Shown here: piece by piece, positions 1 to 64,000 of the stretch
How positions within the stretch are numbered: the first letter of the stretch is position 1
Layout: every line of letters begins with the position of its first letter
NCBI RefSeq assembly: GCF_011064595.1
Contig: NZ_JAALJI010000017.1
Location: forward strand, 62,001 to 126,000
Reading direction: 5' to 3'
Source of the DNA: Paludisphaera soli
GTDB taxonomy: Bacteria; Planctomycetota; Planctomycetia; Isosphaerales; Isosphaeraceae
DNA length: 64,000 bases
Position numbers and translations under genes: made by a program
Notes under the pieces: model-generated
What the model was told of the DNA's origin: nothing
Seen by the model: the letters and a program-made list of their open reading frames with translations, nothing else
The model's database searches: none

Positions 1-921
1 CCGGCGCTTGAGGTCGCGGATCAGGGCGGCGAACGCCGGGTCGAGCTGCGCGGCCAGGCCGCGGTGGATCTCGTGGTTGGCGACGTGCGAGTCCCAGCCG
101 TCGAGCGTGACCTCCACGCACCGCACGCCGACCTCGATCAGCCGCCGCGCGGCCAGGCAGCCCCGGCCGAAGGGGGAGTCGCCGTACTCGGCCTGGGTCG
201 CGGCCGGCTCCTGCGAGACGTCGAACGCCTTCAACTGCTCCGACGACATCATCGCCCGCGCCGAGGCGATCGCCCGGCGGTGGAGCGTGGCCTCCAGCCT
301 CGCGGCGCGGCGGCGGCCGAAGGCGCGGTCGACCACGTCCAGGTCCAGGGCGCGGCGGGCGTCGCGTTCGAGCGGGACGGGTGCGGAGACGTCCGGGAGC
401 TTCCCCTTGGGGTCGTCGACCTGGAACGCGTCGTACTCGCCGCCGAGGAAGCCCCCCCGGCCCGGCCACTGGCCTGCCAGGATCGAGACGTGGCGGGGGA
501 CGTCGGTCGGCCCCACGGGCAGCTCGTGGCAGCAGATCGCGCCGATGGACGGGTGGACGACCGTCGGGTCGGGCCGATACCCCGTCTTGACCATGTACGT
601 CCCGCGCTCGTGGTCCCCCTCCTTGCTGGTCATCGACCGCACGAGGGCCACCGACCCCATCTCCTCCGCCAGCCGCTCGTACCCCGCCGCCAGCCGGACC
701 CCCTTCGCGGCCGTCTCGATCGCCTTCGTCCCCCCGGCCGTCGCCGCGTCCGGGTGCGGGTCGAACGTCTCCAACTGACTGGGCCCCCCCGCGAGCCAGA
801 GCAGGATGATCGACCCCGCCGGCCCGTCGGCCTTCTCCGCCTGCCGCGCCAGCAGCTGCGCCGTCGGCGTGAGCCAGCTCAGCCCGGCGAGCGTCAGGAA
901 TCCGCGACGATCGAGATGCAT
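1..921 (-). CDS. DUF1501 domain-containing protein (3' end outside the window)
   Basis: The first 307 codons of a DUF1501 protein, cut by the window edge. It starts MHLDRRGFLTLAGLSWL, a twin-arginine-like signal usual for this sulfatase-related family. It then shows the family's LLWLAGGPSQLETFDPHP block at about residue 40, an SMTSKEGDHERGTYMVKTGY block near residue 105, and VEVTLDGWDSHVANHE near residue 280. DUF1501 proteins are exported and very abundant in Planctomycetota; their activity is not established. They usually sit directly beside a DUF1549/DUF1553 gene. Here that partner lies upstream on the same strand at 2146-3744, but two orphan genes and about 1.2 kb intervene. Confidence 0.93.
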   Translation of the reverse strand, partial: MHLDRRGFLTLAGLSWLTPTAQLLARQAEKADGPAGSIILLWLAGGPSQLETFDPHPDAATAGGTKAIETAAKGVRLAAGYERLAEEMGSVALVRSMTSKEGDHERGTYMVKTGYRPDPTVVHPSIGAICCHELPVGPTDVPRHVSILAGQWPGRGGFLGGEYDAFQVDDPKGKLPDVSAPVPLERDARRALDLDVVDRAFGRRRAARLEATLHRRAIASARAMMSSEQLKAFDVSQEPAATQAEYGDSPFGRGCLAARRLIEVGVRCVEVTLDGWDSHVANHEIHRGLAAQLDPAFAALIRDLKRR

Positions 922-956
922 GGCGAGGCTCCGTGGGGTGGACCGGTACGTTCTCT

Positions 957-1035
957 CCTTCCCCCCTGGTGGGGGAAGGACCGCGAAGCGGTCGATGAGG
1001 GGGACCATCAAGGCGGACGAGGTCAGGAAGCGATG
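957..1035 (+). repeat. Repeat family A copy: hairpin with conserved tail
   Basis: A CCTTCCCCC hairpin arm and its complement are followed by a GCGAAGCGGTCGATGAGGGG-type stem and the conserved tail ACCATCAAGGCGGACGAGG. The same two-part unit recurs at 8143, 21583, 21676 and 43041, and in inverted form at 8234, 21801 and 43134. This copy lies just upstream of the DUF1501 gene. Confidence 0.85.
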
Positions 1036-1088
1036 TCGTTCGAGGCCGCTGCTGGATCCGGAGTCTGGTAGCTTCGACCCGGGCGTGG

Positions 1089-1115
1089 AGGGCGGTGCCC
1101 ACCCTGCCAGACTTT
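1089..1115 (+). repeat. Repeat family B, left inverted arm
   Basis: This contains GGGCGGTGCCCACCCT, the GGTGGGCACCGCCCACC type of palindrome. Its reverse complement matches 1583-1609 at 23 of 27 positions. The two arms bracket the low-GC gene at 1173-1568 as an inverted pair. Confidence 0.75.
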
Positions 1116-1172
1116 ATAGCCAGGCTGGAACACGCCAAACATATCGTTGAAATATTGTTTAATAAAATGAAA

Positions 1173-1568
1173 TCATTCTCGCCAGAATGTATTTACAAAA
1201 TAACCATGGTCATCCCACGCACCCTTTCCATCGCTTCCCCAGCAGTCTTCGCCTGAATCCAAAATCTGATCTATTGTGGAAATCAGATCATCTTGCGTTA
1301 TACAAACCCGAATGTAATGCTCAGTCCCATGCATTCGGACAACCTCGGCTGCTTGTTCGATGTTTATGGATCCGTTATGCAGGTCGTCGAGAATTTTCTC
1401 GTATAACTCTTTGTTGTCATTCGAGATGCCATATAACCGCCTGCGACTCAGCCTATGTGCCTTGGGGTGGCTCGGGTCAGGTGAGTCGACGAAGATGACG
1501 CCTCCTCGAAAATTCGCCGGCAAGGTGTCTTTAATCCATCGAGTCGCGAATTCGCTTTGTTCCCTCAC
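1173..1568 (-). CDS. Orphan protein of low GC content between inverted repeats
   Basis: I do not recognise this 131-residue protein. I chose the GTG at 1568, which follows AGGGGAACTGAA. The frame stays open upstream to 1682, but that extension only translates the GGTGGGCACCGCCCACC repeats. The protein is acidic and soluble, with no signal peptide or membrane segment; readable pieces are FATRWIKDTLPANFRGGVIF and a C-terminus rich in Asp, Gly and Trp. By eye its GC is near 50% against about 70% around it, and its codon use is unlike its neighbours. Together with the inverted repeats on both sides, this suggests recent acquisition. It interrupts the usual DUF1549-DUF1501 order. Confidence 0.7.
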   Translation of the reverse strand: MREQSEFATRWIKDTLPANFRGGVIFVDSPDPSHPKAHRLSRRRLYGISNDNKELYEKILDDLHNGSINIEQAAEVVRMHGTEHYIRVCITQDDLISTIDQILDSGEDCWGSDGKGAWDDHGYFVNTFWRE

Positions 1569-1582
1569 TTCAGTTCCCCTGC

Positions 1583-1611
1583 GAAGTCTGGTAAGGTGGG
1601 CACCGCCCACC
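1583..1611 (+). repeat. Repeat family B, right inverted arm
   Basis: This contains AAGTCTGGTAAGGTGGGCAC followed by CGCCCACC. It is the inverted partner of 1089-1115 and lies 15 bases upstream of the GTG start of the low-GC gene. Confidence 0.75.
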
Positions 1612-1627
1612 TGTTCGATCCGCGCAT

Positions 1628-1645
1628 GGTGGGCGGTGCCCACCC
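1628..1645 (+). repeat. Repeat family B, third copy
   Basis: GGTGGGCGGTGCCCACCC, in opposite orientation to the copy at 1595-1611 and 16 bases from it. The two neighbouring palindromes could fold on each other. Translated, the copies give the VGTAHH / VGGAHL strings seen in spurious reading frames. Confidence 0.75.
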
Positions 1646-1752
1646 TACGCAAACTCGTCGACGTAATCGATCTCGATCGCATCGCTCACGACGCCCCCGC
1701 CCGTCTCGTCGGCCCCTGCGGCCTGCTGCGATAGCTTTGCCCACGTGGCACC

Positions 1753-2076
1753 TCAATCCTGCCCGCCCTGCCCGGACTCCTCGAACGGCGTGAACGACAA
1801 GACGGAGCCGGGCAGGGAGTCACACCGGCGGCACAGGCCCAGGATCCGGTCCACGTGATCGACGGCCCCGGGATCCAGCAGGCCGTCTCTGATGCGTTCC
1901 AGCTCCCGGGCCAGTTCCGGCATGTCCGATCGCGCGAAGCAGTTGTAGCTGCAGGCGTCGACCTCGGAAAGCCTGGGGAAGTCGGGGGCGTCCCGGCAGA
2001 GATACTCCTCATTGCCCCTCCGCGAGGCCCGATCCAGCTCCGCTCCTTCGACCGTTTCGAGGATGATCGTGATCAA
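1753..2076 (-). CDS. Hypothetical protein, 107 residues
   Basis: A small soluble acidic protein that I do not recognise. The start is inferred to be TTG at 2076, giving MITIILETVEGAELD, with GAGGAA 11 bases upstream. It lies 69 bases downstream of the DUF1549/DUF1553 gene on the same strand, so co-transcription is likely. Four cysteines occur in the sequence: LCRD, YNCF and the pair LCRRCD. The pair could bind metal, but no family motif is clear. Like the low-GC gene beyond it, it sits where a DUF1501 gene would normally follow. Unlike that gene, its GC and codon use match the genome. Confidence 0.65.
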   Translation of the reverse strand: MITIILETVEGAELDRASRRGNEEYLCRDAPDFPRLSEVDACSYNCFARSDMPELARELERIRDGLLDPGAVDHVDRILGLCRRCDSLPGSVLSFTPFEESGQGGQD

Positions 2077-2145
2077 CGCCGGTCGGTTCCTCGTCTGTCG
2101 GGCCCGGCCGCCTCCCGCGCCCGCTCCGCCCGATGGATCGTCGAG

Positions 2146-3744
2146 TCAGTGGTTCCACGAGAACTCCGCCGAATTGAGCAGGGTCCAGAAGAGGTCGGCG
2201 ATCAGTTCGGATCGCGCGTCGCCGGTCGTGCCGGCGAGTCGCGGGGCGAAGTGGGCGGCCTCCTCGGGGGTGGGGCGGCGGGTGAGGACGGCGAGATAGG
2301 TCAGCTCGACGGCCTTCTCGTCGGTCGGCGCCAGGCCGGCGATGCGTTTGGAGGCGTTCCACATCTCGGGCTTGGTGCGCTTCTCGACCAGCTCGCCGTT
2401 CATGAGGAGCAGGCGCTGGGGGATGGTGCCGCCTCGGGGGGCGAACTCGTCCTCGCCGGCGTCGCCGTAGCGGCGGACGAAGTCGTTCCCCTCGGCGTAG
2501 GCGATCGCGCGGGCGAACCAGGGGGAGTTGGGGCCCATCGTCGTCAAGGAGGACGACTGCGCCAGCGCCCCGGCGACCTGCTCGGGCCGCAGCCGGGTCA
2601 TCGGGAACGCGGCCCAGGTCTCGTCCTCGGGGGCGGCGGCCTCCTCGGGGATGTCCACGCTGTCGAGCCGGTAGACCTCGGTGGCGACGATCGCGCGGAT
2701 GAGCCGGCGGAGGTCGTATCCGTGCTCGACGAAGTCGGCCGCGAGCAGGTCGAGCGCCGGGGGGACCTCGGCGGCGGCGGGGATGTCGTCGATCGGGTCG
2801 ACGAGCGGGCGGCCGACGAGGATCGCCCAGGTCCGGTTGACGGCCGCCCTGGCGAAGTACGGGTTCTTCGGGTCCACCACCCACGACGCCAGCCGGTCGC
2901 GGGGGTCGCCCTCGGCGGGGAGCAGCTCGGGATTCGACGGCACGGCCGCCGCGATGGTCAGGGGCTCCTTGGTCTTGCGGTCGAGCGGGCGGTAGGAGTC
3001 CTCGGCGTCGGAGACCCCCCGGAGGTTGGAGCGGATGCCGCCGAAGAACGCCGCGAGGCCGCGGAAGTCCTCCTGCTTCCAGGGCTGGAACGGGTGGTCG
3101 TGGCACTGGGCGCAGTCGATCCGGGCCCCGAGGAAGGCCCGCGAGACCCGCGCGGCGAGGCGCTCCGGGTCGGGCCGCTCGGTCATCTCGTCGCGGGTGA
3201 CGGAGACGAAGTTGACGGCCGGCCGGTCGGTCCAGATGCCGCGCTCGGCGATCAGGTCGCGGACGATCGCCGAATAAGGCCGGTTCTCCATCAGGGCGTC
3301 GCTCAGCCAGGTGACGAACCGACGCCGCCGGAAGACGATGAACGGCCCGTCCTCCACCCCCACGAACGCCCGGGCGAACCGCTCCGCCAGGTAGTCCGCC
3401 GCCCGACGGTCCCGCAGCAGCTCCTCCAGCCGGACCTCCAGCCGACGCCCCGGCGCGTCCGCCTCGAACCGCCGGATCTCCTCCAGCGAGGGGACAGTCC
3501 CGGTCAGCGCCAGGGTCAGCCGACGCAGCACCGCCAGCTCCGAAGCCGTCGGCGCGGGCTCGATCCCCCGCTCCCGCCAGCCTTCCCGAAACGCCTCGTC
3601 CACCCGGTCGACCACCCCCGGCCGCGCCGCGACCGGCGTCTCCGGGGCCGTCCGCACCGGCGACGCCGAGCGGATCACCCCCCGACTCATCGCCAGCCCG
3701 AGCCCGACCACCACCAGGATGAACCCCACGTCCCGCAGCCGCAT
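2146..3744 (-). CDS. DUF1549 and DUF1553 domain-containing exported protein
   Basis: This 532-residue protein has an N-terminal hydrophobic segment (about residues 7-20), then a DUF1549 (PSCyt2) region, then a DUF1553 (PSD1) region. DUF1549 markers are RRLTLALTGTVPSLEEIRRF near residue 75 and the CAQCHDHPF motif near 210, which has a CxxCH haem-type pattern. DUF1553 markers are FARAAVNRTWAILVGRPLVD, MTRLRPEQVAGAL and LLLMNGELV. The C-terminus has the usual LAVLTRRPTPEE ... LLNSAEFSWNH ending. These proteins pair with DUF1501 proteins and are thought to act in the periplasm; no reaction is proven. It lacks the long cytochrome or WD-repeat extensions some relatives carry. Confidence 0.93.
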   Translation of the reverse strand: MRLRDVGFILVVVGLGLAMSRGVIRSASPVRTAPETPVAARPGVVDRVDEAFREGWRERGIEPAPTASELAVLRRLTLALTGTVPSLEEIRRFEADAPGRRLEVRLEELLRDRRAADYLAERFARAFVGVEDGPFIVFRRRRFVTWLSDALMENRPYSAIVRDLIAERGIWTDRPAVNFVSVTRDEMTERPDPERLAARVSRAFLGARIDCAQCHDHPFQPWKQEDFRGLAAFFGGIRSNLRGVSDAEDSYRPLDRKTKEPLTIAAAVPSNPELLPAEGDPRDRLASWVVDPKNPYFARAAVNRTWAILVGRPLVDPIDDIPAAAEVPPALDLLAADFVEHGYDLRRLIRAIVATEVYRLDSVDIPEEAAAPEDETWAAFPMTRLRPEQVAGALAQSSSLTTMGPNSPWFARAIAYAEGNDFVRRYGDAGEDEFAPRGGTIPQRLLLMNGELVEKRTKPEMWNASKRIAGLAPTDEKAVELTYLAVLTRRPTPEEAAHFAPRLAGTTGDARSELIADLFWTLLNSAEFSWNH

Positions 3745-3879
3745 GGGCTCGCCTCCCGACTCGACCGATCGCCTTCGAAATGGGAACCGAAGGCTGTTAC
3801 CCGGCGACGGGGGCCGTCGTTTCAGGAAACGCGAGCGAGGGGCGAGATCCGGGGCCGTCGTCGAGCGAGGAGCGTCGGC

Positions 3880-5034
3880 TTAGCCGAGCTTCGAGGCCCG
3901 GCGACGGGCACCGGCCCAGAGGGCCACGGTCGAGCCCGAGAGGAGCAGCAGCACGGACGACGGCTCGGGGACCGCCTGGATGACCCCGAACAGGCCGTGG
4001 GCCTCGCCGTTCGGCCCGGCGGCGAAGTAGAGCTTGTCGGGGCTGCCGGCCAGGCCGCCGTTGCCGACCATCAAGCCCCAGAGACCGTCGATGACCAGGG
4101 GGCGGCCGCTCGAGTCGCCGAGCTGGCCGAGGAAGCCGCCGCCGGTCGGGTCGAAGACGTTGATCCGGCCGTCGCCGAAGTTGCCGACCAGGAGGTCGCC
4201 GGCGAACGAGCCGAACGTGGAAGGCGCGATCGCCAGCCCCCAGGGGGAGTCCAGCATCCCCGCCGACCCGATCCGGTTGAGGAAGTTCCCCTGGAGGTCG
4301 AAGGCGGTGACGAAGCCGTGCCCCGCGCCGGCGACGTCGTCCTCCTTGGCGGCGTCCTGGAGGGCGTAGGTGACGTAAATCGTATCGCCCAGCCGCTGGA
4401 TGCCGAACGGGGCGTAGCCGGACGGCAGGCCTGGGTCGGTGAATCGGCCGGTCAGGTCGGGGGCGCCGCCGTCGCCCTTGAGGACGTCGACCGTCCCGAG
4501 GCGGAAGTTGGCGGAGTAGACGTAGGCGTGGCCGTCCACGACGGCCGACGTCATCCCCTTGTAGACGTTGTCGACCAGGCCGGTCTGGAGGACCTCGGCG
4601 GTCGTCCCCAGCGCCCCCCGCCATCCAGAGATCGTCCCGTCCTCGCTGGCGAACAGGAAGGCGTCGCCGTTGAACGCGCCGGCGGCGGCCAGGGGGTTGG
4701 CGACCTGGCCGGTCACGCTGCCGTCCCCCGGGATGGAGACCTCCAGGCCGAGCTTCGTGGGGGCGTCGGTGGCACCGTCGACCCGATACAGCGTGGAGAG
4801 GCCGGTGCCGTTGGCCGACACCCAGAACGGGCCCGTGGCGGTCGCGGACAGGCCCCAGGCGTTCTTCAGGCTGGGGTCGGTCAGCACCGCCGGGTTCACC
4901 GACGGGTCGTCGGTGACGAGGTTCTTCACCAGGAAGGCGTCGGCCCGCGCGGGTCGCGACGCCGACGCCAGGACGGCCAGCAACAAGGCCGCCGCGATCG
5001 AGGTCCAGCGACGAATCATGGCCCGGCTCGTCAT
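3880..5034 (-). CDS. TIGR03118-family exported protein with PEP-CTERM tail
   Basis: This 384-residue protein begins with a signal peptide (about residues 8-32, cleavage near PARADA). A beta-propeller-like repeat region follows, with the TIGR03118 hallmarks LVTDDPSVNPAVLTDPSLKN at the start and SPWGLAIAPSTFG ... GDLLVGNFGDGRINVFDP in the C-terminal half. The C-terminus is a PEP-CTERM sorting signal: VPEPSS, a hydrophobic stretch, then an Arg cluster (GARRRASK). In organisms with an exosortase such tails are cut and the protein goes to the cell surface or matrix. It stands alone between intergenic gaps. Confidence 0.88.
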   Translation of the reverse strand: MTSRAMIRRWTSIAAALLLAVLASASRPARADAFLVKNLVTDDPSVNPAVLTDPSLKNAWGLSATATGPFWVSANGTGLSTLYRVDGATDAPTKLGLEVSIPGDGSVTGQVANPLAAAGAFNGDAFLFASEDGTISGWRGALGTTAEVLQTGLVDNVYKGMTSAVVDGHAYVYSANFRLGTVDVLKGDGGAPDLTGRFTDPGLPSGYAPFGIQRLGDTIYVTYALQDAAKEDDVAGAGHGFVTAFDLQGNFLNRIGSAGMLDSPWGLAIAPSTFGSFAGDLLVGNFGDGRINVFDPTGGGFLGQLGDSSGRPLVIDGLWGLMVGNGGLAGSPDKLYFAAGPNGEAHGLFGVIQAVPEPSSVLLLLSGSTVALWAGARRRASKLG

Positions 5035-5257
5035 GGCTCCCTCCCTCCCGATGAGGCGTCGGCGGCTTGCTCAGCGGGCTCTTGGGGATGAGAAAGGCGC
5101 TCCAGGGCGTTCGACATCGGCGGCGCGGTTCGTCATGACCCCCAAGGGTGGGGCCGCCTTTTTCCGTCGACGCATTCGGCGAATTAAGAAATCTCAATAT
5201 GCCCGTTGCGGAGGTTCGCCGTCCCCGCGCCCCGTGTCAAGCGAAAACCGCCGCGGA

Positions 5258-5770
5258 TCACCGGAACCCCGCGGCGCGGCGGGCTTCGCCGGCCGGTTCC
5301 GGCCTCCGCTCCATCCGGTAGTTGGTGAACGCCACGCCCCGGACGACGACCTGCTGCTCGGCGAGGACGCTGAAGCCCTGGCGTTCGAAGAAGGGGCGGG
5401 CGGTGATGCTGACTTCGGAGAAGACGCGGGGGAGGGCGAGGCGGGCGGCTTCGGCGAGGAGGGCGGCCAGCAGGGCGCGGCCGACGCCGGAGCGTTGGCG
5501 GTCGGCGTGGACGTAGAAGCGGTCGAGGTGGCCGTCGGGTTCGAGGTCGGCGAAGCCGACGAGCACGCCGTCGGACTCGGCGACGACGGCGAACCGGGAC
5601 GGGGCCAGGAGCGTCGCCCAGCGCGCCGGGTCGACCTCGTCGGGGGCCCAGGTCGTCACCTGCTCCCACGAGTAGTCGCGGGCGTTCACCCGGCGCACGG
5701 TGTCGCGCATGAGGGCGATCGCGGCGGGGAGGTCGTCGGGGCGGATGCGGCTGACGGTGGGGGCGTTCAT
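5258..5770 (-). CDS. GNAT-family N-acetyltransferase
   Basis: 170 residues spanning one GNAT fold. The acetyl-CoA-binding motif reads RQRSGVGRALLAALLAEA near residue 90, preceded by the FADLEPDGHLDRFYVHADR strand region. The C-terminal ARPFFERQGFSVL matches the usual last helix-strand. The substrate cannot be read from sequence. The upstream gene for a membrane protein diverges from it. Confidence 0.88.
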   Translation of the reverse strand: MNAPTVSRIRPDDLPAAIALMRDTVRRVNARDYSWEQVTTWAPDEVDPARWATLLAPSRFAVVAESDGVLVGFADLEPDGHLDRFYVHADRQRSGVGRALLAALLAEAARLALPRVFSEVSITARPFFERQGFSVLAEQQVVVRGVAFTNYRMERRPEPAGEARRAAGFR

Positions 5771-5868
5771 CGGCGGGGCGTCCCGGGGGCGCGGCGTCGG
5801 GTCGTTCGGCCTCGATCTTAACGCGATCGTCGCGAAACCTTGCCGGGCCGGGCGGGGTATCCACCGGC

Positions 5869-7050
5869 ATGGGAAACGCCATCCTCCTCGATGAAGTCCC
5901 GGTCCTCGCCCGCGACGAGCCGTCGCCGGGGCGGTTCGCGTGGGTTCGACGCCTGACGATCCGGCTGGCGCGAGGCGTCGGCCGGACGGCGGGGGGGCTG
6001 TTCGGGCTGGTTTCGCTGGTGCTGGGGCTGGCGGTGCTGGCGTCGACGCCGGTGCTCCAGTTCCTGAGCCTCGGCTACCTGCTCGAAGCGTCGGGGAGGG
6101 TGGCCCGGACGGGGAGGTTGCGGGACGGGGTCTTCGGCGTGCGGCTGGCGGGGCGCGTGGGGGGGATCGCGCTCGGGACGCTCGTCTCGATGATCCCGCT
6201 CTGGCTGGTCGGGTCGTATGCCCGATCGGCCGCCCTGGTCGACCCGGGGGGCCGGGTGGAGCGGCTCTGGCGGCTCGCGGCGTTGGTCGTCTGGGGGCTG
6301 ACGTGCCTGCACCTGGCGACGGCCTACCTGCGCGGGGGGCGGCTGAGGCGCTTCCTCTGGCCGTTCGACGGGCCCTTCTGGCTGCGTCGGCGATGGCGCG
6401 AGGGGGGGCTGTACGCGGACTCGCGCGACGGCTTCTGGGACTTCGTCGCGCGGTTTCGGCCGGCCTATTATTTCCGGCTGGGGCTCGTCGGGTTCCTGGG
6501 GACGCTGGCCTGGCTGGTCGTCCCCACGGCGATGATCGCGGCGACGGCCCGGTTCCCGCTGCTGGGGCCGCTGGGCATGCTCGGCCTGGCGATCATCGCG
6601 CCGGTGTTGCCGTTCTTGCAGACCGGCTACGCGGCCGAGGGGCGGGTGCGGGCCCTGTTCGAGCTGAGGTCGGCGCGCGAGCGGTTCCGGCACGCCCCCT
6701 GGGCGTTCGCGTTCGCGCTATTGGTGCTGCTGGCGGCCTCGATCCCGCTGTATCTGCTCAAGATCGAGATGATCCCGCGCGAGGCCGCGTGGCTGCCGGG
6801 GCTGGTCTTCGTGATCTTCCTCGCCCCGGCGCGGCTGCTGGTCGGCTGGGCCTACGCGCGCTCCCTGCGCCGCGAGCGCCGGAGCCACTGGTTCTTCCGG
6901 CTGCTGGGGAGGCTGGCGATCGTGGTCGTCGCGGTGGTGTACGTGGTGGTCGTCTTCTTCTCCCAGTACACCTCGTGGGGAGGCCCCCAAAGCCTCTTCG
7001 AGCAGCACGCCTTCCTCACCCCCGCGCCGTTCTGGTCGTTCGAGCGGTGA
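5869..7050 (+). CDS. Multi-pass membrane protein of unknown function
   Basis: 393 residues with an N-terminal cytoplasmic part (about 1-45) and roughly seven or eight hydrophobic segments, for example around residues 45-65, 98-120, 140-155, 210-235, 240-260, 285-305, 315-330 and 352-372. A charged loop near 165-200 contains FDGPFWLRRRWREGGLYADS, and the tail ends in FFSQYTSWGGPQSLFEQHAF. I recognise no catalytic or transport motif. It may belong to a planctomycete family near DUF4013, but I cannot confirm that. The gene ends about 60 bases before a nested inverted-repeat element that separates it from the convergent nagB. Confidence 0.8.
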   Translation: MGNAILLDEVPVLARDEPSPGRFAWVRRLTIRLARGVGRTAGGLFGLVSLVLGLAVLASTPVLQFLSLGYLLEASGRVARTGRLRDGVFGVRLAGRVGGIALGTLVSMIPLWLVGSYARSAALVDPGGRVERLWRLAALVVWGLTCLHLATAYLRGGRLRRFLWPFDGPFWLRRRWREGGLYADSRDGFWDFVARFRPAYYFRLGLVGFLGTLAWLVVPTAMIAATARFPLLGPLGMLGLAIIAPVLPFLQTGYAAEGRVRALFELRSARERFRHAPWAFAFALLVLLAASIPLYLLKIEMIPREAAWLPGLVFVIFLAPARLLVGWAYARSLRRERRSHWFFRLLGRLAIVVVAVVYVVVVFFSQYTSWGGPQSLFEQHAFLTPAPFWSFER

Positions 7051-7111
7051 GGGGGGGGCGGGGCCGCTCGGCGTCGTCTTCGGCCGGCCCGCTGGATCCA
7101 CCGGGCGGTTT

Positions 7112-7241
7112 GACACTCCTCGCTCAACACCACCGACGCGGGATCGCTTGAGAGGGCCGAACTCGGGTGCCACGGGTTCTCCGAACCCGTGGCACCCGAA
7201 AATCTTCCGTCGCATCTTGGTGGAGTTGAGCGAGGAGTGTC
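7112..7241. repeat. Nested inverted-repeat element (family C) between convergent genes
   Basis: The outer arms are 7113-7134 (ACACTCCTCGCTCAACACC...) and 7219-7240, complementary at 21 of 22 positions. The centre holds a perfect 15-bp palindrome, 7164-7178 and 7184-7198 (CGGGTGCCACGGGTT ... AACCCGTGGCACCCG) with the loop CTCCG. The central palindrome recurs at 48737-48841. The size and structure are MITE-like, and it could also end transcription from both sides. Confidence 0.8.
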
Positions 7242-7284
7242 GACGGATTTCGTGCTCTTCTTCGCCCTCATCCGGCTCGAAGGC

Positions 7285-8088
7285 TCAGCCCAGCTCGGCG
7301 GCGGCGGGCTCGTCGAGGAGCCAGACGACCTTGTCGGCGACGGTGCGGAGGAGGGAGGCGGGGACGGCGGCGGTGACGGGGCCCTTGAGGGCCTCGGCGA
7401 CGATCGCGGCCTTTTTCGGGCCGGTGGCGAGCATGACGACGGTCCGCGCGCCGAGGATCTGGCGGACGCCCATCGTCAGGGCGCGGGGGATGACCGCCTC
7501 CAGGCTGCCGAACTCGCGGACGGCGTCGGCGCGGGTGACGGGATGGAGGTCGATGAGCAGGGTCGATCGGGCGGCGAAGCCCTCGACCGAGAGGTCGGAC
7601 GGCTCGTTGAAGCCGATGTGGCCGTTGCGGCCGATGCCCAGGAGCTGGACGTCGAGGCCGCCGTCGGCGTCGATCCAGCGGTCGAACTGGGCGGCGTGCT
7701 CGGCCGTCGCCTCCTCGGGGACGGTGCCGTCGAGGACGTGCGCGCGGTTGGCGGCCAGGTCGACGCGGCTGAAGAGGAGCCGGTGCATGTAGGCCCGGTA
7801 GCTGAGCGGGTCGAGCGGCTGGATCGGGTAGTACTCGTCGAGGTTGTACGTGGTCGCGTCGCGGAACGAGAGGGTCCCGGCCGCGACGCGGGCGGCGAGG
7901 TCGTCGTAGACCTTCTCGGGGGTCGCGCCCGTGGCCAGGCCGAGGATCGCCTTGCCGCGGGCGGCGACGGACTCGGCGACGACCCGGGCGATCCGGTCGG
8001 CGGCGGCCCTGGCGGCGGCGTCGGCGTCGGCGAAGACGAGGACGGTGGAGTTCGAACCGGCGACGGGCAAGGTGCGTTCGGCAGGCAT
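7285..8088 (-). CDS. nagB: Glucosamine-6-phosphate deaminase
   Basis: This converts glucosamine 6-phosphate to fructose 6-phosphate and ammonia, feeding amino sugars into glycolysis. The 267 residues match the family length. Visible motifs are LGLATGATPEKVYDDL near residue 50 (phosphate binding), TYNLDEYYPI near 83 (catalytic Asp-Glu region), and LLGIGRNGHIGFNEPSD near 150 (catalytic His and Glu). A PIG-L deacetylase lies upstream on the same strand, but repeat family A elements fill the 212-base gap, so the two may be transcribed separately. Confidence 0.95.
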   Translation of the reverse strand: MPAERTLPVAGSNSTVLVFADADAAARAAADRIARVVAESVAARGKAILGLATGATPEKVYDDLAARVAAGTLSFRDATTYNLDEYYPIQPLDPLSYRAYMHRLLFSRVDLAANRAHVLDGTVPEEATAEHAAQFDRWIDADGGLDVQLLGIGRNGHIGFNEPSDLSVEGFAARSTLLIDLHPVTRADAVREFGSLEAVIPRALTMGVRQILGARTVVMLATGPKKAAIVAEALKGPVTAAVPASLLRTVADKVVWLLDEPAAAELG

Positions 8089-8142
8089 CGGCGATGGGCT
8101 CGCTTCGGGGTGATCGGGCGACGGTCCGGCCTTCTTCTCCTC

Positions 8143-8281
8143 CCTTCCCCCCCGGTGGGGGAAGGACCGCCAAGCGGTCGATGAGGGTGACCATCAAGGC
8201 GGACGAGGCGAGGAGGCGACGGCTTTCCGAGTCGCCCCCCTCATCCGGCCTTCGGCCACCTTCCCCCACGAGGGGGGAAGG
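8143..8281. repeat. Repeat family A, head-to-head pair
   Basis: A forward copy (about 8143-8217, with ACCATCAAGGCGGACGAGG as its tail) faces an inverted copy (about 8234-8281, CCCCTCATCCGGCCTTCGG...). The whole fills most of the gap between nagB and the PIG-L gene. Confidence 0.85.
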
Positions 8282-8300
8282 ACGATTGGCGAGGGCCGGC

Positions 8301-9269
8301 TCAGGCGGGGACGGCGTCGGACGCGGCCTTGGCGGAGGTGTTGGTCAGGGCGGCGGGGCCGGTCGCGGCGGGGGCGGCGGTCGACGCGCGGAGCAGGCCG
8401 AGGGCCTGGTGGATCGGGTCGGGCGGGTTGTTGGTGGCGCGGGCGGGGTCGTAGGCCTCGAGCTGGAAGAGCTCGACGCCGACGAACCGCTCGTCGGTGC
8501 GGTGGGCGCGGCCGGCGAGGCTGTGGCCCTCGGCCCATTCGCGGGTGAGGGCGGCGTAGGCCCGGCCCAGGTGGGAGCAGTACTGGGTGTAGTCGGTCAG
8601 GAGGATCTGCGAGGCGTGGCAGTGGATGGCCCACTCCTTGGTGCGCTCGCCCTCGCCGTCGTAGGTGAAGTAGGCGTTGGGCTGGGGGAGGGGCCCCCAG
8701 GGGGTCCAGCCGGTCATGACCAGGGTGTCGTGCAGGTCGGCGCCGAGGAGGCCGACGGCGGCCAGGGCGCGGGTGACGCGGTGGGCGGCGTGGGCGTCGT
8801 TGGCGGGGGGGACGATGATCGCGCCGGGGCGACGCTTGGCGAACCACTCGACGACCTTCTGGACGTCCACGTCGGTGGGGTGGTAGCCGGGCTGGCGGTA
8901 GCCTTCGAGGTTCCAGCAGACGGCCTCGGCCCCCAGGACGTTGCATTCGAGGCGGAACTCCGCCTCGCGCATGGTGACCTTCTTCTGGTCGTTGAGCCAG
9001 GGGGCGGCGACGTTGCGCTCGCCGGCGAAGACCAGGACCTCGACGACGGGGAGGCCGCGGCGGATGGCGTACTCGTGCATCAGGCAGGCGGCGGTGATGG
9101 CCCCGTCGTCGGCGTGGGGGCAGAGCATGACCAGCGGGCGGTTCGGGCCCAGCACGGGGCGGAGCGCCTCGCGGACGTCCATCAGGTGGCCGTGGGGCCC
9201 GGCCCCGGCGGCCGCCCTGAGCAGGCCGTCGAACTCCGCATGCCGCTTCGGCTGGGATGAATTGTTCAT
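8301..9269 (-). CDS. PIG-L (LmbE-like) deacetylase family protein
   Basis: 322 residues. PIG-L enzymes are zinc-dependent N-acetylglucosaminyl deacetylases. The metal-binding motif reads CPHADDGAI near residue 50, where most members have HPDDE; the acidic residue after DD is replaced by Gly. The second metal-binding part, NDAHAAHR, lies near 160. TMREAEFRLECNVLG is a family helix. The last 35 residues are low-complexity Ala/Thr. There is no signal peptide, so it is probably cytoplasmic. With nagB next door, a role in amino-sugar metabolism is a reasonable inference; the exact substrate is unknown. Confidence 0.85.
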   Translation of the reverse strand: MNNSSQPKRHAEFDGLLRAAAGAGPHGHLMDVREALRPVLGPNRPLVMLCPHADDGAITAACLMHEYAIRRGLPVVEVLVFAGERNVAAPWLNDQKKVTMREAEFRLECNVLGAEAVCWNLEGYRQPGYHPTDVDVQKVVEWFAKRRPGAIIVPPANDAHAAHRVTRALAAVGLLGADLHDTLVMTGWTPWGPLPQPNAYFTYDGEGERTKEWAIHCHASQILLTDYTQYCSHLGRAYAALTREWAEGHSLAGRAHRTDERFVGVELFQLEAYDPARATNNPPDPIHQALGLLRASTAAPAATGPAALTNTSAKAASDAVPA

Positions 9270-9586
9270 GGGTGCGTCTTGAAGGCTCGTCTTTATGAGT
9301 TCCAGGAGAGCGAGGGCCCACGGCGTGGCGCGGGTTCGCTCGGATCCGGGCCGGCTGGGCCGACGTTCGTGGGGGGGGACGCCGTCCCGCGGGGGTTTTC
9401 GGCGCGTCGCGCCGGCGATCGTCGGGTCGTTCGTTCGTCAGGGACGGGGCGTGGGGGCCGTCGAAGGGCGGTCTGTCCGGCCGTGTCGCGGGTGCGTCGC
9501 GGCTCGCGCCTCGCCCCTCCATTGTGCAGTCCGGGGCGGGCGGCGTCAACAAGCGATTCCCGGGGCCGGGGCGTCCCGGGGAGGGG
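9270..9586. other. Intergenic gap of 317 bases, nothing recognised
   Basis: GC-rich spacer upstream of the PIG-L gene and downstream of the cNMP-binding gene. I see no gene, strong hairpin or dispersed repeat in it. The promoter of the PIG-L gene presumably lies near 9270-9340. Confidence 0.5.
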
Positions 9587-10123
9587 TCAGATGGAGCGCT
9601 CCTCGAACAGCCGGGAGCGGAACCGCGACCATTCGGAGACGGCGTCGGACGGGGCGTGCGGGTGCTGCTGGATGTAGTCGGCGAACAGCCGGTCGATCAG
9701 GTCGAAGCGCTCGGAGATCGCCCGAAGCACCGCCACGGCCAGGGCCTCGGCGGCGCGGGGGTGGTCGCGGCGGAGGGCCTGGTAGGCCGGGTGGTGGAGG
9801 GTCAGCAGGCGGACCTCGGACGTGGCCCGGACGGTGGCCGGCGGCGGGGCGGGGCGGAAGAACGAGGTGGTGCCGAAGACCGCCGGGGCCGTCAGCGTGG
9901 TGATCAGGTCGTTCCGGCCGCCGTCGGACCGGCGCTCGATCTCGGCGGTCCCCTCGATCAGGAACGAGAGGTGGTCGTTGGGCTCCCCCTGGGCCAGCAG
10001 GACCGCCCCCTTGGGGGCCTGCTCCTCGGCCAGCGCCCGCAGGAGCTGCTGCTTGATCTCGCGGTCCGCCGACTCGAGCCAGGGGGCGGCCATGAAACGT
10101 TCCGCGGATTGGGCGTTGATCAT
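9587..10123 (-). CDS. Cyclic-nucleotide-binding domain protein without a DNA-binding domain
   Basis: 178 residues from the ATG at 10123, which follows GGAGAAGG at good spacing; upstream in-frame codons lack a ribosome site. A single cNMP-binding beta-roll spans about residues 18-135: APKGAVLLAQGEPNDHLSFL, the GTAEIERRSDGG strand pair and APAVFGTTSFF, where the phosphate-binding cassette would lie. The canonical Arg of the cassette is not evident, so nucleotide binding is uncertain. The C-terminal helices (AAEALAVAVLRAISERFDLI) contain no helix-turn-helix, so this is not a Crp-type regulator. It may be a sensor subunit or an orphan regulatory protein. Confidence 0.82.
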   Translation of the reverse strand: MINAQSAERFMAAPWLESADREIKQQLLRALAEEQAPKGAVLLAQGEPNDHLSFLIEGTAEIERRSDGGRNDLITTLTAPAVFGTTSFFRPAPPPATVRATSEVRLLTLHHPAYQALRRDHPRAAEALAVAVLRAISERFDLIDRLFADYIQQHPHAPSDAVSEWSRFRSRLFEERSI

Positions 10124-10442
10124 CGTCCGACCTTCTCCATCCCTTGCCGAGGCCTCGCGTCCGGGGGCCGTCCAGCCTAGCGTCTCGCTCGGCATTGTTC
10201 AAACCGGCGGCGGCCCGCCGGTTTGGGTTCGGTCGACCTTGTCGGTCGCGTCGACTCTGCCTGGCGTCGGGGTCGCGACCCCGGGGGCCGGCCGGGCCCG
10301 ACGAAATGGCCCGAGCCGGTCGGCGGCCGATGCCGATCCCAACTGACGGATGAATCCGGAGGGTTCGGTTCCGGAGGGTTCGGTGAGGACGCGGAGGGTC
10401 GCGGTCGAAGGATCGCGTCGCTCCGGGGCGGGAGGATACGCC
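10124..10442. other. Intergenic gap of 319 bases between divergent genes
   Basis: Control region for the cNMP-binding gene (leftward) and the lipoprotein gene (rightward). I see no repeat element and no convincing sigma-70 hexamer pair. The lipoprotein's ribosome site GGGAGGA ends at about 10436. Confidence 0.5.
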
Positions 10443-12209
10443 ATGGGGACGTCGCGGGGATCAGCCGTCGCGGTTTGCTTGCTGCTCGGATTGTCCGGGT
10501 GCGCGGGGGTCCAGCATCGCGGCCCCGCCTCGCCCGCCCCGGGGGCCTCGGCCTCCGCATCGGCCCCGACCGGCCTCCGAGGCTGGTGGTCGCGCAAGTT
10601 CGGCGGCGGCTACCGGCCCACCATCCAGACCGCGCCCGGCGTCGGCCCGGCCAGCGTGTGGCCCCAGCGTTCCGGCGGCGGCTGGCAGGCCGTGCACGAT
10701 TTCGCCAGGCCCCCGTGGGTCACCCGCCAGCCCCAACGCGCCCCCATCTTCAGCCGGAACGACGCCGAGGCGGTCCCCGGCCAGCCCAAGATGACCGCGG
10801 CCGAGGTCAACGAGGCCATCGCCCGCATGACCCGGGGCCGCAAGGACGACGACCTGGTCCTCCCCGTCCGCGGCCTCGACGCCCCCGACGGCCGTCCCCG
10901 CGCCGAATCCCAGCCGGGCGACGAGCCGACCCTGCTCGCCCAGCCCATCCGCCTGCCGGATTCGCTGGCCGCCGATGAGGTCGCCCGCGAGACGCCCCGG
11001 GTCGCGCTGGTCGACGAGCCCGAGCCCCGCGTCCCTGCCGCCGTCCCCAGCCTGCTCCGCGAGACCGAGCCCGAGCCCCGGGACGTCCAGGTCGCGGAGG
11101 CGGCCGCCGAGATCGTGGCTCCCGAGGCCCCCGCCCCCAAGTTTCCGGAGGAGCCCGTCGCGGCCGAGGCCCAGGACGAGGCCGAGGAAGACGACGAGGC
11201 CGGGGACCTGGAGCCGGCCCCGCTCGCCGTGACGCCCCCGGTCGCCGACGAGCCCCGCCGCGACCCCGCCGACGACGAGCTGATCCGGTCGGCCCAGATC
11301 CCGCCGCCCCCCGTCGTCCGTCCGAACCCCGGCGACGTACCGGCCGACAAGCCCGCGCCCCCCGCGCTCGACCCCCCCAAGGACGACGCGGCCACGCCCG
11401 CCGAGGCCCCGAAGCCCGAGGAGGCCCCGAAGCCGGCCGAACCGCCGAAGGTCGAAGAGGCCCCGAAGCCCGAGGAGCACGCCCCGGCCCCCGCGCCCGC
11501 CCCGGAGAAGCCGGCCGAGCCGGCCCCGGCCGCGACGCCGACGCCGAGCAAGCCCGTCGAGCCGCCGATGCCTTCGACCCCCTCGCCCACGGCGCCGACC
11601 CCGACGGTCGGCGAGGCGGAGGCCCCGGCCCCGGCCTCGCAGGCCCCGACGCCGGCCCCGCAGGCCCAGGCCCCGTCGCCGGTCCTGGTCGAGACCACGA
11701 CGACGTACGGGGCGCCGATCGCGTCCATTCCCTCGCGGCCCCGACGCTGGTCGTTCTGGAAGTGGAAGACCGCGCCGGGGGCGGCGGTGCACGCGGCGCC
11801 CCAGGACCTGCCGGCCCAGCTCCCGCCGGTCATGTTCCCGACCTCGTACGACTCGATCTGGGCCAAGCCCCTGGCCCCGTGCCCGGACCACGCCCGGGTG
11901 CCGCTGGCCTCGGCCCAGGCGCCCCCCGTCGCCCCGTCGCCGCAGGGCTTCATCGCGACGGCCGCCGAGAAGACCTCGTGCTGGCTGGTGGACCGCCTCA
12001 AGAGCCGGGTCGCCAAGGTCAAGGCGTGGAAGGACGACCACATCTGCCGGCCGATCAAGGATTTCAAGGCCGCGCTCAAGGGCGGACGCTGCCACGCCTG
12101 CTCGGGCCACGCCCCCCTGGCGAGCCCCCAGGCGGCCCCCTCGCCCCAGGCCGCGCCCAGCCCGCAGGGCGCGCCGATCATCGGCGGCTCGCGCTTCGGC
12201 CTTTATTGA
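10443..12209 (+). CDS. Large proline/alanine-rich lipoprotein
   Basis: 588 residues from the ATG at 10443, which follows GGGAGGA; the open frame before it has no ribosome site. The signal peptide ends in the lipobox LSGC (Cys near residue 20), so the protein is probably lipid-anchored. After a short ordered region (WWSRKFGGGYRPT, HDFARPPWVTRQ, TAAEVNEAIARMTRG) comes a long acidic and Pro/Ala/Glu-rich segment with APKPEE-type repeats (about 260-420). A basic Trp-rich patch RPRRWSFWKWKTAPG follows, then a Cys-containing tail with repeated ASPQAAP units. Such spacers often cross the periplasm or wall. No enzyme domain is visible. A strong terminator follows at 12243. Confidence 0.82.
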   Translation: MGTSRGSAVAVCLLLGLSGCAGVQHRGPASPAPGASASASAPTGLRGWWSRKFGGGYRPTIQTAPGVGPASVWPQRSGGGWQAVHDFARPPWVTRQPQRAPIFSRNDAEAVPGQPKMTAAEVNEAIARMTRGRKDDDLVLPVRGLDAPDGRPRAESQPGDEPTLLAQPIRLPDSLAADEVARETPRVALVDEPEPRVPAAVPSLLRETEPEPRDVQVAEAAAEIVAPEAPAPKFPEEPVAAEAQDEAEEDDEAGDLEPAPLAVTPPVADEPRRDPADDELIRSAQIPPPPVVRPNPGDVPADKPAPPALDPPKDDAATPAEAPKPEEAPKPAEPPKVEEAPKPEEHAPAPAPAPEKPAEPAPAATPTPSKPVEPPMPSTPSPTAPTPTVGEAEAPAPASQAPTPAPQAQAPSPVLVETTTTYGAPIASIPSRPRRWSFWKWKTAPGAAVHAAPQDLPAQLPPVMFPTSYDSIWAKPLAPCPDHARVPLASAQAPPVAPSPQGFIATAAEKTSCWLVDRLKSRVAKVKAWKDDHICRPIKDFKAALKGGRCHACSGHAPLASPQAAPSPQAAPSPQGAPIIGGSRFGLY

Positions 12210-12242
12210 CCGGGTCGGGCCGAGCCCTCTCCCGCTTCGATC

Positions 12243-12303
12243 CCGACGCCCGCTCCCCTCCCGCCTCCTTGCGGCGATGGGAGGGGGCGTCGGCTTTTTC
12301 TTT
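12243..12303 (+). terminator. Intrinsic terminator after the lipoprotein gene
   Basis: CCGACGC and CCCCTCCCGCC pair with GGC..GGGAGGGG and GCGTCGG around a TCCTTGC loop, followed by CTTTTTCTTT. It sits between the convergent lipoprotein and alcohol dehydrogenase genes. Confidence 0.85.
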
Positions 12304-12337
12304 CCCGGGTCCACGCCCGGATGGGGCCCGGCCCGGG

Positions 12338-13510
12338 TCAGGGCTTGAGGACGACCTTGATGCAGCCGTCCTGCTTGTCGCGGAAGGTCTGGTACATCTC
12401 GGGGGCGTCGGCGAGCGGGCGGGTGTGGGTGATGACGAACGAGGGGTCGATGGCGCCCTCCTCGATCTTCTTGAGCAGCGGGGCCAGGTAGCGCTGGGTG
12501 TGGGTCTGGCCGGCCTTCACGGTGAGGCCCTTGTTCATCAGGGCGCCCATCGGGATCTTGTCGTCGAAGCCGATGTAGACGCCCGGGATCGAGAGCGTGC
12601 CCCCCTTGCGGCAGCACATGATGGCCTCGCGGAGGACGTGCGAGCGGTCGGTGGTCAGGTGCAGGGCCGACTTCGCCTTGTCGACGATCGCGTCGAAGCT
12701 CCCCGTGGCGTGGGCCTCGCAGCCGACGCCGTCGATGCAGCGGTCGGGGCCCCGGCCCTTGGTCATCTCCATCAGGCGGTCGTAGACCTTCTCCTGGGAG
12801 AAGTCGATCGTCTCGGCCTTGCCGTGCGTGCGGGCCATCTCCAGGCGTTCGGCCACGCGGTCGATGGCGATCACCCGCCCCGCTCCGAGCATCCACGCGC
12901 TCTGGATGGCGAACTGCGAGACCGGCCCGCAGCCCCAGACGGCCACGGTGTCGCCGGGCTCGATGTCGGCGTTCTCGGCGGCCATGTAGCCGGTGGGGAA
13001 GATGTCGGAGAGGAACAACACCTTTTCATCGGGCAGATCCGACTCGACCTTGATGGGGCCGACGTCCGCGAACGGCACCCGCAGGTACTCCGCCTGGCCG
13101 CCGGAGAACCCCCCCAGCATGTGCGAGTAGCCCAGCAGCCCCGCCGGCGACTGCCCCATCGCCTGGCGGGCGATCTCGGCGTTGGGGTTCGACGTGTCGC
13201 AGAGCGAATACAGCGTCTTCTTGCAGAAGAAGCAGTCCCCGCACGAGATCGTGAACGGGACGACGACCCGGTCCCCCTTCTTGAGCCGGGAGACCGCCGG
13301 GCCGACCTCTTCGACGATCCCCATCGGCTCATGGCCGAGCACGTCCCCCTTCTCCATCGTCGGCATCAGGCCGTTGTACAGGTGCAGGTCCGACCCGCAG
13401 ATCGCCGTCGCCGTGATCCGGATCACGACGTCGCGAGGGTCCTCGATCTTCGGGTCGGGCGCGTCTTCCACGCGCACGTCGTGCGTGCCGTACCATCGTA
13501 GTGCTTTCAT
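12338..13510 (-). CDS. Zinc-dependent alcohol dehydrogenase family protein
   Basis: 390 residues from the ATG at 13510 ([16 protein letters not shown]). The medium-chain dehydrogenase fold shows [11 protein letters not shown] (catalytic zinc Cys, near 38), [14 protein letters not shown] (His-Glu), and the four-Cys structural zinc lobe [15 protein letters not shown] (near 90-104). The NAD-binding part is [22 protein letters not shown], with the acidic residue in RVIAIDRV marking NAD rather than NADP. It most resembles the glutathione-independent formaldehyde dehydrogenase / threonine-dehydrogenase-like branch. The natural substrate is not determined by the sequence. Confidence 0.88.
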
Positions 13511-13702
13511 GGCTTCGCTCCCGGGTCTGGGTTGTTCGCTCGGATGATGCCGGAACAACCCGCAAATCCCGAGCCGGGAGGTGGGGAGCCCGGGAGGGCC
13601 CGAGGCGCGAGCGACGCTCCCACCGCCTCGCGAGGCCGGGAGTCCCGCGAGCTTCCGCGAGGGGTCCTCGACCGTCGCTCATCCGGGAGCGGGCCCGTGA
13701 AT

Positions 13703-14077
13703 TCAAGACTCCCGGCGAGACGCCTGGTACTCGTCGTACCACCGGTACCAAAGCCGAAAGCCCTCTTCTTCCGAGAACCTCGCGCTCAGATAGGCCAGGC
13801 TGAAAGAGCTGAGCGTCCACCGCGAGGCGTTGTAGTTCGCGGCGACCCACTCCTCGAAGTCATCCCGCCACGGGCGAATCCAGCGCGCCTCGGCCGGGAG
13901 CTTGTGGATCTCCTCGGCGAACTCGATGCCGTCAAGAAAATGGCAGAGCCTGGTGATCGCCATGCTTCCGAGGAACATGCCCGGCTTGCGCCGGATCTCT
14001 TCGAGCAAGGTCGCGAGGTCCGGATACCGTTCGGGTCGATTGAGCTGGTGGCCGACGGGCGCGTCGTCTTGGCTCAT
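13703..14077 (-). CDS. Hypothetical protein with an RKPGMFLGS motif
   Basis: A 124-residue soluble protein with the segment LATLLEEIRRKPGMFLGSMA followed by TRLCHFLDGIEFA, then an aromatic C-terminal half (WTLSSFSLAYLSARF, FRLWYRWYDEY). I recall similar motifs (RPGMYLG ... L..F..G) in uncharacterised small bacterial proteins, some near toxin or immunity loci, but cannot assign a role. There is no signal peptide. The VOC gene lies 37 bases upstream on the same strand, so they may form one operon. Confidence 0.72.
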   Translation of the reverse strand: MSQDDAPVGHQLNRPERYPDLATLLEEIRRKPGMFLGSMAITRLCHFLDGIEFAEEIHKLPAEARWIRPWRDDFEEWVAANYNASRWTLSSFSLAYLSARFSEEEGFRLWYRWYDEYQASRRES

Positions 14078-14114
14078 GGCGGAGGCTCCTGGGAAGTCTC
14101 GGGCCGCGGGATCG

Positions 14115-14501
14115 TCACGCCTCGTACAGCTCCAGCGGCAGGCCGTCGGGGTCGGCGAAGAAGGTGAAGCGCTTGCCCGTGTGCTCGTCGACGCGGACGG
14201 GCTCGACGGCGACGCCGCGCGATCCCAGCTCGCGCACGGACTCGTCCAGGTCGGCCACCTCGAACGCCAGGTGGCGCAGGCCGCAGGCCTCGGGGTAGCT
14301 CGGGCGCGGGGGCGGGCTCGGGAACGAGAAGAGTTCGATCTGCGTCCCGTCGGAGAGGGCCAGGTCGAGCTTGTACGAGTCGCGCTCGCGGCGGTGGACC
14401 TCGCGGACGACGGCCAGGCCGAGGACCTCGACGTAGAACCGCCGCGACCGCGTGTAGTCCGAACAGATGATCGCCGCGTGATGCGTCCGCTCCAGCCGCA
14501 T
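14115..14501 (-). CDS. VOC-family metalloprotein (YaeR/GloA2-like)
   Basis: 128 residues, a single vicinal-oxygen-chelate fold of two beta-alpha-beta modules. It matches the YaeR/SMU1112c type of glyoxalase-I-like proteins: AIICSDYTRSRRFYVEVLGL at the N-terminus, RPSYPEACGLRHLAFEV in the middle, and FTFFADPDGLPLELYE at the end. Metal ligands are probably His7/8, Glu56, His77 and Glu126. Glyoxalase activity has not been shown for most members. Confidence 0.88.
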   Translation of the reverse strand: MRLERTHHAAIICSDYTRSRRFYVEVLGLAVVREVHRRERDSYKLDLALSDGTQIELFSFPSPPPRPSYPEACGLRHLAFEVADLDESVRELGSRGVAVEPVRVDEHTGKRFTFFADPDGLPLELYEA

Positions 14502-14635
14502 GGGGGGGCTCCGGGTGAATTAACGTTCTGTTACGGATCGAGCTTCGCGGAAACCCCATAATCCGTCGAGTGGGAAGCCCGGAAGAGGGACCACGTCGCC
14601 CCAGGGGGGTCGAATTCTCGACCCGAGGAGGAACC

Positions 14636-17005
14636 ATGCCGACGGCCGTCATGCGCGTCTTGATGTTCTGCGGGATCTGCCTGGTCGCCGGGCTCGCCTA
14701 CCTGGGCGCGGAGTATCCGGTGTCGGAGGCGGCGCTGGAGTCCCAGGAGCCGCCCGGGCCCGGGCCTGGCGGCGGCGGGGGGTTCGGCCCGCCCCCCGGC
14801 GGTCCGGGGGGTCCCGGCGGCGGCTTCGGCCCGGGCATGTTCCTCGCGCCGGCGATCCTGGCGGAGGCGGACGCCGACGGCGACGGCCGCCTGAGCCCGG
14901 AGGAGGCCGGCAAGGCCGCCGCCCGGTTCGTCGCGGAGGCCGACGCCGACGAGAACGGCTCGCTTGACGCCCAGGCGCTGGGCCGCGCCCTGAACCGGCG
15001 GATCCCGGGCCCTCCGGGCATGCCCGTCGACGAGGGCGGGGACTTCGGCCCCGGCACGTTCTTCGGCCCCATGCTGCTGGAGGCCGCCGACGCCGACCAG
15101 GACGGCAAGCTCACCCCGAAGGAAGCCATCGCGGCCGCCGAGCGTTTCGTCCGAGGACGCGACGCCGACAAGGGGGGGCTCGACGCGGAGTCCCTCGCGG
15201 CGGCCGTGAACTCCAACATGCCGGGCCCCCCGGGCTTCGGCCCCGGCGGGCCGGGGGGCCCCGGCGGCCCTCCGGGATTCGGGCCCGGCGGCGGCGAGCG
15301 CAAGCTCGTCAAGAAGTACGACAAGGACGGCGACGGCCGGCTGAACGCCGACGAGCGCCGGGCCGCCGTCGAGGGCGAGAAGGCCGGTCCGGGAGGCCCC
15401 CGCGGCGGGCGGCGCGGGCCGGGGGGCTTCGGCCCGCCTCCGGGCTTCGGCGGCGAAGCCGAACCCGCGAAGCCCGGCGTGAAGGTTTCGCCGTCCGAGG
15501 TCGCCTCGTATCCGGGCCGGCCGCTGTACGACCCGGACGTCCTCCGCACGCTCTTCCTGGACTTCGAGGGGGACGGCTGGGAGTCCGAGCTGTCCGCCTT
15601 CTACAAGTCCGACGTGGAGGTCCCGGCGACGCTCACCGTCGACGGCCGCAAGATCGAAGGCGTGGGGGTCCATTTCCGGGGCATGTCGTCGTACTTCACC
15701 GTCGGCGAGGGCCGCAAAAGGTCGCTCAACGTCTCACTCGACTTCACCGACCCGGACCGGAAGCTCGACGGCTACAAGACGCTCAACCTCCTCAATTCGC
15801 ACGAGGACGCCAGCCTGCTGCACACCGTGCTGTACTCCGAGATCGCCCGCCGCTACATCCCCGCGCCGAAGGCGAACTTCGTCCGCGTGGTCATCAACGG
15901 CGAGAGCTGGGGCGTGTACGTCAACGTCCAGCAGTTCGACAAGAAGTTCCTCTCGGAGAACTACGGGACCGACGAGGGGGCGCGTTGGAAGGTCCCCGGC
16001 AACCCCGGGGCCGACGGCGGCCTCGGCTACCACGGCGACGACCTCGCCGAGTACAAGCGGCGCTACGAGCTGAAATCCTCCAAGAAGGGCGAGGACGACG
16101 CCTGGAAGGCGCTCATCGCGCTCTGCAAGACGCTGGACGAGACCCCCGCCGACCAACTGGAGAAGGCCCTCGAACCGATCCTCGACGTCGACGGCGCGTT
16201 GAAGTTCCTGGCGCTGGACAACGTGCTGGTCAACGGCGACGGCTACTGGACCCGCGCCAGCGACTACAGCATCTACCTGGACCCCTCGGGGAAGTTCCAC
16301 CTCATCCCCCACGACATGAACGAGACGTTCCAGGCGGGCGGCGGCTTCCCGGGCTTCGGCCCCGGCGGCCCGGGAGGTCGCGGCGGCCGGATGGGCGGCC
16401 CCGGCGGCGGTCGCGGCGGGCCGCAGGGCTTCGGGCCGGATCGGCCCGGCTTCGGCCCCGGCGGTCCGCCTGACGGCGGCCCCGGCGGCCCTCCTCCGGG
16501 GTTCGGCCAGGGCGGACCCGGCGGGCCTCCGGGGGGGCGCGGGGGCTTCGCGGGCGGTCGCGGCGGGCCGGGGGGGCGCGGGGGACGCATGGGCGGTCCC
16601 GGCTTCGGGCCGGGCGGAGGGGGCGTGGACCTCGACCCGCTGGTCGGGCTCGACTCGGCCCGCACGCCCTTGCGGAGCAAGCTGCTGGCGGTCCCGGCGC
16701 TCCGGGCCCGCTACCTCGGCTACGTGAAGGCGATCGCCGAGAAGGACCTGGACTGGAAGACGCTCGGCCCGATCGTCGCCCGCTACCGGGCCCTGATCGA
16801 GAAGGACGTGGAGGCCGATACGCGGAAGCTGGAATCCTTCGCCGCGTTCCAGGCCGCCACGTCGCCGAAGGCCGTCGCGGCGAAGCCCGAGGCGACCAAG
16901 GGCCGCGGGCCTCGCGGCGAGGGGATGAGCCTGCGGGCCTTCGCCGACGCCCGCCGCAAGCACCTGCTCGGCCTTCCCGAGGTGAAGAAGGCGAAGGCGC
17001 CCTGA
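14636..17005 (+). CDS. CotH-like protein kinase with EF-hand repeats
   Basis: 789 residues from the ATG at 14636, preceded by GAGGAGGAA. An N-terminal hydrophobic segment (about 5-25) suggests export or anchoring. The first third carries EF-hand-like loops, DADGDGRLSPEE (near 79), DADENGSLD, DADQDGKLTPKE and DKDGDGRLNADE, embedded in Gly/Pro-rich linkers. The CotH domain spans roughly 285-570: VGVHFRGMSSYF, SLNVSLDFTD, YKTLNLLNSHEDASLLHTVL, WGVYVNVQQFDKKFL and FHLIPHDMNETF. A very Gly-rich stretch (about 565-665) splits off a helical C-terminus. CotH proteins are atypical kinases of the spore coat in Bacillus. In planctomycetes they often sit with DUF4956, which follows here. Confidence 0.88.
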   Translation: MPTAVMRVLMFCGICLVAGLAYLGAEYPVSEAALESQEPPGPGPGGGGGFGPPPGGPGGPGGGFGPGMFLAPAILAEADADGDGRLSPEEAGKAAARFVAEADADENGSLDAQALGRALNRRIPGPPGMPVDEGGDFGPGTFFGPMLLEAADADQDGKLTPKEAIAAAERFVRGRDADKGGLDAESLAAAVNSNMPGPPGFGPGGPGGPGGPPGFGPGGGERKLVKKYDKDGDGRLNADERRAAVEGEKAGPGGPRGGRRGPGGFGPPPGFGGEAEPAKPGVKVSPSEVASYPGRPLYDPDVLRTLFLDFEGDGWESELSAFYKSDVEVPATLTVDGRKIEGVGVHFRGMSSYFTVGEGRKRSLNVSLDFTDPDRKLDGYKTLNLLNSHEDASLLHTVLYSEIARRYIPAPKANFVRVVINGESWGVYVNVQQFDKKFLSENYGTDEGARWKVPGNPGADGGLGYHGDDLAEYKRRYELKSSKKGEDDAWKALIALCKTLDETPADQLEKALEPILDVDGALKFLALDNVLVNGDGYWTRASDYSIYLDPSGKFHLIPHDMNETFQAGGGFPGFGPGGPGGRGGRMGGPGGGRGGPQGFGPDRPGFGPGGPPDGGPGGPPPGFGQGGPGGPPGGRGGFAGGRGGPGGRGGRMGGPGFGPGGGGVDLDPLVGLDSARTPLRSKLLAVPALRARYLGYVKAIAEKDLDWKTLGPIVARYRALIEKDVEADTRKLESFAAFQAATSPKAVAAKPEATKGRGPRGEGMSLRAFADARRKHLLGLPEVKKAKAP

Positions 17006-17016
17006 GCGAATACTTA

Positions 17017-17054
17017 GCCGGCCGCCCTCGCCGCGGCGGGCGAGGGCGGCCGGC
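17017..17054 (+). terminator. Perfect 16-bp hairpin after the CotH-like gene
   Basis: GCCGGCCGCCCTCGCC (17017-17032) is exactly complementary to 17039-17054 around a six-base loop. No T tract follows (GGCGTTTCGC), so it may attenuate or stabilise the transcript rather than act as a classic intrinsic terminator. Confidence 0.65.
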
Positions 17055-17140
17055 GGCGTTTCGCGGCTTCGTCCGGCTTGACGTAAGATGAGATCGTGGG
17101 TCCCGGGATTTATGCCGCCACATCGGCGGCGGAGGGTGCG

Positions 17141-17830
17141 ATGCCGGCCTGGATGAGCGAATCGTTGTCCAACGATCAGACCTTGCCGGCGACGGTGATG
17201 GCCTGGCGGATCGCCTCGGCCCTGCTGCTGGGCCTGGTGGTCGCCGGCGTCTACCGCTGGGCGCGGCGCGGCCACGGCGCGCCGCAGGCGACGTTCCTGA
17301 CGACGCTGGTGCTGCTCTCGGTGACGATCGCGATGGCCACGCAGGTCATCGGCGACAGCGTGGCCCGGGCGTTCAGCCTGGTGGGCGCGCTGTCGGTCGC
17401 CCGCTTCCGGACGGTGGTCAAGGACACGCAGGACACGGCGTTCGTGATCCTGGCCGTGGTGGTCGGCATGGCGGCGGGGGCGAACGACGTGATGGTCGCC
17501 GTGGTGGGCCTGGCGGTGGTGGGGGTCGCCTCGCCGTTCCTCTGGCCGCCGCGGCGCGGGCCGGCGTGGGGGGGCGTGGACGTCGAGCTGAAGCTCCGCC
17601 TGGCCTCGGGCCAGGACGTGCGCGCGGCGGTCGACGAGATCCTCGCGGGGTTGGCGACGCGGTCGACCCTGCTCTCGGTCGAGACGGCCCGCCAGGGGGC
17701 GTCGATCGACCTGGCGTACCGCGTGCGGCTCCGCGACGATTGCTCGCCCGTCCAGGCGACGGCCGACCTCGGCCGCGCGCCCGGCGTCGAGGGGGTGGAG
17801 CTGCGTCGCTGCGATCGATCGTCCGACTGA
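17141..17830 (+). CDS. DUF4956 family membrane protein
   Basis: 229 residues from the ATG at 17141, close behind GGAGGG. Four hydrophobic segments cover about residues 22-40, 52-72, 95-115 and 118-135. The family signature is VGALSVARFRTVVKDTQDTA followed by FVILAVVVGMAAGA. The C-terminal ~90 residues form a soluble domain (VDVELKLRLASGQDVRAAVD ...). DUF4956 genes commonly neighbour CotH and polyphosphate-polymerase (VTC-like) genes. The VTC partner is absent here, and a two-component system follows instead. Confidence 0.88.
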   Translation: MPAWMSESLSNDQTLPATVMAWRIASALLLGLVVAGVYRWARRGHGAPQATFLTTLVLLSVTIAMATQVIGDSVARAFSLVGALSVARFRTVVKDTQDTAFVILAVVVGMAAGANDVMVAVVGLAVVGVASPFLWPPRRGPAWGGVDVELKLRLASGQDVRAAVDEILAGLATRSTLLSVETARQGASIDLAYRVRLRDDCSPVQATADLGRAPGVEGVELRRCDRSSD

Positions 17831-17865
17831 GTCGACGCGCGAAGACGGCCGAGGGGCCAGGTGCC

Positions 17866-18603
17866 ATGATCGAGACGCCCGCCGGAACGCCCGACGCCGC
17901 CGACCCCCCGTCGATCCTCCTGATCGACGACGACCTGGAGCTTTGCGACCTGCTGCGCGAGTTCTTCGCCGGCGAGGGGATCGGGCTGGAGGCCGCCCAC
18001 GACGGCCGTCGCGGCCTGGGGGCGGCCCTGGACCACGCCCGCGACCTGATCCTGCTGGACGTGATGATGCCGGGCCTGGACGGCTTCGAGCTGCTCCGGC
18101 TGCTGCGGAGGCGCAGCCAGGTGCCGGTCATCATGCTGACGGCGCGGTCGGCCAAGGCCGACCGGCTGGCGGGCCTGGGCGCCGGGGCCGACGACTACGT
18201 CCCCAAGCCGTTCGACCCCGACGAGCTGCTGGCCCGCGTCCGCGCCGTGCTCCGCCGCGCGGGCCGCGCGCCGCGGCCCGTCGCGGCGCTGGAGGCCGAG
18301 GGCATCCGGCTGATCCCCACGGCGCGCGAGGTCTTCGCGGGGGGCGAGCCGGTCCCGACCACGACGTTCGAGTACGAGATCCTCGAATACCTCCTCAGGG
18401 CCGCCGGCCGGGTCGTCACGCGGGACGAGCTGACGGCCGCCCTGTACCACCGCCGCAGCACGCCGTTCGACCGCGCCATCGACGTCCACGTGAGCCGGCT
18501 CCGCAAGAAGCTCGGCCCGGCGGGGGGGGCGCTGCGGACGGTCCGGGGCGTGGGCTACCTGTTCCGATCCGGGCCCGAGCCCGACGCGGAGGCCGCGCCG
18601 TGA
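17866..18603 (+). CDS. OmpR-family response regulator
   Basis: 245 residues. The receiver domain covers about 15-130, with the acidic pocket IDDD (20-23), phospho-acceptor Asp65 in LLDVMMPG, Thr92 and Lys114 in VPKPFDP. The winged-helix DNA-binding domain covers about 145-235, ending VHVSRLRKKLGPAGG ... TVRGVGYLF. It is of the CpxR/OmpR type. Its stop overlaps the GTG start of the kinase gene in a GTGA, so the two proteins are translationally coupled. The DUF4956 gene ends 35 bases upstream, suggesting one transcript with the CotH locus. Confidence 0.95.
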   Translation: MIETPAGTPDAADPPSILLIDDDLELCDLLREFFAGEGIGLEAAHDGRRGLGAALDHARDLILLDVMMPGLDGFELLRLLRRRSQVPVIMLTARSAKADRLAGLGAGADDYVPKPFDPDELLARVRAVLRRAGRAPRPVAALEAEGIRLIPTAREVFAGGEPVPTTTFEYEILEYLLRAAGRVVTRDELTAALYHRRSTPFDRAIDVHVSRLRKKLGPAGGALRTVRGVGYLFRSGPEPDAEAAP

Positions 18604-19985
18604 GGTCGATCTACGCCAAGCTCCTGGCCTGGGCGGCCGTCACCGTCGCGCTCTCGTCGATCGGGTTCGTCGCCACGTTCTGGTACCTGTCGGAGTCGCG
18701 GTCGTCGGAGCACCGCTTCATCGACGCGATCCTGGCCCTCCAGCGCGACGGGGCCGTCCTGGCCCTCCGCGACGGCGGCCGCGAGGGCCTGCGGGCGTTC
18801 CTCGCCGAGATGGGCGCGTCGTTCGAGGGGGACCACTTCCTGGTCGACCGCCACGGCCGCGACCTGCTCGACGGCTCCGACCGCGCCGGCCTCCTCGCCC
18901 GGGCGCGACGCCCCGAGAGCGGGCCCAGGCCCCCGCGGCCCCCCGGGGGGCCGCCGCCGGTGATGCTCAGCCCCCCCACGGCCGACGGCGTCCGGTTCAT
19001 CGCGCTGCCGCGCCCGCGGTTCGTCTGGTCCCAGACGCTGCCGTACTACCTCTGGATCCTGCTGCTGATCCTGGCCCTGATCTACGCGCTGGCGGTCCAC
19101 CTGGTCCGGCCCCTGCGGCGGCTCCAGCGGGCGCTGGACGAGTTCGGCCGGGGGGGGCTGGCGACCCGGATCGGCTCGAACCGTCGCGACGAGATCGGCG
19201 ACCTGGCCCGGTCGTTCGACGTGATGGCGGACCGGATCGCGTCGCTGATGGCCGCCGAGCGGCGGCTGATCCAGGACGTCTCGCACGAGCTGCGGTCGCC
19301 GCTGACGCGCCTGGGGCTGGCCGTGCGGCTGGGCCGCTCGGGCGACCGCGAGGCCGCCATGGGCCGGATCAAGAAGGAGGTGGACCGGCTGTCCGCCCTG
19401 GTGGACGAGCTGCTGCGGCTCAACTCGGCCGAGGAGGACCCCCACGCCCGCCACCGCGACGAGTTCCGGCTCGGCGAGCTGCTGGCCGACCTGGCCGACG
19501 ACTGCGCCGTGGAGGCCGAGGCGAAGGGCTGCCGGATCGACATGCGGGCCGACGCCCCGGCGGTCGCGACGGGCGACCGCGAGCTGATCCGCCGCGCCGT
19601 CGAGAACGTCCTGCGCAACGCCGTCCGCCACGCGCCCGAGGGCTCGGCCGTCGAGGTCGCCCTGCGGGCCGACGCCGACGCCGCGACGATCGCCGTGCGC
19701 GACCGCGGCCCGGGCGTCCCCGAGGGGTCGCTCGAGGACATCTTCAAGCCCTTCTTCCGCATCGAGGACGACCGCAGCCGGGCCAGCGGGGGCGTCGGCC
19801 TGGGCCTGGCCATCGCCCGCCGCGCCGTGGCCCTGCACGGCGGCTCCATCCTCGCCGCCGACGCCGATCCCGGCCTCCTCGTGACCATCCGCCTCCCCCG
19901 GGCCCCCGGCCCCGGCGACGAGGGATCGGGCGATGACGCGCGGAATTCGCCCGATCCGTCGGGCGACCCCGGTCCGACGGCCTAG
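18600..19985 (+). CDS. HAMP-domain sensor histidine kinase
   Basis: 461 residues from the overlapping GTG at 18600. Membrane segments near 8-30 and 148-169 flank a periplasmic sensor of about 115 residues that includes a Pro/Arg-rich stretch (103-120). HAMP covers about 168-222. The phospho-acceptor is His229 in LIQDVSHELRSPLTRL. The ATP-binding domain has the N box VENVLRNAVRHA, the G1 box VRDRGPGVP, FKPFFRIED and GGVGLGLAIARR. The layout is CpxA-like. The C-terminal ~25 residues are a disordered Gly/Asp/Pro tail. It pairs with the preceding regulator. Confidence 0.95.
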   Translation: MRSIYAKLLAWAAVTVALSSIGFVATFWYLSESRSSEHRFIDAILALQRDGAVLALRDGGREGLRAFLAEMGASFEGDHFLVDRHGRDLLDGSDRAGLLARARRPESGPRPPRPPGGPPPVMLSPPTADGVRFIALPRPRFVWSQTLPYYLWILLLILALIYALAVHLVRPLRRLQRALDEFGRGGLATRIGSNRRDEIGDLARSFDVMADRIASLMAAERRLIQDVSHELRSPLTRLGLAVRLGRSGDREAAMGRIKKEVDRLSALVDELLRLNSAEEDPHARHRDEFRLGELLADLADDCAVEAEAKGCRIDMRADAPAVATGDRELIRRAVENVLRNAVRHAPEGSAVEVALRADADAATIAVRDRGPGVPEGSLEDIFKPFFRIEDDRSRASGGVGLGLAIARRAVALHGGSILAADADPGLLVTIRLPRAPGPGDEGSGDDARNSPDPSGDPGPTA

Positions 19986-20246
19986 ACTTGACGCATGCTG
20001 GGGGCCGATCCGGCCGCGCCGGTCGCGAGGAGTGCGAAGATTTCGCATGGCCGACCCCCTTGCATGCCGGCCGTCGCGTCGCTCTAATGAAATTCTTAAG
20101 ACATGCGTGGTGGAAGGTCTCTCCCCCTCCCACATCGCCCCGCCCCGCCCTCTCGTTCGACGGAGAACGACGGGACCCGGCGGGGGTCCTCGTTCGCACC
20201 CTCAAACTCATCCAACCTACAATCGAAGTCCATCTGGAGGTGCCCC

Positions 20247-21269
20247 ATGGCACGTTGTCGTGCCTCCCTGCGCAAAGCGTTCACGCTGATCGAACTCCTG
20301 GTCGTGATCGCCATCATCGCCGTGCTCATCGCGCTGCTGCTGCCGGCCGTGCAGTCGGCCCGCGAGGCCGCCCGCCGCATCCAGTGCACGAACAACCTGA
20401 AGCAACTCGGCCTGGCCATGCAGAACTACCACGACGCCCTCGGCTCGTTCCCGCCGGGCGCCCGCTACACCTCGTGGGGCACCTGGTACCACTACTCGCT
20501 GTCGTTCCTGGAGCAGGGGGGCATCTACAACGCCTTCAACTTCATGGGCTCGACCAACACGACGCCCGCCCTGGGCTACCTGAGCGCCGAGAACCTGACG
20601 GCGACGCAGGCCCGGATCAACGCCTTCCAGTGCCCCAGCGACGAGGCCGTGGCCCCGCTCAGCGGCGTGCCCTCGGGCAACTACGTGGCCAACTTCGGCA
20701 ACACGGGCACCGGCCTGTTCCAGATCAAGGACGCCACCTACTGCTGCGCCACCTATAACGGCGTGGTCTTCCTGGGCGCCCCGTTCTCGTGGATCCGGAT
20801 CGGCACGGCGCCGGCGCAGTCGTTCGCGGGGACCTTCGGCATCTCCAGCATCACCGACGGCACCAGCAACACGATGCTGCTCTCGGAGGCTATCCAGGGC
20901 AAGGTGAGCGGCACCAAGACCGACCTCCGCGGCTTCATCCAGTACGGCTCGTCGTGCGGCTTCGCGACCTACCTGTCGCCGAACTCGAAGCAGCCCGACA
21001 TGATCAACGACGCCAACTACTGCGCGTATCCGTTCGGCAACAACCCGCCGTGCAAGTTCCGCAACACGCCCCCCGCCGCGTTCCCCGGCGACACCACCCC
21101 GGCCATCAACGGCGACACCTACGGCGCCCGCAGCCGGCACCCGGGCGGCGTCAACACCGTGCTGGCCGACGGCTCCGTCCGCTTCGTCAAGGACTCGATC
21201 AACCTCGAGACCTGGCGGGCCCTGAGCACCAGCCAGGGCGGCGAGATCATCAGCGCCGACTCGCTGTGA
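20247..21269 (+). CDS. DUF1559 pilin-like protein (prepilin N-terminus, H-X9-DG C-terminus)
   Basis: 340 residues from the ATG at 20247, which follows CTGGAGG. The N-terminus is a type IV prepilin-like signal, [17 protein letters not shown], continuing into [20 protein letters not shown], the DUF1559 consensus. The C-terminus carries the H-X9-DG motif ([20 protein letters not shown]). The middle is Cys- and aromatic-containing and variable. These proteins are present in many copies in planctomycete genomes and are probably processed by a prepilin peptidase and assembled outside the inner membrane. A candidate -10 hexamer, TACAAT, lies at 20218-20223, giving a short leader. A small lipoprotein gene follows after 64 bases. 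Confidence 0.93.
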
Positions 21270-21333
21270 TCGACCGCGTCGCAATCACCCCCGCCCACCA
21301 CGACCGCCCGGATCCCGATCGGAGACGCCCCTG

Positions 21334-21498
21334 ATGCGCAAGTTCTTCCTGTCCGCCCTGCTGGCCTCGCTGACCCTGGGCTTCGCCGGCTGCGGCGACG
21401 AGGCCGCCGCCCCCGTCGGCGAGGAGGGCCCGAAGGCCCCCGGCGTGCCGACCGAAGGCCCCGAGGCCCCGAAGGCCGCCAAGTCCAAGCGGAGCTGA
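21334..21498 (+). CDS. Small lipoprotein next to a DUF1559 gene
   Basis: A 54-residue protein, short enough to be missed by length cut-offs. It starts MRKFFLSALLASLTLGFAGC, a full lipoprotein signal with the lipobox FAGC, so the mature N-terminal Cys is residue 20. The mature part is only ~35 residues, rich in Glu, Pro and Ala with a basic end (AAKSKRS). Its position 64 bases behind the DUF1559 gene suggests the same transcript. The second DUF1559 gene also has a small lipoprotein neighbour, upstream of it. Confidence 0.85.
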   Translation: MRKFFLSALLASLTLGFAGCGDEAAAPVGEEGPKAPGVPTEGPEAPKAAKSKRS

Positions 21499-21524
21499 TC
21501 GGCCCGCCGACCAGAACCGAAGAG

Positions 21525-21557
21525 ACGGGACGCCCGCCACCCCGGCGCGCGTCCCGT
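21525..21557 (+). terminator. Probable hairpin terminator after the small lipoprotein gene
   Basis: ACGGGACGC (21525-21533) pairs with GCGTCCCGT (21549-21557), with a second GC-rich pairing possible in the loop. It is followed by TCCGCGTTTCG and lacks a real T tract. Confidence 0.5.
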
Positions 21558-21582
21558 TCCGCGTTTCGAACGCAGGCCTTCC

Positions 21583-21660
21583 CTTCCCCCCCTGGTGGGG
21601 GAAGCCGGCCGCGAAGCGGTCGATGAGGGGGATCCTCGGGGCGGACCGAGCAGGGAGCGA
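21583..21660 (+). repeat. Repeat family A copy, diverged tail
   Basis: Hairpin CCTTCCCCCCCTGGTGGGGG... and GCGAAGCGGTCGATGAGGGG, with the tail changed to GATCCTCGGGGCGGACCGAG. It is the first of three copies in the gap between the convergent genes ending at 21498 and 21945. Confidence 0.8.
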
Positions 21661-21675
21661 CGGCCCGCATTTCTT

Positions 21676-21850
21676 CCCTTCCCCCCTGGTGGGGGAAGGT
21701 GGCCCGAAGGGCCGGATGAGGGGGATCATCAAGGCGGACGAGGCGAGGAAGCGACGGCGTTCGTGCCCGCCTGGTTCTCCCTCGGTTTCCGTGCTCGTCG
21801 CCCCCTCATCCGGCCTTCGGCCACCTTCTCCCACGAGGGGAGAAGGGCGA
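21676..21850. repeat. Repeat family A, head-to-head pair with conserved spacer
   Basis: The forward copy has GGTGGCCCGAAGGGCCGGAT followed by GAGGGGGATCATCAAGGCGG and ACGAGGCGAGGAAGCGACGG. The inverted copy at about 21801-21847 reads CCCCTCATCCGGCCTTCGGC. With the copy at 21583 it fills most of the 446 bases between the two genes; I see nothing else there. Confidence 0.85.
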
Positions 21851-21944
21851 TCGTCGACGGCTCGCCGTTCGATCGTCCGGACGGCTGCCGTGCTCATGCG
21901 GCCCCGCCGGGCGGGGATGCAGCGCTCACGCCAGGACGTCGACG

Positions 21945-22559
21945 TCACTTCCCGGCCCTGTCGACGATCTCCAGGAACGTGGGGCCGAGGAAGATCCAGT
22001 TGGTGGGCGTGACGGAGATCGGGCCGTTGATGCCGAAGACGGCCAGCGAGTAAGTCTTGCCCGGCGCCGGGTCGGCCAGCTCGACGCGGTTGGGGTGGTT
22101 GAAGCCCCCCGCGACGTTGCCGCCGGCCTGGCCCACCTTGTACGGCAGCTTGCCGTCGACCCAGACCTCGCCGTAGTCGTCCACGGTCGTCTGGAAGAAG
22201 ACCGACTTCCCCTCGACGCCCGGCGGCAGCGTGACCTTCACGCGATACCAGCAGAAGCAGATCTGGCCCGTCGAACGCCGGTCCTTCAGGGTCTCGGGGG
22301 CGACCACCTCCCACTTCGAGTCGTCGTAGTCCGCGGCCATCGCGCGGGGCTCGTAGTTGTACGTCTTGTTGGGCGAGCCGTCCGGGTTCTTGCCCTCGAC
22401 GGGGACGAGCGTCACGTCATGCCAGCGCCATTCGGCCTTCACGGACTCGGCGCCCGCCCTGGTGCGAAGGTCGATCCGCCTCGGCTCGTCGGCCAGGGCG
22501 GGGGCGACGAGCGCGGCGGCGAGCAGGGGGAGGAGCGCGAGACGGTTTCGAATCGTCAC
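21945..22559 (-). CDS. Exported beta-sandwich protein coupled to an ADP-ribosylglycohydrolase
   Basis: 204 residues from a GTG at 22559 that overlaps the stop of the upstream gene in a GTGA, so translation is coupled. The signal peptide is at about residues 5-23 (LALLPLLAAALVAPALADEP). The mature part resembles a galactose-binding-like jelly roll, as in accessory domains of glycoside hydrolases: ADYDDSKWEVV, FCWYRVKVTLPPGVEGKSVF and VDDYGEVWVDGKL. It ends in GINGPISVTPTNWIFLGPTF. No catalytic motif is evident. A binding partner for the hydrolase is a reasonable inference. Confidence 0.82.
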   Translation of the reverse strand: MTIRNRLALLPLLAAALVAPALADEPRRIDLRTRAGAESVKAEWRWHDVTLVPVEGKNPDGSPNKTYNYEPRAMAADYDDSKWEVVAPETLKDRRSTGQICFCWYRVKVTLPPGVEGKSVFFQTTVDDYGEVWVDGKLPYKVGQAGGNVAGGFNHPNRVELADPAPGKTYSLAVFGINGPISVTPTNWIFLGPTFLEIVDRAGK

Positions 22560-23827
22560 TTGTTCGTCTCCCGGATCTGGGCCTTCTCCTCGGCGGTGAA
22601 GCGGCTGTCGGCCTTCGGGCCGGGCTCCCAGCAGGATTCGAGGGCGGAGGGGCGGGGCGTCTGGACGGGGATCACGAACGTCTCGGTCCCGTCGGCCGAC
22701 TTCTCGACCCGGCCGCCGGCCTTCACCACGGCCTGCGCCGCGAGGTCGTCGCAGACGGCGAGGACGTCCGGGAAGGCGTACTCGGTGGAGTTGAACTTGG
22801 TCTTCTCGTCGAGGGCGCCGGTGTACTTGGCGGGGAGCTTCGCCGCGCCGATCGCGGTGAAGAGGATCCCGGCGGCGTTCGAGGGGTTGCAGTCCGAGTC
22901 CTGGCCGCATCGGGTGGAGACGACGATGGTCTTCTCCGGGTCGCCCTCGCCGTACAAGAGCCCCATGACGATGTAGGCGCCGTTGATCTTGGCGTCGATG
23001 TTGAACTTGTACGGCTCCTTCTCGTTCTTGCTGCACGAGAAGCGGCGGTAGGCGGGGTCCTTCTGGTACTTGGCCTCGATCTTGTTCCAGGCGGCCTCCC
23101 AGTCGTCGGGGTGCTCCTTGTGCCAGGCGATCACGTCGGCGATGCACTCGGCGTACTGGCTCTCCTTCGGGATGGCGGCGAGCCCGGCGCGGACGATCGT
23201 CTCGGGGTCGGTCTCGAAGAACGCCTCGGCGTACATGGCGCCGACGAGCTGGCCGCCGTAGAGGCCGTCGCCGTGGTTCATCAGCCGCCCGAAGGTCTCG
23301 CCGAGCCGGATGGCGGTGTTGGGGAGCCCCGGGGCGATGAGGCCGGAGAAGTCGGCCTCGATCTGATAGTCGATGTCGTCGGCGTGGTCGTTGAAGGCGG
23401 GGTGGCCGCTGTCGGGCGGGGCGATCCCCTCGCGGAGCCGCTTGCGGCCGGCGGCGTTGGCGTGCCAGAGGGGGTACTTGCTGTTGGCGAAGTCGATCCC
23501 CGCCTGCCGCGTCGTGGCGTCGAGCCCGTGCTTCTGGAGCGTGCGGAGGAACGTCATCTCGACGTAGATGTCGTCCTGGTCGAACTGGTTGATCGTCTCG
23601 GGCGTCCAGGCCGGGACCTTGTCGGCCGGCACGATCGCCCCCTGCCAGCGGAATTCGGTCGGCCCGCCGATCCCGACTCCGGCCATCTGGCCGATCCAGC
23701 CCCCCTTCATCTTGTCGCGATACTCCTCGCGCGAGAGCCGGCGTTCCTTGGGCTCGTCGTCGGCGCGGAGCGGGGAGGCGAGGGCGAAGGCCGCGAGCGT
23801 CAGGCCGATGGAGAAGAAGAGTCTCAT
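22556..23827 (-). CDS. Exported ADP-ribosylglycohydrolase family protein
   Basis: 423 residues with a signal peptide (about 3-22, LALASPLRADD-like end), unusual for a fold better known inside cells. The ADP-ribosylglycohydrolase fold is shown by MKGGWIGQMAGVGIGGPTEF near 40, QFDQDDIYVEMTFL near 80 and DHADDIDYQIEADFSGL near 150 (acidic metal sites). The C-terminal metal motif STRCGQDSDCNPSNAAGI lies near 310. Members remove ADP-ribose from proteins or act on related ribosides; many planctomycete versions are secreted and uncharacterised. It is co-translated with the beta-sandwich gene. Confidence 0.87.
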   Translation of the reverse strand: MRLFFSIGLTLAAFALASPLRADDEPKERRLSREEYRDKMKGGWIGQMAGVGIGGPTEFRWQGAIVPADKVPAWTPETINQFDQDDIYVEMTFLRTLQKHGLDATTRQAGIDFANSKYPLWHANAAGRKRLREGIAPPDSGHPAFNDHADDIDYQIEADFSGLIAPGLPNTAIRLGETFGRLMNHGDGLYGGQLVGAMYAEAFFETDPETIVRAGLAAIPKESQYAECIADVIAWHKEHPDDWEAAWNKIEAKYQKDPAYRRFSCSKNEKEPYKFNIDAKINGAYIVMGLLYGEGDPEKTIVVSTRCGQDSDCNPSNAAGILFTAIGAAKLPAKYTGALDEKTKFNSTEYAFPDVLAVCDDLAAQAVVKAGGRVEKSADGTETFVIPVQTPRPSALESCWEPGPKADSRFTAEEKAQIRETNK

Positions 23828-23917
23828 GTTTATGCACCTTTAGGCGTTGGGCCGGTTCGGGCGGAATGGCCGAGGGGCCGCGTCTCCGCGGCCCCTCGGT
23901 TCATCGTCGTGGCGGTC

Positions 23918-26311
23918 TCACTCCGCCTTCCCCGTCGCGGCCCAGAGGGCGCCGCGGCGCAGCCAGGGGGCGACCTCGGGGTCGGCCAGGGCGGTCACGT
24001 CGTGGCCGAGGACGCAGGTGAAGACCCGCCCCTTGCCGTACGGGTTGACCCAGACGACGGGCTCGTCCTTGCCGGTCCCCTTGGGCTTCTCGGGGTCGGA
24101 GTAGGCGGTGGCCAGGACGACGGCGCCTTCGGGGAGCAGGCTGTTCTGGTACAGCTCGTCGACGACGTGGTCGAACTTGTCGGGCAGGCCCTTCGAGACC
24201 GGGTGGTCGGCGTCGGTCTTCTTCACGGTGAAGGCGTGCGGGGGGCCGTGGAAGCCCTGCTTCCGCCAGCCGCCGAGCGCCTTCTCGTACTCCTCCCAGT
24301 TCGGCGAGGTGAAGGCGCTCGACGCGAAGTGGTACGAGACGAGGCCCTTGCCGTCGTCGCGCACGGCCTTCAGGAAGGCCGCCTTGTTGGCGTCGGACCA
24401 CTGGGTCTCCGGGGCGCCCTTGTCGGTGTTGCGGTAGTTCAGCACGAGCACGTCGTACTTCGCCAGGTTCTCGTCGGTCAGGTCCTTGCCCGGGGTGGTC
24501 GTCACGTCGACCGCGATCTTGCCGCCGTCGGCGAGGATCCCCTTCAGGGCCTCGTGCGTCCTCTTCCAGTCGTGGGCGCCCACCTCGTCGCCGGTGATGA
24601 TCAGGGCCTTCACGGGCGCGGGCTCGGCCGGCTTCTCCTCGGGCTTGGGGGCGGGCGCGGGCGCTGGGGCGGCGGCGACGGGCGTCGCGGGCTGGGTGAT
24701 CGGGTCGAGCGCGATCGGGCCGAAGACGGGGACGGCCATGTCGGCGCCGTCGGTCAGGTTGCAGTAGGGGTCGTAGCCGTGGCCGTACCAGAGGAACGCG
24801 CCCGGCGGGACCGGCTTCGAGAGCTTCAGGACGACCGAGTCGCGGCTGCGGCCGACGTGGGCCTCATAGATCAGGGCGATCGGCGAGCCGTCCTCCTTGC
24901 GGATCGAGAAGCCGGCGATGTGGGTCTCGGGCTGGAGCCCGGCCGCCGCCGTCGAGGGGGCCCCCGTCGCCCTCATGGCGCCGTACATCATGCCGGGGCC
25001 GCCCCGGCCGCCGCCCATCATCCCGCCGCGCATCATGCCCGGGGCCATCGCGCCGGGGCCGGGAAGGCCGGCCAGGTTGACGCCGCGGAACTTGACCTCC
25101 AGCGTGTTGTTCGGGCCGACGGAGACGCGGTCGAGCGTCGGGGTCGCCGCGCCGAGCTGGCCGAAGAGCTGCCGCTGGGCGATCTTCGCCAGCCGGGCGC
25201 CGGCGCGCTTCAGGCCCTGGGTGCCGACGTGGATCGCGTCGTCCAGCTCCAGGTCGATGACCGAGATCACGGCCGTGTTCGCCAGGCGGTCGGGCAGGAC
25301 GCGCTGGGCCTCCTGCACGCGGTTCCAGCCGGCGGGGTCGGCGTCGTTGACGAAGCGGCCGATCTGGACGTAGTAGAACGGCAGGTCGGCCTGGCCGAGG
25401 TCGGAGCGGACGGCCGCGATGAAGTCGGCGAAGACGCGCTCGAAGATCTTCGAGGCGTCGGGCGACGAGTCGCTCTCGCCCTGATACCAGAGCACGCCCT
25501 TGACCCGGCCGCCGGTGAGCTGGACCTGGCGGAGCATCGATCCGTACAGGCTGTTGCCGCCTTCGCCCTTCTTCGCGGGGTCCCACTGCTGCATGCTGGT
25601 GCCGCCGTGCGCGGCGGTGACCAGGCCGACCGGGACGCCCGTGGCGCGGACCATCTCGACGGCGAACGGCAGCCCCAGCCCGGCGCCCTTGGTGCGCGTC
25701 TTGTGGGTCTGGGCCGCGCGCTCGGCGCGGGTGGCGGGGTCGCCCGAGTGGACCGGGTCCGGCGAGTCGACCAGCCAGTGCAGCGGCTCGGCCGCCTGGG
25801 CCCACTGGCCGTCCATCCCCAGCGCGAAGACCTTCGGGTCCGGCGGGGTGACGTCCACCAGGTCGCCGACGCCTTCCATGTTCGACTGCCCCGCCAGCAC
25901 CCAGAGGTCGCCGACGTAGACCGGGCCGACCGGCACCGTGCTGACGACGTTGGAGTTCGGCATCTCGAACGTCACGTTGACCGTGTAAGGCCCGCCGACG
26001 GGCACGCCGACGAGCTTGCCGTCGATGAACGCCGGCGCGACGGGCGCGCCGCTCAGGACGGCGCGGACGTTCTTCGCGTCCTTGATCTCCGCCTTGTCGC
26101 CGAGCGCCACCGGGATCTCGGCCAGGCCGTTCACGTCGCGCTGGAAGACCTGATAGGGGGCGACGCCCTTGACGATCCCGTCGGCCCGCATCGCGGGGGG
26201 GAGGCCTTCGTTCTCGAAGCCGCCGCGGCCGCCCTGGGCGAGCGCCGTCGCGGAGAGCCCGGCCGTCGCGACGACGCCGAACCAGAGTGGGAGGAGCCGA
26301 GAGGTCCGCAT
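23918..26311 (-). CDS. Sialate O-acetylesterase-like and ThuA-like fusion protein, exported
   Basis: 797 residues from the ATG at 26311 behind AGGAGA, with a signal peptide (about 5-26). The first ~500 residues look like a sialate O-acetylesterase: VLAGQSNMEGVGDL near 150 with the nucleophile Ser, AHGGTSMQQWDP, and GVLWYQGESDSSPD near 290. A Met/Gly-rich insert (about 430-470) interrupts it. A Pro/Ala linker follows, then a ThuA-like glutamine-amidotransferase-fold domain (about 575-797): KALIITGDEVGAHDW, YDVLVLNYRNTD, GKGLVSYHFASSAF and RVFTCVLGHD. ThuA is linked to sugar metabolism. The fusion suggests concerted work on a decorated glycan, which is inference. Confidence 0.87.
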   Translation of the reverse strand: MRTSRLLPLWFGVVATAGLSATALAQGGRGGFENEGLPPAMRADGIVKGVAPYQVFQRDVNGLAEIPVALGDKAEIKDAKNVRAVLSGAPVAPAFIDGKLVGVPVGGPYTVNVTFEMPNSNVVSTVPVGPVYVGDLWVLAGQSNMEGVGDLVDVTPPDPKVFALGMDGQWAQAAEPLHWLVDSPDPVHSGDPATRAERAAQTHKTRTKGAGLGLPFAVEMVRATGVPVGLVTAAHGGTSMQQWDPAKKGEGGNSLYGSMLRQVQLTGGRVKGVLWYQGESDSSPDASKIFERVFADFIAAVRSDLGQADLPFYYVQIGRFVNDADPAGWNRVQEAQRVLPDRLANTAVISVIDLELDDAIHVGTQGLKRAGARLAKIAQRQLFGQLGAATPTLDRVSVGPNNTLEVKFRGVNLAGLPGPGAMAPGMMRGGMMGGGRGGPGMMYGAMRATGAPSTAAAGLQPETHIAGFSIRKEDGSPIALIYEAHVGRSRDSVVLKLSKPVPPGAFLWYGHGYDPYCNLTDGADMAVPVFGPIALDPITQPATPVAAAPAPAPAPKPEEKPAEPAPVKALIITGDEVGAHDWKRTHEALKGILADGGKIAVDVTTTPGKDLTDENLAKYDVLVLNYRNTDKGAPETQWSDANKAAFLKAVRDDGKGLVSYHFASSAFTSPNWEEYEKALGGWRKQGFHGPPHAFTVKKTDADHPVSKGLPDKFDHVVDELYQNSLLPEGAVVLATAYSDPEKPKGTGKDEPVVWVNPYGKGRVFTCVLGHDVTALADPEVAPWLRRGALWAATGKAE

Positions 26312-26465
26312 GGCCGTGGTTCTCCTGGACGGAAGGGCGGAGAGGCCGCCCGGGGGCGGAGCCGCGATCGACGACGCTTTGTCCTCGTCGCCGGACGAAA
26401 GCCACATGGTACTCCTCGCGCCGGGGCCCCGAAAGGGAGTACGCGGGGCGTCTCCGAGGGTCCGG

Positions 26466-27341
26466 TCATCGAACGAAGGCGGGCCGGACGATCCCCCAGA
26501 CGGCGTCGGCCATCGCGCGGGCGCCCTCGGGCGTCAGGTGGACCGTGTCCGACGTCGCGCCCGGACGGAGGAGCACGCCCAGCAACATCCGTTTGGGGAT
26601 CAGGATCGCCCCGTGCCGCCTCGCCAGCGAGCGCTGGACGCGGCCGAAGGCGTGGAAGGTGGGCGGCAGGGGCAGCTCCATCAGGACCACGACCCGGCCC
26701 GGCCGCGCGAGAGCCGCGAGCAGCCGGTCCAGTTCGACCTCGAAGCGGTCGACCGGCGTGCCGCCTAGCAAGTCGTTGCCGCCGATCTCCAGGAGCACGA
26801 GGTTCTCGTCGGCCGCGACCTCGCGGGCCAGCTCCCGCGCGGTCGCCACCCCGGCCCCCGCCCGCGCGTGGACGCGGACCGAAACCCCGTGCTCGCGGGC
26901 CAGGATCTCGGGCCAGCCGACGACCCGCGCTTCGCCCGTCCCGGCCGTGAGCGAGTCCCCGACGACACCGAGAATTGGGCGGTGGATCCGGGGCAGGGCG
27001 GGGCGCGCGTGGTGACGAGCTTCGCCTCCCGCCGCCCCCAGCCAGAGCAGGACGACCGCGAGCCGCAGCCCGATCACCCGCGAGGGGGTCCGCCCCCCGA
27101 GCGCCTCGACGACCGCCCACGCCGACGTGACGACGCCCATCACGACGGCGAACCACGTCGCAAGCGGCGTCGCCGATGCGACCGCCAGGACGACGCCGAC
27201 CGCCGCCAGCCCGTTCCGCACCGTCCGCAAACCCCGCCGCGAGGCGTACGCCGAAAGTCCGACGGCCGCGATCACGCACCCCGCGCCCGCGAAGAACGCC
27301 TGGCCGCTCGCGACGTGGAAGATCAGCCATCGCGTCGGCAT
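26466..27341 (-). CDS. SGNH/GDSL hydrolase with N-terminal membrane segments
   Basis: 291 residues. The first ~105 residues contain about four hydrophobic segments, so the enzyme is membrane-anchored. The SGNH hydrolase follows: block I VVGDSLTAGTGE (Ser near 129), the Gly block, block III EIGGNDLLGG near 192, and block V SDTVHLTPEG with Asp/His near 265-268. The substrate could be an ester on a lipid or polysaccharide. It is on the same strand as the esterase/ThuA fusion, 154 bases upstream of it. Confidence 0.87.
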   Translation of the reverse strand: MPTRWLIFHVASGQAFFAGAGCVIAAVGLSAYASRRGLRTVRNGLAAVGVVLAVASATPLATWFAVVMGVVTSAWAVVEALGGRTPSRVIGLRLAVVLLWLGAAGGEARHHARPALPRIHRPILGVVGDSLTAGTGEARVVGWPEILAREHGVSVRVHARAGAGVATARELAREVAADENLVLLEIGGNDLLGGTPVDRFEVELDRLLAALARPGRVVVLMELPLPPTFHAFGRVQRSLARRHGAILIPKRMLLGVLLRPGATSDTVHLTPEGARAMADAVWGIVRPAFVR

Positions 27342-27369
27342 GGTCGCCTCCGGGCGCCTCGCGGGTTCG

Positions 27370-27831
27370 TCAGCTCCCCGCGCGCCAGCGGCGGGTCATG
27401 TCCAGGGGCTCGCCGGTCTCGAGGAGGGACTTGAGGCTGGCGAGGATCGCCGGCCAGCCCTGCGAGGTCGCCTCGATGAGCTTCGAGCCGTCGCGATCGA
27501 TCTCGTGGAGTACCGTCAGCTTCACGGCGTCGCCCATCGGCTCCAGCTCGTAGGTCAGGCGGGAGAAGCCCTCCTCGTGCAGCTCGGGCTTGAACTCGTT
27601 GCGCCAGGTGAGGACGAGGCGGCGATGGGGGTCGAACTCCTGGATTTCGCCGGTGTCGGCGACGCGGCCGTCGGGGAGGAGGATCCGCCAGGACGCGCCG
27701 GGCTTCCACTCGCTCTCCTGCCAGGTCCCGCCCCAGTACTGGCGGGTGAACTCCGGGTCGAGGAGCGCCCGCCAGAGCTTCTCGGGCGTGGTGCGGACGT
27801 AGGTCACGTAGACGAACCGCGATTCAGCCAT
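27370..27831 (-). CDS. SRPBCC (AHSA1-like) domain protein
   Basis: 153 residues with the hydrophobic-ligand SRPBCC fold of the Aha1-C type: VYVTYVRTTPEKLWRALLDP at the start, WGGTWQESEWKPGASWRI, then HRRLVLTWRNEF, and a C-terminal helix ATSQGWPAILASLKSLLETG. Such proteins are typically encoded directly behind an ArsR-type repressor. Here the genes overlap by 8 bases (27824-27831), and both are probably controlled from the promoter at 28163-28190. Confidence 0.92.
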   Translation of the reverse strand: MAESRFVYVTYVRTTPEKLWRALLDPEFTRQYWGGTWQESEWKPGASWRILLPDGRVADTGEIQEFDPHRRLVLTWRNEFKPELHEEGFSRLTYELEPMGDAVKLTVLHEIDRDGSKLIEATSQGWPAILASLKSLLETGEPLDMTRRWRAGS

Positions 27832-28156
27832 CGGGGTCTCCTTCCAGCTTCGCCTTGAGGTCGGCGAGCGCGCGCAGGCGGCCGCGATCGAACCGGCCGA
27901 TCCATCGGTCGGCGATCTCCTGGATGGGCGCCGGGTTCAGGTGGTGGAGCTTCTCGCGGCCCCGACGGATCGGGACCACCAGCGACGCCTCCTCCAGCAC
28001 CCTCAGGTGCTTGGCCACCGCCTGGCGCGTCATCCCCATGTCTTCGCAGAGCCGGCGCAGCGTCTGGCCGTCCTCGGCGCGGAGCCGGTCCAGCAGGAGC
28101 CGACGCCCGGGGTCGGCCAGGGCCTTGAAGACCTTGTCGGAGGGGTCGGCTTCCAT
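27824..28156 (-). CDS. ArsR-type winged-helix repressor
   Basis: 110 residues from the ATG at 28156 (MEADPSDKVFKALADPGR). The winged helix-turn-helix shows FKALADPGRRLLLDRLRAED, the recognition helix MGMTRQAVAKHLRVLEEA and the wing VPIRRGREKLHHL. It has no ArsR metal-binding cysteines, so it probably senses something else or acts constitutively. It is the partner of the overlapping SRPBCC gene. I preferred this ATG over an in-frame TTG at 28171 because the promoter's -10 element lies at 28163-28168. Confidence 0.92.
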   Translation of the reverse strand: MEADPSDKVFKALADPGRRLLLDRLRAEDGQTLRRLCEDMGMTRQAVAKHLRVLEEASLVVPIRRGREKLHHLNPAPIQEIADRWIGRFDRGRLRALADLKAKLEGDPDG

Positions 28157-28162
28157 GGCGTG

Positions 28163-28190
28163 ATTATGCAACCGTTCGGTTGCGTGTCAA
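28163..28190 (-). promoter_or_regulatory. Sigma-70 promoter with embedded operator for the ArsR/SRPBCC pair
   Basis: Read on the minus strand, TTGACA (28185-28190) and CATAAT (28163-28168) are separated by 16 bases. The spacer holds most of the perfect palindrome GCAACCG-AA-CGGTTGC (28168-28183). A repressor bound there would block RNA polymerase, as expected for autoregulation. The predicted start of transcription falls at or next to the A of the ATG at 28156, so the mRNA may be leaderless. Confidence 0.8.
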
Positions 28191-28285
28191 GTTCCGTCGC
28201 CCCTTCTCCGGCGCGTCGGGTTGTGCGATCATCCGGGCCGGCGGGTGCGGGAAAGTCGGGAATCGTGCGGATCGAGGGACGCCGG

Positions 28286-30115
28286 ATGGCCGTTGATCTC
28301 GGATCGAAGGACGGCGGCGAGGCCGCGGCGCTGATCGTGGTGCACGGGGTGGGCAACCAGGAGCGGGGGGCCACGATGGGGGCCTTGCTCCGGACGCTCG
28401 GGCTGGTCTCGCCGCGCGGGGCGGGGACGCAGCTGGTCGCCGGCCGCGAGGTGCTCGCGCGGTCGGGGTCGGCGGGGATCGCGCCCCAGGGGTTCGACCC
28501 CGATCGGAACGACGCCTACTGCCCGCACGCGCTGCTGGAATGGGGCGACGACGCCCCCGGGCCCAAGCCCTGCTACGAGTTCTACTGGGCCGACGAGAGC
28601 CGGGTGGGGGACTCGGTGTGGAACCGGGCGCGGAGCTACTGGCAGCTCCTGGTGGGGCTCCCCCGGCTGGGCCTGTATGCGCTGGACCCGCCCAGGGGTG
28701 AGGCTCGCGGTCCTCTCGATCGGATCGCGCAGGGAGCCTACACGATCGCCTGGGGGGCGCTGGTGCTCCGGTTCCTGGTCGCCCTGGTGATGGTCGGGCT
28801 CCAGTTCGGCGGCGTCGCCGGCTGGACGCGGCTCTACGGCCTGCTCGCCCGCGCCGACCTGCTGCGGACGGGGGCCGACCTGCTTTTGCTGCCGGTGCTC
28901 CTGGTCTGGCTGCTTGGCTCGCGGCGGCCGGGCCGGGCCTCGCGGGCCGCCGCCTTCCACACCGCCCTGATCGCCCTTGCGGCGGCCACGGTGCTGACCG
29001 ACCTGATCACGATGAGCCTGCGCCTGCCGCTGCAAGACCTGTCGATCCGGGCGATCGTTTCGCTGGTCCTGGAGGGAGACCCGGCCGACGCCCTGGGCCT
29101 GGGGATCGAGGACGGGTCTCGGCTCGATCCGCCGGCGCTCCTCTACGTGCTGAACTCGCTGTCGGGGCTGACGTCGATCCTGGGCTACGTCGTGATCCTG
29201 GCCTGGGGGGCGTGGGCCGGGCTCGGGCGACTCGTCCGCGCCTTGCGGGGCGGCGGGGTGCCCTCGCGGCGGCTCGCGTGGCCGTCCGGGTGGTGGTCGG
29301 CGATCGCGGTCGTCGTGCTGCTGATCCACCCGCTCGCCTTCCAGGCGGGATGGCGGGTGGTGACCGGGGACCGGCCCGGGGATTGGGCGCTGGTCTCGCC
29401 CCAGGAAGACCAGGAGGACCGGGCGCAGGTCGTCGAGGCCCAGGTCTTCCGGGCCTACTCCGGGTTCGTCGTCCTGGTCGTCCTGCCGTTCGCGACGGCC
29501 TCGTTCCTGCTGCTGACGTCGTCCTCGGTGCGGAGTTCGCTGGGGCCGGGGCTGGAGCTGGCGCTCGACGTGCTGAACTACCTGCCGCCGAGGCGGCGGA
29601 TCGACGCCCACGGCGTGAGCCGGTTCCTGCTGGGGGGGCGGCGCGCCGCGAGTCGGCCGCCGCTCGACGCGATCCTCCAGGCGCGCCTGCGCGCCCTGAT
29701 CGAGCTGGCGGCGCGGCGGCACGGCGGGCCGGTGCAGGTCGTGGCGCACAGCCTGGGGTCGATCGTCGCCGTCTCGGCGCTCGACGACTGGGAGGGCCCC
29801 GGCGGCGAAGGCGCGGCCCCGATCGTCGACCTGACCACGATGGGGAGCCCGCTGATGATGCTGGCGGCTCGGCTGCCGAACGAGTTCGGCGCGGGGAGGG
29901 CCGACGGCGGCCGTCGGGCGATGCCCGCCGTGTCCCGCTGGCGGAACTTCTACTACTACCAGGACGCCATCGGCCGGAGCCTCGACCCCGAGGCCGCGCC
30001 GAAGGGGCCGCCCCCGGAGTTCCTCCCCGACCTCCCGCTCGGCGACGGCACGCACACCGACTACTTCGCCGACCCCCGCTTCGCGCGGGCGTTCGCCGGG
30101 TCAGCTGGGGGGTGA
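28286..30115 (+). CDS. Multi-pass membrane protein with an alpha/beta-hydrolase domain
   Basis: 609 residues from the ATG at 28286 behind GAGGGAC. The N-terminus has a hydrolase-like strand, AALIVVHGVGNQERGATMG. Hydrophobic segments follow, roughly at 155-180, 200-215, 230-250, 300-325, 345-365 and 400-425. A C-terminal lipase-type nucleophile elbow, VQVVAHSLGSIVAVSALDDW, lies near 490 (Ser in HSLGS). The DLTTMGSPLMMLAARLPNEF segment and a late His (THTDYF) complete a plausible triad. It may be a membrane lipase or esterase; the substrate is unknown. Its last 15 bases overlap the end of the convergent gene. Confidence 0.8.
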   Translation: MAVDLGSKDGGEAAALIVVHGVGNQERGATMGALLRTLGLVSPRGAGTQLVAGREVLARSGSAGIAPQGFDPDRNDAYCPHALLEWGDDAPGPKPCYEFYWADESRVGDSVWNRARSYWQLLVGLPRLGLYALDPPRGEARGPLDRIAQGAYTIAWGALVLRFLVALVMVGLQFGGVAGWTRLYGLLARADLLRTGADLLLLPVLLVWLLGSRRPGRASRAAAFHTALIALAAATVLTDLITMSLRLPLQDLSIRAIVSLVLEGDPADALGLGIEDGSRLDPPALLYVLNSLSGLTSILGYVVILAWGAWAGLGRLVRALRGGGVPSRRLAWPSGWWSAIAVVVLLIHPLAFQAGWRVVTGDRPGDWALVSPQEDQEDRAQVVEAQVFRAYSGFVVLVVLPFATASFLLLTSSSVRSSLGPGLELALDVLNYLPPRRRIDAHGVSRFLLGGRRAASRPPLDAILQARLRALIELAARRHGGPVQVVAHSLGSIVAVSALDDWEGPGGEGAAPIVDLTTMGSPLMMLAARLPNEFGAGRADGGRRAMPAVSRWRNFYYYQDAIGRSLDPEAAPKGPPPEFLPDLPLGDGTHTDYFADPRFARAFAGSAGG

Positions 30116-31201
30116 GGCGGGCCGGCAGTTCTGGGGGTAGATGCGGCAGTAGAGCCGGCGGAACATCGAACTCTGGCTGCTCACGAAGGCCGGGGCCGCC
30201 TGCGGGGCCGGCGCGACGACCAGCAGCGACACCGCCACCATCGGCGCCGCCTCGCCCGGCGCGGGGGCGAAGCCCGTCGGGGCCGCCTTCGACGGCGCGA
30301 CCGGGGCCTGGGCGGCCGGGGCCGACTTCGACGGCGCGACCGGGAACGGCGCGCCGGGAAGGGCCTTGGTCGGGACCGGCGGCGTGGGGGGCGGAAACGG
30401 CTCCACGGGCGCAGTCCGCGCCAGCAGGTCGGCCGTGGCCGCGTCCAGCTCGGCGAGCACGGCGTCGCGGTCGGTGGCGACGGGCCCGGACGACCAGGCC
30501 GCGACGGCGTCGCCCAGCGGGTCGTCTTCCGGCTCGCTGGGCTCCTTCGGCAGAGTCATGTCCATCCGCCGGATGAGCTTCGACTCGGGGTCGATCCAGA
30601 TGCGGACGACGGGGGCCTGGACCATCGGCTGCATCGCCACGATCCAGGCGGGGCGGCCGTCGAGGTCCCGATCCGGCTCGCAGCGGAGCCCTTGCGAGCG
30701 ATCGCGGACCCGTTCCAGGGCCTCGGGCTCGACCATCAGGGTCGCCAGCGTCTCCAGCAGGATGGGGCCGGCGAGCTGGAGCAGCTCCACCTGGCGCACG
30801 TCCGGCGGCGTGGGGGTCGTCCTCATCTCCGCGATCGGCCCGGGATCGCGTCGGCCGAGGAAGCCGTCGGCCACGAACGGGCTGAACGGCGAGGCCAGGA
30901 ACGGATTGACCGCCGTCTTCCCCCCCGGCCCGGCGGCGATCGCGGTCACCCCCTTCGCGTCCCAGAGCATCCGATCCGAGCGGACGAACCGCAGCGGGAC
31001 CTCGACGCCGAGCGTCGCGGGCTCCCCGCCCCGGCGGTAGTCCAGCGTCACCGCGCCGCGGTCGGCGTAGGCGGCGAGCCCCCGGTACGCCGCGACGACC
31101 TCGCCCAGCCGGGCCTCGGCCGACGGCTCCTCCGCCGTCGCGGGCGGGTTCCAGGCGAGGACGAGCGTCAAGGCCGCGATCAGGGAGGATCCGTGAGTCA
31201 C
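30101..31201 (-). CDS. Exported protein resembling DUF2092 / LolA-like proteins
   Basis: 366 residues from a GTG at 31201 behind GAGGA, giving a signal peptide (THGSSLIAALTLVLAWNPPA, cleavage near ATAEE). The mature part starts VVAAYRGLAAYADRGAVTLD and has FVRSDRMLWDAKGVTAIAAG and WIVAMQPMVQAPVVRIWIDP. This pattern recalls LolA-like beta-sheet proteins of the DUF2092 group, but the match is from memory and moderate. A Pro/Ala-rich region with repeated APSK units (about 275-330) ends in a Cys-containing tail (YCRIYPQNC). It converges on, and overlaps, the membrane hydrolase gene. Confidence 0.72.
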   Translation of the reverse strand: MTHGSSLIAALTLVLAWNPPATAEEPSAEARLGEVVAAYRGLAAYADRGAVTLDYRRGGEPATLGVEVPLRFVRSDRMLWDAKGVTAIAAGPGGKTAVNPFLASPFSPFVADGFLGRRDPGPIAEMRTTPTPPDVRQVELLQLAGPILLETLATLMVEPEALERVRDRSQGLRCEPDRDLDGRPAWIVAMQPMVQAPVVRIWIDPESKLIRRMDMTLPKEPSEPEDDPLGDAVAAWSSGPVATDRDAVLAELDAATADLLARTAPVEPFPPPTPPVPTKALPGAPFPVAPSKSAPAAQAPVAPSKAAPTGFAPAPGEAAPMVAVSLLVVAPAPQAAPAFVSSQSSMFRRLYCRIYPQNCRPASPPS

Positions 31202-31786
31202 CGGAATGTCCTCAACAATCAACAGGTTGAGGCCTTCGTGCGCCAGGGCCGTCTGGCTTGCCCAGGTCTCGCGGTCTTTCCAAAATGTAGCCGTCCGATC
31301 GCGGCCGGGCAAGGAATCCGTGGCGACTCCCCGCGGGGTGCGACCGATGGTTCGCGGCCCACCAACCGGGACTGATTACGATGTGAGCATCGCTGATTAA
31401 TTCTAAGGAATAAAGAGATCCGGCGGATGTCGGGTCGCCGTCCGTAATGGTCGACGAAGGCTTTAGTTGTGGCGATTTTCTGGGGTTGTCGGGGTATGGC
31501 GCGGGGTTAGCGATTAGGCACTCCGGATGCGGTCTCGTGGAAGCCCGGCGCCCCGGCCGCGGCTGCCACGACCGCGCGCCGGCGGTCGTGCGGCGCGAGG
31601 CTCGCGGCGTGGTTCGCTGAAAATTCTCTTGACGGCCTTTTCGCGAGTCACTGGGCGGCCTCGATGTGGTAGAAGAGAAGGGCTTCGCAGCGTCAAGGTG
31701 CGAGCGTCCCGCCCTCGCCTCGACGCCCGCCGACGCGCGTCCCGCATGTCCTTGCTGATCGGTTTGAAATTCGGAGGTGTTGGTCC
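31202..31786. other. Intergenic gap of 585 bases between divergent genes
   Basis: Control region for the DUF2092-like gene (leftward) and the lipoprotein/DUF1559 pair (rightward). It contains AT-rich patches, for instance TTAATTCTAAGGAATAAAG near 31397-31415, that could hold promoters, and a TTGACG at 31629-31634 without a well-placed -10. I see no gene and no dispersed repeat. Confidence 0.5.
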
Positions 31787-32038
31787 ATGGGCTCTTCCGC
31801 GAAGTCTCGGGCGACGGCCGCCGCGATCACCTCGGCCCTGGTGGCGAGCCTGCTGGGGGCCGGCTCGCTTCTCGGCTGTTCGCCGGCCGAGATGGGCTCG
31901 ATCGACATGGCCAAGGCCAAGTCGATCGCGGCGGAGTCCGGCATCGACCAGAAGCGGGGCCTCGCCGGGGGCACCCCCAAGAAGAAGCGCGGGACCACCG
32001 TGCAGCCGGGCCTGCAGGGCCGGATGGAGGCCCGCTGA
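31787..32038 (+). CDS. Small lipoprotein upstream of a DUF1559 gene
   Basis: 83 residues with a good ribosome site (GGAGG, nine bases before the ATG). The signal runs to the lipobox LLGC (Cys31). The mature part is short and hydrophilic: MGSIDMAKAKSIAAESGIDQ, then GTPKKKRGTTVQPG, with a basic patch. No domain is recognised. The DUF1559 gene starts 92 bases downstream on the same strand, mirroring the other DUF1559 locus, where the lipoprotein gene comes second. Confidence 0.82.
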   Translation: MGSSAKSRATAAAITSALVASLLGAGSLLGCSPAEMGSIDMAKAKSIAAESGIDQKRGLAGGTPKKKRGTTVQPGLQGRMEAR

Positions 32039-32130
32039 GGCGCCTCCCGCCCCCCAAATCACTCGAAGTCTCGTCATCGTCTCGATTTCTTTTCCCGACT
32101 TCCCTCGTACGTCCCAATGAGGTTCCTCCC

Positions 32131-33174
32131 TTGAAGACGTCCCTTATCCCCCGCTCCCGCGGCTTCACGCTCATCGAGCTGCTGGTGGTGATCGCCATCA
32201 TCGCGGTCCTGATCGCGCTCCTGCTGCCGGCCGTGCAGTCGGCCCGCGAGGCCGCCCGCCGCGCCCAGTGCGTCAACAACCTGAAGCAGCTCGCGCTGGC
32301 GGCGGCCAATTACGAGTCGTCCGCGGGCATCCTCCCGCCGGGGCACATCGGGGCCTCGACGCAGGGCGGCACGTCGCTGTACACGGGCGTCAGCGCCTTC
32401 GTGCACCTGCTCCCCCAGATGGAGCAGACGCAGATCGCCAACGCCTACAACTTCGTGGTCTCGAACGCGGCCCCGCACAACCAAACGATGGCCGGCGTGG
32501 GGATCTCGGCCCTCTGGTGCCCGAGCGACCCGGTGGCCAGCCAGCCCTCCGCGCTCGACCCGGGCTACAACGTCTTCACCCCCCCCGGCTCCCGGCAGAT
32601 GCACCTGAGCTACGCCGCCTGCCGCGGCATGTGGTACTCGGCCACCCCCGCCGACTCCAGGGACACCTGCCTTTCCACGATCCAGCAGGCCTCGCTGGGC
32701 GTGATCTTCCCCAACGGCGCGGCCCGCCTCTCGGCGATCACCGACGGCACGAGCAACACCATGATCTTCGGCGAGCGGGCCCGGGGCGTGCTGGCCGCGG
32801 CCGACCTGCCGGGCTACCACTGGTGGCAGTCGGGCTGGTGGTCGGACTCGCAGTTCGACACCAACTTCGCCCCCAACGCCCACAAGAACTTCAAGACCCA
32901 GATCGCCGTCGACGGCTGGTGGTGGATGCCGCTCCAGGCCGCCTCGAGCTTCCATCCCGGCGGCGTCAACGCCTCGTTCTGCGACGGCTCGGTCCGCTTC
33001 CTGAAGGACTCCATCGCCAGCTGGCCGATCAACAACGCCGCCGGCGGCGACCCCGTGGGCCTCACCTACGGCGCCACTTGCTCCGAGCCCCAGATGGGCA
33101 CCGCCCGGCCCGGCATCTATCAGGCCCTCTCCAGCAAGTCCGGCGGCGAGATCACCAGCGCCGACGCCTTCTGA
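32131..33174 (+). CDS. DUF1559 pilin-like protein, second copy
   Basis: 347 residues from a TTG at 32131 with GAGG eight bases upstream; a nearby ATG at 32116 is out of frame. It has the prepilin-like N-terminus [18 protein letters not shown], then AREAARRAQCVNNLKQLALA, and the C-terminal H-X9-DG motif in SSFHPGGVNASFCDGSVRF. The middle region differs from the other copy, with a Trp-rich stretch (WWQSGWWSDSQFD). It is probably a surface or pseudopilus-type protein processed by prepilin peptidase. Confidence 0.93.
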   Translation: MKTSLIPRSRGFTLIELLVVIAIIAVLIALLLPAVQSAREAARRAQCVNNLKQLALAAANYESSAGILPPGHIGASTQGGTSLYTGVSAFVHLLPQMEQTQIANAYNFVVSNAAPHNQTMAGVGISALWCPSDPVASQPSALDPGYNVFTPPGSRQMHLSYAACRGMWYSATPADSRDTCLSTIQQASLGVIFPNGAARLSAITDGTSNTMIFGERARGVLAAADLPGYHWWQSGWWSDSQFDTNFAPNAHKNFKTQIAVDGWWWMPLQAASSFHPGGVNASFCDGSVRFLKDSIASWPINNAAGGDPVGLTYGATCSEPQMGTARPGIYQALSSKSGGEITSADAF

Positions 33175-33213
33175 GCGACCCGCAAGCTCCGATCGATCCC
33201 GCTCCGAACCCCG

Positions 33214-33254
33214 CGACGCCCGCCGGGGGCCTTCAGGCCTCCCGGCGGGCGTCG
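33214..33254. terminator. Hairpin between convergent genes, overlapping the Thg1-like 3' end
   Basis: CGACGCCCGCCGGG (33214-33227) pairs with 33241-33254, and GGCC-TTCA-GGCC extends the stem at its tip. It sits between the DUF1559 stop and the end of the Thg1-like gene and includes that gene's stop codon. It is symmetrical, so it could stop transcription from both sides. Confidence 0.65.
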
Positions 33255-34000
33255 TCGTCGATCAGCCGTGCGAGTCGCCGGCCGTACTCCTCCTTCATCG
33301 GCAGGTCGCGGTCGACCCGGATCCGGCGGCGGGCCGCCTTCACGGCCAGGCCCCGCACCGGGTCGAAGCCTTCCTTCTCGTAGCGTTCCCACCAGAGGCC
33401 CGTCCCCCGCCGCTGCCACGCCGGAACCCGGGCGAAGTTGACGCCGCGGCGGTGGAGCAGGTCGTGCTTGAACGCCGAGGACTTGCCGTGCAGCGCGGCG
33501 GTCGCCTCCGCGGGGCCCATCCCGCCCTTGCGGAGCGTCCAGTAGCACCAGCCGTTGAGCGCGCATCGGCCCGCGTCGGCCTGCCGCCATCGGAAGTAGT
33601 CCACCACGTCCTCGCCGCGCGAGCCGACCCACGCGCGGGAGTCGAACCAGGCGACCGCGCCGCAGGCCGTCGCGAACGCGGCGCTCGCCAGCGCCGCCGA
33701 GAGGCTGACGGCCTTCTCGACCTCGCGGTCGAACAGGGCCCAGTCGCGCGGCAGGAGCAGCGAGACCTCGTCGCTCTCGGTGTAGGCGTACGCCCCCTGG
33801 AAGCGCTCCAGGAGCGCCCGGGCCACGTCGGTCATGTGTTCGTGGAAGGTTGCGTCGAACGGCTTCTCGAAGCGATCGGCGGTGAACCGGGTGAAGCCGT
33901 GTCCGTCGACCCGCAGGACCACCCAGGCCGACGGCGGCAGCCGCAGCGCGTGGTAGCATTCGCCGGCGCGCATCCGGCCCTCGAAGCTCGAAGCCCTCAT
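33233..34000 (-). CDS. Thg1-like 3'-5' nucleotidyltransferase (tRNA 5'-end repair type)
   Basis: 255 residues. Thg1 enzymes add nucleotides to RNA 5' ends, opposite to other polymerases. The metal-binding carboxylates are visible: Asp32 in LRVDGHGFTRFT and Asp77-Glu78 in YTESDEVSLLL. The C-terminal GTGLWWERY block also matches. Where eukaryotic Thg1 has HINNLYN, needed for tRNA-His G-1 addition, this protein has CALNGWCY (146-153), as expected of bacterial Thg1-like proteins that act in template-dependent 5'-end repair. Its ATG overlaps the stop of a T4-Pnk-like kinase gene in an ATGA, so the two proteins are made together. Confidence 0.88.
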   Translation of the reverse strand: MRASSFEGRMRAGECYHALRLPPSAWVVLRVDGHGFTRFTADRFEKPFDATFHEHMTDVARALLERFQGAYAYTESDEVSLLLPRDWALFDREVEKAVSLSAALASAAFATACGAVAWFDSRAWVGSRGEDVVDYFRWRQADAGRCALNGWCYWTLRKGGMGPAEATAALHGKSSAFKHDLLHRRGVNFARVPAWQRRGTGLWWERYEKEGFDPVRGLAVKAARRRIRVDRDLPMKEEYGRRLARLIDDDARREA

Positions 34001-34428
34001 CGCCCCCCCTCGTCGAACCCCACCCGCTCCAGCCGGTCGAACCCCTCGTCGAGCGTCGGCCGCTGCAGCCGCCGCGCGGTGATGAACAGGGCGGCGTCGG
34101 GCACGCGGCCCCTTCCGGCGCGTCCCGCGTTACGCCGGAGGCACTCGGCGATCGGCACGTCGAAGAAATAGCCGACGACCGAGGCCCCGCGCTCGCGGGC
34201 CAGCCGGATGATCGCCGCGCGGTCCTCGACGGTCGGGTTCGTGTTGTCGACCACCACCGACCGCCCCCCGAGCAGGGCCTCGTCGAGGAGCCGCATCTGC
34301 CGTCTCTGGGGCCGGCGGTTGTTGCGCAGGAGGTCCTTGCTCACCAGGACGTGCGTGGCCGCGAACCGCTCCCGGTGGAACGTGCTCTTCCCCGCCCCCT
34401 GCAGCCCGACGAACACCAGGACTTCCAT
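33997..34428 (-). CDS. P-loop polynucleotide 5'-kinase-like protein
   Basis: 143 residues, a single P-loop kinase domain. Walker A is GLQGAGKST (8-16). A candidate catalytic Asp32 sits in LVSKDLLR, where T4 polynucleotide kinase has NRDD. DNTNPTVEDR (61-70) matches the T4 Pnk DTNLNPERR segment, and FFDVPIAECLRRNAGR (88-103) matches its VFDVPWTELVKRN lid region. There is no phosphatase domain. This suggests a 5'-OH RNA or DNA kinase; zeta-toxin and other small kinases are the alternatives. The overlap with the Thg1-like gene supports an RNA 5'-end repair role, since Thg1 enzymes act on 5'-monophosphate ends. Confidence 0.82.
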   Translation of the reverse strand: MEVLVFVGLQGAGKSTFHRERFAATHVLVSKDLLRNNRRPQRRQMRLLDEALLGGRSVVVDNTNPTVEDRAAIIRLARERGASVVGYFFDVPIAECLRRNAGRAGRGRVPDAALFITARRLQRPTLDEGFDRLERVGFDEGGR

Positions 34429-34503
34429 CGTCCGCCCCCGCCGGCTCGCCGAGTCCCGCCCGTGCCGACACGATCCGCGGGGCGCGGGTTCGCCGCGTCA
34501 GGC

Positions 34504-34755
34504 TCAGAACACGACCCAGCGATAGACGGCGTACAGGCAGGCGATCACCCCCAGGATGAGCCACCAGGGCTTCCGGGCGTAGGGGGCGTCCTCGCGCGAG
34601 ATGTAGGTGTGGCAGTGCGGGCAGCGCTCCGATTCCTCGTGGATCGGGTTGCGGCAATAGGGGCAGGGGATCGTCTCGTCGCCGTCGTCGTCGTCCGGCT
34701 CGGGATCCTCCCGCTCGTCGTCGTCCCATACGTCGTCGTCGCCCCAGCGTGGCAT
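34504..34755 (-). CDS. Small zinc-ribbon membrane protein
   Basis: 83 residues. A strongly acidic N-terminus (about 5-27, mostly Asp and Glu) is followed by a zinc ribbon, CPYCRNPIHEESERCPHCHT (31-50), with two CxxC pairs. A single C-terminal membrane segment (about 65-82, WWLILGVIACLYAVYRWVVF) anchors it. Proteins of this layout are common in planctomycetes and have no known role. It lies 75 bases upstream of the kinase gene on the same strand and could be in the same transcript. Confidence 0.8.
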   Translation of the reverse strand: MPRWGDDDVWDDDEREDPEPDDDDGDETIPCPYCRNPIHEESERCPHCHTYISREDAPYARKPWWLILGVIACLYAVYRWVVF

Positions 34756-34887
34756 GGCCGCCGATCCTCGTCTCGTCCGGACGCGTTGTTGGGATCCCCG
34801 TCGCCGCCCCTCGACCTTATCACCGGCGGCCGTCGGCGAGAACCCGCCCGTCCTCGAAGCGACCTCCGCCCGCCGATCGCGGCCGAC

Positions 34888-35952
34888 TCACGCCTCGTCC
34901 GCCAGCCCGTCCGGGGCCTCCGGCGCGCGGGCCCGGCCCGGCTGCAATCCGATCGCCAGCCCGATCAGCAGGATCGAGCCGGTCGCGGCCGCCATGAGCG
35001 GGCCTCGCAGGTTGCGGGAAGGGGCCGCCGGCGTCTGGGCCTGGTGCACCAGGGTGCTCCCTACGAAATTCCGATCGTCGAAGAACTTGGCGTCTTCCAG
35101 CTTGCGGCGGACCTCCTCCTGCATCCGGGAAATCTCGTCGATCCGCCTCTTCTCCAGGTGGGCCGTCACGTCGTCGCGGCTCGCGACGGGCAGGGCGAGC
35201 AAGGCCCGGAGGCCGGCCTGCGTCTTCTTCAGGTCGGCCGCCTTCTCGGGGTCGCGCTCCCGGGCCAGGTCGAGGTCGACCTGGACCAGCCGCTCGGCCG
35301 TCGACCGGGCGAGATCCTCGGTCAGCGAGGTGAACGAGATCGCCGACGCGTCCTCGGGCGAGACGACGCCGGGCCGGCTCGACCGGGAAGTTTGCTCCGC
35401 GAGGCGCTCGGTTAGTTGATGCATCTCTTCGTCGAGACGCTTGGCGTAGTTATCCAGTCTTGAGATGAACCACCGCTGGTCACCGCTCTGGTAGTCGGAC
35501 TGGAGATTCATGTAGCTCCCGACCACCGCGTTCACGACCGCCGCGGCCTCTTTCGGCGAGGGGGAGGCGTACGCGACGCGGATGAACAAGGTGTTCCTGG
35601 GATTCTCGACCCGCAGGCCGGCCCGGACTTCCTCGCGCGGCGAGGCCGAGTCCCTGGCCACGGCGGAGTTCGAGACGTCGAGATCCGAAAGGGCCGTATC
35701 CAGGATGGGATCCGAGGTGAGCGTGGCCATCTCGGTCTCGATGACGTGCTCCAGGCCGAGGCCCCGGTCCGGTCCCGAGGTCGAGAACAGCCCCGCCGGG
35801 GGCGGCGAGACGCGGATCATCGTATGGGCCTCGTATTCGGGCTGCACCAGGGCGAAAATCGCGCCGTCGACGGCGGCCGCCGCGATCAGCGAGACGAGCA
35901 GGAAGGCCGTCAGGCGTCGTCGGGTCGATCGGTGCGAGTCGGGCACGTTCAT
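34888..35952 (-). CDS. Wzz-like chain-length determinant protein
   Basis: 354 residues from the ATG at 35952, behind GAGGAA. Two membrane segments, near 14-36 and 315-335, flank a long extracytoplasmic region with coiled-coil stretches (RLDNYAKRLDEEMHQLTERL; EKRRIDEISRMQEEVRRKLE). The N-terminal FALVQPEYEAHTMIRVSP and NPRNTLFIRVAYASPSPKEA match the Wzz family, which sets polysaccharide chain length. No tyrosine-kinase domain is attached, and no capsule genes adjoin it. Confidence 0.85.
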   Translation of the reverse strand: MNVPDSHRSTRRRLTAFLLVSLIAAAAVDGAIFALVQPEYEAHTMIRVSPPPAGLFSTSGPDRGLGLEHVIETEMATLTSDPILDTALSDLDVSNSAVARDSASPREEVRAGLRVENPRNTLFIRVAYASPSPKEAAAVVNAVVGSYMNLQSDYQSGDQRWFISRLDNYAKRLDEEMHQLTERLAEQTSRSSRPGVVSPEDASAISFTSLTEDLARSTAERLVQVDLDLARERDPEKAADLKKTQAGLRALLALPVASRDDVTAHLEKRRIDEISRMQEEVRRKLEDAKFFDDRNFVGSTLVHQAQTPAAPSRNLRGPLMAAATGSILLIGLAIGLQPGRARAPEAPDGLADEA

Positions 35953-36164
35953 GGGCCGCGTTCCTCGGTCGTGCTGGAAGAATTCGTTGTTCAGGTTGAT
36001 TCGGGACGGATAAGTTATCGTCGGGAATTCGGCCCGGAACAAGAGCCCGTGGCCGAAACGCCTCGGAGGGTCGGGCCCTGGCGGCGTGGCGCGGCGGGTC
36101 GTATGATCTCCACCCGATGCCGGAGAAGTCCGGGCGGATCGACGGGCGAAGGGAAGGGGGGCGC

Positions 36165-37487
36165 GTGGTGGAGACCTGGCTGAAGCGCGGGGCCGACCAG
36201 GCGGAGGCGACGGCGGCCGACGCCAAGGTCCGCGAGACGGTCGAGCGGATCCTGGACGACGTCTCCCGGCGCGGCGACGCGGCGGTCCGCGAGCTGTCTG
36301 TGAAGTTCGACGGCTGGGATCGCGAGGACTACCGCCTCTCCCCCGCCGAGATCGACGCCTGCCTCGCCGCGCTGAGCGCGCGCGACCTCCAGGACGTGGC
36401 GTTCGCGCAGGCCCAGGTGCGGAACTTCGCCCGGGTCCAGCGCGAGGCCCTGCGCGACGTGGAGGTGGAGACGCTCCCCGGCGTGATCCTCGGCCATCGG
36501 AACATCCCGGTGGGCTCGGCGGGCTGCTACGTGCCGGGGGGGAAGTACCCGCTGCTGGCCTCGGCCCACATGTCGGTCGTCACGGCCAAGGTGGCGGGGG
36601 TGCCCCGGGTCGTCACCTGCGCCCCGCCCTATCAGGGGAGGCCCGCCGCCGCGATCGTCGCGGCGCAGCACCTGGCGGGGGCCGACGCGATCTACTGCCT
36701 GGGGGGCGTGCAGGCGGTCGCCGCGATGGCGCTGGGGACCGAGACGATCGAGGCGGTCGACATGCTGGTCGGCCCCGGCAACGCGTTCGTCGCCGAGGCC
36801 AAGCGGCAGCTCTTCGGGCGGGTCGGGATCGACCTGTTCGCCGGGCCGACGGAGACCCTGGTGATCGCCGACGAGACGGTCGACGCCGAGCTGTGCGCGA
36901 CCGACCTGCTGGGCCAGGCCGAGCACGGGCCGGACTCGCCGGCGATCCTGCTGACGACCTCGGAGACGCTCGCGCGGGGGACGATGGCCGAGGTGGAGCG
37001 GCTCCTGAAGATCCTCCCCACGGCGGCGGTCGCCCGCCAGGCCTGGGAGCGTCACGGCGCCGTCTGCGTCGCGGCCGACGACGCCGAGATGGTGCGGATC
37101 GCCGACCGGATCGCCTCGGAGCACGTCCAGGTCATGACCCGAGACCCGGACTACTTCCTGGCGAACATGCGGAACTACGGCGCCCTGTTCCTCGGCCCGC
37201 GCACCAACGTGGCGTTCGGCGACAAGGTGATCGGCACCAACCACACGCTGCCGACGAAGCGGGCCGCGCGGTACACCGGCGGGCTCTGGGTCGGCAAGTT
37301 CCTCAAGACGTGCACGTATCAGCGGGTGCTCACCGACGAGGCCTCGGCGCTCGTCGGCGGCTACTGCTCGCGGCTCTGCGCCCTGGAGGGGTTCGTCGGC
37401 CACGCCGAGCAGGCCAACATCCGCGTCCGGCGCCACGGGTGCCGCGAGGTCCCCTACGGCGGCGTCGTCCCGGCCGAGCTGGAGTGA
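36165..37487 (+). CDS. HisD-family dehydrogenase, sulfopropanediol-dehydrogenase-like branch
   Basis: 440 residues from a GTG at 36165 behind a GGAAGGGGGG tract; an in-frame ATG at 36117 has no clear ribosome site and adds a tail that family members lack. Histidinol dehydrogenase-family motifs are present: [71 protein letters not shown] and a zinc-site EHG in [12 protein letters not shown]. The GGKYPL form and the [17 protein letters not shown] block match, from memory, the HpsN-type paralogues (sulfopropanediol 3-dehydrogenase) rather than biosynthetic HisD. There are no other histidine genes nearby. The substrate is therefore uncertain. Confidence 0.88.
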
Positions 37488-37521
37488 GTGCGATCGTGGC
37501 CCGGAGCTTGGGAGGTCCGCC

Positions 37522-38034
37522 ATGTCGTGGCATACGAGCGCCGTCCTGATCGGCGTGGATCGGTCGGACGGGATGGCGGAGTTCCTGGAAGAACTGGGCT
37601 TCCCCGAGGCGCGTCGCGTCCGGTCGGTCTCGTTCCAGGAGGCATCGGGCTTCGGCGACGCCGACGGCCCTTTGACGGTGGCCGTGGCGACCGTCGACGG
37701 CTGGACCTCGATCTGGGGCCCGCTGCTGGTCGCGGACGGGGAGGCGTTGCTGCGGGCCTCTCGGCAGGCCCCCGTCTTCACGCTCATCATGGAGGGGGGC
37801 TCGGGGACCTACAGCTTCGAGTGGTATCGGGACGGCTCCCGAGTCCGGCTCTGGCTGGCGCAGCGGGGCGAGGTCCTCCGGGAGGAGGGCGAGCCGCTGG
37901 CCGAGGAGCGCGAGACCTTAGGCGACGACGGCGACGGCGAGCAGCGGATCCTCAAGCTGATGGACTCGCTGACGGTCCCCTTCGAGCGCCTCGCCTCGGC
38001 GGAATACGACCTCTACGAACTCCCTTGCGACTGA
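37522..38034 (+). CDS. Hypothetical protein, 170 residues
   Basis: I do not recognise this soluble, acidic protein. It has a good ribosome site (GGGAGG) and lies 34 bases behind the HisD-family gene, so it is probably co-transcribed. Visible pieces are MAEFLEELGFPEA, TVDGWTSIWGPLLVADGEAL and FEWYRDGSRVRLWLAQRG, a pattern of alternating beta strands. There is no signal peptide. It could be an immunity-type protein, but nothing in the neighbourhood supports that. Confidence 0.72.
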   Translation: MSWHTSAVLIGVDRSDGMAEFLEELGFPEARRVRSVSFQEASGFGDADGPLTVAVATVDGWTSIWGPLLVADGEALLRASRQAPVFTLIMEGGSGTYSFEWYRDGSRVRLWLAQRGEVLREEGEPLAEERETLGDDGDGEQRILKLMDSLTVPFERLASAEYDLYELPCD

Positions 38035-38071
38035 TCCTCACGCGACGCACGAGAATCCAGGAGCCGACGAC

Positions 38072-38623
38072 ATGGCGGAGCATGGCCGACGTATCGAGAC
38101 GCTGTCCTTCAAGCCCAACGGCAAGGTCCCCAACAGCCGCTTCCCGGTGCTCATCCACCGCGCCGGGATCAAGGCCCCGCCGGGCGTCGACATGGCCGAC
38201 GCCATCGAGGCCACGTTCCGCCGCCACGACTGGCTGAACAACTGGCGCGAGCTGGGGGTCTACGACTACTACCACTTCCACTCCACGACCCACGAGGTCC
38301 TGGGCATGGCGCGCGGGAGCATCACCCTCCGGCTGGGGGGCGAAGGGGGGACGGTCGTCGTCCTCGCGCCCGGCGACGTGGTGGTCCTCCCCGCCGGCAC
38401 CTCGCACACCCGGCTGGAGAACTCGCCGGATTCCCACATGGTCGGCGGCTATCCCGAGGGCCGCGACTGGGATTTGATCCGCGACGAGGAGGTCACCGAA
38501 GCCGAGTCCCGCGCCGCGATCAAGCTCATCGGCAGCCTCCCCATCCCCGCCCGCGACCCCGTCACCGGCGAGCCCATGACCCTCTGGCGCGACGCGCCGC
38601 GGACCTACGGCATCCAGTTCTGA
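38072..38623 (+). CDS. Cupin-domain protein (YjlB-like)
   Basis: 183 residues with one cupin barrel. Motif 1 is YDYYHFHSTTHEVLGMARGS (about 70-90), with His ligands and a Glu, and motif 2 is VVVLPAGTSHTRLE (about 108-121). The N-terminus FKPNGKVPNSRFPVLIHRAG matches the YjlB-type family. The metal and substrate are unknown. It follows the preceding hypothetical gene by 37 bases with its own ribosome site (CAGGAG). Confidence 0.88.
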   Translation: MAEHGRRIETLSFKPNGKVPNSRFPVLIHRAGIKAPPGVDMADAIEATFRRHDWLNNWRELGVYDYYHFHSTTHEVLGMARGSITLRLGGEGGTVVVLAPGDVVVLPAGTSHTRLENSPDSHMVGGYPEGRDWDLIRDEEVTEAESRAAIKLIGSLPIPARDPVTGEPMTLWRDAPRTYGIQF

Positions 38624-38647
38624 GGCAAGCCGGCCGGCCTTCCGGGG

Positions 38648-39112
38648 TCAGGAGGACGCCTTCTTGCGGGCCCGCTTCGCCTTGCCGGTGTTGGCGACGA
38701 ACTGCTCGCCGGCGCGCGAGCCCGCCTGTTTCTTGGCGTCGGTCGCCTCGCGTTCGGCGGGGGTCAGCTCGTCCCAGGCCTTCCTGGGGAGGTAGCGGGC
38801 CGTCTCACCCTCGCGGACGGCGGGCTCGCCGTCCTTCGTGGTCCACTCCTCGTCGGTCCACTCCTCCAGGCTCTTCTGGGCCTCGGTCGCCTCGGCCTTG
38901 GACTTCGTGTAGCCGCCGCCGGCCTTCTTGTACGCGGCGGCCAGGAGCTGCGACTTGCGGGCGCTCCACTCGCCGGCCTTTCCCCCCTTGTCCCCGTCCT
39001 GGATCTCGGCCTTCAGGCGGTCGCGGAGTTCGGGGTCGGTGTAGGTCCTGGGCGACGACTTGCGGGCCGACTTCGCGGGGGCCTTGTTCGCGGACTTCTT
39101 CCTCGCGGGCAT
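38648..39112 (-). CDS. DUF5872-like small basic protein
   Basis: 154 residues, very rich in Lys, Ala and Arg. The low-complexity N-terminus (MPARKKSANKAPAKSARKSS) resembles a histone-H1-like tail. The body has TDPELRDRLKAEIQDGDKGG, then EWSARKSQLLAAAYKKAGGG, then WTTKDGEPAVREGETARYLP and REATDAKKQAGSRAGEQFVA, which I recall as DUF5872. No function is known. It lies three bases downstream of a DUF6321-like gene, so the two form an operon. Confidence 0.82.
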   Translation of the reverse strand: MPARKKSANKAPAKSARKSSPRTYTDPELRDRLKAEIQDGDKGGKAGEWSARKSQLLAAAYKKAGGGYTKSKAEATEAQKSLEEWTDEEWTTKDGEPAVREGETARYLPRKAWDELTPAEREATDAKKQAGSRAGEQFVANTGKAKRARKKASS

Positions 39113-39115
39113 GGA

Positions 39116-39484
39116 TCAGGCCCCCGCCTTCCGCGACGCCTTCTCCTTCTCCTGATGCTTGCGATACCGTTCCAGGAGCCGCGTCCCCTTGTCGGCGAGC
39201 TTGCGGGCGGCCTCGGGCGTCCTGGGGACGGGCTCGCCCCAGGCGTGGGCCTGGAGGGCCAGGCGCGTCGGCTTGCCGTCGTCGTCGCGCAAGGGGCCGC
39301 GCAGGGTGGCGAAATGGCGGCGGAGGAACGAGCCCTTGCGCTTCATCTCATCGGGCGTCATGTCGCTCAGCCGCTTCTTCACGCCCGGCTTGAGCTTCGC
39401 TCCCTCGGCCTTGCGGTAGTGCTCGCGGCCGGCGGCGGTGAGGCCCCCCTTGGGATCCTTGCGGGCCTTGGTCCTGGTCGTCAT
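39116..39484 (-). CDS. DUF6321-like small basic protein
   Basis: 122 residues from the ATG at 39484, behind GAGAGGA. Its sequence is basic and soluble: KGGLTAAGREHYRKAEGAKL, KKRLSDMTPDEMKRKGSFLR and LALQAHAWGEPVPRTPEAAR. This pattern resembles DUF6321 proteins, often encoded in both bacteria and phages; that assignment is from memory. It is followed within three bases by the DUF5872-like gene. Both proteins are small, charged and likely to bind nucleic acid or act in stress, but this is inference. Confidence 0.8.
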   Translation of the reverse strand: MTTRTKARKDPKGGLTAAGREHYRKAEGAKLKPGVKKRLSDMTPDEMKRKGSFLRRHFATLRGPLRDDDGKPTRLALQAHAWGEPVPRTPEAARKLADKGTRLLERYRKHQEKEKASRKAGA

Positions 39485-39861
39485 CGGCGGGTCCTCTCGC
39501 CAGCCGCGCGGGCGGGGCTCGTCCATCGGGATGGTAATGGTCGGCGTCTCCGGATGCGAGGAGACGCATCAAGCAAGATCCGCGCCGGCCGCCGCGAGGG
39601 TGCCCGGGATCTCAAGGGGAAGGCGCCGGGAGCCCCCCTGCGGGGGATTTTCCGCGTCGCGGTCAGGCCCGCGGCCTGGGACGCCTCCGAGGGGGCGCGC
39701 CGGCCGTTCCGGAAGGTCGCCTGGCTGAATCGGCCGGTCCTGTGTACAATTCGGCGCGACCACCGGAAACATGCACAGGTGTTGTCGTGCGTGATCCGGG
39801 ACCGCAAGGAGAGGATCGAGCGCGAGCGCACGGAGACCGCAACGGATTGAGGGGTGCAACG
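39485..39861. other. Intergenic gap of 377 bases between divergent genes
   Basis: Control region for the DUF6321 operon (leftward) and the GlmU-like gene (rightward). A possible -10 element, TACAAT, lies at 39745-39750 within TGTGTACAATTC, but the -35 is weak, and it would imply a leader of about 105 bases. No repeat or gene is visible. Confidence 0.45.
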
Positions 39862-41175
39862 ATGCGTCTTTGCCTGGTCGAGGATCTCGCGGCGGCCGAT
39901 CTTGAGCCCTTGACGCTCACGCGGCCGGTTTACGACCTGTGGCTCGGCTGTTCGTCGCTGGGCGAGAAGATCGCCAGGGCGTTCGGGGTCGGCCCCGGCC
40001 CCAACCGCCGGGGGGCCCTGGTCCGGGCCTCGCTGGCGGAGGTCCAGCGCCGACGCGAGCCGCACGTGGTGTTCAACGACCGCGACTGGCTGGCCCGGGG
40101 CCCGCTGGTCGTCGCGCGGGGCCGCTGGGTCCCGCCCGAAGGGTTCGAGCCCCCCGGGGGCGGCCCCTGGGTGGGCCTCTGCGACGGCCGGCCGGCCTGC
40201 GCCTGGGTCGGCCCCGACGACGTGCTCGACCTGGAGACGGGCGACGTGGACGGCTGGTTCGACCGGATCCTGGCCCGGTACTCGGGCGAGGAGGTCGGCG
40301 GCGAGTGGATCGACCGGCCCTGGGACCTGGTCGCGGCCAACGCCCGGCACCTGGAGCGCGACTTCGCCCGCGAGAGCCGCCCGGCGGTGACCAACCGCCA
40401 GCTCGCCACCCTGGCCCTGGTCGGCCCGTCGGACCGCCTCCGGCTGCACGACACGGCCCGCATCGACCCGTACACGGTCTTCGACACCACCAACGGGCCG
40501 ATCGTCGTCGGCCCCGGCGTGTGGGTCCAGCCGTTCACGCGGGTCGAGGGCCCGTGCTACATCGGCCCCGACTCCCAGCTCTTCCGGGCCAACATCCGCG
40601 GGGCGGTCTCCATCGGCCCCCAGTGCCGGATCGGCGGCGAGGTGGAGGCGTCGATCGTCCAGGGCTTCTCCAACAAGTATCACGAGGGGTTCCTCGGCCA
40701 CGCCTACGTCGGCGAGTGGGTCAACCTGGGGGCGATCACCTCCAACAGCGACCTCCGCAACGACTACGGCGAGGTGATGGTCCCGCTCCGGGGGGATCCG
40801 GTCCCGACCGGCCAGGCCAAGGTCGGCTGCTTCATCGGCGACCACACCCGCACCGGCATGGGCTCGATGCTCAACACCGGGACCTCCATCGGCGTGATGT
40901 GCAACGTGCTGCCGGCGGGCCTGCTCCTCCCCAAGCACGTCCCCTCGTTCACCGCCGTGATGTACGGCCGCGTCGCCCCCGGCTTCGCCATCGACGACCT
41001 GTTCAACACGGCGCGGATCGTCGCCGGCCGCCGCGGCCGGACGTTCGACGACGTCGACGAGCGGCTCTACCGCACCCTGTTCGAACAGACCCGCCTGGAG
41101 CGCGAGCGCGCCTTCCAGCGGGCCAACCACCCCCGCCGCGACTCCTGGCCCGTCCTCCAGGCCGGCCGCGGCTGA
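39862..41175 (+). CDS. Alternative GlmU-type sugar nucleotidyltransferase/acetyltransferase
   Basis: 437 residues from the ATG at 39862, behind GAGGGG. The N-terminal half has LEPLTLTRPVYDLWLGCSSL and EKIAR, the start signature of the alternative GlmU family (TIGR03991) of Bacteroidetes and planctomycetes, though the classic nucleotide-binding loop is poorly conserved. The C-terminal half (about 215-380) is a left-handed beta helix of hexapeptide repeats: VVGPGVWVQPFTRVEGPCYI, AVSIGPQCRIGGEVE and VGCFIGDHTRTGMGSMLN. It probably makes or modifies activated amino sugars for the cell envelope. It stands alone on the plus strand. Confidence 0.85.
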   Translation: MRLCLVEDLAAADLEPLTLTRPVYDLWLGCSSLGEKIARAFGVGPGPNRRGALVRASLAEVQRRREPHVVFNDRDWLARGPLVVARGRWVPPEGFEPPGGGPWVGLCDGRPACAWVGPDDVLDLETGDVDGWFDRILARYSGEEVGGEWIDRPWDLVAANARHLERDFARESRPAVTNRQLATLALVGPSDRLRLHDTARIDPYTVFDTTNGPIVVGPGVWVQPFTRVEGPCYIGPDSQLFRANIRGAVSIGPQCRIGGEVEASIVQGFSNKYHEGFLGHAYVGEWVNLGAITSNSDLRNDYGEVMVPLRGDPVPTGQAKVGCFIGDHTRTGMGSMLNTGTSIGVMCNVLPAGLLLPKHVPSFTAVMYGRVAPGFAIDDLFNTARIVAGRRGRTFDDVDERLYRTLFEQTRLERERAFQRANHPRRDSWPVLQAGRG

Positions 41176-41209
41176 GGCGTCGAGGCGCCTCCCCGTCGGC
41201 GGGGCCGTC

Positions 41210-42220
41210 TCACCCGCCGCCGGGCGTCCGCAAGGGCGGCGCAACCCGCGACGCGGCGGCGAGCAGCACGACCACGCCGAGGGCGAACGCGACGTTGTGG
41301 GCCAGCTTGGCCCCGGTCGACACGTCGCCGAGGGGCGCGATCAGGAACGCCTCCCAGCAGCGGGTGAGGAGCGGCCCGGCCGCCAGGGCCAGCCGATGCC
41401 GGGGCCCCCAGCGCTCGCTGTGGGACCATCGCCAGGCCGCCGTCGCCAGGGCGGCGGTCAGGCCGAGCGTCGCCGCGACGCCCCACCAGCCCTCGCCCGC
41501 GAACGCGGGGAGGCTGAACGCCGAGGTCGACGCGAACCCGACGAGCCAGGGATTCGGCGCGGGGCGGTCGATCGCCGCGGCGGGCCGTCGGCCGACGGCG
41601 AACGCGGCGACGGCCAGCGCCAGTGCCGTCGCGGCGGCCCCGCTCAGCTGGGTCGGCGTCGGGACGAAGTGCTCGCTCTCGACGTGGTCCATCAGGATCA
41701 GGGCCGACGCCGCGACGTAGAGGAAGGCTGCGAACGCCAGCCCGCGACGCCCCAGCCAGGGCGTCGCCGCGCGCTCGGGGACGAACGCCTCCATCACCGC
41801 GATCGGCGCGCCGATGCTCCAGACGGCGTGGCCCAGGATGAAGCTGACCGCCAGGAACCCGCCGACGCCGAGCGCGGGGAGATACGTCGGAGCCAGAAGG
41901 TCGTCCCAGTACTCGATGTCGCGGTACGACGCGTTGAACAGCGAGTGGTCCACCAGCCCGGCCTGCACCACGCCGAACGCCAGGCCCAGCAGGAGGATCG
42001 TCGGCCAGCCCCTCCCGGTGCGCCGGGCGGCCTCGCGGATCAGGATCGCCGGGGCGCCGTAGAGCGGCGCGAGGACCCAGAGCCCCGCGACCAGCTCCCA
42101 GAAATCGCCGGTCGACGTGTCGTACCCGGCCAGGTACTCGGCCGTCGCCGGGGCGAGCACGAACAGCCCGAAGGCCGGCGCGAGCCGCCTCCACCGCGAC
42201 GGGGATCCCACGACATCCAT
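41210..42220 (-). CDS. Multi-pass membrane protein of unknown function
   Basis: 336 residues with roughly eight to nine hydrophobic segments, for example near 13-30, 44-60, 72-90, 118-142, 160-180, 194-212, 225-245, 250-270 and 310-328. Charged or polar loops include DHSLFNASYRDIEYWDDLLA (near 92-111), with several aromatic and acidic residues. It recalls some uncharacterised Actinobacteria/planctomycete integral membrane proteins, but I cannot name a family. It converges with the GlmU-like gene, 34 bases from its end. Confidence 0.8.
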   Translation of the reverse strand: MDVVGSPSRWRRLAPAFGLFVLAPATAEYLAGYDTSTGDFWELVAGLWVLAPLYGAPAILIREAARRTGRGWPTILLLGLAFGVVQAGLVDHSLFNASYRDIEYWDDLLAPTYLPALGVGGFLAVSFILGHAVWSIGAPIAVMEAFVPERAATPWLGRRGLAFAAFLYVAASALILMDHVESEHFVPTPTQLSGAAATALALAVAAFAVGRRPAAAIDRPAPNPWLVGFASTSAFSLPAFAGEGWWGVAATLGLTAALATAAWRWSHSERWGPRHRLALAAGPLLTRCWEAFLIAPLGDVSTGAKLAHNVAFALGVVVLLAAASRVAPPLRTPGGG

Positions 42221-42383
42221 CGGCGAGCCCTCCGGGTCCGAGTTGCGATGCAGGATCTTCGCCCCGGCCGGCCCGGCATTGGGTGATTTCGGGATGCGAG
42301 GGCGGGGGCCGCCACGGCGCGCGGCTTGCGTGACGGTCGATCACGAGCACGCGGAAGGCAATTCAAGGAACAAGGCGACCATC

Positions 42384-42887
42384 ATGAGCGGCGATCACCT
42401 GGCGACGTACCTGACGGACCACATGGCCGGCTCGACGGCGGCCCTGGAGCTGCTGGAGCGGCTCAAGGCCGAGTACGAGGGCGACCCGGTCGCCGCGACC
42501 GCGACCCGTCTCATCGCGGAGATCGGCGACGAGCGCAAGGTCCTCGACGGCCTGGCCGAACGGATCGGCGCTTCGGTCACGCTCCCGCGCAAGGCGGCCT
42601 CGTGGATCACCGAGAAGGCCGCGCAGCTCAAACTCCTCTACGACGACCCGAAGGGGGGCCCGCTCCGCCACCTGGAGAGCTTCGAGGCGCTCTCGCTGGG
42701 CATCGAGGGCAAGCGGCTCCTCTGGCGGGCCCTGGCCACGGCCTCGGCCCGCCGCCGGGAACTGGTCGGCCCCGATTACGACGGCCTCGTCGCCCAGGCC
42801 GAGGACCAGCGCCGCCGCGTCGAGGCCCACCGCCTCGCCGCCGCCGCGGAGGCGCTGACGGGCCGTCCCGAGAGTCCGTCGGCGTGA
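42384..42887 (+). CDS. Helical-bundle hypothetical protein
   Basis: 167 residues from the ATG at 42384. It is almost entirely alpha-helical: LATYLTDHMAGSTAALELLE, LIAEIGDERKVLDGLAERIG, HLESFEALSLGIEGKRLLWR and EDQRRRVEAHRLAAAAEALT. It is soluble, has no signal peptide, and resembles the DUF-type ferritin-like/bacterioferritin-like helical proteins, though metal ligands are not obvious. Function unknown. It is followed by a cluster of repeat family A elements. Confidence 0.75.
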   Translation: MSGDHLATYLTDHMAGSTAALELLERLKAEYEGDPVAATATRLIAEIGDERKVLDGLAERIGASVTLPRKAASWITEKAAQLKLLYDDPKGGPLRHLESFEALSLGIEGKRLLWRALATASARRRELVGPDYDGLVAQAEDQRRRVEAHRLAAAAEALTGRPESPSA

Positions 42888-42937
42888 ACGAACGACGTCG
42901 CTCCACCGCCGATAGGTAAGACATGCGAATGCCAATA

Positions 42938-43230
42938 CCTTTCCCCATCGGCGGGGTCAGGTGGCCCGAAGGGCCGGACGAGGGGGCGGGCGAGCAAGAA
43001 AACCGGCGCAGGATCGGCCAGGTCGGCCTTCGCGAATCGTCCTTCTCCCCTTGTGGGAGAAGGTGCCGCGCAGCGGCGGATGAGGGGGCGGGTGCGAGAA
43101 GCCGTTGCCTCCTCGCGCCGTCCGCCTGGATGGTCCCCCTCATCCGCCCCTACGGGGCACCTTCCCCCACCGGTGGGGAAGGGAGGGCATGTTCATCTAA
43201 ACGTACTTCCCCCACCGAGGGGGTAGGGAG
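42938..43230. repeat. Cluster of four repeat family A elements between convergent genes
   Basis: Copies lie at about 42938-42985 (CCCGAAGGGCCGGACGAGGG), 43041-43090 (CCTTCTCCCCTTGTGGGAGA), 43134-43183 (inverted, CCCCTCATCCGCCCCTACGG) and a partial at 43205-43230 (CTTCCCCCACCGAGGGGG). The segment before the inverted copy (43105-43134) is a complementary form of the family's conserved tail. They fill the 398 bases between the helical-protein gene and the sigma-fusion gene; I see nothing else there. Confidence 0.85.
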
Positions 43231-43285
43231 TCGCGCGAAATCCGTCGGGATGTTTGAGGCGCGATCGCGAGGCCGGCGGCCGTCC

Positions 43286-44983
43286 TCAGGGCCTCTCGTC
43301 CAGCTTCTTCGACAACTCGCCGAGCTGGTGGCTGATGTGCTGGAGTTGACGCTTCAGCTCCCACATGGTCGGTTGCTTCGGGGCGTCGCGGCGGGTCGTG
43401 GCCTGGGGGAGTCGGGCGTGAGGGGCGGGGGAGTGGAGCGGGCTCGGAATCCGGGGGGTGGAAGGGGCGTCGTCGGGAGTCTCGCCGCCGCCGCCCTCGA
43501 TGCGCCGGGCGATGAGCCGGTCGCCGGGCTGGAGGCGATGGTTGACGGCGCCTTCCGAGCCTTTGAGGATCGCATCGACGTCGACGGTCTCCGTCTTCTC
43601 CTGGCCGGGCTCGGGCCGGTCGCGGACGAGCAGGACGTCGGCGTCGTCCGCCAGGCCGCCGGCCAGGACCACGGCGTCGAGGATGGTCTCGGAACCGGTG
43701 CAGTGGAAGCGATCCGGGTTCCGAAACGCGCCGATCAGGTAGTAGAACTGGCTGTTGTACGCCGTGACGTCCACGAACACCCTGTCGGTGTTCCCGGGAG
43801 CGATCGGGACGGGCTTGTCGGTTTTGGGATCAAATTCGACGAGCCCGAGGAGATCGTCGCTCAGGTATTTCATCAGGTGCCGGACGATCTTCTCCTTGAC
43901 CTCCGGGATCGTCAGGCCGGCGACGTGGACGTCGCCGTAGAAGCCCAGCGAGAGATTGCCGTCCGGGCGGACGAGGCGCTCGCCCGAGATCGGCCGGCCT
44001 GGCAGGGCCTCCAGCACCTCGACGAGGAGCAGGTCGGGCGGCTGGACGACGTAGGGGCGGAAGACCCGCGGCGGCGTCTGGCCGGCCTCTTCCGCCGCCG
44101 GGGCCGCCGCGACGGCGGGCTCCTCCGGGGGAGTCCCCGCGCGGCCCAGGCCGACGATCGCGATGAGGGCCAGCGCCGAGGCGGCGCCCGCTTGAGCAAG
44201 CTTGAACATGAACATCCTCCGGAGGACGTGTCGGGAAAGCTCGACGGCGCGGACGCCGACGAGGCCCAGGGCCGGGCGGCCCGCCAGGGTTTCGGCCGCC
44301 GCACTCGCCGCGCCTCGGACGAGCGCGACGGGGACGGCCGGCATGACGATCGATTCGGACTCGACCCCCTCGGGCGCGAGGCCCCGGCGCGCGAGGCGGC
44401 GGCGGAGCAGGTCGCGGGCGCGGGCGGAACGGCTGCGGACGGTGCCGAGCGGGCAGCCCAGCCGGGCGGCGGCCTGCTCGTGGGTCAGGCCCTCCCAGTA
44501 GCAGAGGACGACGACCTCGCGGTATCGCGACGGCAGCCGGCCGACCTCCTCGCGGACGGCGCGGTCGGCGTCGAGTTCGGGGGCGTCCGGGGCGACGACG
44601 GCCAGCACGCCTCGCGCCCGCTCGTGCTTCCGCCGCCGCGCCGCGTCCACTCGCGCCCGGGCCGCGACCCGAGTCGCGATCCCGTGCAGCCAGCCGCCGA
44701 CGGATTCCAGCCGGCGCGCCTCGCGGAGCCGGCGGGCCAGGACCAGGAACGTCGCCTGGAAGGCGTCGTCGGCGTCGGCCGCGTCGCCCAGCGTCCCGCG
44801 GCAGACGCGATGGACCATGGGCCCGTGGCGGTCGACGATCGCTTCGAAGAGCGCCTCGGCCTCCTCGCCCGTCGCCGCGCCGGCCCGACGCAGGAGTTCG
44901 CCGTCGGTCAGGCCGGCGAGCGTGCCCGACCGGAAGAGCGTCGTCATGTCCCGCAGCCGTCGCCCGGCCGAACCTTCCGCCAT
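43286..44983 (-). CDS. ECF sigma factor fused through a membrane segment to a Wza-like export domain
   Basis: 565 residues in one uninterrupted frame from the ATG at 44983, behind GGGAGG. Residues 45-113 are sigma region 2 ([34 protein letters not shown]), and 143-197 are region 4 ([40 protein letters not shown]). A membrane segment follows at 263-281, then an Ala/Pro linker. Next comes a polysaccharide export domain: [16 protein letters not shown] (311-326), [20 protein letters not shown] and an SLBB-like part (401-455). The C-terminal 25 residues look like a coiled coil. By topology the sigma part is cytoplasmic and the Wza part lies outside. No anti-sigma gene is adjacent. Confidence 0.88.
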
Positions 44984-45203
44984 GCCCGCCTCCCGTACGG
45001 CCTCGCGTCTCGCCCCTTTCCGCCGACCCCCATAGTGCCGCAAGGGGGGCCGGGCTATCCAGGAATCCCGGCGGTTTCGCGGGAATCCCCGGCCGGCCGA
45101 GGTCCCCCGGCCGGATTCGGCCCCTGCTGCCGGATCGCCGCGAGCGTTTTATACTGGGCGGGGGTGGCCGACGGGCGGCCGGAGAGGCTTATCGGGGGCG
45201 ATC

Positions 45204-46007
45204 ATGGCCGGGAAGAAGCGGGCGAAGCCGAAGCGACCTTTGCCGCCGAGCCAGCGGCGCGGGGTGCGGATCTACACGCTGAAAGTCACCCTGATCCGGG
45301 GCCCGATCTCCGACGAGTTCGATCGCGCCAACCCGGTCGTCTCGCGGACCCTCGCGATGCGCGGCGACCAGACCCTGGCCGACCTCCACTGGGCCGTCTT
45401 CGACGCCTTCGACCGCGACGACGAGCACATGTACGAGTTCCAGTTCGGCGAGCGGCCGATGGACCCTCGCGCCCGATGCTACGGGATGGCCGAGGACACC
45501 AGCCTGGAGCTCGACCATCGCTCCCGGCTGGCCGACCACGCCCGCCTCGACGACGTGGGCCTGATCGTCGGCCTGACCTTCTTCTACTGGTTCGACTTCG
45601 GCGACGACTGGTGGCACCGGATCCAGGTCGTCGCGATCGAGAACGCGCCCCCCGGGGGCGCCTACCCGCGCGAGGTCGGCCGGGTCGGCCCCAGCCCGCC
45701 GCAGTCCAGCTACGACGAGGACTCGGGCCGGGACGAGGACGACCCCGAAGGCGAGGAAGACCCGGACGACGAGCACGACGCCGGCCTGGACGACCTGGAC
45801 TTCGACGAGCTGGAAGCGCTCGCCGACGAGGATCTCCTGGAGGAGGCCGAATTCCTCAAGCAGAAGTTCCCCCAACTGTCCGAAGGGGACCTGATCGACT
45901 TCCTGAAGGAGGCCGAGGAATTCCTCAGGAAGGAAGCGCCGGAGCTGCTCGACGAGGTGGACGACGACGAGCCCCCGCCCGACTCGCGGAAGCCCGAGGC
46001 GACCTGA
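45204..46007 (+). CDS. Plasmid pRiA4b ORF-3 family protein
   Basis: 267 residues. The family pattern is clear: IYTLKVTLIRGPISDEFDRA, TLADLHWAVFDAFDRDDEHM, YEFQFGE and FFYWFDFGDDWWHRIQV. The C-terminal third is highly acidic (DEDSGRDEDDPEGEEDPDDE and similar) with a helical stretch, so it may be a variable tail. Members occur on plasmids and near insertion sequences such as IS1096, as well as chromosomally; their role is unknown. No transposase is nearby. A degraded SRPBCC gene follows directly. Confidence 0.9.
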   Translation: MAGKKRAKPKRPLPPSQRRGVRIYTLKVTLIRGPISDEFDRANPVVSRTLAMRGDQTLADLHWAVFDAFDRDDEHMYEFQFGERPMDPRARCYGMAEDTSLELDHRSRLADHARLDDVGLIVGLTFFYWFDFGDDWWHRIQVVAIENAPPGGAYPREVGRVGPSPPQSSYDEDSGRDEDDPEGEEDPDDEHDAGLDDLDFDELEALADEDLLEEAEFLKQKFPQLSEGDLIDFLKEAEEFLRKEAPELLDEVDDDEPPPDSRKPEAT

Positions 46008-46025
46008 CGATCAGGGGGGAGATCC

Positions 46026-46331
46026 CTGTTCCGCGACGCGATCGAGATCGCCGCCGAGCCGGACGCCCTGTTCGAGCTGACCCAGGATTACGCGAGGCTG
46101 CTCGACGGGGCCTCGCGGCCGGGGGTCGGCGTCCGGGCCTCGTGCGTGGCGCGCAACGGCCTGGGGATGGAGACGCGCCACGTCTCGTTCAACCCCCTCT
46201 CGGCCTGCGCCGTCGAGATGACGCGCGGGCCCTGGTTCCTGCGGAGCGTCGCCGGCTCCTGACGGGCCTGCTCCGCCTGGCGTTCACGCGCGACACCCGC
46301 CGCCTGCGGGCGCTGCAGCGGGCGGGCGAAT
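46026..46331 (+). pseudogene. Degraded SRPBCC-family gene
   Basis: Without a proper start codon, the frame from 46026 reads LFRDAIEIAAEPDALFELTQ, then DYARLLDGASRPGVGVRASC, then VARNGLGMETRHVSFNPLSA and VEMTRGPWFLRSVAGS, ending in TGA at 46260-46262. These match the start, middle and later part of polyketide-cyclase-like SRPBCC proteins. From memory, an intact relative has more residues between the YA and LLDG parts, and the second half continues in another frame (LTGLLRLAFTRDTRRLRALQ). An internal deletion and a frameshift are therefore likely. It lies in the shadow of the pRiA4b-type gene's transcript. Confidence 0.65.
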
Positions 46332-46460
46332 TTGATGGTTTTCGCCGATTTGCGGAGATTTCGCTTGGTCGTCGCCTCGTCCGGGGTTTCAATGCACTCC
46401 CGGATCGATCGGGGGGCGCGATCCGTCGGGCGTCGTCGGCGTTCGCCGGCGTCCGGGGCC

Positions 46461-46500
46461 GAAGGAGGTGAGATCGCTCCCCTCGTGGGGGTGGCCGATG
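46461..46500 (+). promoter_or_regulatory. Near-perfect Shine-Dalgarno sequence with a small hairpin before an ATG
   Basis: GAAGGAGGTGA (46461-46471) is an almost ideal ribosome site, but the ATG at 46498 is 27 bases away. CCCC (46480-46483) and GGGG (46487-46490) can pair across TCGT between them, which would bring the site and start closer. The GTG at 46468 lies inside the site and cannot be its own start. Confidence 0.5.
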
Positions 46501-47298
46501 CGGAGAGCCTCGCTTCGCGGGTTCGTGGCCCTGGCGGCCTGCCTGACCCTGGCGTCGGACCGGGCGGCGGCCGGCCCGGTGTCGTACAGCGTCCTCGTCA
46601 CGCTCGATTTCGAGTTCTCGCTGACGGCCGACCAGTCGGTCGAGATCGGTCCGCCGGTGGTCTTCGGGCTCCCGATCGTGATCGGCGACGCGGGGGGGGA
46701 TTTCAGCGACGCCGGGGTCCAGACCGATTTCCCGCTGGGGGAGGTCTTCGGGCCGGTGAACCCGCTCAGCGACGACGGGCGGTTCCGCATCCACCTGTTC
46801 GGCGGCGTCAGCGCCTTCGCCGATCCGCCGGGGTTCAGCTACGCCCTGTTCATCCAGGAGGTCGTCGGGTTCTTCACCTTCCGGAACTACTCGGAGAACG
46901 CCGCCGATATCACCTTGAACTGGAACGGCACGTACTCGCTGCTGGCGGACGGGGATTCTTCGAGCGCCTCGATCCTCGTCGAGGCGACGACGACCCCCGA
47001 CGGGGGCGATCCGACGGTCTTCAAGCTGATCGAGGACGGCCTGGTCAACGACGACTCCCGGCTCGTGAACGTGCCCCAGGACGGCACCAACGAGCTGATC
47101 GTCTCCCTGGCCGGGGCCTCTCGGGGCGCGAACGGCCTCACGCCGGCGGCCACGCAGTTGAAGCTGGAGGCCATCGCCACGGCATCGGCCCAGGTCGTCC
47201 CCGAGCCTTCGGCCTGGATCCCGGCGAGCCTGGCGACGCTCGCCGGCCTCGGCACCTGGCGCGCCCGGCGTCCATCTCGACGGTCCTCGGCCGCATGA
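46498..47298 (+). CDS. Exported PEP-CTERM protein
   Basis: 266 residues from the ATG at 46498, with a signal peptide (about residues 8-25, ending near RAAAG). The mature part is beta-rich: SYSVLVTLDFEFSLTADQSV, FRIHLFGGVSAFADPPGF and GTYSLLADGDSSSASILVEA. The C-terminus has the PEP-CTERM sorting signal VPEPSA, a hydrophobic run and a basic cluster (RARRPSRRSS). No enzymatic motif is visible. It is expected to be cut by an exosortase and exported to the surface. Confidence 0.85.
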   Translation: MRRASLRGFVALAACLTLASDRAAAGPVSYSVLVTLDFEFSLTADQSVEIGPPVVFGLPIVIGDAGGDFSDAGVQTDFPLGEVFGPVNPLSDDGRFRIHLFGGVSAFADPPGFSYALFIQEVVGFFTFRNYSENAADITLNWNGTYSLLADGDSSSASILVEATTTPDGGDPTVFKLIEDGLVNDDSRLVNVPQDGTNELIVSLAGASRGANGLTPAATQLKLEAIATASAQVVPEPSAWIPASLATLAGLGTWRARRPSRRSSAA

Positions 47299-47598
47299 TC
47301 GGCCTCCCGCTCCCTCCCCCCCACCCGCCGCGGGGCCGACGATGACCGGGTCGGCCTGTGCGGAATCTGCGGCGCGGCCTTCAACCCGGCCCCTTCCCCT
47401 GGCCGCCGCCCCGAACTCCCGGCCGGCCGGCCGTGTCCCTGTTCGGTCGGGGCCGCCGGTTCGGATCGGCCCGGGGTCGAATCCCCTTGCCGGCCCCCCT
47501 AGGATGAAAGAATACAAACGAGCCGGCCGGATCGGATCCGGGCCGGCGGGCGGGAACGGGACTTCATTCGGTCGGATCGCGACGAGAATAGAGGAGAG
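47299..47598. other. Intergenic gap of 300 bases upstream of the DMT transporter gene
   Basis: This contains short GC-rich palindromes and one more AT-rich segment near 47502-47520 (AGGATGAAAGAATACAAACG), which could hold the -10 region of the transporter's promoter. No gene or dispersed repeat is visible. Confidence 0.45.
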
Positions 47599-48729
47599 AT
47601 GACCACGTCAGCCTCGCGGGCGGAGCAGGGGAGCGGGACCGGGGGAGCCCGGCAAACGGGGGCCCTCACGGAGGATCGGGCGGGTCGCGAGGCTGGAGAG
47701 GCGACGGCGGCCGTCGCGCGCGAGCCGGCCTCGGCCCCCATTCCCGTCGTCCACGTCGCGAGGACGCCCGACGTCCGGGCCTACGTCTACCTGGGGATCA
47801 TGATCGTCCTGGGCTCCACGACCTCGCCGCTGGCCCAGGTGGCGGTCCGGCAGCTGCCGATCGGGCTGGTGCCGCTCCTGCGGTTCGGCTCGGCGGGGCT
47901 CTGCCTGCTGCCGTTCCTGGGGGGGATCGGGCCGGTCCGCGAGCTGATCCGGCGCGATTGGCGGCGGCTGGCCCTGGTGGCGGCCTGCTGCGTGCCGATC
48001 AACCAGTTCTTCTTCCTGACCGCCGCCAAGCTCGGCACCAACGCGCACGTCGGGCTCTTCTACGCCACGGTGCCCTTGATCGTCTGGCTGCTGGCCTGGA
48101 TGCTCGGCCATGAGGCGCTCGACCTGGGCCGGCTGGGGGGGATCCTCATCAGCATCGCCGGCGTCCTGGTCATCGGCCTGGGAAACATCCTCGGGGCCGA
48201 CGCCGCGCGGACGCCCGCCCAGGCGCACGACGTGATGATCGCCGACCTCTTGCTGATCGGCGCGGTGATCTCGTGGGGGGCTTACGTCACCCTCAGCCGG
48301 CCTCTGGTCGTCCGCCACGGGGCGCTTCCCACGCTGGCGGGGACGTTCCTGGTCGGCTGCCTGATGCAGGTCCCGATCTCGGTCCTGACGGCCCCGAGCT
48401 GGGGCCCGCAGCTCCGCGGGGCGTCGACCGCCGCCTGGATCTGCCTGGGCGTCCTGGCCCTGGTGATGACGCCGATCAACCTGGCCCTGCAGAACCTCTC
48501 CCTGAAGCGGCTCGACGCCAGCCAGGTCGCCGCGTTCAGCAACGTCGCCCCCGTGCTCACCGTGGTCTGGGGCGTCTGGCTGTTCGGCGAGACCCTCTCG
48601 ACGGCCCTGGTCGTCGGCGGCGTCCTGACCCTCGCCGGCGTCTGCTGGACCAGCCGGCCCGCCGGCAGGCGCGCCGCCCTGACCCAGATCCCCGCCCCCG
48701 CGCCCGCCGCCGCCTGCGCGGCGAATTGA
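47599..48729 (+). CDS. DMT-superfamily (EamA) transporter
   Basis: 376 residues from the ATG at 47599, behind GAGGAG. A ~55-residue hydrophilic N-terminus is followed by ten hydrophobic segments in two EamA repeats. The first includes STTSPLAQVAVRQLPIGLVP and NQFFFLTAAKLGTNAHVGLF. The second includes TPINLALQNLSLKRLDASQV and FSNVAPVLTVVWGVWLFGET. Such transporters export or import small metabolites. No cargo is indicated by its neighbours. Confidence 0.9.
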   Translation: MTTSASRAEQGSGTGGARQTGALTEDRAGREAGEATAAVAREPASAPIPVVHVARTPDVRAYVYLGIMIVLGSTTSPLAQVAVRQLPIGLVPLLRFGSAGLCLLPFLGGIGPVRELIRRDWRRLALVAACCVPINQFFFLTAAKLGTNAHVGLFYATVPLIVWLLAWMLGHEALDLGRLGGILISIAGVLVIGLGNILGADAARTPAQAHDVMIADLLLIGAVISWGAYVTLSRPLVVRHGALPTLAGTFLVGCLMQVPISVLTAPSWGPQLRGASTAAWICLGVLALVMTPINLALQNLSLKRLDASQVAAFSNVAPVLTVVWGVWLFGETLSTALVVGGVLTLAGVCWTSRPAGRRAALTQIPAPAPAAACAAN

Positions 48730-48736
48730 GGCCCGT

Positions 48737-48841
48737 CGGGTGCCACGGGTTCTCCGAACCCGTGGATCGGCGTCGGGCCGCTCCCGAGCCTTCGCCGAGA
48801 TCCCATGCCGGTCCACGGGTTCTCCGAACCCGTGGCACCCC
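48737..48841. repeat. Repeat family C, pair of palindromes between convergent genes
   Basis: Two copies, 48737-48765 and 48813-48841, each with the core CCACGGGTTCTCCGAACCCG. The first keeps the full left arm (GGGTGCC), the second the full right arm (GGCACCC). Together they form an inverted repeat around a ~47-base loop. This mirrors the element at 7112-7241, which also lies between convergent genes. Confidence 0.8.
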
Positions 48842-48941
48842 GGCCCGGCCCCGACGTCCCAGGGACGGCGGTGATCGGGGCAGCCTCGCGGCTCGCGAGG
48901 GCCGCCGCTTGAGCGGCCCTCCGGTCCTCTCCGCGAAAGCG

Positions 48942-49973
48942 TCAGGCCCGGGCCGGGGCCTTCTCGCCGGTCGCGGCCGCGATGAGCCGGTTGGCGGCGG
49001 CCGGGTCCTGGCGGCATTCCAGCAGGGCGGTGAGCATGATCGGGGCGACGATGGTGGCGTCGGACTCGATCACGAACATCGGGGTGTCTTCGGTCAGCTT
49101 GTCCCAGGTGATCTTCTCGTTCGGCGTCGCGCCCGAGTAGGACCCGTAGGACGTGGTCGAGTCGGAGATCTGGCAGAAGTAGGCCCAGGGCTTCACCGGC
49201 TCTTCCAGGTCGTACTTGATCGAGGGCACGACGCAGATGGGGAAGTCGCCGGCGATGCCGCCGCCGATCTGGAAGAAGCCGACGCCGGCCTCGCCCGAGG
49301 ACAGCTCGCGGTAGCGGTCGTAGAAGTCGGCCATGTACTCGATGCCCGACTTGGCGACCGACGCCTCGCACTCGCCCAGCTTGACGTGCGAGGCGAAGAT
49401 GTTGCCGAACGTCGAGTCCTCGTAGCCGGGGACGACGATCGGCAGCTTCGCGCGGGCGGCGGCCAGCAGCCAGCACTCCTCCGGGTCGCCCTCGTAGATG
49501 TCCTCGCCGATGGTGGTGACCAGGTCGTAGAAGTACTCGTGCCAGAACTTGCGCGTGCCGTTCCTGGCGGCGTCCTTCCACATCGGCACGATGAACTTCT
49601 CGACGGCGCGGAAGGCCTCGTCCTCGGGGATGCTCGTGTCGGTCACGCGCCGCATCCGGTCTTCGAGGATCTTGGTGTCGTCGGACTTCGAGAAGTAGCG
49701 GTACTCGGGGAAGTCCTTGTAGCTGTGGTGGGCGACCAGCCGGAAGAGGGACTCCTCCAGGTTGGCTCCGGTGACCGACAGCCCGTGGATCAGCCCCGCG
49801 CGGATGGCCGGGGCCAGGGTCACGCCGAGCTGGGCCGACGACATCGCGCCGGCGACCGCCCAGAACATCTTCCCGCCCGACTCGACGTGCCGCCAGTAGG
49901 CGAGCGTGGCGTCCCTGGTGGCGCGTGCGTTGAAGTTCTTGTAGTTCTTGAGGACGAATTCCAGCATCTTCAT
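48942..49973 (-). CDS. Deoxyhypusine-synthase-like protein (bacterial DHS family)
   Basis: 343 residues from the ATG at 49973 (MKMLEFVLKNYKNFNARATR). The DHS fold is shown by SSAQLGVTLAPAIRAGLIHG, TGANLEESLFRLVAHHSY, PIVVPGYEDSTFGNIFASHV and GVGFFQIGGGIAGDFPICVV. The catalytic Lys is expected in the last conserved block, where SGATPNEKITWDKLTED matches the eukaryotic VSWGK segment. Bacteria lack hypusinated eIF5A, and bacterial DHS-like enzymes are thought to make polyamines such as homospermidine; that is inference for this one. Confidence 0.87.
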   Translation of the reverse strand: MKMLEFVLKNYKNFNARATRDATLAYWRHVESGGKMFWAVAGAMSSAQLGVTLAPAIRAGLIHGLSVTGANLEESLFRLVAHHSYKDFPEYRYFSKSDDTKILEDRMRRVTDTSIPEDEAFRAVEKFIVPMWKDAARNGTRKFWHEYFYDLVTTIGEDIYEGDPEECWLLAAARAKLPIVVPGYEDSTFGNIFASHVKLGECEASVAKSGIEYMADFYDRYRELSSGEAGVGFFQIGGGIAGDFPICVVPSIKYDLEEPVKPWAYFCQISDSTTSYGSYSGATPNEKITWDKLTEDTPMFVIESDATIVAPIMLTALLECRQDPAAANRLIAAATGEKAPARA

Positions 49974-50370
49974 GGTCGGGCTCGGCTTGATACGGCGACG
50001 AACGACGGCGGCTCCCGCCGCGACCCTCGCACGGGAAAGGGATGAGGCGTCGGGCCGCGGGACGGCTCGACGTTCCAGCTTACCGAAAACCGCGTTTCGC
50101 GTAACCGTCATCGGCGACGACGGGAGGCCTCGGGCCGGCCTTCGGGGGCGAATGCGTGCTTGGCGGGCCGCGCGAGGTCCCGTCCGGGCGAAACCCGAGG
50201 CCGGTTCAAGCAGCGTCGTCGCGGGCGCCGATCTCAACGAGGCGGGATCACGCGGCTTGCGCCCGGGGCCCGACTGGCGTTGCCGGAAGTCTGCAAATCG
50301 GTTCAGATGCCGCGCGGGCCGAAGGATCGGCCGCTGCCGGGTCGCCGGACCCCACGGAGGAGGATCGCTC
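49974..50370. other. Intergenic gap of 397 bases between divergent genes
   Basis: Control region for the DHS-like gene (leftward) and the GT39 gene (rightward). A mildly AT-rich inverted stretch, ACCGAAAACCGCGTTTCGCG, lies near 50082-50101. The rightward gene has a strong ribosome site, GGAGGAGG. No gene or dispersed repeat is visible. Confidence 0.45.
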
Positions 50371-52110
50371 GTGTCGTCAGTCCCGCCCGCCGACGAGGCC
50401 GCACGCCCGGAAGGGGAAGTCGAAGCCCCGCGCCTTCGCGATCGGTCGATCGTCCGCGAGGCCCTCCTGATCGGGCTGCTCGCCCTGACGCTCAACCTCG
50501 TCGGCAACGGCCGGATCAGCCTGTGGGACCGCGACGAGCCCCGATACGCCGGCGCGACCCGCGAGATGCGCGCCAGCGGCGACTGGGTCCACCCCACGTT
50601 CAACGCCGAGCCCCGCTACCACAAGCCGATCCTCATCTACTGGCTGATGCTCGCCGGCACCGCGATCGGCGGCGACAACCCGTTCGGCGCGCGGCTGGTC
50701 TCGGCGGTGATGGGGACGGCCTCGGTGCTGCTGGCCTGGGGCTGGACCCGCCGCGTCCTGGGCGCGAGCGTCGGGCGGCTCGCCGGGTTCGTCCTGGCGA
50801 CGATGCCCTTGATGATGGCCGAGTCGAAGCTCTCGACCACCGACGCGACCCTCGCCTTCTTCTTCGTCGGCTGCCAGCTCTCGCTCTGGGAGCTGTGGAC
50901 GCGGCCCTCGAAGCGCGCCGCGGCGGCCTTCTGGGCCTTGCTAGGCCTGGCAGTGCTCACCAAGTCGCCCGCCGCGCCGGTGCTCCTGGTCGCGTCGGTC
51001 GGCCTCGGCTGGCTCTGCGGCGGGCCGAGCCCGTTCGTCTACGCCCGCCGGCTGCAATGGCGCTGGGGGCTGCCGCTGTTCCTGGCGATCGTCGTCCCCT
51101 GGAACGTCGCCATCCTGCTGCGGTCGCACGGCGAATACTTCAACGTGGCCGTGGGCTATCACATCGTCCAGCGCGCCACGCAGGGGCTGGAGGAGCACGG
51201 CGGGTTTCCCGGCTATTACGTCGCGCTGGGGATGGCGACCCTGCTGCCGTGGTCGGCCCTGATCCCGGCGGCCCTGGCGTCGGCCTGGGCGCGTCGCCGC
51301 GAGACTGCGACGGCCGGCTTCCTGATCGGCTGGGCGATCGGCCCGTTGATCCTGCTGGAATGCGTCCGGACGAAGCTGATCCACTACTACCTGCCGGCCG
51401 TCCCCGCGCTGGCGGTTTTGATCGCCTGGATGCTCGTGCGGGTCGGCGAGGGTTCGTTCGCCCTGGGCGCTCCCCGGCTCCTGCGGTTCGCCGGGCGGAT
51501 GATCGCCGTCGTGGCCGCCGTCGCGACGGTCGGCCTGGCGACGGCCGCCGTGGCGATCCTCCCCGGCCCGATGAAGGCCCCGGCCGGGACGATGGCGGCG
51601 ATCATCGCCGCGGGCGCGATCTACGGCTTGCGCGAGGCCGCTGCCGGCCGGCTCCGCAACGCGACGCGAGCCGCGATCGTGAGCACGGCCGCGATGGAGC
51701 TGGTCCTCGCCGGCTGGTGCCTGCCGGCCGCCGAGCCCTACCGCTCGTCGACCGTCGTCGGCCGCCGCCTGGCCGCCCTCGAAGCCGCGACTGGCGTCCC
51801 CCCCGCGCTCTGCACCTTCCGCCCGCCGAACGCGGTCTACTCCCTGGGCCACCCCGCCCCCCTGCTGCGGAGCCGCAAGGAGATCCTCGACCTCGCCGAC
51901 CGCTCCGGCTCCATCCTGATGCCGCTGACCCCCCTGGAACTGAAGATGCTCCGCGACGACCCCGCGTTCCAGGTCGACATCCAGGAGACCGTCGAGGGCC
52001 TCAGCATCGAGAAGGCCCGCAACGAGACGCTCCACCTCTCGGTCGTCCGCCCCGCCGCCGGGACCGGCCCCACGATCGCCGCGCCGGCCTCCGAAGCTGT
52101 GGTGCGGTGA
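50371..52110 (+). CDS. GT39-family (ArnT-like) membrane glycosyltransferase
   Basis: 579 residues from a GTG at 50371, seven bases behind GGAGGAGG. It has about ten to twelve membrane segments. The GT39/ArnT signature is the first loop: SLWDRDEPRYAGATREMRAS (about 49-68), with the catalytic acidic residue, then PTFNAEPRYHKPILIYWLML. Enzymes of this type transfer sugars from a lipid carrier to lipids or proteins outside the membrane. The C-terminal ~90 residues form a soluble domain. It stands alone on the plus strand. Confidence 0.88.
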   Translation: MSSVPPADEAARPEGEVEAPRLRDRSIVREALLIGLLALTLNLVGNGRISLWDRDEPRYAGATREMRASGDWVHPTFNAEPRYHKPILIYWLMLAGTAIGGDNPFGARLVSAVMGTASVLLAWGWTRRVLGASVGRLAGFVLATMPLMMAESKLSTTDATLAFFFVGCQLSLWELWTRPSKRAAAAFWALLGLAVLTKSPAAPVLLVASVGLGWLCGGPSPFVYARRLQWRWGLPLFLAIVVPWNVAILLRSHGEYFNVAVGYHIVQRATQGLEEHGGFPGYYVALGMATLLPWSALIPAALASAWARRRETATAGFLIGWAIGPLILLECVRTKLIHYYLPAVPALAVLIAWMLVRVGEGSFALGAPRLLRFAGRMIAVVAAVATVGLATAAVAILPGPMKAPAGTMAAIIAAGAIYGLREAAAGRLRNATRAAIVSTAAMELVLAGWCLPAAEPYRSSTVVGRRLAALEAATGVPPALCTFRPPNAVYSLGHPAPLLRSRKEILDLADRSGSILMPLTPLELKMLRDDPAFQVDIQETVEGLSIEKARNETLHLSVVRPAAGTGPTIAAPASEAVVR

Positions 52111-52311
52111 GGTTTCGTAGCCGTCGAGGGGTGGGTTCCCATGTTGCGGGACCTTTGCGTGCGGACTGATGAGGCGTGAGCCGGTGCCCGGCGAAGGGAG
52201 TCGTGCGACATTCGATCCGAATCGGGCCTTGGGGCCTCGTCTCCCGGACGAAAGCTCCAACCTCGGCCGGGAAGGCGTCCCGGACGGTGGAGGCGGGGGC
52301 ATCGCAAGGCC

Positions 52312-52551
52312 TTACCAGTCCGCCGTCCAGACCCCGCGCTCGATATACGTCGACCACCAGTCGGGCGGCGAGGGATTCGTGTCGGACAGATGCATGTGGG
52401 TCGTATCCGAGTCGCATCGGATCACGAACGACTTGCCCCTCGGATGGACGTGGAAGCTGGAACCTCCCCCGCAGACGGGGCAGTGGATCGCTTTGAGCAA
52501 CTCTTCCGAGCAGCCCTCCATCAGCACCCGCCGGATCTCCTCGTGAGTCAC
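52312..52551 (-). CDS. Small hypothetical protein with a CPVCG motif
   Basis: 79 residues from a GTG at 52551 behind GAGGAG. It reads EEIRRVLMEGCSEELLKAI, then HCPVCGGGSSFHVHPRGKSF and RCDSDTTHMHLSDTNP, with a C-terminal Trp-rich end (WWSTYIERGVWTADW). The single CxxC and the His-rich middle could bind zinc. No family is recognised, and it has no signal peptide. Confidence 0.72.
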   Translation of the reverse strand: MTHEEIRRVLMEGCSEELLKAIHCPVCGGGSSFHVHPRGKSFVIRCDSDTTHMHLSDTNPSPPDWWSTYIERGVWTADW

Positions 52552-52969
52552 GCCCTGGTCTCCTCGCGAAGTTGGGGAGCCGTACCGCCGCGGCCTTCGA
52601 GTCGCGCCGGGCACGCGTCCTGGGCCTGGTTGGTCCCAGTCTACGGGATATCGCCCCCGGGCTGACAGCGTGAGCCTCAATTCCCGAGGGCCGATGCGAC
52701 CTCTCGTCCTCCTTTCCGGGCAAGTGGCCCGATGTGCCGGATGAGGAAGAAGACGAGCCAGGAAGCCGTCCGGAGAGATGGCCGGCCGTCGCGTAAGCCG
52801 AGCGAGGCCGTTGCTCCCCACAAGACGGGCGTGCGGGCCTGCGACGGAGAGGAGGAGGCGTCTTCCGTCAACCCTCCCCAGCCAGGTGTCCAGGCTGGTC
52901 CCTCGCTTGCCCCCCGGACGCGCCGTGGGTTAACGTGGTCGGCTCGATCAACAAACGGGGGGGCGGGCG
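52552..52969. other. Intergenic gap of 418 bases between divergent genes, with a decayed repeat
   Basis: Control region for the CPVCG gene (leftward) and the MurG-like gene (rightward). Positions 52712-52748 (CAAGTGGCCCGATGTGCCGG and ATGAGG) look like a decayed repeat family A copy. No gene is supported here. Confidence 0.5.
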
Positions 52970-54115
52970 ATGGCGAAGGGCGGGCGCGGGGTGCTGGTCG
53001 TGCACGTGACAAGCCACGGCTACGGGCACATGAACCGGACGGTGGCGGTGCTCAACCAGGTGCCGGAGGCGGTGCCGGTGACGATCCGCTGTCACCCCGA
53101 ACTGTTCCCGAACTGGCGCGAGCGGCTCACGCGGCCGGCGGAGCTGGACGCGCACGTCTCCGACTCGGGCGCCGTGAACCCGATCGGCGGCAGCGGCGAG
53201 ACCGACGCCCCGGCGACCCTCGCGCGGGCGCTGGAGGTCTATCGCGAGGCCGTCGCCCGCGTCGACGACGACGCGGCCTTCCTGCGGAACGTCGGCGCCG
53301 CCGCGCTCCTGAGCGACGCCCCGCCGCTCCCCCTGGTCGCCGCCGACCGCGCCGGGGTGCCGGGTTGGCTCCTCGCCAACTTCACCTGGGCCGACATTTA
53401 CGAGCCTTACGCGCGCGCCGCCGGCCCCGAGATGCGGGAGCTGGTCGCCGAGCTGAAGCGGGCGTACGGCCGCGCCTCGGGCGTCTTCCGCGCCGAGCCG
53501 GCGCTCAAGATGGGCTGGCTGCCGAACCAGCTCGACGTCGGCCTGGTCGCCAACCCGGGCCGCGACCGCGGCAAGGAGCTGCGGGCGAAGCTGGGGCTGG
53601 GGAAGGCGGAAAAGCTCGTTTATTTCTACGTGGGTCGATACGGCCAGGACGACCTGGACTGGGGCCGGCTGGCCTCGTTCGCCGCGCGAGGCGTCCACTT
53701 CGTCGGCTACCACGCCGCGCCGGTGGGCGCGCTGCCGAACCTCCACCTGGTCCCGGCGTCGGAGTGGTCCGGGGGCGACCTGATCGCCTCGACCGACGCG
53801 GTGGTCGCCAAGGCGGGCTACGGCACGATGAGCGAGGCGATGGCCCACGGCCGGCCGATCCTCTACCCCCCGCGCCGGGGCTTCGCCGAGTACCGCGCCC
53901 TCGACCGCAACGCCCGCGCCTGGGGCGGCGGCGTCCCCGTCTCCTCGCGCGACTTCGCCGCCATGCGGATCGGCCCCGCCCTCGACCGCGCCTTCGCCCT
54001 CGGCCGCCTCAGGCCGCCGTTCCACCCCGACGGCGCCGCGAGGGTGGCGAAGGTCCTGACCAGCCTCTGCCTTCCGAGGCGCCGGTTCCTTGTCGACCGC
54101 GCCGGGGGCCATTAG
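52970..54115 (+). CDS. MurG-like glycosyltransferase family protein
   Basis: 381 residues. The N-terminal VVHVTSHGYGHMNRTVAVLN matches the glycine/His start of GT-B glycosyltransferases of the MurG/UGT type. The C-terminal nucleotide-sugar part has DAVVAKAGYGTMSEAMAHGR, followed by PILYPPRRGFAEYRALDRNA, close to the UGT signature. Middle blocks are FRAEPALKMGWLPNQLD and EKLVYFYVGRYG. The donor and acceptor are unknown. It is preceded by a GGGGGGCGGG ribosome site and stands close to a BNR-type exported protein. Confidence 0.85.
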   Translation: MAKGGRGVLVVHVTSHGYGHMNRTVAVLNQVPEAVPVTIRCHPELFPNWRERLTRPAELDAHVSDSGAVNPIGGSGETDAPATLARALEVYREAVARVDDDAAFLRNVGAAALLSDAPPLPLVAADRAGVPGWLLANFTWADIYEPYARAAGPEMRELVAELKRAYGRASGVFRAEPALKMGWLPNQLDVGLVANPGRDRGKELRAKLGLGKAEKLVYFYVGRYGQDDLDWGRLASFAARGVHFVGYHAAPVGALPNLHLVPASEWSGGDLIASTDAVVAKAGYGTMSEAMAHGRPILYPPRRGFAEYRALDRNARAWGGGVPVSSRDFAAMRIGPALDRAFALGRLRPPFHPDGAARVAKVLTSLCLPRRRFLVDRAGGH

Positions 54116-54210
54116 ACTGCCGGGCTGGAGATCCCCCGGGAGCGGCCCCGCCGCCCCGCGCGAGGATCCAGGCGCCCGGACCCCCAGGCGGGAGAAGTCC
54201 CATCGAACCT

Positions 54211-55479
54211 ATGAACACGCGGTCGCATCTTGATAGGCGAGGGTTCCTCGGGATCGTCGCGGCGGCCTCGGCCGGCGGATTGCTGGGTGGCGTCGCCCGG
54301 CTGCGGGCCGCGCCCGCGGGGACGGTCGGCGAGACGGACCATTTCTGGTATCGCCTGGCGCCGGAGGGGCCGTACATCGACTCCCAGCGCGGCGATCGGG
54401 CGTTCGGGTTCGGCGGCGGCAAGATCTTCCTGTCGGAGGACGTCGGCCGGACCTGGGCCCATCAGGCGGCGTTCCCCGAGGCCGAGAACATCACGTTCAG
54501 CTGCTTCCTGAAGAACGGCAACGTCCTGTTCGCCACCCGCGAGAAGCTGTTCCTCAGCACCGACGACCTGGCGACGCACCGCGAGATCATCGTCAAGGAC
54601 CGCGAGGGGAAGGACTACCTGCCGCACACGCCGAAGGACCCGGAGCAGCCCGGCTGGTACTTCCACTCGCTCGACGGGATCCACACCTGGGACGTCGACG
54701 GCGTCGAGATGCTCGTCTGGGGCAACTACTGCAACGTGCTCGGCGGCGCGGTGCCGGTGAACATCTTCTACTCGACCGACGGCGGCGAGACCGTCAAGAT
54801 CGCCTACTCCTTCGGCCGGAACCCGGAGTTCCAGGAGCCGGGCGCGAAGCCCGAGTCGTTCCTCGGCGATCCGACGAACCCGGTCGTCTGCCGCCATGTT
54901 CACGCGGTGATGTACCATCCCGCCGAGCGCGCGTTCTACGCCTGCACGGGCGACATCGACAGCGGCCACGGCCACGAGTGCCACTGGCTGCGCGGGACGT
55001 ACGACGCGAAGGCCGACGCCTGGGACTGGAAGATCCTGGTGTCGGTGAATTCGAACTCGCGCTACAAGTCGGGCGGGATCAACTTCGTCGACGGCCTGCT
55101 CTACTGGGCCGCCGACGCGAACGGCCCCAAGCCTGAGGGCGAGAAGCACGACCGGGGCATCTTCCGGTGCGCCCCGGGGGACCTCGCGGACCCGTCGAAG
55201 CACACCCGCCTGTTCGACGCCGAGTTCGAGATGGCCAACATGATCATCGAGGACGGCGTGATGGTGGCGGGCCACTGCGCCCCGGCTTCCACGTTCGCCA
55301 CGGGCCTCGCCTATTCGCCCGACCTGGGGAAGACCTGGAAGGAATACGACCTGGCCGAGTTCGGCCCGCGCTCGCCGCTCCGCTTCCAGCCCAAGAACAG
55401 CGACGGCTGGTTCCGGATCGACCTCCGCAAGGGTTGGATCGAGCGCGCCGAGGTCCTGTTCCTCAAGCCGAAGCCGTGA
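54211..55479 (+). CDS. Tat-exported BNR-repeat protein (exo-alpha-sialidase-like fold)
   Basis: 422 residues. The N-terminus HLDRRGFLGIVAAASAGGLL carries a twin-arginine signal (RRGFLG). The mature part has BNR/Asp-box-like repeats, KIFLSEDVGRTWAHQ near 71, VNIFYSTDGGETVKI near 190 and AYSPDLGKTWKEYDL near 368, typical of sialidase-type six-bladed propellers. His/Asp/Glu-rich motifs such as HVHAVMYHPAERAF and GDIDSGHGHECHW sit near 230-262. The sialidase catalytic Arg triad is not clear, so it may bind or cleave another glycan. It follows the MurG-like gene by 95 bases. Confidence 0.82.
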   Translation: MNTRSHLDRRGFLGIVAAASAGGLLGGVARLRAAPAGTVGETDHFWYRLAPEGPYIDSQRGDRAFGFGGGKIFLSEDVGRTWAHQAAFPEAENITFSCFLKNGNVLFATREKLFLSTDDLATHREIIVKDREGKDYLPHTPKDPEQPGWYFHSLDGIHTWDVDGVEMLVWGNYCNVLGGAVPVNIFYSTDGGETVKIAYSFGRNPEFQEPGAKPESFLGDPTNPVVCRHVHAVMYHPAERAFYACTGDIDSGHGHECHWLRGTYDAKADAWDWKILVSVNSNSRYKSGGINFVDGLLYWAADANGPKPEGEKHDRGIFRCAPGDLADPSKHTRLFDAEFEMANMIIEDGVMVAGHCAPASTFATGLAYSPDLGKTWKEYDLAEFGPRSPLRFQPKNSDGWFRIDLRKGWIERAEVLFLKPKP

Positions 55480-55530
55480 GGGGACGCCGAGGGGGGCCGG
55501 CTCGGGTAGACCCCCCTTTCGCCCGCGTCG

Positions 55531-58500
55531 TCAGCCCACCGGCCGGATGGACCGGAGACGGTTGTTGAACAGGTCGAGCCGGGCGCGGAAGTCGCGGCCG
55601 GTGTTGGCTCCGCCGGAGGGGAAGGTCCCGGCGAACGCGCCGTCGAGCGGGTTGCCGGCGAGGTCGCGGACGCCGGCGGTCGGGCTGCCGGCCGACGATC
55701 GGACCGTCAGCACGTAGGCGCCGTTGCGGAGCCGCGCCGAGGCCGGCCGCAGGGTGACGGTCTGGGATCGGTTGGTCGAGCCGGGGGCGACCAGCACCGA
55801 CGTCAGCGGGATCGTCGCGCCGCGGTCGGCGGCGAAGCCGTAGGAGGCCAGGTCGCGGAGGCGGTTCAGGTCCAGCCCCACGCCCGAGTCCGCCTGGCCG
55901 CCGAAGTCGCGGAGCTCGGCGATCACCTCGCCCCGGAGCGCGGCGAGGGAGACGCCCCAGACCCGGGGGCCGATCGTGTCGATCACCAGCGGGTCGGCCA
56001 GGTTCGCCAGGCCGTTGGCCCAGGTGGACGTGCTGGCCGAGGTCGCCTGGACGGTGTAGGCCCCGTCGGGCAGGGTCGCGATCGAGGCCACGGACCACGA
56101 TCCGGCGGCGTCGGCCACCGTGGCGCCCAGGTAGATCTGCGGCGCGGTGCCGCCGGCCGGCGTGGCGTACACGGCGATCCACGCGCCCGGCGTGGCGCTC
56201 GTCCCCTGGAAGGTCGGCCGGACGACGTTGGTGAGGCGGTCGGAGTCCGACACGCCCGAGTCGCTCGCCGCCGCCAGCCGGCCCGCCAGCGCCGGCGCGG
56301 GGGCCGCCGTCCCCGAGGTCCCGGTGACCTGGAAGACGACCTCCACGCCCGAGACGGTCGACGTCGCGGTCCCCGCACCGGACAGGATGATCCGCGGCGA
56401 GAAGACGCCCGAGACGGTGTAGGCGTGCGTCCCCACCACGCGGTAGGTGCCCGGCGCGCCCGGCACGGCCTCGATCCGCCCGGACGAGCCGGTCCCGTCG
56501 CCCCAGGCGATCACCGCCGACAGGCCCCCGGGCGAGAAGCCCGCGATCGAGGCGGTCAGCACCCCGGCCGTCACGTCCACGAGCGGCACCCGGGCCGTCG
56601 CCGGGATCGAGACCGGCTGGATCGTGAACGTCGGCGCCGACGAGTTGAAGACCTGCACCTCCTCATATCCGCCCAGGGTCAGCGGCGCGTCGTCGGGCGA
56701 GAGGGCGGGGATCCGCAGCACGCCGGGGGCCACGACCTGGAAGGTCGACGACTCGATCCGCCGGCGGCCGGCGTCGATGTAGAGCACGTCCCCCCCGACG
56801 GTCGGCGTCGGCGGCGTGTTGCTCGCGCCCGCGAACGAGACGAGCGTCGCGCCCACCGCCCCGCTCAGCGAGACGATCCCCGCGTCGTCGCCGTACCCCT
56901 GGTCGACGTAGGCCGCCGCGGCCGGCGGCAGGTTCTGGAGCCGCACCACGTCGTTCGTCGGCTGGCTCGCCGGCGACTCGTCCGTGACGTACAGGCTGGC
57001 CAGGCCGGCGACGGGGGGGATGACCGGCAGTCCGTCGGCGTCGACCTCGGGCGTCGGCTGGTAGTCCACGGTCGTCGTCACGCCCCCCAGCGACCAGCCG
57101 CGCTGGATCCGCAGGGCGTTCTTGCCGGAGAACAGGTAGCGGGCCAGGGGGACGTTCGCGTTCCGCTCGCGCACCGAGAGGGACTGGCCGCCGCCGATCG
57201 CGATCCCGCCGGCCGTGACCCCCAGGTCGGACTCCACGATCGCGGATTCCGTCGTGCCGTCGGGCCGGGTGCGGACGCCGTCGACCGCGCCGTGCATGAT
57301 GTCGTAGAACCAGCGGTAGTCGGCCACGTTCGACGAGTCGTCGAGCACCGGCGCGCCGGCCGAGAGCTGGTAGGCGATGTTCCGGGTCGAGCCGCCGTCG
57401 GCCAGCTCGATCTGGCCGCGATAGTACGGGAAGGCCCGGTGGACGGCCGACGCGAACGGGCCCGAGGTCGGCGAGCCGACGAGGCTCAACGCGTAGGGCG
57501 AGCCGGGGTGGTTGGCCGCCGCGCCGACGTAGGTGAACCCGCCGGTCGGCTCGCCGGGGCGTCCGTTCGGCGGGGCGAACGGCAAGGGGTCGCCGTTGCG
57601 GAGGTCCACCATCAACGACGCGCCGCGGTTGCCCCGGGCGTCCACGCCCAGCGAGTGCGCCTCGCCGGGCCGGAAGAAGAGGCCGCCGACGGCCGGATTG
57701 TCCGCGTCTCGGAGCGCGACGTACTCGGTGGAGCCGGGGGCGAAGCCGAGGAACCAGTTGGTCGTCCCGCGCGGGGCGCCGAGGTTGAAGAAGTTGCCGA
57801 CCGCCAGGTCGACGCCGCCGCCGCTGCCGTTGATGACGACGAAGTCGGAGTCGATCCCGTAGTTCCCGCCCCGGACGCTCTCCAGCCTGATCGAGGCCCG
57901 CCCGCCGTTGCCGATGAAGGTCACCGGGGCGTCGATCGACGCCACCCCGACGTTCGAGGTCCCCGACGAGATCAGCGTGAGCCGGCTCGTCGCGACGGAA
58001 GAGGTCCCCAGGACCGAGATGTCGCGGGTCGCGGGCCCCGCGGACGCGTCGATCGTCGTGGCGACGCCGTCGGCCGTGTCCTGGACCACGTAGAGCGGCG
58101 TCCCGACCGTCGTCACGGTCGTCCCCCGGAGGGTCAGCGTCGAGACGCCCGCATAGGTGATCCCGGCGAATCGCGACTGCACCGTCGGGTCGTTCGAGGT
58201 GATCGTGCCGGCCGAGACGACGTACGAGGGCCGGCTGCCGGCGTCGTAGGCGGCCGGGCCGTCGGCCACGAGCAGGCTGTTCATCTCGGACCCGACCGCG
58301 GCCGAGACGGTGATCGGCCCGGCGAGGGCCTGGATCCCCCCCGAGCCGGCCGCCTGGTCGTCGCCCAGGATCACCCGCTCGGAATCGGCCTGGAGGACCA
58401 CCTGGGTGGCGACGCCGGTGCTCCGCACCCGGATCGTCTGGCCGTCGGCCCTCGCCTCGATCCGCAAGGTCGACGGCCCCGTCACGGTCACCGTCCGGCC

Positions 58501-58758
58501 GCCGGAGCCGGTCACCGCCAGCCCCGCCGCGTTGCTCGTCACGTCGATCGGGTTGTTGGCCGGGTCGACCGCAAAGGTGTAGACGCCCCCCGCCCGCGAG
58601 ACCAGGAGCGACTCCACCGCGCCGGGGTCGGTCCGATAGATCAGCGAGCCGTCCGCCGCGATGTCGATCGAGGCGTTCAGGAGCGCCCGGCCCTCCAGCC
58701 GCTCCAGCCCCGGCCGCCGCCCCTCGCGCCGCATCCCCCGCCCCCGAGTCGTCGCCAT
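55531..58758 (-). CDS. Large exported surface protein with LExRALL N-terminal motif and Ig-like domains
   Basis: 1075 residues from the ATG at 58758. The N-terminus RRPGLERLEGRALLNASI is the planctomycete LExRALL-type motif that precedes many giant surface proteins, following a basic stretch rather than a normal signal peptide. It then consists of beta-rich repeats: YTFAVDPANNPIDVTSNAAG, SRFAGITYAGVSTLTL and Ig/PKD-like parts such as VIAWGDGTGSSGRIEAVPGA and DGAYTVQATSASTSTWANGL. The C-terminus reads TVRSSAGSPTAGVRDLAGNP and FPSGGANTGRDFRARLDLF. It is probably an adhesive or matrix component. It is the longest gene in the window. Confidence 0.82.
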   Translation of the reverse strand: MATTRGRGMRREGRRPGLERLEGRALLNASIDIAADGSLIYRTDPGAVESLLVSRAGGVYTFAVDPANNPIDVTSNAAGLAVTGSGGRTVTVTGPSTLRIEARADGQTIRVRSTGVATQVVLQADSERVILGDDQAAGSGGIQALAGPITVSAAVGSEMNSLLVADGPAAYDAGSRPSYVVSAGTITSNDPTVQSRFAGITYAGVSTLTLRGTTVTTVGTPLYVVQDTADGVATTIDASAGPATRDISVLGTSSVATSRLTLISSGTSNVGVASIDAPVTFIGNGGRASIRLESVRGGNYGIDSDFVVINGSGGGVDLAVGNFFNLGAPRGTTNWFLGFAPGSTEYVALRDADNPAVGGLFFRPGEAHSLGVDARGNRGASLMVDLRNGDPLPFAPPNGRPGEPTGGFTYVGAAANHPGSPYALSLVGSPTSGPFASAVHRAFPYYRGQIELADGGSTRNIAYQLSAGAPVLDDSSNVADYRWFYDIMHGAVDGVRTRPDGTTESAIVESDLGVTAGGIAIGGGQSLSVRERNANVPLARYLFSGKNALRIQRGWSLGGVTTTVDYQPTPEVDADGLPVIPPVAGLASLYVTDESPASQPTNDVVRLQNLPPAAAAYVDQGYGDDAGIVSLSGAVGATLVSFAGASNTPPTPTVGGDVLYIDAGRRRIESSTFQVVAPGVLRIPALSPDDAPLTLGGYEEVQVFNSSAPTFTIQPVSIPATARVPLVDVTAGVLTASIAGFSPGGLSAVIAWGDGTGSSGRIEAVPGAPGTYRVVGTHAYTVSGVFSPRIILSGAGTATSTVSGVEVVFQVTGTSGTAAPAPALAGRLAAASDSGVSDSDRLTNVVRPTFQGTSATPGAWIAVYATPAGGTAPQIYLGATVADAAGSWSVASIATLPDGAYTVQATSASTSTWANGLANLADPLVIDTIGPRVWGVSLAALRGEVIAELRDFGGQADSGVGLDLNRLRDLASYGFAADRGATIPLTSVLVAPGSTNRSQTVTLRPASARLRNGAYVLTVRSSAGSPTAGVRDLAGNPLDGAFAGTFPSGGANTGRDFRARLDLFNNRLRSIRPVG

Positions 58759-58902
58759 CGCTCCGCCCCCTCGCCCTGGCCGCGAGCGGCCGTCCTCGCA
58801 CGACGGCCCCCGCGACGGTCCCTGTCCTGCCACGAGATCCTTGGGAGACCATCCTAGCAAACCGGACGGCCGTGCATCTCCCCCAGCCTTCCTGTTTTGA
58901 AA

Positions 58903-59874
58903 TCAGGGTGTGGGGGCGAGGCGGGGCCAGCCGTCGGCGTCCCATTCCAGGGGGAGGATCCCCAGCTTCGCCCGGCCCTGGTCGTCGCCGTCGTAGTAGT
59001 GGTGGCCGAGGTAGGTCCGGCCGGCCTCCTCGAAGACGCCGGCGTGGCCGGGGCCGATGAACGGGCCGTCGGTCGCGAGCAGGTGGGAGCCGCCGCCGGC
59101 CGCGAGATCGACTCCCTCACGGTCGAGGTACGGGCCGGCGGGGTCGCGGCTCCGGCCGTGGCGGATCTCGTACGTGCTGCGCACGCCGCGGCAGCAGAAC
59201 CCCCAGTTGAGGAACAGGTGATACCACCCGTCGTGCTTCACGACGGCCGGGGCCTCGATCTGCTCCTTCCGCGCCAGGGCGTGGATCGGCGAATCGGCCA
59301 TCCGCAGGCCGGTCGCGGGGTCGAGGCGGATCAGCTTGATGCCGTCCCAGAACGACCCGAACGCCAGCCAGGCCGAGCCGTCGTCGCCGCCGAACGCGGA
59401 CGGGTCGATGGCGTTGAAAGGGTCCTCGGCGCGGCTCTGGATCACGATCCCCCGGTCCTCCCAGCGGAAGGCCGGGTCGTCGGGGTCGAGCGTGGCGTTG
59501 GTCGCCAGGCCGATCGCCGACGTGTTCTTGCCGAACGTCGAGGCCGAGTAGTAGAGGAGATACCGGCCGTCGCGGAAGGTCACGTCGGGCGCCCAGAGCT
59601 GGCGATCGGGGGCGGGGGTCACGTCGGCGATCCACGCCGGCGGCTCCTCGAAGACGCGCGGCCCGCGCGTCCAGGTCTTCAGGTCGTCCGAGTGGAACGA
59701 GGCCACCCCCGGGGCGGTCGCGAAGATCCAGTACCGACCCTTGCAGCGGATGATCGTCGACGGGTCGTGCACGCGCGGCGAGTCGATCACGCCCCGGCGC
59801 GGCTCACCGCCCCGGCCCGATGCGCCGAGCGCGACCCCGATCGAGAGGGCGAAGAGAAAGGCGACGGTTCGCAT
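58903..59874 (-). CDS. GH43-family glycoside hydrolase (arabinanase-like), exported
   Basis: 323 residues with a signal peptide (about 3-20). A five-bladed beta-propeller of glycoside hydrolase family 43 follows: VHDPSTIIRCKGRYWIFAT with catalytic Asp near 37, QLWAPDVTFRDGRYLLYYSA near 92, NAIDPSAFGGDDGSAWLAFG near 155 (Asp), and KEQIEAPAVVKHDGWYHLFL near 205 (catalytic Glu). The KTWTRGPRVF and SFWDGIKLIRLD blocks fit endo-1,5-alpha-L-arabinanase. It is divergent to an MFS sugar transporter-like gene, suggesting a scavenging locus. Confidence 0.9.
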   Translation of the reverse strand: MRTVAFLFALSIGVALGASGRGGEPRRGVIDSPRVHDPSTIIRCKGRYWIFATAPGVASFHSDDLKTWTRGPRVFEEPPAWIADVTPAPDRQLWAPDVTFRDGRYLLYYSASTFGKNTSAIGLATNATLDPDDPAFRWEDRGIVIQSRAEDPFNAIDPSAFGGDDGSAWLAFGSFWDGIKLIRLDPATGLRMADSPIHALARKEQIEAPAVVKHDGWYHLFLNWGFCCRGVRSTYEIRHGRSRDPAGPYLDREGVDLAAGGGSHLLATDGPFIGPGHAGVFEEAGRTYLGHHYYDGDDQGRAKLGILPLEWDADGWPRLAPTP

Positions 59875-60035
59875 GGCGTTCGGGCCTCGCGGATCGGGAG
59901 TGGGGGGGGGCGACGTCCATGATAGCCGTCGTCGGGGCGTGGTGCCCGTTTGGCACGTCGGATGCGACGGAAAGCCGGGCCGTGCGACCCGATACGGCGA
60001 CGACCTCTCCCCCTGTCCACGAAAGGGTCGGCCTC

Positions 60036-61508
60036 ATGGCGAACGTCGATCAAGCCAAGGCCCAATCGTTCAGATCCAATGTGCCGGCGCGGATGGACCG
60101 GCTGCCGTGGAGCCGGTGGCACTGGCTGGTGATCGCGGCGCTGGGGATCACCTGGATCATCGACGGCCTGGAGGTCACGCTGTACGGGGCCGTCAGCGCC
60201 GTGCTCCAGGACCCGGAGACGCTGGGGCTGACCCCCTCGCAGATCGGCCTTCTGCACTCGTCCTACCTGGCGGGGGCGGTGATCGGGGCCTTGTTCTTCG
60301 GCTACCTGACCGATCGCCTGGGGCGGAAGAAGCTGTTCACGGTGACGCTGGGGCTGTACCTGGTCGCGGCGTTCGCCACGGCCTTCTCGTGGGACTTCTG
60401 GAGCTTCGCGTTCTTCCGATTCTTGACCGGCGCGGCGATCGGCGGCGAGTACTCGGCGATCAACTCGGCCATCGACGAACTGATCCCGGCGCGGGTGCGG
60501 GGCTGGACCGACCTGGCGGTGAACGGCACGTTCTGGCTGGGGGCGGCGGGCGGCTCGCTGGCGAGCGTCTTCCTGCTCCAGCGCGGGGTCTTCGCGATCG
60601 ACCTGGGGTGGCGGCTGGCCTTCGGCGTGGGGGCGGCGCTGGGGCTGATCATCATCTTCCTGCGGCGGTACGTCCCCGAGAGCCCGCGATGGCTCCTGAC
60701 GCACGGCGACCCGGAGGAGGCCGACCGCATCGTCGCCGAGCTGGAGCGGCAGATCGAGGCCGACCCGGCCGTCGGCGAGCTGCCGGAAGTCCATGAGACG
60801 ATCACGATCCGCCCGCGCGGCCCGATCCGCTTCGGCGAGCTGGCGAGCGTGATGTTGCAGCAGTACCCCGGCCGCACGACGCTGGGGCTGTCGCTGGTCG
60901 TGTCGCAGGCGTTCCTGTACAACGGCGTCTTCGCGACGTTCGCGCTGGTGCTGGCGAACTTCTACGGCGTCGAGCCCGGCCGCGTCGGCCTGTACCTCGC
61001 CCCGTTCGCGCTCAGCAACTTCCTCGGCCCGCTCACGCTCGGGCGGTTCTTCGACACCGTGGGCCGCAAGCCGATGATCGCCGGGACGTACACGATCTCG
61101 GCCCTGCTGCTGGCGCTGACCGGCTGGCTGTTCGACGCCGGCGTGCTGACCGCCGTGACCCAGACGGCGCTCTGGGCGCTCATCTTCTTCTTCGCGTCGT
61201 CGGCCGCCAGCTCGGCGTACCTGACCGTGAGCGAGATCTTCCCGGTGGAGCTGCGGGGCATGGTGATCGCCCTGTTCTTCGCCTCGGGGACGCTGATCGG
61301 CGGGACGACGGCCCCCTGGCTGTTCGGCTCGCTGATCGAGACCGGGTCGCGCCGGTACCTGTTCTACGGCGACCTCTTCGCCGCCGCGCTGCTGCTGGCG
61401 ACCGTCGGCGTGGTCCTCGTCTTCGGCGTCAAGGCCGAGGGCGCGTCGCTCGAATCGGTCGCCCGGCCCCTCTCGGCCGAGGACGATCCCGAGCCCCGGC
61501 CCGCCTGA
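60036..61508 (+). CDS. MFS transporter, sugar or organic-acid type
   Basis: 490 residues from the ATG at 60036, with twelve membrane segments. MFS motifs are GYLTDRLGRKKLFTVTLGLY (loop 2-3), RFLTGAAIGGEYSAINSAID (segment 5, sugar-porter-like) and GRFFDTVGRKPMIAGTYTIS (loop 8-9). A large central loop (about residues 215-270) includes RYVPESPRWLLTHGDPEEA, typical of the sugar and aromatic-acid porters. The GH43 gene diverges from it, so uptake of a plant-type oligosaccharide product is plausible but not shown. Confidence 0.92.
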   Translation: MANVDQAKAQSFRSNVPARMDRLPWSRWHWLVIAALGITWIIDGLEVTLYGAVSAVLQDPETLGLTPSQIGLLHSSYLAGAVIGALFFGYLTDRLGRKKLFTVTLGLYLVAAFATAFSWDFWSFAFFRFLTGAAIGGEYSAINSAIDELIPARVRGWTDLAVNGTFWLGAAGGSLASVFLLQRGVFAIDLGWRLAFGVGAALGLIIIFLRRYVPESPRWLLTHGDPEEADRIVAELERQIEADPAVGELPEVHETITIRPRGPIRFGELASVMLQQYPGRTTLGLSLVVSQAFLYNGVFATFALVLANFYGVEPGRVGLYLAPFALSNFLGPLTLGRFFDTVGRKPMIAGTYTISALLLALTGWLFDAGVLTAVTQTALWALIFFFASSAASSAYLTVSEIFPVELRGMVIALFFASGTLIGGTTAPWLFGSLIETGSRRYLFYGDLFAAALLLATVGVVLVFGVKAEGASLESVARPLSAEDDPEPRPA

Positions 61509-61646
61509 CCCCGATCGGCGAATCCCGGAGGGACGGAGTGGGCCTCCCGGCCGCCCGTGGCCTAGGTTGTCTAGGAGGGCGACCGGCGATCCGCACGGGC
61601 GGGGCGGTCGAGCCTCGCGCGGATCGCCGAGGACGAGGACGACAGG

Positions 61647-62777
61647 ATGAAGCCGACGAACACCGATGTGACCCCCTCGCCCACGGCGGACGCGGCCCTG
61701 GCGCACCCCCGCGAGGCCCGTTGCCAGTGCCGCTCGGACCATCGCAGCCTGGTGCTGCTGGCCGCCGACCTGGCCGACGCCTACCCCGAACTGACGGCGT
61801 TCGGCGTCGAGGACGGCTGGCGGGTGTATCCCCGGCTGGGGGCCCTGCGCGTCGAGCTGGGCTCGGGGCGTCGGTTCTCCGGCGCGTCCGACCTCGTGGG
61901 CTACCTGCGGGGCGTGCTCGACGAGCACCGGCTGGAAGGCCTGCGGGCCGCCTGGATCGCCCGCAACCTGGGGGTCGAGGACCAGCTCGACCGCCTGCTC
62001 CACGCCGGGCCGCTGCTGGCGATGGCCCCCGCCGACAGCTCGCCCCTCCTGGGGATCCTCCGCGAACGCCGGCTGGAGACGTGGTACCAGCCGATCGTCT
62101 CGGCCGTCGACGGGTCCCTCTGGGGCTATGAATGCCTGATGCGCGGGCGCGACGCCGACGGCGCCCTGGTCTTCCCCGACAAGCTGATCGCCTGGAGCCG
62201 CCAGGAGGACCTGACGTTCCTGCTGGATCGCGTCTGCCGCGAGACCCACCTGCGCAACGCGGCGGCGCACCTCGCCGCGGGCGACGCGCAGATCCTGATC
62301 AACTTCATGCCCACCGCGATCTACGACCCCCAGTTCTGCCTGGCGACCACGGTGGCCGCCGCCAGGGCCGGCGGGCTCGACCCCGGGCGGATCGTCTTCG
62401 AGGTCGTGGAGACCGAGCACGTCGCGGACCTCGGCCACCTCAAGAGGATCCTGGACTACTACCGGCGCTCGGGCTTCCGCGCGGCGCTCGACGACCTGGG
62501 GAGCGGCTATTCCGGCCTGGCGATGCTCGGCGACCTGGACCCGGACCTCATCAAGATCGACCGCCACCTGATCGCGCGCGCCGTCGGGTCGCCCATCTAC
62601 CGGAGCATCTGCGCCTCGCTCGCCCAACTCGGCCGCGACCACGGCAAGCTCGTCCTGGCCGAGGGGATCGAGACCATCGAGGAGCGCGACATCCTCGGCG
62701 GCATGGGGGTCGACCTCTTCCAGGGCTACCTCTTCGGCCGCCCCGCCCCCGCCCCCGCCGCGCCGCTGCGGCCCTGA
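61647..62777 (+). CDS. EAL-domain cyclic-di-GMP phosphodiesterase-like protein
   Basis: 376 residues. An N-terminal domain of about 130 residues of unknown type contains CQCRSDHRSLVLLAADLADA, with a CxC and several His. An EAL domain follows (about 140-370). Its signature reads YECLMR in place of the usual ExLxR start; the other blocks are ILINFMP, VFEVVETEHVADL, ALDDLGSGYSGLAML, DLIKIDRHLI, LAEGIETIEERD and QGYLFGRP. Most catalytic positions are kept (Asn, Glu, Asp-Asp, Lys, Glu), so activity is likely. It has no GGDEF domain or membrane segment. Confidence 0.85.
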   Translation: MKPTNTDVTPSPTADAALAHPREARCQCRSDHRSLVLLAADLADAYPELTAFGVEDGWRVYPRLGALRVELGSGRRFSGASDLVGYLRGVLDEHRLEGLRAAWIARNLGVEDQLDRLLHAGPLLAMAPADSSPLLGILRERRLETWYQPIVSAVDGSLWGYECLMRGRDADGALVFPDKLIAWSRQEDLTFLLDRVCRETHLRNAAAHLAAGDAQILINFMPTAIYDPQFCLATTVAAARAGGLDPGRIVFEVVETEHVADLGHLKRILDYYRRSGFRAALDDLGSGYSGLAMLGDLDPDLIKIDRHLIARAVGSPIYRSICASLAQLGRDHGKLVLAEGIETIEERDILGGMGVDLFQGYLFGRPAPAPAAPLRP

Positions 62778-62808
62778 CGACGGCCGGGGCGCCGCGGCCC
62801 CTCGCGCC

Positions 62809-64000
62809 TTAGGCGACCGAGGGCGAGCGGCGGCCGGCGTCGGGCCTGGCGTCGTCGGCGGAGCCGTCGGCCTTGGGCTTGATCCGCCGCGTGAGGACGG
62901 CGAAGGGGCTGTCGGCCTCCTGCTTCTTGAGCTTGGCGTAGAGGTAGTCGTCGTAGCTGCAGGGGTAGACCGTCAGCTTGCCCGACTCGACCTCGATCAC
63001 CTTGTTCGCCACGGCCCGGATGAAGTGCTCGTCGTGCGAGATGAAGCAGAGCGAGCCCGTGTACTCGTTCAGGGCCTCCTCGAGCACGTCGCGGCTGGCG
63101 ATGTCGAGGTGGTTGGTCGGCTCGTCCATCATGATGAAGTTGTGGGGGACGCTGAGGATCCGCGCCAGGCAGAGGCGGGTCTTCTCGCCGCCGGAGAGCG
63201 CGCCGACGGGCTTGTCGACGGAGTCGCCCGAGAACAGGAAGGCGCCGAGCATGTTCCGCAACGCGCCCTCGCTGGCGCCGGGGTGGACGTCCCGCATGTT
63301 GGCGACGACGCTCGACTTCATGTTCAGGCCCTCCACCCGGTGCTGGGCGAAGTAGGTGGCCAGGACGTTGCTGCCGAACGCCACCTCGCCGCGAGCGGCC
63401 GTGTGGACCCCCGCCAGCAGCTTCATGAGCGTGGTCTTGCCGGCGCCGTTGGGCCCGACCAGCACCACCTTGTCGCCCCGCTCGATCTCCAGGTCGAGGC
63501 CGCTGTAGACCACCTTGGTCCCGTAGGCGAAGGCGACGTCGGCGAACTTGGCCACGACCTGGCCGCTCCGGGGCGCCTCGGGCAGGCGGAACCGGGCGGT
63601 GGCGTTGTCGCTCCGGGGCGCGTCGATCCGCTCCACCTTGTCCATCGCCTTGAGCCGGCTCTGGGCCCGCGAGGCGGTCGCCGCGTTGGCCCGGTTGCGG
63701 TCGACGAAGTCCTGCATCTGCTTGAGCTTCTTCTGCTGCGTGTCAAACGACGCCTGGTGGACCGCCAGCCGGTGCTCCTTCTGGGGGATGTGGGCCGAGT
63801 AGTTGCCCGGGTACGAGTAGAGCTTGCCCAGCTCCAGCTCGAACGTCTTGGTGATGACCCGGTCGAGGAAGTCGCGGTCGTGGCAGGTGATCAGGATCGC
63901 CCCGGGGTAGGAGCGGAGGAAGTCCTCGAACCACTTGACGCTGAGGAGGTCCAGGTGGTTCGTGGGCTCGTCGAGCAGCAACAGGTCGTGCTCGAAGGCG
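62809..64000 (-). CDS. ABC-F family ATPase (N-terminus outside the window)
   Basis: The last ~397 codons of an ABC-F protein, which has two ATP-binding domains and no membrane part. The end of the first domain shows [20 protein letters not shown] (Walker B, signature-type loop). A linker with a helical, charged stretch follows ([20 protein letters not shown]). The second domain is complete: [38 protein letters not shown] and [20 protein letters not shown], then [19 protein letters not shown]. Members act on the ribosome, in translation or antibiotic protection. Its 5' end lies beyond position 64000. Confidence 0.93.

Follow-up and report, generated by a model that had tools for sequence, protein, structure and literature searches.

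A planctomycete ECF sigma factor joined to a Wza-like export domain, with a selected internal start that probably also yields the export domain alone

Planctomycete genomes encode dozens of ECF sigma factors each, many of them without an adjoining anti-sigma gene. In the window analyzed here, a 64,000-nucleotide stretch of a Paludisphaera soli contig, one such sigma factor shares a single open reading frame with a membrane segment and a polysaccharide-export (OPX) domain. The locus thereby raises the question of whether this gene supplies a one-protein link between envelope state and transcription, as a first-pass annotation of the sequence had proposed, or whether more than one protein is made from it.

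The frame is continuous, as had been stated: it runs on the minus strand from 44983 to 43286 over 565 codons plus a stop codon, with zero in-frame stops. The described domain order likewise holds, with sigma regions 2 and 4 on the N-terminal side of a hydrophobic stretch at about residues 263–281 and the export domain beyond it.

43286–44983, minus strand: long product of 565 aa, consisting of ECF sigma factor, linker, TM segment, OPX domain and short coil (open frame, Pfam, family alignment)
44989–44994, minus strand: Shine-Dalgarno sequence of the main start, GGGAGG, 5 nt before the ATG at 44983 (sequence)
44636–44836, minus strand: sigma-70 region 2, residues 50–116 (Pfam PF04542, Sigma70_r2, 3.4e-10)
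44411–44563, minus strand: sigma-70 region 4, residues 141–191 (Pfam PF08281, Sigma70_r4_2, 1.3e-15)
44141–44197, minus strand: hydrophobic segment, residues ~263–281 (sequence; within helix 244–282 of the model)
43856–44056, minus strand: Poly_export domain, residues 310–376 (Pfam 3.9e-11; Foldseek to Wza 7xfd, TMt 0.79)
43619–43723, minus strand: weak SLBB-like domain, residues 421–455 (Pfam E 0.05; Wza-like fold)
43295–43366, minus strand: coiled-coil-like C-terminal helix, residues 540–563 (alignment, model helix; kept in most orthologues)

Sigma-70 regions 2 and 4 are present without region 1.1 or 3, which is the composition of an ECF sigma factor (Pfam PF04542, PF08281/PF04545; Foldseek). 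An AlphaFold model of the full 565-aa chain, a check that the first-pass annotation had suggested, contains a confident sigma part, a Wza-like part and the C-terminal helix 540–563, while the hydrophobic stretch forms the end of one long helix (244–282). The mean pLDDT is 75.8 and the pTM 0.39, and the positions of the domains relative to each other are therefore not fixed. The best Foldseek matches are Wza/OPX chains, which align to the C-terminal part (7xfd, E 4.6e-11, TMt 0.79; class 3 WzaB 9n9a), followed by a second group of ECF sigma factors matching the N-terminal part. A membrane helix thus links sigma factor and external domain within a single chain, as in tethered ECF sigma factors, and hydrophobicity together with the model suggests that the long product is inserted in the membrane by this single helix. 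No anti-sigma domain was matched by Pfam anywhere in the chain, and the model places unassigned linker helices at residues 219–233 and 244–262.

The export domain had been called Wza-like, which holds for the fold but not for the class. Poly_export and a weak SLBB domain occur without Wza_C and without GfcC (Pfam, Foldseek), the C-terminal coil is hydrophilic and the Wza_C outer-membrane helix of OPX class 1 (Wza) is absent in alignment and model, and the sequence of the focal signal region holds no lipobox Cys. What is left corresponds to a class 3-like OPX core. This core (short-product residues 125–170; 43286–44215, minus strand) also resembles designed SAKe propeller proteins (PDB 8pju and relatives, E 1e-13), matches which may reflect chance kelch-like similarity.

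A search for the same architecture among the nearest 59 genomes recovered the full-length fusion in all six genomes of the genus (the focal genome and five others) and in about 13 further Isosphaeraceae-type genomes of the family, and across the orthologue alignment invariant residues are preserved in both halves, including sigma regions 2 and 4. Because the identical fusion recurs in so many genomes, an assembly artefact or a misread gene boundary is ruled out. The absence of a recognizable adjoining anti-sigma gene was likewise borne out: the Pfam-identified neighbors are HisD, a sugar nucleotidyltransferase, a pRiA4b ORF-3 protein, EamA and PMT, and the remaining neighbors have no Pfam match. 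According to the same scan, the fusion gene lies outside any polysaccharide operon. In six loci compared with their flanks, no neighbor is conserved outside close relatives, which argues against an operon partner; a free OPX gene adjoins only in the clade of L034 (4827–8300) and L036 (2322–5608), where it directly follows the fusion and the ends carry similar short coils. The same genome, like most of the family, also encodes a separate, free-standing OPX lipoprotein (signal ending ..CGCQTV).

Further observations concern the surroundings of the gene. About 7 kb away on the same strand, and not in an operon with the fusion, lies a gene for what appears by eye to be a Wzz/GumC-like chain-length regulator without a Pfam match (34888–36042, minus strand). 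The intergenic region past the fusion gene (42940–43240) contains palindromes of the type CACCTTCTCCC..GGGAGAAGG in several copies, which are REP-like or terminator-like. At 48942–50603 (minus strand), a deoxyhypusine synthase-like protein is encoded (Pfam DS 2.9e-37), a family which is mainly archaeal and eukaryotic.

The fusion belongs to a wider set of genes. Many paralogues in each genome match residues 1 to ~280, a part that takes in the membrane helix, and 66 sigma region 2 domains were counted in the own genome. Among 100 scanned C-terminal parts, Poly_export (9), CarboxypepD_reg (9), AhpC-TSA (5), WD40 (4) and Secretin_N (4) were found, with 104 Pfam families matched in total. Since so many different exported-type domains follow it, the ECF-linker-TM stub is a promiscuous module attached to domains of this type. 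In the own and related genomes, the paralogue loci L110–L199 combine ECF stubs with Secretin_N, AhpC/TSA, WD40, CarboxypepD_reg and Ig-like domains, which likely represent a wide set of sensor types. The proposal that the polysaccharide-export part acts as the sensor is therefore to be narrowed: an exported OPX domain is present, but it belongs to one of many tethered-ECF members with swapped exported domains and would be one sensor among many.

The first-pass annotation had overlooked an internal Shine-Dalgarno sequence and ATG in front of the membrane helix. At the N-terminal edge of this helix, the focal gene reads CTC CGG AGG ATG TTC ATG TTC AAG, and its two starts, main and internal, both have GGAGG 5–6 nt upstream of the ATG.

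44216–44220, minus strand: internal Shine-Dalgarno sequence GGAGG in codons 255–256, CGG AGG (sequence; codon-level conservation across 131 members)
44207–44209, minus strand: proposed internal start ATG (M259), 6 nt past GGAGG (sequence, family comparison)
43286–44209, minus strand: proposed short product of 307 aa, consisting of signal peptide, OPX domain and coil (internal Shine-Dalgarno sequence and ATG; starts of free homologues)

The preceding Met, M257 (44213–44215), abuts GGAGG directly. Among fusion orthologues the residues encoded at the site differ (RRM, RSM, WRM, WSM, WSL.M, RSL.M), while GGAG and a subsequent ATG are constant. Across the wider family the motif takes the form [EQK][GE]V, with codons xAA GGA GTN or xAG GAG GTN and then ATG; about a quarter of the members are without a core Shine-Dalgarno sequence, and many of these have AAGGGG. 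In three complete genomes of the genus the 16S rRNA 3′ end is GGTTGGATCACCTCCTTT, with a canonical anti-Shine-Dalgarno sequence; this 3′ end was not found in the focal draft assembly. Free-standing OPX homologues begin at positions −6 to +3 relative to the aligned Met, each with a Shine-Dalgarno sequence of its own, and, by a loose pattern, 91 of 129 family members have an AxA-type site after the hydrophobic core.

Selection on this site was assessed against synonymous recoding of 131 family members with each gene's own codon usage. A Shine-Dalgarno-like tetramer precedes the conserved Met in 85 of the 131, as opposed to 26.1 ± 3.8 after recoding (z 15.5), the family members being non-independent samples in these counts. 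No other tested column gave a comparable peak, except for the shoulders of the same site. Pairing to CCUCCUUU is 2.2 kcal/mol stronger at the site than in recoded sequences (t = −13.3), and the peak persists once sequences more than 70% alike are left out (t −12.3). The excess recurs in each stratum: 17 of 19 members against 4.1 expected in the own genome (z 9.0), 50 of 67 against 16.0 in other Isosphaeraceae (z 12.0) and 29 of 45 against 11.2 in a mostly Gemmataceae group (z 8.1). Gly at the site is coded GGA in 54 of 67 cases (81%), compared with 11% overall, and within [EQK]G[VA] the hexamer AAGGAG occurs 34 times out of 47 at the site and 4 times out of 110 elsewhere in the same ORFs. Amino-acid or codon-pair context is ruled out as the cause of GGA, as the same di- and tripeptides occur elsewhere in these ORFs without it. 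Furthermore, a Shine-Dalgarno sequence lies 5–12 nt upstream of 110 of 162 Mets at the site, as opposed to 90 of 996 other Mets in the same ORFs. A Shine-Dalgarno sequence and a start codon inside the ORF are thus under selection.

What the selected site does can be read in several ways. The gene might yield the full chain only, with OPX sensing the envelope and two-step proteolysis freeing the sigma factor as in IutY; the Shine-Dalgarno-like motif would then slow the ribosome so that the secretion machinery can take up the membrane helix. This account fits the conserved full-length frame and has precedents in IutY and ECF48/52/53 (PMC8999054), but a pause signal requires neither an ATG at a fixed distance nor movement together with one. 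When the Shine-Dalgarno sequence adjoins the helix (the “late” class), the ATG stands at +2 codons in 16 of 17 members, as opposed to 8 of 83 in the “early” class (p 8e-12). The late class also lacks the G/E residue dictated by the early Shine-Dalgarno sequence (p 1e-9), a difference which arises in part by construction, since this motif served to define the early class. No Poly_export signature is present in four to five late members whose ATG is shifted (L032, L160, L182, L198, L199). Spacing between Shine-Dalgarno sequence and ATG is 5–9 nt in the late class, which includes the focal gene, like that of ordinary starts here; in the early class, comprising most of the wider family, it is 11–12 nt, which is usable and suboptimal, as ordinary starts peak at 6–9 nt and are still 2–3-fold enriched at 10–12 nt. 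In a phylogenetic paired test of co-movement the direction was consistent, with approximately four independent supported pairs, and not significant alone. No Shine-Dalgarno-like motif precedes the TM helix in 29 kinases of similar topology with one such helix, which rules out a generic pre-TM pause motif. Together, co-movement, spacing, the kinase control and the starts of free homologues favor initiation over pausing, and the full chain as sole product appears unlikely.

Alternatively, the Shine-Dalgarno sequence and ATG could be a relic, now without use, of the fusion between an ECF gene and the gene downstream of it, as the free OPX homologues that begin at the homologous residue with their own Shine-Dalgarno sequence would lead one to expect. 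With a median of 0.43 changes per site, terminal branches are long enough that neutral synonymous sites should be randomized; GGA nevertheless stands at 81%, which makes a relic very improbable. The nucleotide-level conservation could also reflect a different kind of nucleic-acid signal, for instance a promoter element within the gene or a site bound by a protein, but the site matches the anti-Shine-Dalgarno sequence of the genus and falls within the start window of an ATG, so that we give this idea similarly little credence. Finally, the good Wza-like fold could mean that the OPX part functions as a subunit of a polysaccharide translocon, with a sigma part that is inert or only anchors the chain in the membrane. 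This is hardly credible given that the invariant residues of sigma regions 2 and 4 are kept in all orthologues, the Wza_C outer-membrane helix is absent, a separate lipoprotein OPX exists and the gene is not in a polysaccharide operon.

It is therefore proposed, as the rather probable reading, that two in-frame proteins arise from this gene: the sigma factor tethered to the membrane together with its OPX domain, and the OPX domain by itself, initiated internally and exported. That one protein connects the envelope with transcription remains a reasonable idea as far as the single conserved chain without adjoining anti-sigma gene is concerned; it requires amendment in that, with a selected internal ribosome-binding site and start at the TM boundary, the export part is probably translated separately as well and then carries a signal peptide of its own. 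From the selection acting on the sequence we infer that initiation occurs in vivo at the ATG at 44207–44209. In the long product, the ECF sigma factor would reside in the cytoplasm and the OPX domain in the periplasm (N-in/C-out), with one helix as anchor in the cytoplasmic membrane. Ribosomes starting at the internal Shine-Dalgarno sequence and ATG, at the edge of the membrane helix, would turn this anchor into the core of an N-terminal signal peptide, and the OPX domain would be exported free of the sigma factor. As their likeliest role, the free exported domains would be the working or oligomerizing partners; tethered copies in the same assembly could report its state and yield the sigma domain, probably through intramembrane proteolysis by analogy with IutY. 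An assembly in which free and tethered OPX domains mix, with proteolytic sigma release, is the likeliest working model. It is also fairly likely that the planctomycete tethered sigma family, with at least 17 genes in the own genome, is dual-product throughout, each gene giving a tethered sigma-sensor and a free exported sensor; sensor and reporter would therefore be tuned by one mRNA. The common anchor stub, combined with exported domains that can be exchanged, offers a general outline answer to how planctomycete ECF sigma factors are controlled, and with a selected internal start each gene would in addition determine the proportion of free to tethered sensor. The dual-product reading would alter the annotation of these genes. 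No earlier report of a family-wide internal start or of a Poly_export fusion was found in the literature searched, primary ECF classifications aside.

Groups of planctomycete ECF sigma factors, including some with C-terminal WD40 domains, were reportedly distinguished by Jogler in 2012. The WD40-type sigma factors resemble the fusion in belonging to the same phylum, in their expanded paralogues and in their C-terminal extensions, whereas neither a Poly_export fusion nor an internal Shine-Dalgarno sequence and ATG was found for them in the literature searched. In the Tuwongella proteome, planctomycete ECF sigma factors with C-terminal WD40 domains occur in detergent-soluble fractions (PMC8567305). 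IutY of Pseudomonas putida (ECF243), whose sigma factor is released by Prc and RseP, and the actinobacterial ECF48/52/53 (SCO4117) share with the fusion an ECF sigma factor, a C-terminal membrane segment and an external domain (PMC8999054). They carry anti-sigma or zinc-finger parts. The fusion is distinguished from them by an unassigned linker, its OPX domain and the selected internal start. OPX class 3 proteins (M. xanthus WzaX/S/B; PDB 7xfd, 9n9a; PMC9603273) have the same Poly_export and SLBB core without Wza_C; the fusion differs in the sigma factor joined through a TM helix, the proline-rich tail and the short C-terminal coil. Long and short partners made from alternative in-frame starts are known from SsaQ/SpaO, ArcB, ClpB and MrcB, and such N-terminal proteoform pairs are enriched among oligomeric proteins (PMC11005335). 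Unlike pairs of the SsaQ/SpaO type, the fusion has its second start at the TM boundary, where an anchor would become a signal peptide, and this start is conserved over a whole multi-paralogue family.
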